Shown: piece after piece, positions 1 to 12,500 of the stretch
How positions within the stretch are numbered: position 1 is the stretch's first letter
How the letters are laid out: each line of letters opens with the position of its first letter
Origin: Acropora yongei
Lineage: Eukaryota > Cnidaria > Anthozoa > Scleractinia > Acroporidae
DNA length: 12,500 nucleotides
NCBI GenBank assembly: GCA_014634225.1
Contig: BLFN01000719.1
Location: 3,699,578-3,712,077 of the forward strand
Direction of reading: 5' to 3'
Translations under genes and position numbers: made by a program
The notes under the pieces: model-generated
Databases searched by the model: none
What the model was told of the DNA's origin: nothing
The model's input: only the letters and a program-made list of their open reading frames with translations

Positions 1-217
1 GCTGCATGTTGTTATTGCTAGCAAATTCTTGAACATCAGATACAATATGGCACATTACTGATGGTGAATTTCTAGGTATTACCTCTAATAGAGTTAGGTC
101 GTCAACAAATTTTGCTCGAGGCCTCCAATCATTGACAAGGTCATTTACCATTATTGCAAAAAGTAAGGGCGCTAATTTCGTGCCTTGCGGGATACCTCCA
201 TTTAGTTTGTTCGGGCA
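1..217 (-). mobile_element. Non-LTR retrotransposon (LINE) reverse transcriptase fragment
   Basis: Read on the minus strand, this stretch is one open frame running off the left edge. It contains GGIPQGTKLAPLLF, which fits RT motif B (GxPQGxxLxPLLF), then an NDL, then FVDD, which fits the catalytic YxDD box of motif C, then a VIPRNSPS segment seen in CR1/L2-like elements. Motif A and the fingers, normally 60-80 residues before motif B, are missing: the text before the GGIPQGT does not resemble RT. The copy therefore looks 5'-truncated near position 217, as is common after target-primed reverse transcription. The frame itself has no stop inside the window. Clade assignment (CR1-like) is tentative; identity as RT is strong. 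Confidence 0.85.
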
Positions 218-519
218 AAATAAGAGGAAACTGAAAATTTTGAAACTGTCGCGGCATTCTCGATATTTACAGAAATTGGCTCTTAAAGTAGCTCTGTAGC
301 GGCAATATTGCTGTTTTCCGGTCAAAGCTACACGAAAATCCTTCTTTCTAAGCTTAACTAGAGTTGAAAACATTGGCTTGAAATTTAGGACACAGACACC
401 AGTCAATTTTTGTTCGCAAGGCTGTCCTGGGTACGAGAACTTTGAAAAATTGAGGCTAAATTTTTCGAAATGCAATCCTTCCTCATCCTTGCCATCCGCA
501 ACAACAGAGAGCTTTAATT
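218..519 (-). other. Unexplained open frame continuous with the RT fragment
   Basis: On the minus strand, from just after a TAA at about 522-520, the same frame as the RT stays open for about 100 codons and runs into the RT without a stop. The text includes DEEGLHFEKFS, FSYPGQPCEQKL, VALTGKQQYCRYRAT and FCKYRECRDSFKIF, with six or seven cysteines. I recognise no domain. It may be a fragment of another dispersed repeat that happens to be open, or a coding exon next to which a LINE landed. No ATG with clear context was found near its start; an in-frame Met lies near 374. Confidence 0.35.
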
Positions 520-529
520 AAACAGTCTC

Positions 530-690
530 AGTGCATGAATGATCATCGGAGTTTTAAGCACTACTTAAGCAGTAGCGAGTATGGCCAGAAACGTTCAGGT
601 CTGAATGGGAATTCGAACCATTCCGGTGCAGTGCTTTGCCAGTTCAGCTATCAGGCCAACTGGGGGCTGATCGTTATGTGGGTCGATTAT
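530..690 (-). mobile_element. tRNA-derived SINE
   Basis: On the minus strand an RNA polymerase III A box, TAGCTGAACTGG (650-639), is followed 20 nt later by a B box, GGTTCGAATTC (619-609). The B box matches GGTTCGANNCC closely and the spacing is that of a tRNA. Downstream (towards lower coordinates) comes a non-tRNA body with CTACTGCTTAAGTAGTGCTT and then GATCATTCATGCACTGAG, which I associate with an anthozoan SINE family. The element borders are approximate. Its translation in both strands produces spurious open frames. Confidence 0.7.
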
Positions 691-862
691 GAAAACGTTG
701 TTTCCGTTGATGTAAAGATATATTTCAGCATTCTGAAGTGGCGCAAAAGAGGGTGACAGAGTCCATTTAATGTCAAATGTTCTTGCTTATGTCATAATAG
801 AGAAAAGAGTAAAATATCCTACGGCAAGATTTCGGGAGATAACTGTTGTTTTTCTGACATAC

Positions 863-982
863 CCGTCCTCTCCATACTCTCGTGTTGCGGGTCTTCATTC
901 ACGAAGGCGTCAAAGGTTCCAACCACTTCTTTCAAAGCAGCAATATCCTTTTTCTGCTTATCACTTAGGCCTTCTCTCCAGG
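863..982 (-). CDS. Candidate exon of an unrecognised minus-strand gene
   Basis: The minus strand has a strong acceptor (CTTTTTTCTAG before 982) and a donor (GACGG|GTATGT after 863). The 120-nt interval is open in one frame with phase 1 at both ends. It reads as a charged, helix-like segment containing WREGLSDKQKKDIAALK and VVGTFDAFVNEDPQHES. Its entry phase matches the exit phase of the candidate exon at 1538-1397. A further acceptor (CGCCACTTCAG before 732) would join it in phase to a short terminal exon with a stop at 727-725, placing the SINE in the 3' UTR. No domain is recognised. A plus-strand open frame over the same bases (770-1006) looks like a shadow. Confidence 0.4.
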
Positions 983-1203
983 CTAGAAAAAAGCACGAAA
1001 TGGTGATTTTCGTACCGTTTTGCTCCAGAAAGTCAGATACTAGTCATGCAAATGCAATAGATTCAAAATAAGTTTGTTTGAATCACTCAGAACCGGGCTT
1101 AACCGCTCTCTTTCCCATTTTATCCCAACTCATCTTCATTCCTTTACTTTTGTTAAATTATTTTTTGTTTAATTTATTTTTATTCTTGCAAAAAAGCAAA
1201 AAG

Positions 1204-1214
1204 CCCCCCCCCCC
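1204..1214. repeat. Poly-C homopolymer (11 C)
   Basis: A run of eleven C follows an A/T-rich stretch (1140-1200). It is a simple homopolymer and likely length-variable. The flanks 1000-1390 otherwise show nothing I can identify. Confidence 0.9.
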
Positions 1215-1396
1215 AGCCCTCCCTCTGCGCGCGATCCCTGTATTTGGATATAACGGCTGTATATTAAAGAACTGAGGACGACAAAGGCTACAAAGAAGCC
1301 CCAAATCTAGGATGATTTGACGGACTGAAAAATAATTGAGCTGCACCTTATATTTGCGAGCCGCTGTGCTCCGCAAGACAGCAACGATGTGATTAC

Positions 1397-1538
1397 CTGA
1401 CTTTAGGTTCTGATGACATCGAGAAAATGCAATAGCGATATATTCATTCTCTAACGTCACTTCAAAACAATCGTATCGTACGTTATAAAGAAGGCGGAAT
1501 AATCGATAGTGCTGACCTTCGCCCTCAGGGCTTTTTCT
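1397..1538 (-). CDS. Candidate exon of an unrecognised minus-strand gene
   Basis: The minus strand shows the acceptor CTCTGCTCACTTCAG just before 1538 and the donor GTCAG|GTAATC after 1397. The 142 nt between are open for 47 codons, phase 0 in and phase 1 out, and read as plausible protein: RKSPEGEGQHYRLFRLL, then YDCFEVTLENEYIAIAFSRC. This exit phase fits the exon at 982-863, giving an Ala codon at the join. The entry phase fits the longer version of the exon at 3470-3397. The exon sits between mobile-element sequence, so it could instead be a domesticated or relic transposon piece. Function is unknown. Confidence 0.4.
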
Positions 1539-1585
1539 CTGAAGTGAGCAGAGGATAAGCTTGGAAAAGCCCTGGGAACAAGGTA

Positions 1586-1699
1586 GGCTGTGGAAAGGGT
1601 TGTGAATAAAACTGTGACGGGGACATTGGGACGCGTGTGTAGGGACTTGGGACTTGGCAAGCGAGGGGAGGGACGTGTGGACATCAAGCACGGAACGCC
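1586..1699 (+). repeat. Left arm of a large GC-rich inverted repeat
   Basis: This stretch, rich in GGGAC motifs, matches the reverse complement of 2038-2156. Shared blocks in order are GGCTGTGGAAAG, ATAAAACTGNGAC, GGGACNTTGGGAC-like units, GCGAGGGGAGGGACGTG and ATCAAGC. The arms flank a central segment of about 340 bp. Divergence is clear, so these are old inverted copies of one repeat family or long terminal inverted repeats. Confidence 0.7.
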
Positions 1700-1780
1700 G
1701 GAACGTATGCGACGAAGACGTGGGGACGTGGGAACGTTAATGTTTATCTTTTTTTAAATGGAGAATAGTGAGCAGCACAC

Positions 1781-1820
1781 AGCATCTTGTTAACTTTCAT
1801 AGCATCTTGTTAACTTTCTT
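1781..1820. repeat. Two tandem copies of a 20-bp unit
   Basis: The unit AGCATCTTGTTAACTTTCAT (1781-1800) is repeated at 1801-1820, differing only in the last bases. It abuts the hammerhead-like motif. Confidence 0.9.
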
Positions 1821-1874
1821 TATTATCCGGCCGGTTTCGTCTGATCAAACAGACTTCATCAGGGATTCTAATAA
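1820..1874 (-). ncRNA. Hammerhead-ribozyme-like motif (probably retroelement-derived)
   Basis: On the minus strand CTGATGA (1862-1856) is followed by one extra A, a 5-bp stem II (GTCTG/CAGAC, 1854-1839, loop TTTGAT) and GAAA (1838-1835). These are the two conserved core strands of a hammerhead ribozyme in the right order. Flanks 1863-1874 and 1820-1828 are nearly complementary and could form stem I with a 3-nt bulge. The extra A at stem II, the CCGGCC in place of a normal stem III and the lack of a clear UH cleavage site argue that a single copy is inactive. Similar motifs occur at the ends of Penelope-like retroelements and in retrozymes. Confidence 0.5.
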
Positions 1875-2037
1875 GATGTCTAAAGGGAACTAGTTTTACA
1901 CATGAAGTTATAGTACAAAAGAACTTTCCAGTAAGGATGAGAATAGCAAAACACCCTCAAGAAATACGCGCAGGATGTGACGTAAATCCTGGTGTAAAGT
2001 TTGATTTTGAGGCTCACGATTTAACGTTAAATCCCCC

Positions 2038-2156
2038 GCGTCCCATGCTTGATTACCCCACGTCCCTCCCCTCGCGTCCCCAAGTCCCCACACACGTGTT
2101 CCAATGTGCCCGTCCCATTGTCCCTGTCCCAGTTTTATACAAAGCCTGTGGAAAGT
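2038..2156 (-). repeat. Right arm of the large GC-rich inverted repeat
   Basis: This is the reverse-complement partner of 1586-1699, with matching blocks of the same order. It contains several CGTCCC/AAGTCCCC units. Together the two arms bracket the 20-bp tandem repeat and the hammerhead-like motif, suggesting one composite mobile element of about 570 bp. Confidence 0.7.
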
Positions 2157-2726
2157 TCTATTTGTCCCGTCTGTGGTTACTCCCCTTTCACCCAAGTTTA
2201 ACATGGCTGGCGCCCTATCTTCCGGAAAAAAAAAGAAGAAAACAAGAAGAAGAAAAAAACTTGATTATGTGCCGCCATTTTGTCTGTTTATTTCTTTGCA
2301 TGCTGGTCGTTTTTTTTCGGGAAAGTACGGTATTTTACTCACCTGTCATCGCCTCCCGCAAGACACTTTTTGAGGCTAAAAATAGAACCAGGATGTTAGA
2401 ATATACAAGCTGTATTACTTGTTCATCATTCACTGAATACTTCATCAGTTCATTGCAACGCCGGCTATTTTATTAGGTACATTTACTCTGAACAGGGTCA
2501 GCCTTCAAAAGTTCCTGGTCTTTCAATGAAATTTAAGGACAAAGAATACATTGATTGACCACTTGAAATTCGTCGCAAATCCGCCTTGAGTTATCTTTAT
2601 TCCACAAAAATCCCCTATGTGGGTGTGGGGATAGTAAAACTAAAAAGTTCCCCTCTGAAGGTCTTCCCGATTATAATATCATAAGAATAACAATATGCTA
2701 GGTCAAGGAAACATAGGCAAATATTT
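2157..2726. other. Non-coding stretch with a purine tract and YY1/ETS-like motifs
   Basis: A purine tract of A and GAA units runs over about 2225-2260. GCCGCCATTTTG at 2271-2282 is a good YY1-type motif on the minus strand, and TTCCGGA at about 2220-2226 is an ETS-type core. Short open frames here lack splice or start support. I see no gene. Confidence 0.35.
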
Positions 2727-2751
2727 ATCATTATTATTATTATTATTATTA
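2727..2751. repeat. (ATT)n microsatellite
   Basis: Seven or so consecutive ATT units lie immediately left of the fold-back element region. Confidence 0.9.
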
Positions 2752-2851
2752 AAAATTAGTTTTATTAATGCAGGCGTAGATCCCATTTGGTCCCAGTTGT
2801 CCATAGGTTGGATAGCGCTAACTCGCAACAAATAATTGCCAACAAAATTGG

Positions 2852-2949
2852 TAATGGTAATAGGACTTCGTGTCGTCCAATTCGGTCTGTAATCATACGA
2901 GTGATAACAAAATCGGACGACCGCGCAGCGGGAGTCCGATTTGTTTATC

Positions 2950-2980
<31 letters not shown>

Positions 2981-3001
2981 ACGAAGGCCTATTGTCCATT
3001 A
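2852..3001. mobile_element. 150-bp fold-back (near-perfect palindrome) MITE
   Basis: The two arms, about 65 nt each, are almost exact reverse complements: TAATGG...ATAGGACTTCGTGTCGTCC at the left and GGACGACACGAAGGCCTATT...CCATTA at the right. They meet around a short centre that itself has a CCGC-GCA-GCGG hairpin. The palindrome keeps both strands open, which explains the overlapping frames at 2787-3002 (+) and 2703-2999 (-). I associate this arm text with a high-copy element of coral genomes, from memory and unverified. It encodes nothing. Confidence 0.85.
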
Positions 3002-3229
3002 ATCATAAAAATTACAATTTCCTACAAAAGAAAAATAGCCAAGTTATGTGACAAAGGGATATTTTACATTAAAAAAACTGACAAAGGGTGCATAAATTTA
3101 GGAGTTTGCACACTGTTTCTAAAGTGATTGAAACCAAGGTTGTGATTGGTTGATTTAAACTACAACTTTAATTGTTATTGGTTGATTTAAACTACAACTT
3201 TGAATTTGATTGGTTTGTTGAGCTGTCCA

Positions 3230-3272
<43 letters not shown>

Positions 3273-3316
3273 AAACCAATCACAATTGAGGAAATCATTG
3301 TAATTTTTATGATTAA
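2999..3316. mobile_element. TTAA-flanked MITE with 21-24 bp terminal inverted repeats
   Basis: TCATAAAAATTACAATTTCC (from 3003) at the left is the reverse complement of 3289-3312 at the right, apart from a 3-nt insertion. Both ends are bounded by TTAA (2999-3002 and 3313-3316), the target-site duplication of piggyBac-type elements. A second internal inverted pair, GTGATTGGTT (3143) and AACCAATCAC (3274), lies inside. Because TTAA is palindromic, the exact border between duplication and TIR is ambiguous. The first TTAA overlaps the last bases of the fold-back element. Confidence 0.75.
3145..3208. repeat. Two tandem copies of a 32-bp unit
   Basis: Units start at 3145 and 3177, each beginning ATTGGTTGATTTAAACTACA and nearly identical; a third partial ATTGG follows at 3209. 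This is internal to the TTAA-flanked MITE. Confidence 0.9.
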
Positions 3317-3396
3317 TTGAGTTATCTTGTGGATAGTGCTGTCCACCTGTTCAACAACTGGGGCTTGGTGGGTTGCTTCATATCACTGACACTTAC

Positions 3397-3470
3397 AAAC
3401 CCTCCTGTGACAAAAAATAGATAAAACTCACGTTGATTTGGGTTGTGACCTGATTTCACTGACTCTCCAT
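3397..3470 (-). CDS. Candidate exon of an unrecognised minus-strand gene
   Basis: A very good minus-strand acceptor (TTTTCTCTTTTCAG) precedes 3470. Two donors are possible: CAAC|GTGAGT after 3432 (39-nt exon, phase 1 to 1) and GGTTT|GTAAGT after 3397 (74-nt exon, phase 1 to 0). Both keep the frame open: GESVKSGHNPNQ, then REFYLFFVTGGF in the longer form. The upstream exon at 3943-3895 exits in phase 1 and joins to give an Asp codon. The longer form fits the phase of the exon at 1538-1397. No domain is recognised. Confidence 0.45.
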
Positions 3471-3894
3471 CTGAAAAGAGAAAAGCATTGCCAGTTTGTG
3501 TCATTAACCCATGACAGTATGCATGTGAACAACAGCCAGTTAGATAGTGTAGTTTGAGTCATGAAAAACTCCTATAACTGTGTTGATTGTCAAAAATTCT
3601 AGGCGGGTTTGAGAATGAGCCGGACGAGTCAAATAACCAATGAATCCAGGGCCTGGAAGATTTATTTCCAGAGGACCAATCTCTATGGGTAAGAATAAAA
3701 GTATTGTCCTTTATAGGGTTAAATGTGCTATGAGACAAAGATAAGACCAAATTGAGGACGGAATTAAACAGAACAACTGCACATTGAATATAGGCTGATA
3801 AGCAGAATCAAAAACTACAAAATGAATACTCTCTCACTTGTTTTTCCACTTATTATTCTTTAGAAAAATTAACTTAATAACATACGGAAGATAC

Positions 3895-3943
3895 CTCTAT
3901 TTTGGTTTACTTCTGCGCCAACAATAAATTCATTCCTTTCAAT
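3895..3943 (-). CDS. Candidate 49-nt exon of an unrecognised minus-strand gene
   Basis: Acceptor CATCTGTTTTTAG precedes 3943 and donor ATAGAG|GTATCT follows 3895 on the minus strand. The exon enters in phase 0, as required by the preceding exon, and exits in phase 1, as required by the next. It reads IERNEFIVGAEVNQNR, a plausible beta-strand pair. Such a short exon cannot be proved by composition; the support is the agreement of phases on both sides. Confidence 0.5.
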
Positions 3944-4131
3944 CTAAAAACAGATGGATGAAAAATAAGGCAAAGTGGAGAATAAGTTGAAAAATGGTGG
4001 GGATCAGAGCTTCTATGCCACCCCAGCATTACTCTATCGACAAGCTAAAAAGCTGCGGAGACGGAAGTGGGTCCTCCATCACGATTGAGTCTTCCATGGA
4101 TGGCAGTGGAAGTAAACCTGCGTACAAGACA

Positions 4132-4245
4132 CGCAATCTCTAGCGTACGCTCCGATGAACTTAACGCTGATATTTTAACTTCCTCTGTAAAAGGACTGAC
4201 CACTTATTCCCGCAATATGCGGCCCGCTTTCCTGCTCAAGGAAGG
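4132..4245. other. Coding-like stretch, strand uncertain
   Basis: On the plus strand a segment between CTCTAG and GGAAG|GTAGGT is open (VRSDELNADILTSSVKGL, RNMRPAFLLKE). On the minus strand the acceptor CCTTTTACAG before 4184 opens a 40-codon frame containing LEIACLVRRF, which resembles the LEVAC motifs of the exon at 4585-4353. The minus reading does not fit the phase of its neighbours. The reading remains undecided. Confidence 0.2.
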
Positions 4246-4352
4246 TAGGTTTAATACAAATACCGTTTCTCTTTCACTGAATTGTCACTCTCCATTCCTT
4301 AGTCTTCTACTATGACCACAGGAATAAAATTAGTTCTGAGCTAGTGTCTCAC

Positions 4353-4585
4353 CTCCACCCTGTTATCATTAACTTCTACCGAAGTCCTTTGCCAATGATA
4401 CCGCAAACAAGCGTTAAATTGCCCAAAGAAGTCACGGGCAAGTTCACATGCTACTTCTAACATTGAACCCGCTTGCTTCCATACCCACTTCATGGTATCT
4501 GATGCCAAATCTAAACCAGCTTTAAGCCAAAACTTGATTGTAGTGCATGCCACTTCCAAGGCGCCAAATGCGGAACCCATGTCAG
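4353..4585 (-). CDS. Main candidate exon of an unrecognised minus-strand gene
   Basis: This 233-nt interval has a good acceptor (GTGTTATTTCAG before 4585) and a donor (GTGGAG|GTGAGA after 4353), phase 1 in and phase 0 out. It encodes about 77 residues with a regular amphipathic helical look. It contains two LEVAC motifs 33 residues apart (ALEVACTTIKFWLKAG and MLEVACELARDFFGQF) and several Trp and Cys, then a hydrophilic end (RTSVEVNDNRVE). The upstream piece ending at 4776 supplies the missing first base of its Ala codon. I do not recognise the family. Internal helical repeats suggest a helical-bundle or lipid-binding fold, which is only a guess. Confidence 0.55.
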
Positions 4586-4775
4586 CTGAAATAACACAAA
4601 AATAGACAGTGGCTACCCCTTGGTGTAACTAATTCCTGTTGAAATAGATGTTCTCGTATGACTTACACACTTTGTTCCTGATTAGAGACTTACCCTATCC
4701 AAGACTGAAAAAAGTTCAAATCGGCCGCCCATTCTTTCAATTTATTGAATTTTTACTTCACAGAATGGAGCTTAC

Positions 4776-4812
4776 CTTTGTCTGCAACTGCACTCGCTAG
4801 ATACGTGTTACA
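4776..4812 (-). CDS. Candidate upstream exon of the minus-strand gene
   Basis: The donor GACAAAG|GTAAGC after 4776 is strong. The frame before it reads CNTYLASAVADK and joins in phase to the exon at 4585-4353, giving ADMGSAFG. The intron between would be 190 nt. The 5' border is unresolved: acceptor-like AGs lie before 4812, 4823 and 4830, none with a strong pyrimidine tract, and the frame is closed by a stop a little further upstream. The start codon exon has not been found; it may lie between 4830 and 5580. Confidence 0.45.
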
Positions 4813-4878
4813 CTGACGAGGAGCTGTTTGCTTTAAGCATAATTATGAATAGACTGACGTTTTTGCTATGTTCATGCA

Positions 4879-5150
4879 ATGGGGGTTTTCCCTTGGGGTT
4901 TTTCCCTTTTTGTCCAAAGTAAAAAATGAAAGGGAAACTTTGGCTAGATTTCAGAATACCCCGCCACTTATTAGCATATGAACAAAGTCTATCGTTTTCC
5001 TTAAGGCAATATGTAATTAAGTGGCAAGAGGGGTAAACTTTCACAAAGTACACCCATGCTACGAGGGCTTTCCAGCGGAATTTTCCCTTCTTGTCCAAAC
5101 GAAAGCGAAAATGAAAACGACAAAATTGAAATTGAAAGGGAAAGTTTTTT
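4879..5150. repeat. Two degenerate direct repeats, each hairpin-like
   Basis: TTTTCCCTTTTTGTCCAAA near 4896 and TTTTCCCTTCTTGTCCAAA near 5081 are near-identical. Each is followed by an A-rich stretch ending in GAAAGGGAAA, complementary to its own TTTCCCTTT. These look like two old copies of a small element or two halves of one. The open frames over them are not convincing genes. Confidence 0.45.
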
Positions 5151-5579
5151 TCCTAAAGCAAATAAATTGGATTGCATCATGATTACGTTTCATCACATTC
5201 TCATCAGTTTTGCCGGTCTTAGATCATTCCAGTTATGCATATGGCATAATTGTTCTCGTAAATCAAAGTATTTATGAAAGTACAGGATTCAAGCTTTATG
5301 CGTTGACATCGTATCTTTTTCATGTTTGATGTGAGACGCGACTCATGGCGTTGCGCAACATTTCAGAAGAATTTGAAACTGAAAGTGACAGGGAATTAGA
5401 AAAAAAGCCCCCTTCAAGGGAAAAGTCCCTCCCATTGTCTAAGCTTGTTATGTTTCATTTAGTGTTTACTGCTGCAATCGCTTTTATGATTAAAAAGAAG
5501 AACAAAACGAGGAAGCTCTATCTGTGAGGAAAGTAGTAAGATAGGTTTACGCACAAGGACAAATTGAATCAAAAACTGA

Positions 5580-5667
5580 AACCGGAAATTTTTAAGAGTC
5601 GATGAGAGATGGAAACAGCTGCGCATGCGCAAATGGAAGGGATGTCCCCTGTCGTTGTATTGATTGG
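5580..5667 (+). promoter_or_regulatory. Promoter-like cluster: ETS, NRF1, inverted CCAAT
   Basis: ACCGGAAAT (5581-5589) is an ETS/GABP-type site. TGCGCATGCGCA (5620-5631) is a perfect NRF1 palindrome. TGATTGG (5661-5667) is an inverted CCAAT box of the NF-Y type. All lie 120-205 bp before the ATG of the RING gene, and this combination is typical of TATA-less housekeeping promoters in animals. AAAACTGAAACC just before the ETS site also resembles an interferon-response-type (IRF) element, though one half is off consensus. The cluster could also serve the minus-strand gene as a bidirectional promoter. The transcription start is not visible. Confidence 0.6.
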
Positions 5668-5785
5668 GTGAGGCTTTTGTACTCTAAACTTAGAGCGTAT
5701 TTCGTTTTCGTTTTTATTAGGTGGCAGTGTCTTGCGAATGTAATGCTGACATTGTGCATTGGAAAGAAGGAGAAAACTGGAGGCA

Positions 5786-5829
5786 ATGGAAACGGATTCA
5801 CTAAATATAAAGAATTCGAACGCTGAAAG
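5786..5829 (+). CDS. RCHY1-like: Exon 1 of the RCHY1-like gene (start codon)
   Basis: It encodes METDSLNIKNSNAE plus two bases of the next codon. The donor GAAAG|GTGTAA is acceptable. No other ATG lies between the in-frame stop at 5747 and this one. Confidence 0.65.
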
Positions 5830-8800
5830 GTGTAAATGCAATTTGCATTTGACTGAGGGCTACTAACTTTTATGAAGATTTTCATGCTGTCCTGTTCGTT
5901 TTTTAGCAGGTGGTACTGCCCTCATTACGAACGAGAGACTTGTTTGATTCACTTCCAGTGCTGTCCTGAGGGAAAACTGTATCCTTGCCACAAGTGTCAT
6001 AATGAAGCTAATGTCGTGATCGAAACTATGAGCGTGAAAGACCAAGAAAACGATAAAGCACATGGCAGTTCTGAAAGAAACACTGTGGAAAACACAGGCA
6101 CTTCTGTTGAACTGGCAACGGACGGTTCTTTAGCAGAGTGGAGCAATGACGGTGATCGACTTGAAAACCAAGCAGAGGTTGAAGTACAAGAGCCATGTGA
6201 ATCACCCAGCAATGTGGTGGAAAACACAGACACCCCTGGTGAAATGACAACGGAAAGTGCTGCAGCAGAGTGGAACAATGGAGATGATCGCCAGGAAAAC
6301 CTAGCAGATGTGGAAGAACAAGAGCTATTTGAATCACCCATTAATGTGGTAGAAAACACGGACACCCCTGGTGAAATGACAACGGAAAGTGCTGCAGCAG
6401 AGTGCTGGAACAATGCAGATGATCGCCAGGAAAACCTAGCAGATGTTGAAGAACAAGAGCTATTTGAATCACCCAGCAATGTGGTAGAAAACACAGACAC
6501 CCCTGGTGAAATGACAACGGAAAGTGCTGCAGCAGAGTGCTGGAACAATGGAGATGATCGCCAGGAAAACCTGGCAGATGTTGAAGAACAAGAGCTATTT
6601 GAATCACCCAGCAATATGGTGGAAAACACAGACACCCCTGGTGAAATGACAACGGAAAGTGCTGCAGCAGAGTGGAACAATAAAGGTGATCGCCAGGAAA
6701 ACCTAGCAGATGTTGAAGAACAAGAGCTATTTGAATCACCCAGCAATGTGGTGGAAAACACAGACACTTCTGCTGAATTGACAATGGGAGGTTCAGCAGC
6801 AGAGTGGAACAATGAAGCTGAACAACCAGATAATTCAGGACCGACTGGTAACCGTGATGCTGCTTTGAAAAAGAGAGGTTGTAAAGATGTTAAGGATCTA
6901 AAGTCACTTCCAAGATCAATCCATTTAGAGGCAACAGCATCTGACGGTACTTTTCTTCAGTGCAGAGAATGTGGACACCAACAAAAGGTATGTGATCTCT
7001 GTCACAAAATTAAGGTTTAACTCTGTGCAAGAATATGTGATCCTCTGATGTCAATTCTTTGTTTCAGTAGCACGTGCTAGGGTTTGGTTATTGTTTCATG
7101 GCCTCTTGGCTGTCTTGTTTTCTTTGTTTTGATGTCATCTGTGAGTTTGACGGCTTCTCACACTGAGAATAAGCCAAAACTATATTGCTGCAGAGAAAAG
7201 GTAGACAAGTCACTGGGCCAGTGGTTCTGCATTTTGGTTTCACTGAATGCCAGTCCTGTCACTAAACTAACCAACAGCTGTTTTACTGGCTGGTCTTTGC
7301 TTGGAAGTTGTGCTCCTTTGCAGCACCTTTTAATAGTCAATAATCTGCCTCCCACTAGAATTAGAATTTTGTTCTCTGCTATCAGGACCAAAATGCACAT
7401 TGTGTGTGGCAACAAACATAAGAAACAAATGCATAGTTTAAAGTATTTCCTTGACACTGTATGGTTCTACAAAAATCTTCAGAAGTGATTGATGACTACA
7501 AAACATCATTGAGCAACAAACTGATTACAAAGAAATTATATGCTGTAACAGATATAAGGTTGGCTGTAAATCTCTAATGTACAGAGTCTTTGATTTTCTA
7601 TTGTTTTATCAGAATGTCTTCTTTGTTGCTAATGTTTGTTATTTTTGACTATGGGTTTGTTTCTAATGTTTGGGTTTATAATGTTCCTTTAAGTATAAAA
7701 TTGAAATGGCCGAAGAGGAAGAATTTTTATTACTCCTATCAGTTGGTTTGGCCTTGAAATATCCCGTAGAAGAGCAGTCAGTGCAGTAATTTCTATTATT
7801 GCTATCATTATTTTACAATGAAGTGAATTCTTAAGTAAGATTTTGAAGGACTTATTTTATTTACTAGGAGCTCTTTAGCTACATTACCACTTGTTGTGCG
7901 GTTTAAAATAGAACACCCCTGTTTAGGCAACAATGGGTGCAAGCAAGGAGTGGCAGACTGTGTTTGGTGTCCATATACCAGAATTAAGACCAGGAAGTCT
8001 TTTCATGTGATGGTGTCAGTACAAAAGCTATTGTGATTGGTTATTTAGAAACCCTGATTGTTTGTTTCAATGTGGTGGAGCATTTGGACCAACAAACTTC
8101 CCCACTGGAAAATTATTATTCACCAGTTTCTAAAATGAAGAGGTTCTTCCAGTATTGCATATAATGAAATACATGCTGATTACAACAAATGTTGCAAAGT
8201 CTGTTCTCTCACAGTTCAACTCTAGTTCAATATTGTTAGCGTTGAGGAAAAGACGATTAAGGTCATGAAGTATCCTCCTAAACGAACCTAAGGGTGTGTT
8301 CGATTGACACTGTTCTGGAATAAGAGTAAAGGCAATAGCCTTCAAATTTTTCTTTGGAGTTAAATGCAGGATGATTTCTCAACAAAATTTTGTTGGAAAA
8401 CAATGCTACAAATCTTATTTGTAAATCCGATAACATCAAAATTCTTGTAAACATGATTTTTAGACATAAACCTTCGCATTCTTATTCCGGAATGAGGCCA
8501 ATCAAACGCACTCTAAGACACAAGCCTGCAAATGTCTAATGTTACAAACACGTATTGTATGCCTAGACTTAATGGGACACTTTGTGACATATATCAAAAT
8601 TGAGCGTGCATCTTATTACTTGTAATACTGGACCCAAGTGAACTTTAATGAAGTAATGAAAGTCATTTGAACATTACGAGGTGAAATTTTGTAAACATAA
8701 AAAGAATTGCCAGTACCAATTCCTCTGAGGACATCACTCTGTCAGACAATGATATCCAACCCCCACATATAACTCCAGGGTACAAAGAGAGGATTGTGAT

Positions 8801-11800
8801 GCCATTGTTTTTTACTTTTCCTTTAGTTTTCTGAAAAGTGTGAGTCTTGTGGCAAGGTGTTTGCAAAGTACTTCTGTAACAAATGCAAGCTACTTATTGA
8901 AAAGGATGTTGATGCCTATCATTGTGATAAATGTGGGATATGCAGGTAATCATGTGCTTAATAAAATGTGCCAAAGCACTTTTCACTTCCTATCAAAATG
9001 ATGATGTGAGCTTGAATTTGAACATCTCTCAGTTGATTTTATAGCTTATTGGTGGTAGCCATGAACTCTTGCTGATGCTGCTCATAGCTTATGCTGTTCA
9101 GAGTCGTGTTCAAAAAATCTTGTGAATAATAACAAGCAGTATGAAAGAAAACAAATGTCTTGAGGGCTGCATGCTATCATTTTTATATTTTAAAATAAAT
9201 AATAATTATTGAGTCTCTGCACAATGATTAAAAGTTAAAAAAAGTTGATTGACTAAAGCTTTTATTTGGCTCATTGATATTGCACTCTAATTTTTTCTAT
9301 TCGTGTCATACCGTATATCTAAAATCTAATGATATATATGCACAGAGATTTCTCTTGCACATACTTATACTATATGAACTCCAATTTCTTACTCATTGAA
9401 TTTTGAAAACATTAGAATGGAGCCCTCAAAACGTTTTTCTTTCATACTGGGTTTTATTATTTATAATTGTGTGCGCAATTGAAAATTGGAAACAAAGAAG
9501 AATGTAGATTGGCAATTCTCACAAACAAAGGAAATGAAAAATTTGCAAAGAATCTTGTTTACACACAGTTGCACTTTAATGTGGAAGCCAACTGGGAGAG
9601 GCCATCTATCAAATTAAGAGTTAAAATAAACATGAAAGTATCAAGAGACCCAACTTGAGGAGGCAACCGGGTGGCTATTTACTAAGCATGGTGGAGTTGA
9701 ATTCTACACCAATCTTGTTTGGTGATTCTCCAGCAGGCAAAGTTAGCATAATCCCCACAGTACCACGCCATGTCCTTAAATAGTATAATAAATTTAATTC
9801 ATTCAAGAATTTGCTTCAATAATTTTTCGTATTCAGAACGGGGTGGCTTACACCCACTTCAGTGAATAATTTTTAATTATTATATATAAACTGCAGGCAG
9901 TACTCTTTCAGCTCTCTGGGCCTGATCAGTGTAGTGTTGATGTGTGAGATGGAGCTAAAGCTCAAAAAGCCACCCAGAAATGTCCCACGCTTGTGGTAAC
10001 ATCTAAGCCATGCCAGAGAGCTCAAACTAGAGAACTAGTGAACATGTTGTCCTTATTTATACTTTCCTATAATAATATTGAAGGAAGATGGTCATACTTT
10101 GACTCTGTTTAATGCATACAAGTCTGTTTCATAGAGAGAGCTCTGCACTCATCTGTGCTTAATATAGTGCTTGATGCTCTGTAAAAAGCACTGATGAGTG
10201 GTAGAGCTCTCACTCTATACAAAACTAAGCTGTATGTATTAAAAAGAGTCAAAAGTATGTCTTCCATCGATGTTCTTGTATTTGATCTACTCATACTAGT
10301 ATTGAACACTCTTGAAGCATGAAATCATAAACAACTACTGGAACACACACACACACATTTATATATATATAACCTCACAAGAGTTCAGGCTTCAGGGGAT
10401 AATCATCCTTTATTACTACAGTGCTGGTTTATGTGGTCCAACATTACAGATTTATATGTCTATTTATTTTTTATTTTTCAAAGAGGGAACAAGTCAGACA
10501 ACTTCCACTGTGATGAATGCAATGTTTGTTTGTCCTCATCTCTGAAGGGAAACCATAAGTGCTTTACTAATCGTGGTCATGATCCCTGTGCCATTTGCTT
10601 AGAGGCAAGTGATCCTTCTGATTGTCTGTACTTAGTCACTCATCCATTCATTCAATTATTATCTTTTCCCTTGAATCATCCATTATCTGCCAATGTTTGC
10701 TTCTGTCCCTCCATCCATCTATTCATGCATAGTTCACCCATTCACTCCTCCCTCTACGCATCCATCCATCCATCATACTCTTCGCTCCTCATTCTAGCCA
10801 TTAATTCATTCATCCATTCATCAATGCCTTGAGACTTAAATAAAGTGATTATTATTGTTATCATTATCATTATCATTATTATTATAATTATTATTATTAT
10901 TGATGAAACATCGACTGTTAGTCATTTAGTCTATTTCAGACCCTCCCCGGCGGCCAAGCCACTTCACATATTCACTTCAAACTTACCTTACCCATTGTCT
11001 ATTTTGTCATTTAGGAGGTGTTTTCAGGTGCCATTGTCCTCCCCTGTTTTCATATGATCCACGGCGAATGTGGTGTAAGGCTTCTTCAATTTGGAAGGTA
11101 AGTGCCTCCTTTATACAGGAAACGAAGGAACCCCTTTCCCGTGCTAACGACGCATTTCACAGCCAGCAAAATTCGAAACTTCCTCGGGATACCTCGTTTT
11201 CAGGGTAAAGAGAGAGGACACCGCAGTAGTCACAACATCGGTTGTGAGGTGAGGCATAGTTAGTTAGTTAGGGTGAGGCTTACGTCCCAGTGTGGTTGGC
11301 AAGATGTTGCGAAATACACGCAGGTCTATATTCGTTCATTTTCAAGATCAATCTATTCGACACCTTTGTTTCGATTTACGATTTTATATTCATTCAGGAA
11401 TGTCAAATTCAGTCAGAAACAAAATTCATTCAGCATTTTCTGCGCAACAACTTCGGTTACATAACACGCTACTTTTCGCGCCATTGCACCGTGCAACAAA
11501 ATGGCGAGGCGAGCGAGTCGAATGGGACATGGAAGAGATAATAAGAAGATCACTTCAAAGACGAACGAACTTAAACGTGCATTTGTTTGGCGATCCTGAA
11601 CGTCAACTGTTAGGTTCGTAAATTATGGAAATATACTCCGAGATCGTCAATGTGAACCAAGATTGAATGTGAATGACTTGAAAGTCTCACAATTTCAGAT
11701 TTAAATAACAAAGGCAGCTTTTCTCTCTGCTTATGTTAAGACCCTGAGAGTTGGTCCCGCAGACAGCTAAATCCCGCAACTTCCCGCAATCTCACCGTAG

Positions 11801-12047
11801 TCTGTTGGTTCAGCAAAGTTATAATTCCATTTTTTCTCCTTTGCATTTAAGCCCCAAGTGCCCGATGTGTCGCCGCGATATTTTCTCGCCTGCCAATAAG
11901 GACGCAGTGATTGTTGAAGATCCAAGCGAACAAAATACGTTATCTTCTTTTTCTTTACTAAGCAAACTCGTTTGCAAAGTACCCAAGTTTTGGCGGTTCT
12001 GGGACAGGAGACCTTCTCAGCCAACAATTACACAGCAACAGCGTTGA
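5786..12047 (+). CDS. RCHY1-like: CHY zinc finger / RING-H2 E3 ubiquitin ligase-like protein with acidic repeat insertion (six exons)
   Basis: Joined exons 5786-5829, 5907-6987, 8827-8945, 10484-10604, 11015-11097 and 11852-12047 give about 547 residues. The CHY finger begins at C19-P-H21-Y22 and continues with C27, C33-C34, C42 and C45-H46. Residues 73-326 are six tandem acidic repeats. The finger resumes at C367/C370, C380/C383 and C392/C395; the CTCHY part has C408, C411/C414, C424, C427/C430, H439 and C441. A RING-H2 follows: C450, C453, C466, H468, H471, C474, C486, C489. This order is that of RCHY1/PIRH2, a RING E3 that ubiquitinates p53 and other targets in vertebrates. The C-terminal zinc ribbon is absent; instead a short basic/aromatic tail (KVPKFWRFWDRRP) ends the protein. 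The ATG has a purine at -3 and G at +4, with an in-frame stop at 5747-5749. The family call is firm; orthology to RCHY1 and substrates are not. Confidence 0.85.
5830..5909 (+). other. 77/80-nt intron with TACTAAC branch site and NAGNAG acceptor
   Basis: TACTAAC at 5861-5867 is a perfect branch-point consensus about 40 nt before the acceptor. The 3' end reads TTTTTTAGCAG, so splicing after 5906 or after 5909 is possible. Both keep the frame: the protein has Ser-Arg or only Arg before WYCPHY. Confidence 0.7.
5907..6987 (+). CDS. RCHY1-like: Exon 2: first half of CHY finger, repeat region, first CxxC
   Basis: It carries WYCPHYERETC through YPCHKCHNEA, then the repeat array, then FLQCRECGHQQK. 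The donor CAAAAG|GTATGT is near-perfect and leaves phase 0. If this intron were retained, the frame would add VCDLCHKIKV and stop at 7018-7020. Confidence 0.85.
6079..6840 (+). repeat. Six tandem coding repeats of 132/135 bp (44-45 residues)
   Basis: Units start at 6079, 6211, 6343, 6478, 6613 and 6745. The first and last are diverged and the last is partial; the middle four are almost identical. Each runs from NVVENTDTPGEMTTESAAAE through a W-N-N and DDRQENLADVEEQELFESP segment. Units 3 and 4 (6343, 6478) share an extra TGC (Cys) codon before the Trp, marking them as the most recent duplication. The unit is a multiple of three and lacks stops in other frames, so long antisense frames (5997-6812) appear as artefacts. 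The sequence is strongly acidic and probably disordered. Confidence 0.95.
6988..8826 (+). other. Intron 2 of the RCHY1-like gene
   Basis: GTATGT to CTTTTCCTTTAG, 1839 nt. It holds a Harbinger-like MITE (8292-8513). The open frame at 7084-7488 has no ATG at its start and no domain, and the minus frame at 7158-7457 is also unconvincing. I see nothing else in 7020-8288. Confidence 0.75.
8292..8513. mobile_element. Harbinger-like MITE with TAA target duplication
   Basis: The ends GGGTGTGTTCGATTG...CTGGAATAAGAGT and ATTCTTATTCCGGAAT...CAATCAAACGCACTC form imperfect terminal inverted repeats of about 38 bp. TAA flanks both sides (8289-8291 and 8514-8516). A 3-bp TAA/TWA duplication with G-rich TIR starts is the signature of PIF/Harbinger elements. 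At 222 bp it encodes no transposase. Confidence 0.75.
8827..8945 (+). CDS. RCHY1-like: Exon 3: CHY knuckles and start of CTCHY finger
   Basis: Acceptor TTCCTTTAG and donor TGCAG|GTAATC bound 119 nt, phase 0 in and phase 2 out. It encodes FSEKCESCGKVFAKYFC, NKCKLL and AYHCDKCGIC, i.e. repeated CxxC pairs with the F-x2-YxC spacing of CHY-family proteins. Confidence 0.85.
9125..9462. mobile_element. MITE with about 46-bp terminal inverted repeats
   Basis: AATAATAACAAGCAGTATGA...GAGGGCT (9125-9172) is matched in reverse complement by AGCCCTC...TCATACTGGGTTTTATTATT (9417-9462). The shared core is CAGTATGAAAGAAAA plus TTGAGGGCT. The interior is A/T-rich and non-coding. I could not define a target-site duplication, so the superfamily is unknown. 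Confidence 0.7.
10112..10240. repeat. Head-to-head inverted pair of hammerhead-like motifs
   Basis: Plus strand: CTGATGA (10191-10197), a stem II built from GTGGTAGAG and CTCTATAC (10198-10220), then AAAAC (10221-10225, GAAAC expected). Minus strand: CAGATGA (10155-10149), an AGAG/CTCT stem (10148-10131), then GAAAC (10130-10126). Both continue into a similar tail (ACTAAGCTGTATG and AGACTTGTATGC). The two units are inverted copies separated by about 30 bp. They fit degenerate hammerhead cores of the Penelope-like or retrozyme type; each has a base off consensus. Confidence 0.5.
10341..10372. repeat. (CA)n/(TA)n microsatellite
   Basis: ACACACACACACA followed by TTTATATATATATA, 110 bp before exon 4. 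Confidence 0.85.
10484..10604 (+). CDS. RCHY1-like: Exon 4: end of CTCHY finger and first RING CxxC
   Basis: Acceptor TTTTTCAAAG, 121 nt, phase 2 in and 0 out. It encodes GNKSDNFHCDECNVC, then KGNHKC, then the RING start DPCAICLE. The donor is GAG|GCAAGT, a GC-type donor. Confidence 0.85.
10605..11014 (+). other. GC-AG intron 4 with ATCC-rich and (ATT)n simple repeats
   Basis: The intron starts GCAAGT and ends TTTGTCATTTAG. GC-AG introns usually have AG|GCAAGT, as here. No GT donor nearby keeps the RING frame. It contains degenerate CATC/CATT repeats (about 10640-10830) and ATT/ATC repeats (about 10845-10906). The frames over these repeats are artefacts of simple sequence. Confidence 0.75.
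11015..11097 (+). CDS. RCHY1-like: Exon 5: RING-H2 core
   Basis: 83 nt, acceptor CATTTAG and donor GGAAG|GTAAGT, phase 0 in and 2 out. It encodes EVFSGAIVLPCFHMIHGEC, giving the C-x-H-x2-H-x2-C centre of the RING-H2. A second AG three bases on (after 11017) could remove one Glu. Confidence 0.9.
11098..11851 (+). other. Intron 5, with an isolated open frame and a YY1-like palindrome
   Basis: GTAAGT to TTTGCATTTAAG, 754 nt. A frame from ATG 11304 to a stop at 11619-11621 is 105 codons long and rich in Arg, but matches no domain I know. Within it CGCCATTGCAC (11479-11489) and GTGCAACAAAATGGCG (11491-11506) form an imperfect palindrome with YY1-like ends, which may mark an internal or downstream promoter. 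Confidence 0.5.
11852..12047 (+). CDS. RCHY1-like: Exon 6: last RING CxxC and C-terminal tail
   Basis: Acceptor CCTTTGCATTTAAG; AG|C makes Ser. It encodes SPKCPMCRRDIF, closing the RING, then a Ser-rich stretch and the basic/aromatic tail, ending at TGA 12045-12047. Confidence 0.88.
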
Positions 12048-12360
12048 GTTGAAATGAGCAATTTACCAGGTTAACTCTCACAAACGACCCTGAATGGAAC
12101 CTTGATTAATGTGCTGAATATTGACCAAATCTTTGAAATGAGTACAGTATACCAAATATTGAAAATATATAACCTTCAGGTTATAGTACTACTTGATGAA
12201 TGTGCTCTAGGAAAATGTTTTGTCATGAGTTTTATTTTGTGATAATCAAGCTTGTTGATAAGAATGACTGAAAACTTAGTCTGTCGTGCATTGACTTGAA
12301 TCAAAGCCAGCGAGACTTCACGACTTCAGAATTGGTAGTTTCTATGGTATGTGTGGCCAG
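12048..12360 (+). other. Presumed 3' UTR and intergenic sequence
   Basis: No AATAAA is present. AATATA at 12164-12169 followed by GT-rich sequence is a weak candidate polyadenylation signal. Nothing else is recognised. Confidence 0.35.
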
Positions 12361-12363
12361 CTA

Positions 12364-12404
12364 AACATGGCGATAGTCAACTGTTCAGTGCGCAGGCGCA
12401 TTGG
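12364..12404 (+). promoter_or_regulatory. Second NRF1/YY1/CCAAT-type cluster
   Basis: AACATGGCG (12364-12372) is YY1-like, TGCGCAGGCGCA (12389-12400) is an NRF1 site with one central mismatch, and ATTGG (12400-12404) is an inverted CCAAT core. The set resembles the promoter at 5580-5667 and suggests a gene starting near or beyond the right edge. Strand is not certain. Confidence 0.45.
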
Positions 12405-12500
12405 GTAGTGCCTTGGAGTTCTAAGAGAAGCTGACTTAATTTTCATCTGATTCTAATCAATCTCGCCCAACAGATGGAAAGAGTCCTAAAGTCCTTCAAC

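Follow-up and report, generated by a model that had tools for sequence, protein, structure and literature searches.

The locus analyzed here raises the question of whether a CHY zinc finger can be interrupted by more than 300 acidic, repeat-rich residues and still form a single fold. The interruption could instead be an artefact, the spacer could be passive, or the two halves could have become separate modules.

Gene structure and the split CHY domain

Throughout, the window is the whole 12,500-nt stretch of Acropora yongei DNA, and the window protein is the product of the gene at 5786-12047 on the + strand, to which all features of the gene given below belong. Exon borders were picked by eye from GT/GC-AG sites and the reading frame. 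The gene has six exons covering 6,262 bases with introns, and when spliced it encodes an unbroken protein of 546 aa. Exon 1 (5786..5829) starts with an in-frame ATG at 5786 and ends in the donor AG/GTGTAA; the first 15 residues are the same in Acropora muricata P0001. Exon 2 (5910..6987) carries the CHY N-half, the entire spacer and the first knuckle (CxxC) of the C-half, and ends in the donor AAAAG/GTATGT. Exon 3 (8827..8945) encodes the CHY C-half from C379 to C413, which is Pirh2-like with invariant Cys/His columns. The final CHY knuckles and the start of the RING (C449, C452) are located in exon 4 (10484..10604), the middle of the RING-H2 (C465, H467, H470, C473) in exon 5 (11015..11097), and the end of the RING (C485, C488), the C-terminal tail and the stop TGA in exon 6 (11852..12047).

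The exon 2 acceptor is a NAGNAG pair (5904-5909), and starts at 5907 and 5910 are both in frame, differing by one residue just ahead of the CHY motif. Intron 4 has an apparent GC donor (GCAAGT, 10605-10606), the other introns being GT-AG. Past the window stop (12045-12047) an in-frame VEMSNLPG was found, which is the tail of A. muricata P0001, and the window protein is 9 residues shorter. EM-N-like tails were also found in P0004, P0005, and P0012. Upstream of the gene, the window contains an inverted repeat (2859-2993) with 66-base arms that are 89% complementary and 3 bases apart, and a second inverted pair (2995-3018 and 3297-3320); together they resemble a small transposon remnant. An open frame at 2-517 on the - strand contains what we take to be a reverse-transcriptase-like stretch (GIPQGTKLAPLLFAIMVNDL).

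In the window protein the CHY domain is followed by a RING-H2 domain. Pfam zf-RING_2 was matched above its cut-off (30.5 vs 27.3 bits) with the complete set of RING-H2 ligands (C-x2-C...C-x-H-x2-H-x2-C...C-x2-C), and judging by its sequence the protein is presumably a RING-H2 ubiquitin ligase. Pfam zf-CHY was matched in two separate stretches and stayed below its cut-off (25.5 vs 31.3 bits), because the CHY domain is split. The nearest solved structures were those of Pirh2. A phmmer search against PDB aligned each half on its own to Pirh2 7ynx, strongly for residues 364-493 and, for residues 17-47, at the right motif with a score of just 9.3 bits.

The N-half (CPHY...CC...CHKCH) runs from C18 to H45 (5917..6000), with zf-CHY profile positions 1-39 placed on residues 18-59. 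It is followed by the acidic spacer of 307 aa (residues 46-352, 6001..6921), by H353 (codon 6922..6924), the presumed fourth ligand in an H-x12-C arrangement, and by the first part of the C-half with C366 and C369 (6961..6987). The first-pass annotation had described a CHY finger split by about 320 acidic, repeat-rich residues within one exon, and this was borne out by 0 in-frame stops and the two zf-CHY stretches. The other two forward frames of exon 2 contain 38 and 18 stops, so the open coding frame is not due to chance. The zinc ligands had been described as kept on both sides, and the Cys/His pattern was indeed conserved N- and C-terminal to the spacer. The gap from C44-H45 to C366 is 320 residues as claimed, while the residue numbers had been one too high because exon 2 had been begun at 5907 rather than 5910. 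The insertion had been placed between the CH pair and the CxxC. The split itself stands, but H353 had been missed. Since this ligand-like residue is conserved behind the spacer, the break was placed between H45 and H353, which are 307 residues apart, and not between H45 and C366.

The residue preceding the CxxC of the C-half is a His, 13 residues before, in 12 of 13 members of the spacer family. The exception is P0012 from Stylophora, which has no histidine behind the spacer, perhaps owing to a gene-model gap. RCHY1-type proteins have a His 12 residues before (19/19 parsed, of 20), and the no-spacer anthozoan and bacterial type has a Cys 15 residues before (44/47 parsed, of 48); in these counts the rows without a species name were assigned to a group from gap and domain content, and P0079 and P0065, which could not be parsed, stand outside them. 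The distance from CxxCH to this residue is 3-8 in no-spacer proteins, and the first Cys/His beyond CxxCH in the spacer family comes only after 21-84 residues. In human Pirh2, we take H50 to be the next ligand after the CxxCH motif, with R54 four residues behind it. The Cys/His residues of the N-half are kept in all 10 members having this half. The simplest reading of these sequences is that the spacer opened a short loop between the third and the fourth ligand of one zinc site. Going by pattern and recall rather than coordinates, the four residues would share one zinc ion.

Relatives of the window protein

The protein search returned 20 proteins among 137 candidates. The closest were P0001-P0012, including P0001 from A. 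muricata (89% over residues 360-546), P0006 from Pocillopora meandrina, and P0012 from Stylophora pistillata. The N-half followed by the spacer was found in nine of these 12 relatives. P0005, P0006, and P0008 are without the N-half; P0005 looks cut at the 5' end, and all three may be truncated predictions. In P0003 the CHY N-half occurs twice (residues 24-51 and 171-198) with an acidic stretch after each, as if the exon had been doubled. A further search, from P0003, gave no additional spacer-family member among 24 matches; the length range of both searches was about 280-955 aa.

In seven of the nine N-half-bearing relatives, the N-half, spacer and C-half lie in one reading frame on contigs of 1,620-3,211 bases. 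These contigs are too short for a layout like the 6,262 bases of the window gene, which makes spliced messages the best interpretation. The first-pass annotation had suggested looking for transcripts with the spacer spliced out and for relatives with the N-half in a different gene; in these seven the spacer is present in frame and the N-half is part of one protein. The short contigs and the single reading frame led us to reject both readings. A pyrimidine-rich, acceptor-like stretch ending at 6960, just ahead of C366, does speak for an artefact, but no GTRAG donor-like site was found within exon 2 and the phase at the end of exon 1 is incompatible with 6961. Furthermore, the G+C content of the spacer (45.5%) is close to that of the N-half (46.7%) and unlike that of introns 1-4 (34-36%). 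We consider an artefact of either kind extremely improbable.

A tree was made from 59 CHY-C-half/RING segments, chosen by hand from the 95 rows remaining after P0065 and one locus segment had been left out and one duplicate removed. The 13 spacer-family rows were found on one side of a branch with support 92/94, which falls below the 95 mark of the tree program. The spacer family and the no-spacer relatives together split from the RCHY1-type at 100/99 (eight of nine RCHY1-type rows). P0064, labelled RCHY1-type, had a very long branch and was placed among the no-spacer rows. P. meandrina and S. pistillata have one spacer-family and one no-spacer protein each, and since the two types co-occur they are paralogues. 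The zinc ribbon PF14599 (zinc_ribbon_6) was absent from the window protein at E up to 1, while the control P0016 gave 69.4 bits. Orthology to RCHY1 was rejected from this absence and from the tree split. The earlier assignment to the RCHY1-type agrees with the CHY/RING-H2 and Pirh2 matches, but the window gene is a coral paralogue of RCHY1/Pirh2 and not RCHY1 itself. The spacer trait belongs to a whole clade of coral proteins, and the split CHY arrangement is a real, family-wide variant of known CHY-RING proteins. A literature search among open-licence PMC papers found none describing a split CHY finger or the coral spacer family.

The acidic spacer

The window spacer contains 25% Asp + Glu and 6% Lys + Arg, which gives a net charge of -61. 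It holds a tandem array (6085..6821) with a 132-base unit in 5.5 copies (TRF score 1105, 90% matches). At the protein level there are five complete units of 44-45 aa and a sixth that is partial, so the six units first reported hold when the last is counted as incomplete. The spacer had also been called polymorphic, which applies between species, with six unit anchors in the window and five in A. muricata P0001. The first repeat units pair between the two species at 82%. Inner units are 93-96% alike in the window (four units) and 91% in A. muricata (three units), while the likeness between species is 80-86%; the inner array has thus been homogenised separately in each lineage. No Pfam family was found above cut-off for the repeat unit, CW_7 and Thrombin_light being weak matches below it. 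Linear-motif readings of the unit (UIM, LIR, SIM, and proline-directed sites) were weighed only by visual inspection and then abandoned.

The first-pass annotation had suggested that the spacer could be a platform for substrate binding or phosphorylation. Other corals have kept the length and acidity of the spacer but not the sequence of the unit. All measured spacers are acidic, with net charges from -18 to -61, and none is shorter than 117 aa, in family searches that took proteins of 300-955 and 284-903 aa and from which short-spacer members would escape. Between 2 and 9 SP/TP sites were found per spacer in the nine measured. In an AlphaFold2 model of the A. muricata counterpart, pLDDT was mainly below 50 across the spacer.

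With the fold intact, the spacer could be passive, an expandable repeat that is tolerated in a surface loop and drifts, constrained only to stay in frame and soluble. This is in agreement with the unit sequence not being common to other corals, with the repeats of its own that P0005 carries (by eye), and with the likeness of the inner units, as expected from repeated homogenisation. It agrees less well with every measured spacer being acidic and none having shrunk away, as far as the length windows of the searches would have caught this. Also, synonymous change exceeded non-synonymous change per site in five of six pairs of the four inner window units, a weak sign of constraint from small numbers. 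We regard a passive spacer as possible, though somewhat unlikely.

Fold, substrate clamp, and comparison with known systems

Prediction of the structure had been proposed as a check on whether both halves make up a single zinc fold, and the outcome depended on the alignment. With a mixed alignment (18 rows including six no-spacer proteins) AlphaFold2 joined the N-half and C-half in one fold; Pirh2 structures were already public when AlphaFold2 was trained, and the Foldseek alignment of this model to 7ynx covered 138 columns only. With 12 spacer-family rows only, the N-half stayed below 50 pLDDT and gave no match. The 18 and 12 rows were picked from 66 and 80 proteins.

The unjoined halves of the second model would fit with the N-half being an independent small zinc knuckle, a cassette that can be moved, duplicated or lost, the C-half and RING forming the core. 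The doubled N-half of P0003, of which just one could complete the fold, and the missing N-half of P0005, P0006, and P0008 point the same way. These three of 13 members have kept the histidine behind the spacer, which weakens the argument that it is kept because of the N-half. Against separate modules are the mixed-alignment model, the H-x12-C kept behind the spacer, the conserved Cys/His of every N-half present, and the possible truncation of the three N-less predictions. We find separate modules unlikely.

Human Pirh2 is reported to hold the carboxylate of the final alanine through Y23 and R41, and via water through R54, D94, and Q99; R41A abolishes binding (PMC10148881). R41 and R54 flank the insertion point, R41 being part of the CxxCH motif and R54 coming four residues after the following ligand. 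The R41 position is His in 10/10 spacer-family and 41/41 no-spacer proteins with an N-half, and Arg in 18/18 of the RCHY1-type. At the R54 position (ligand+4), Arg was found in 19/19 RCHY1-type, 0/12 spacer-family and 0/44 no-spacer proteins. Since both arginines are replaced in both groups, the change in the clamp predates the spacer or belongs to the same early phase. In the nine aligned spacer-family rows the R109 position is R in all, the Y23 position is Y in six and F in three, and the D94 column is I in all. The Q99 column is A or P; the D94 and Q99 columns are unsure through indels, and Q99 is I in 3/3 RCHY1-type controls. From these replacements, the coral protein probably does not recognise polyAla tails in the manner of Pirh2.

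The reading we prefer has about an even chance of being right. The window protein would be an RCHY1/Pirh2 paralogue in which one zinc site of the CHY fold acquired, between its third and fourth ligand, a long loop that is disordered and strongly acidic. Both halves would meet in a single fold, with the spacer protruding from it. The point where the spacer leaves would adjoin the Pirh2 grip on the substrate C-terminal carboxylate, where the degron groove formerly opened. As the two clamp arginines are replaced here, the substrates chosen are probably different. The acidic arm would then most likely recruit or screen partners by the substrate groove, its length and charge counting for more than its exact sequence. 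The gene model, the split, its presence throughout the family, the conserved ligand pattern and the arginine replacements were observed in the sequences, whereas zinc binding, ligase activity, a single fold and any function of the arm are inferred for the coral protein. It is quite unlikely that the arm is a built-in gate, emerging beside the basic pocket with which Pirh2 grips the C-terminal carboxylate of the substrate and bending back to act as a pseudo-substrate or a charge screen; the number of acidic repeats would then set its strength and tune the substrates accepted.

A zinc fold that retains its ligands despite an insert exceeding 300 residues would be a measure of how far a fold can open. 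The surprise is that a ligand is kept beyond the spacer, beside the substrate clamp. One zinc site fed from both ends of a disordered arm offers a clear test. The spacer family is also a coral branch of a family of quality-control ligases, one in which the substrate clamp has been replaced. SETDB1 with its bifurcated SET domain is alike in principle, a folded domain with a long insertion that still works; its intercepting stretch of ~150 aa is described as regulatory (PMC8397983). The fold is unrelated and there is no kinship.

RCHY1/Pirh2 (PDB 7ynx, 2k2c, 2dkt) shares the CHY + RING-H2 order, the Cys/His pattern and, in the mixed-alignment model, the predicted fold. It differs in having a loop of ~5 residues vs 307 in the coral protein, which also has R41 and R54 replaced, is without zinc_ribbon_6 and falls in a separate clade (100/99). 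The no-spacer anthozoan proteins (Orbicella P0036, Pocillopora P0045, Stylophora P0055, Paramuricea P0057, Dendronephthya P0058, and Xenia P0059) share with the window protein the larger clade, the H at the R41 position, the RING spacing and, in those scanned, the absence of the zinc ribbon. They differ in having 17-22 residues from CxxCH to CxxC and Cys, not His, as the presumed fourth ligand. Xenia P0059 has a death-effector-domain match at residues 10-78 (E 4.2e-5, 24.1 bits vs cut-off 35.9). That the no-spacer relatives are all coral was rejected, since some are close to Endozoicomonas loci, and the anthozoan label is used for species-named rows only.

A GTDB genome scan gave 12 loci, eight titled Endozoicomonas and four uncultured Gammaproteobacteria. 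Among these loci (L001-L012), Endozoicomonas genomes, ISHI1 foremost, have several CHY-RING frames with long N-terminal parts. The N-half was found in 14 of 17 bacterial reading-frame segments, some being the same gene in two overlapping loci. RING/CHY genes have been reported in Endozoicomonas clade B genomes (PMC9743535). The Endozoicomonas CHY-RING genes are related to the no-spacer anthozoan proteins and unlike the window gene in that all 14 segments with an N-half have no spacer (gap 19-21). As far as the searches show, the spacer is therefore a host trait, and because the coral symbiont Endozoicomonas carries no-spacer relatives in its genomes, the ligase can be compared directly between host and symbiont.
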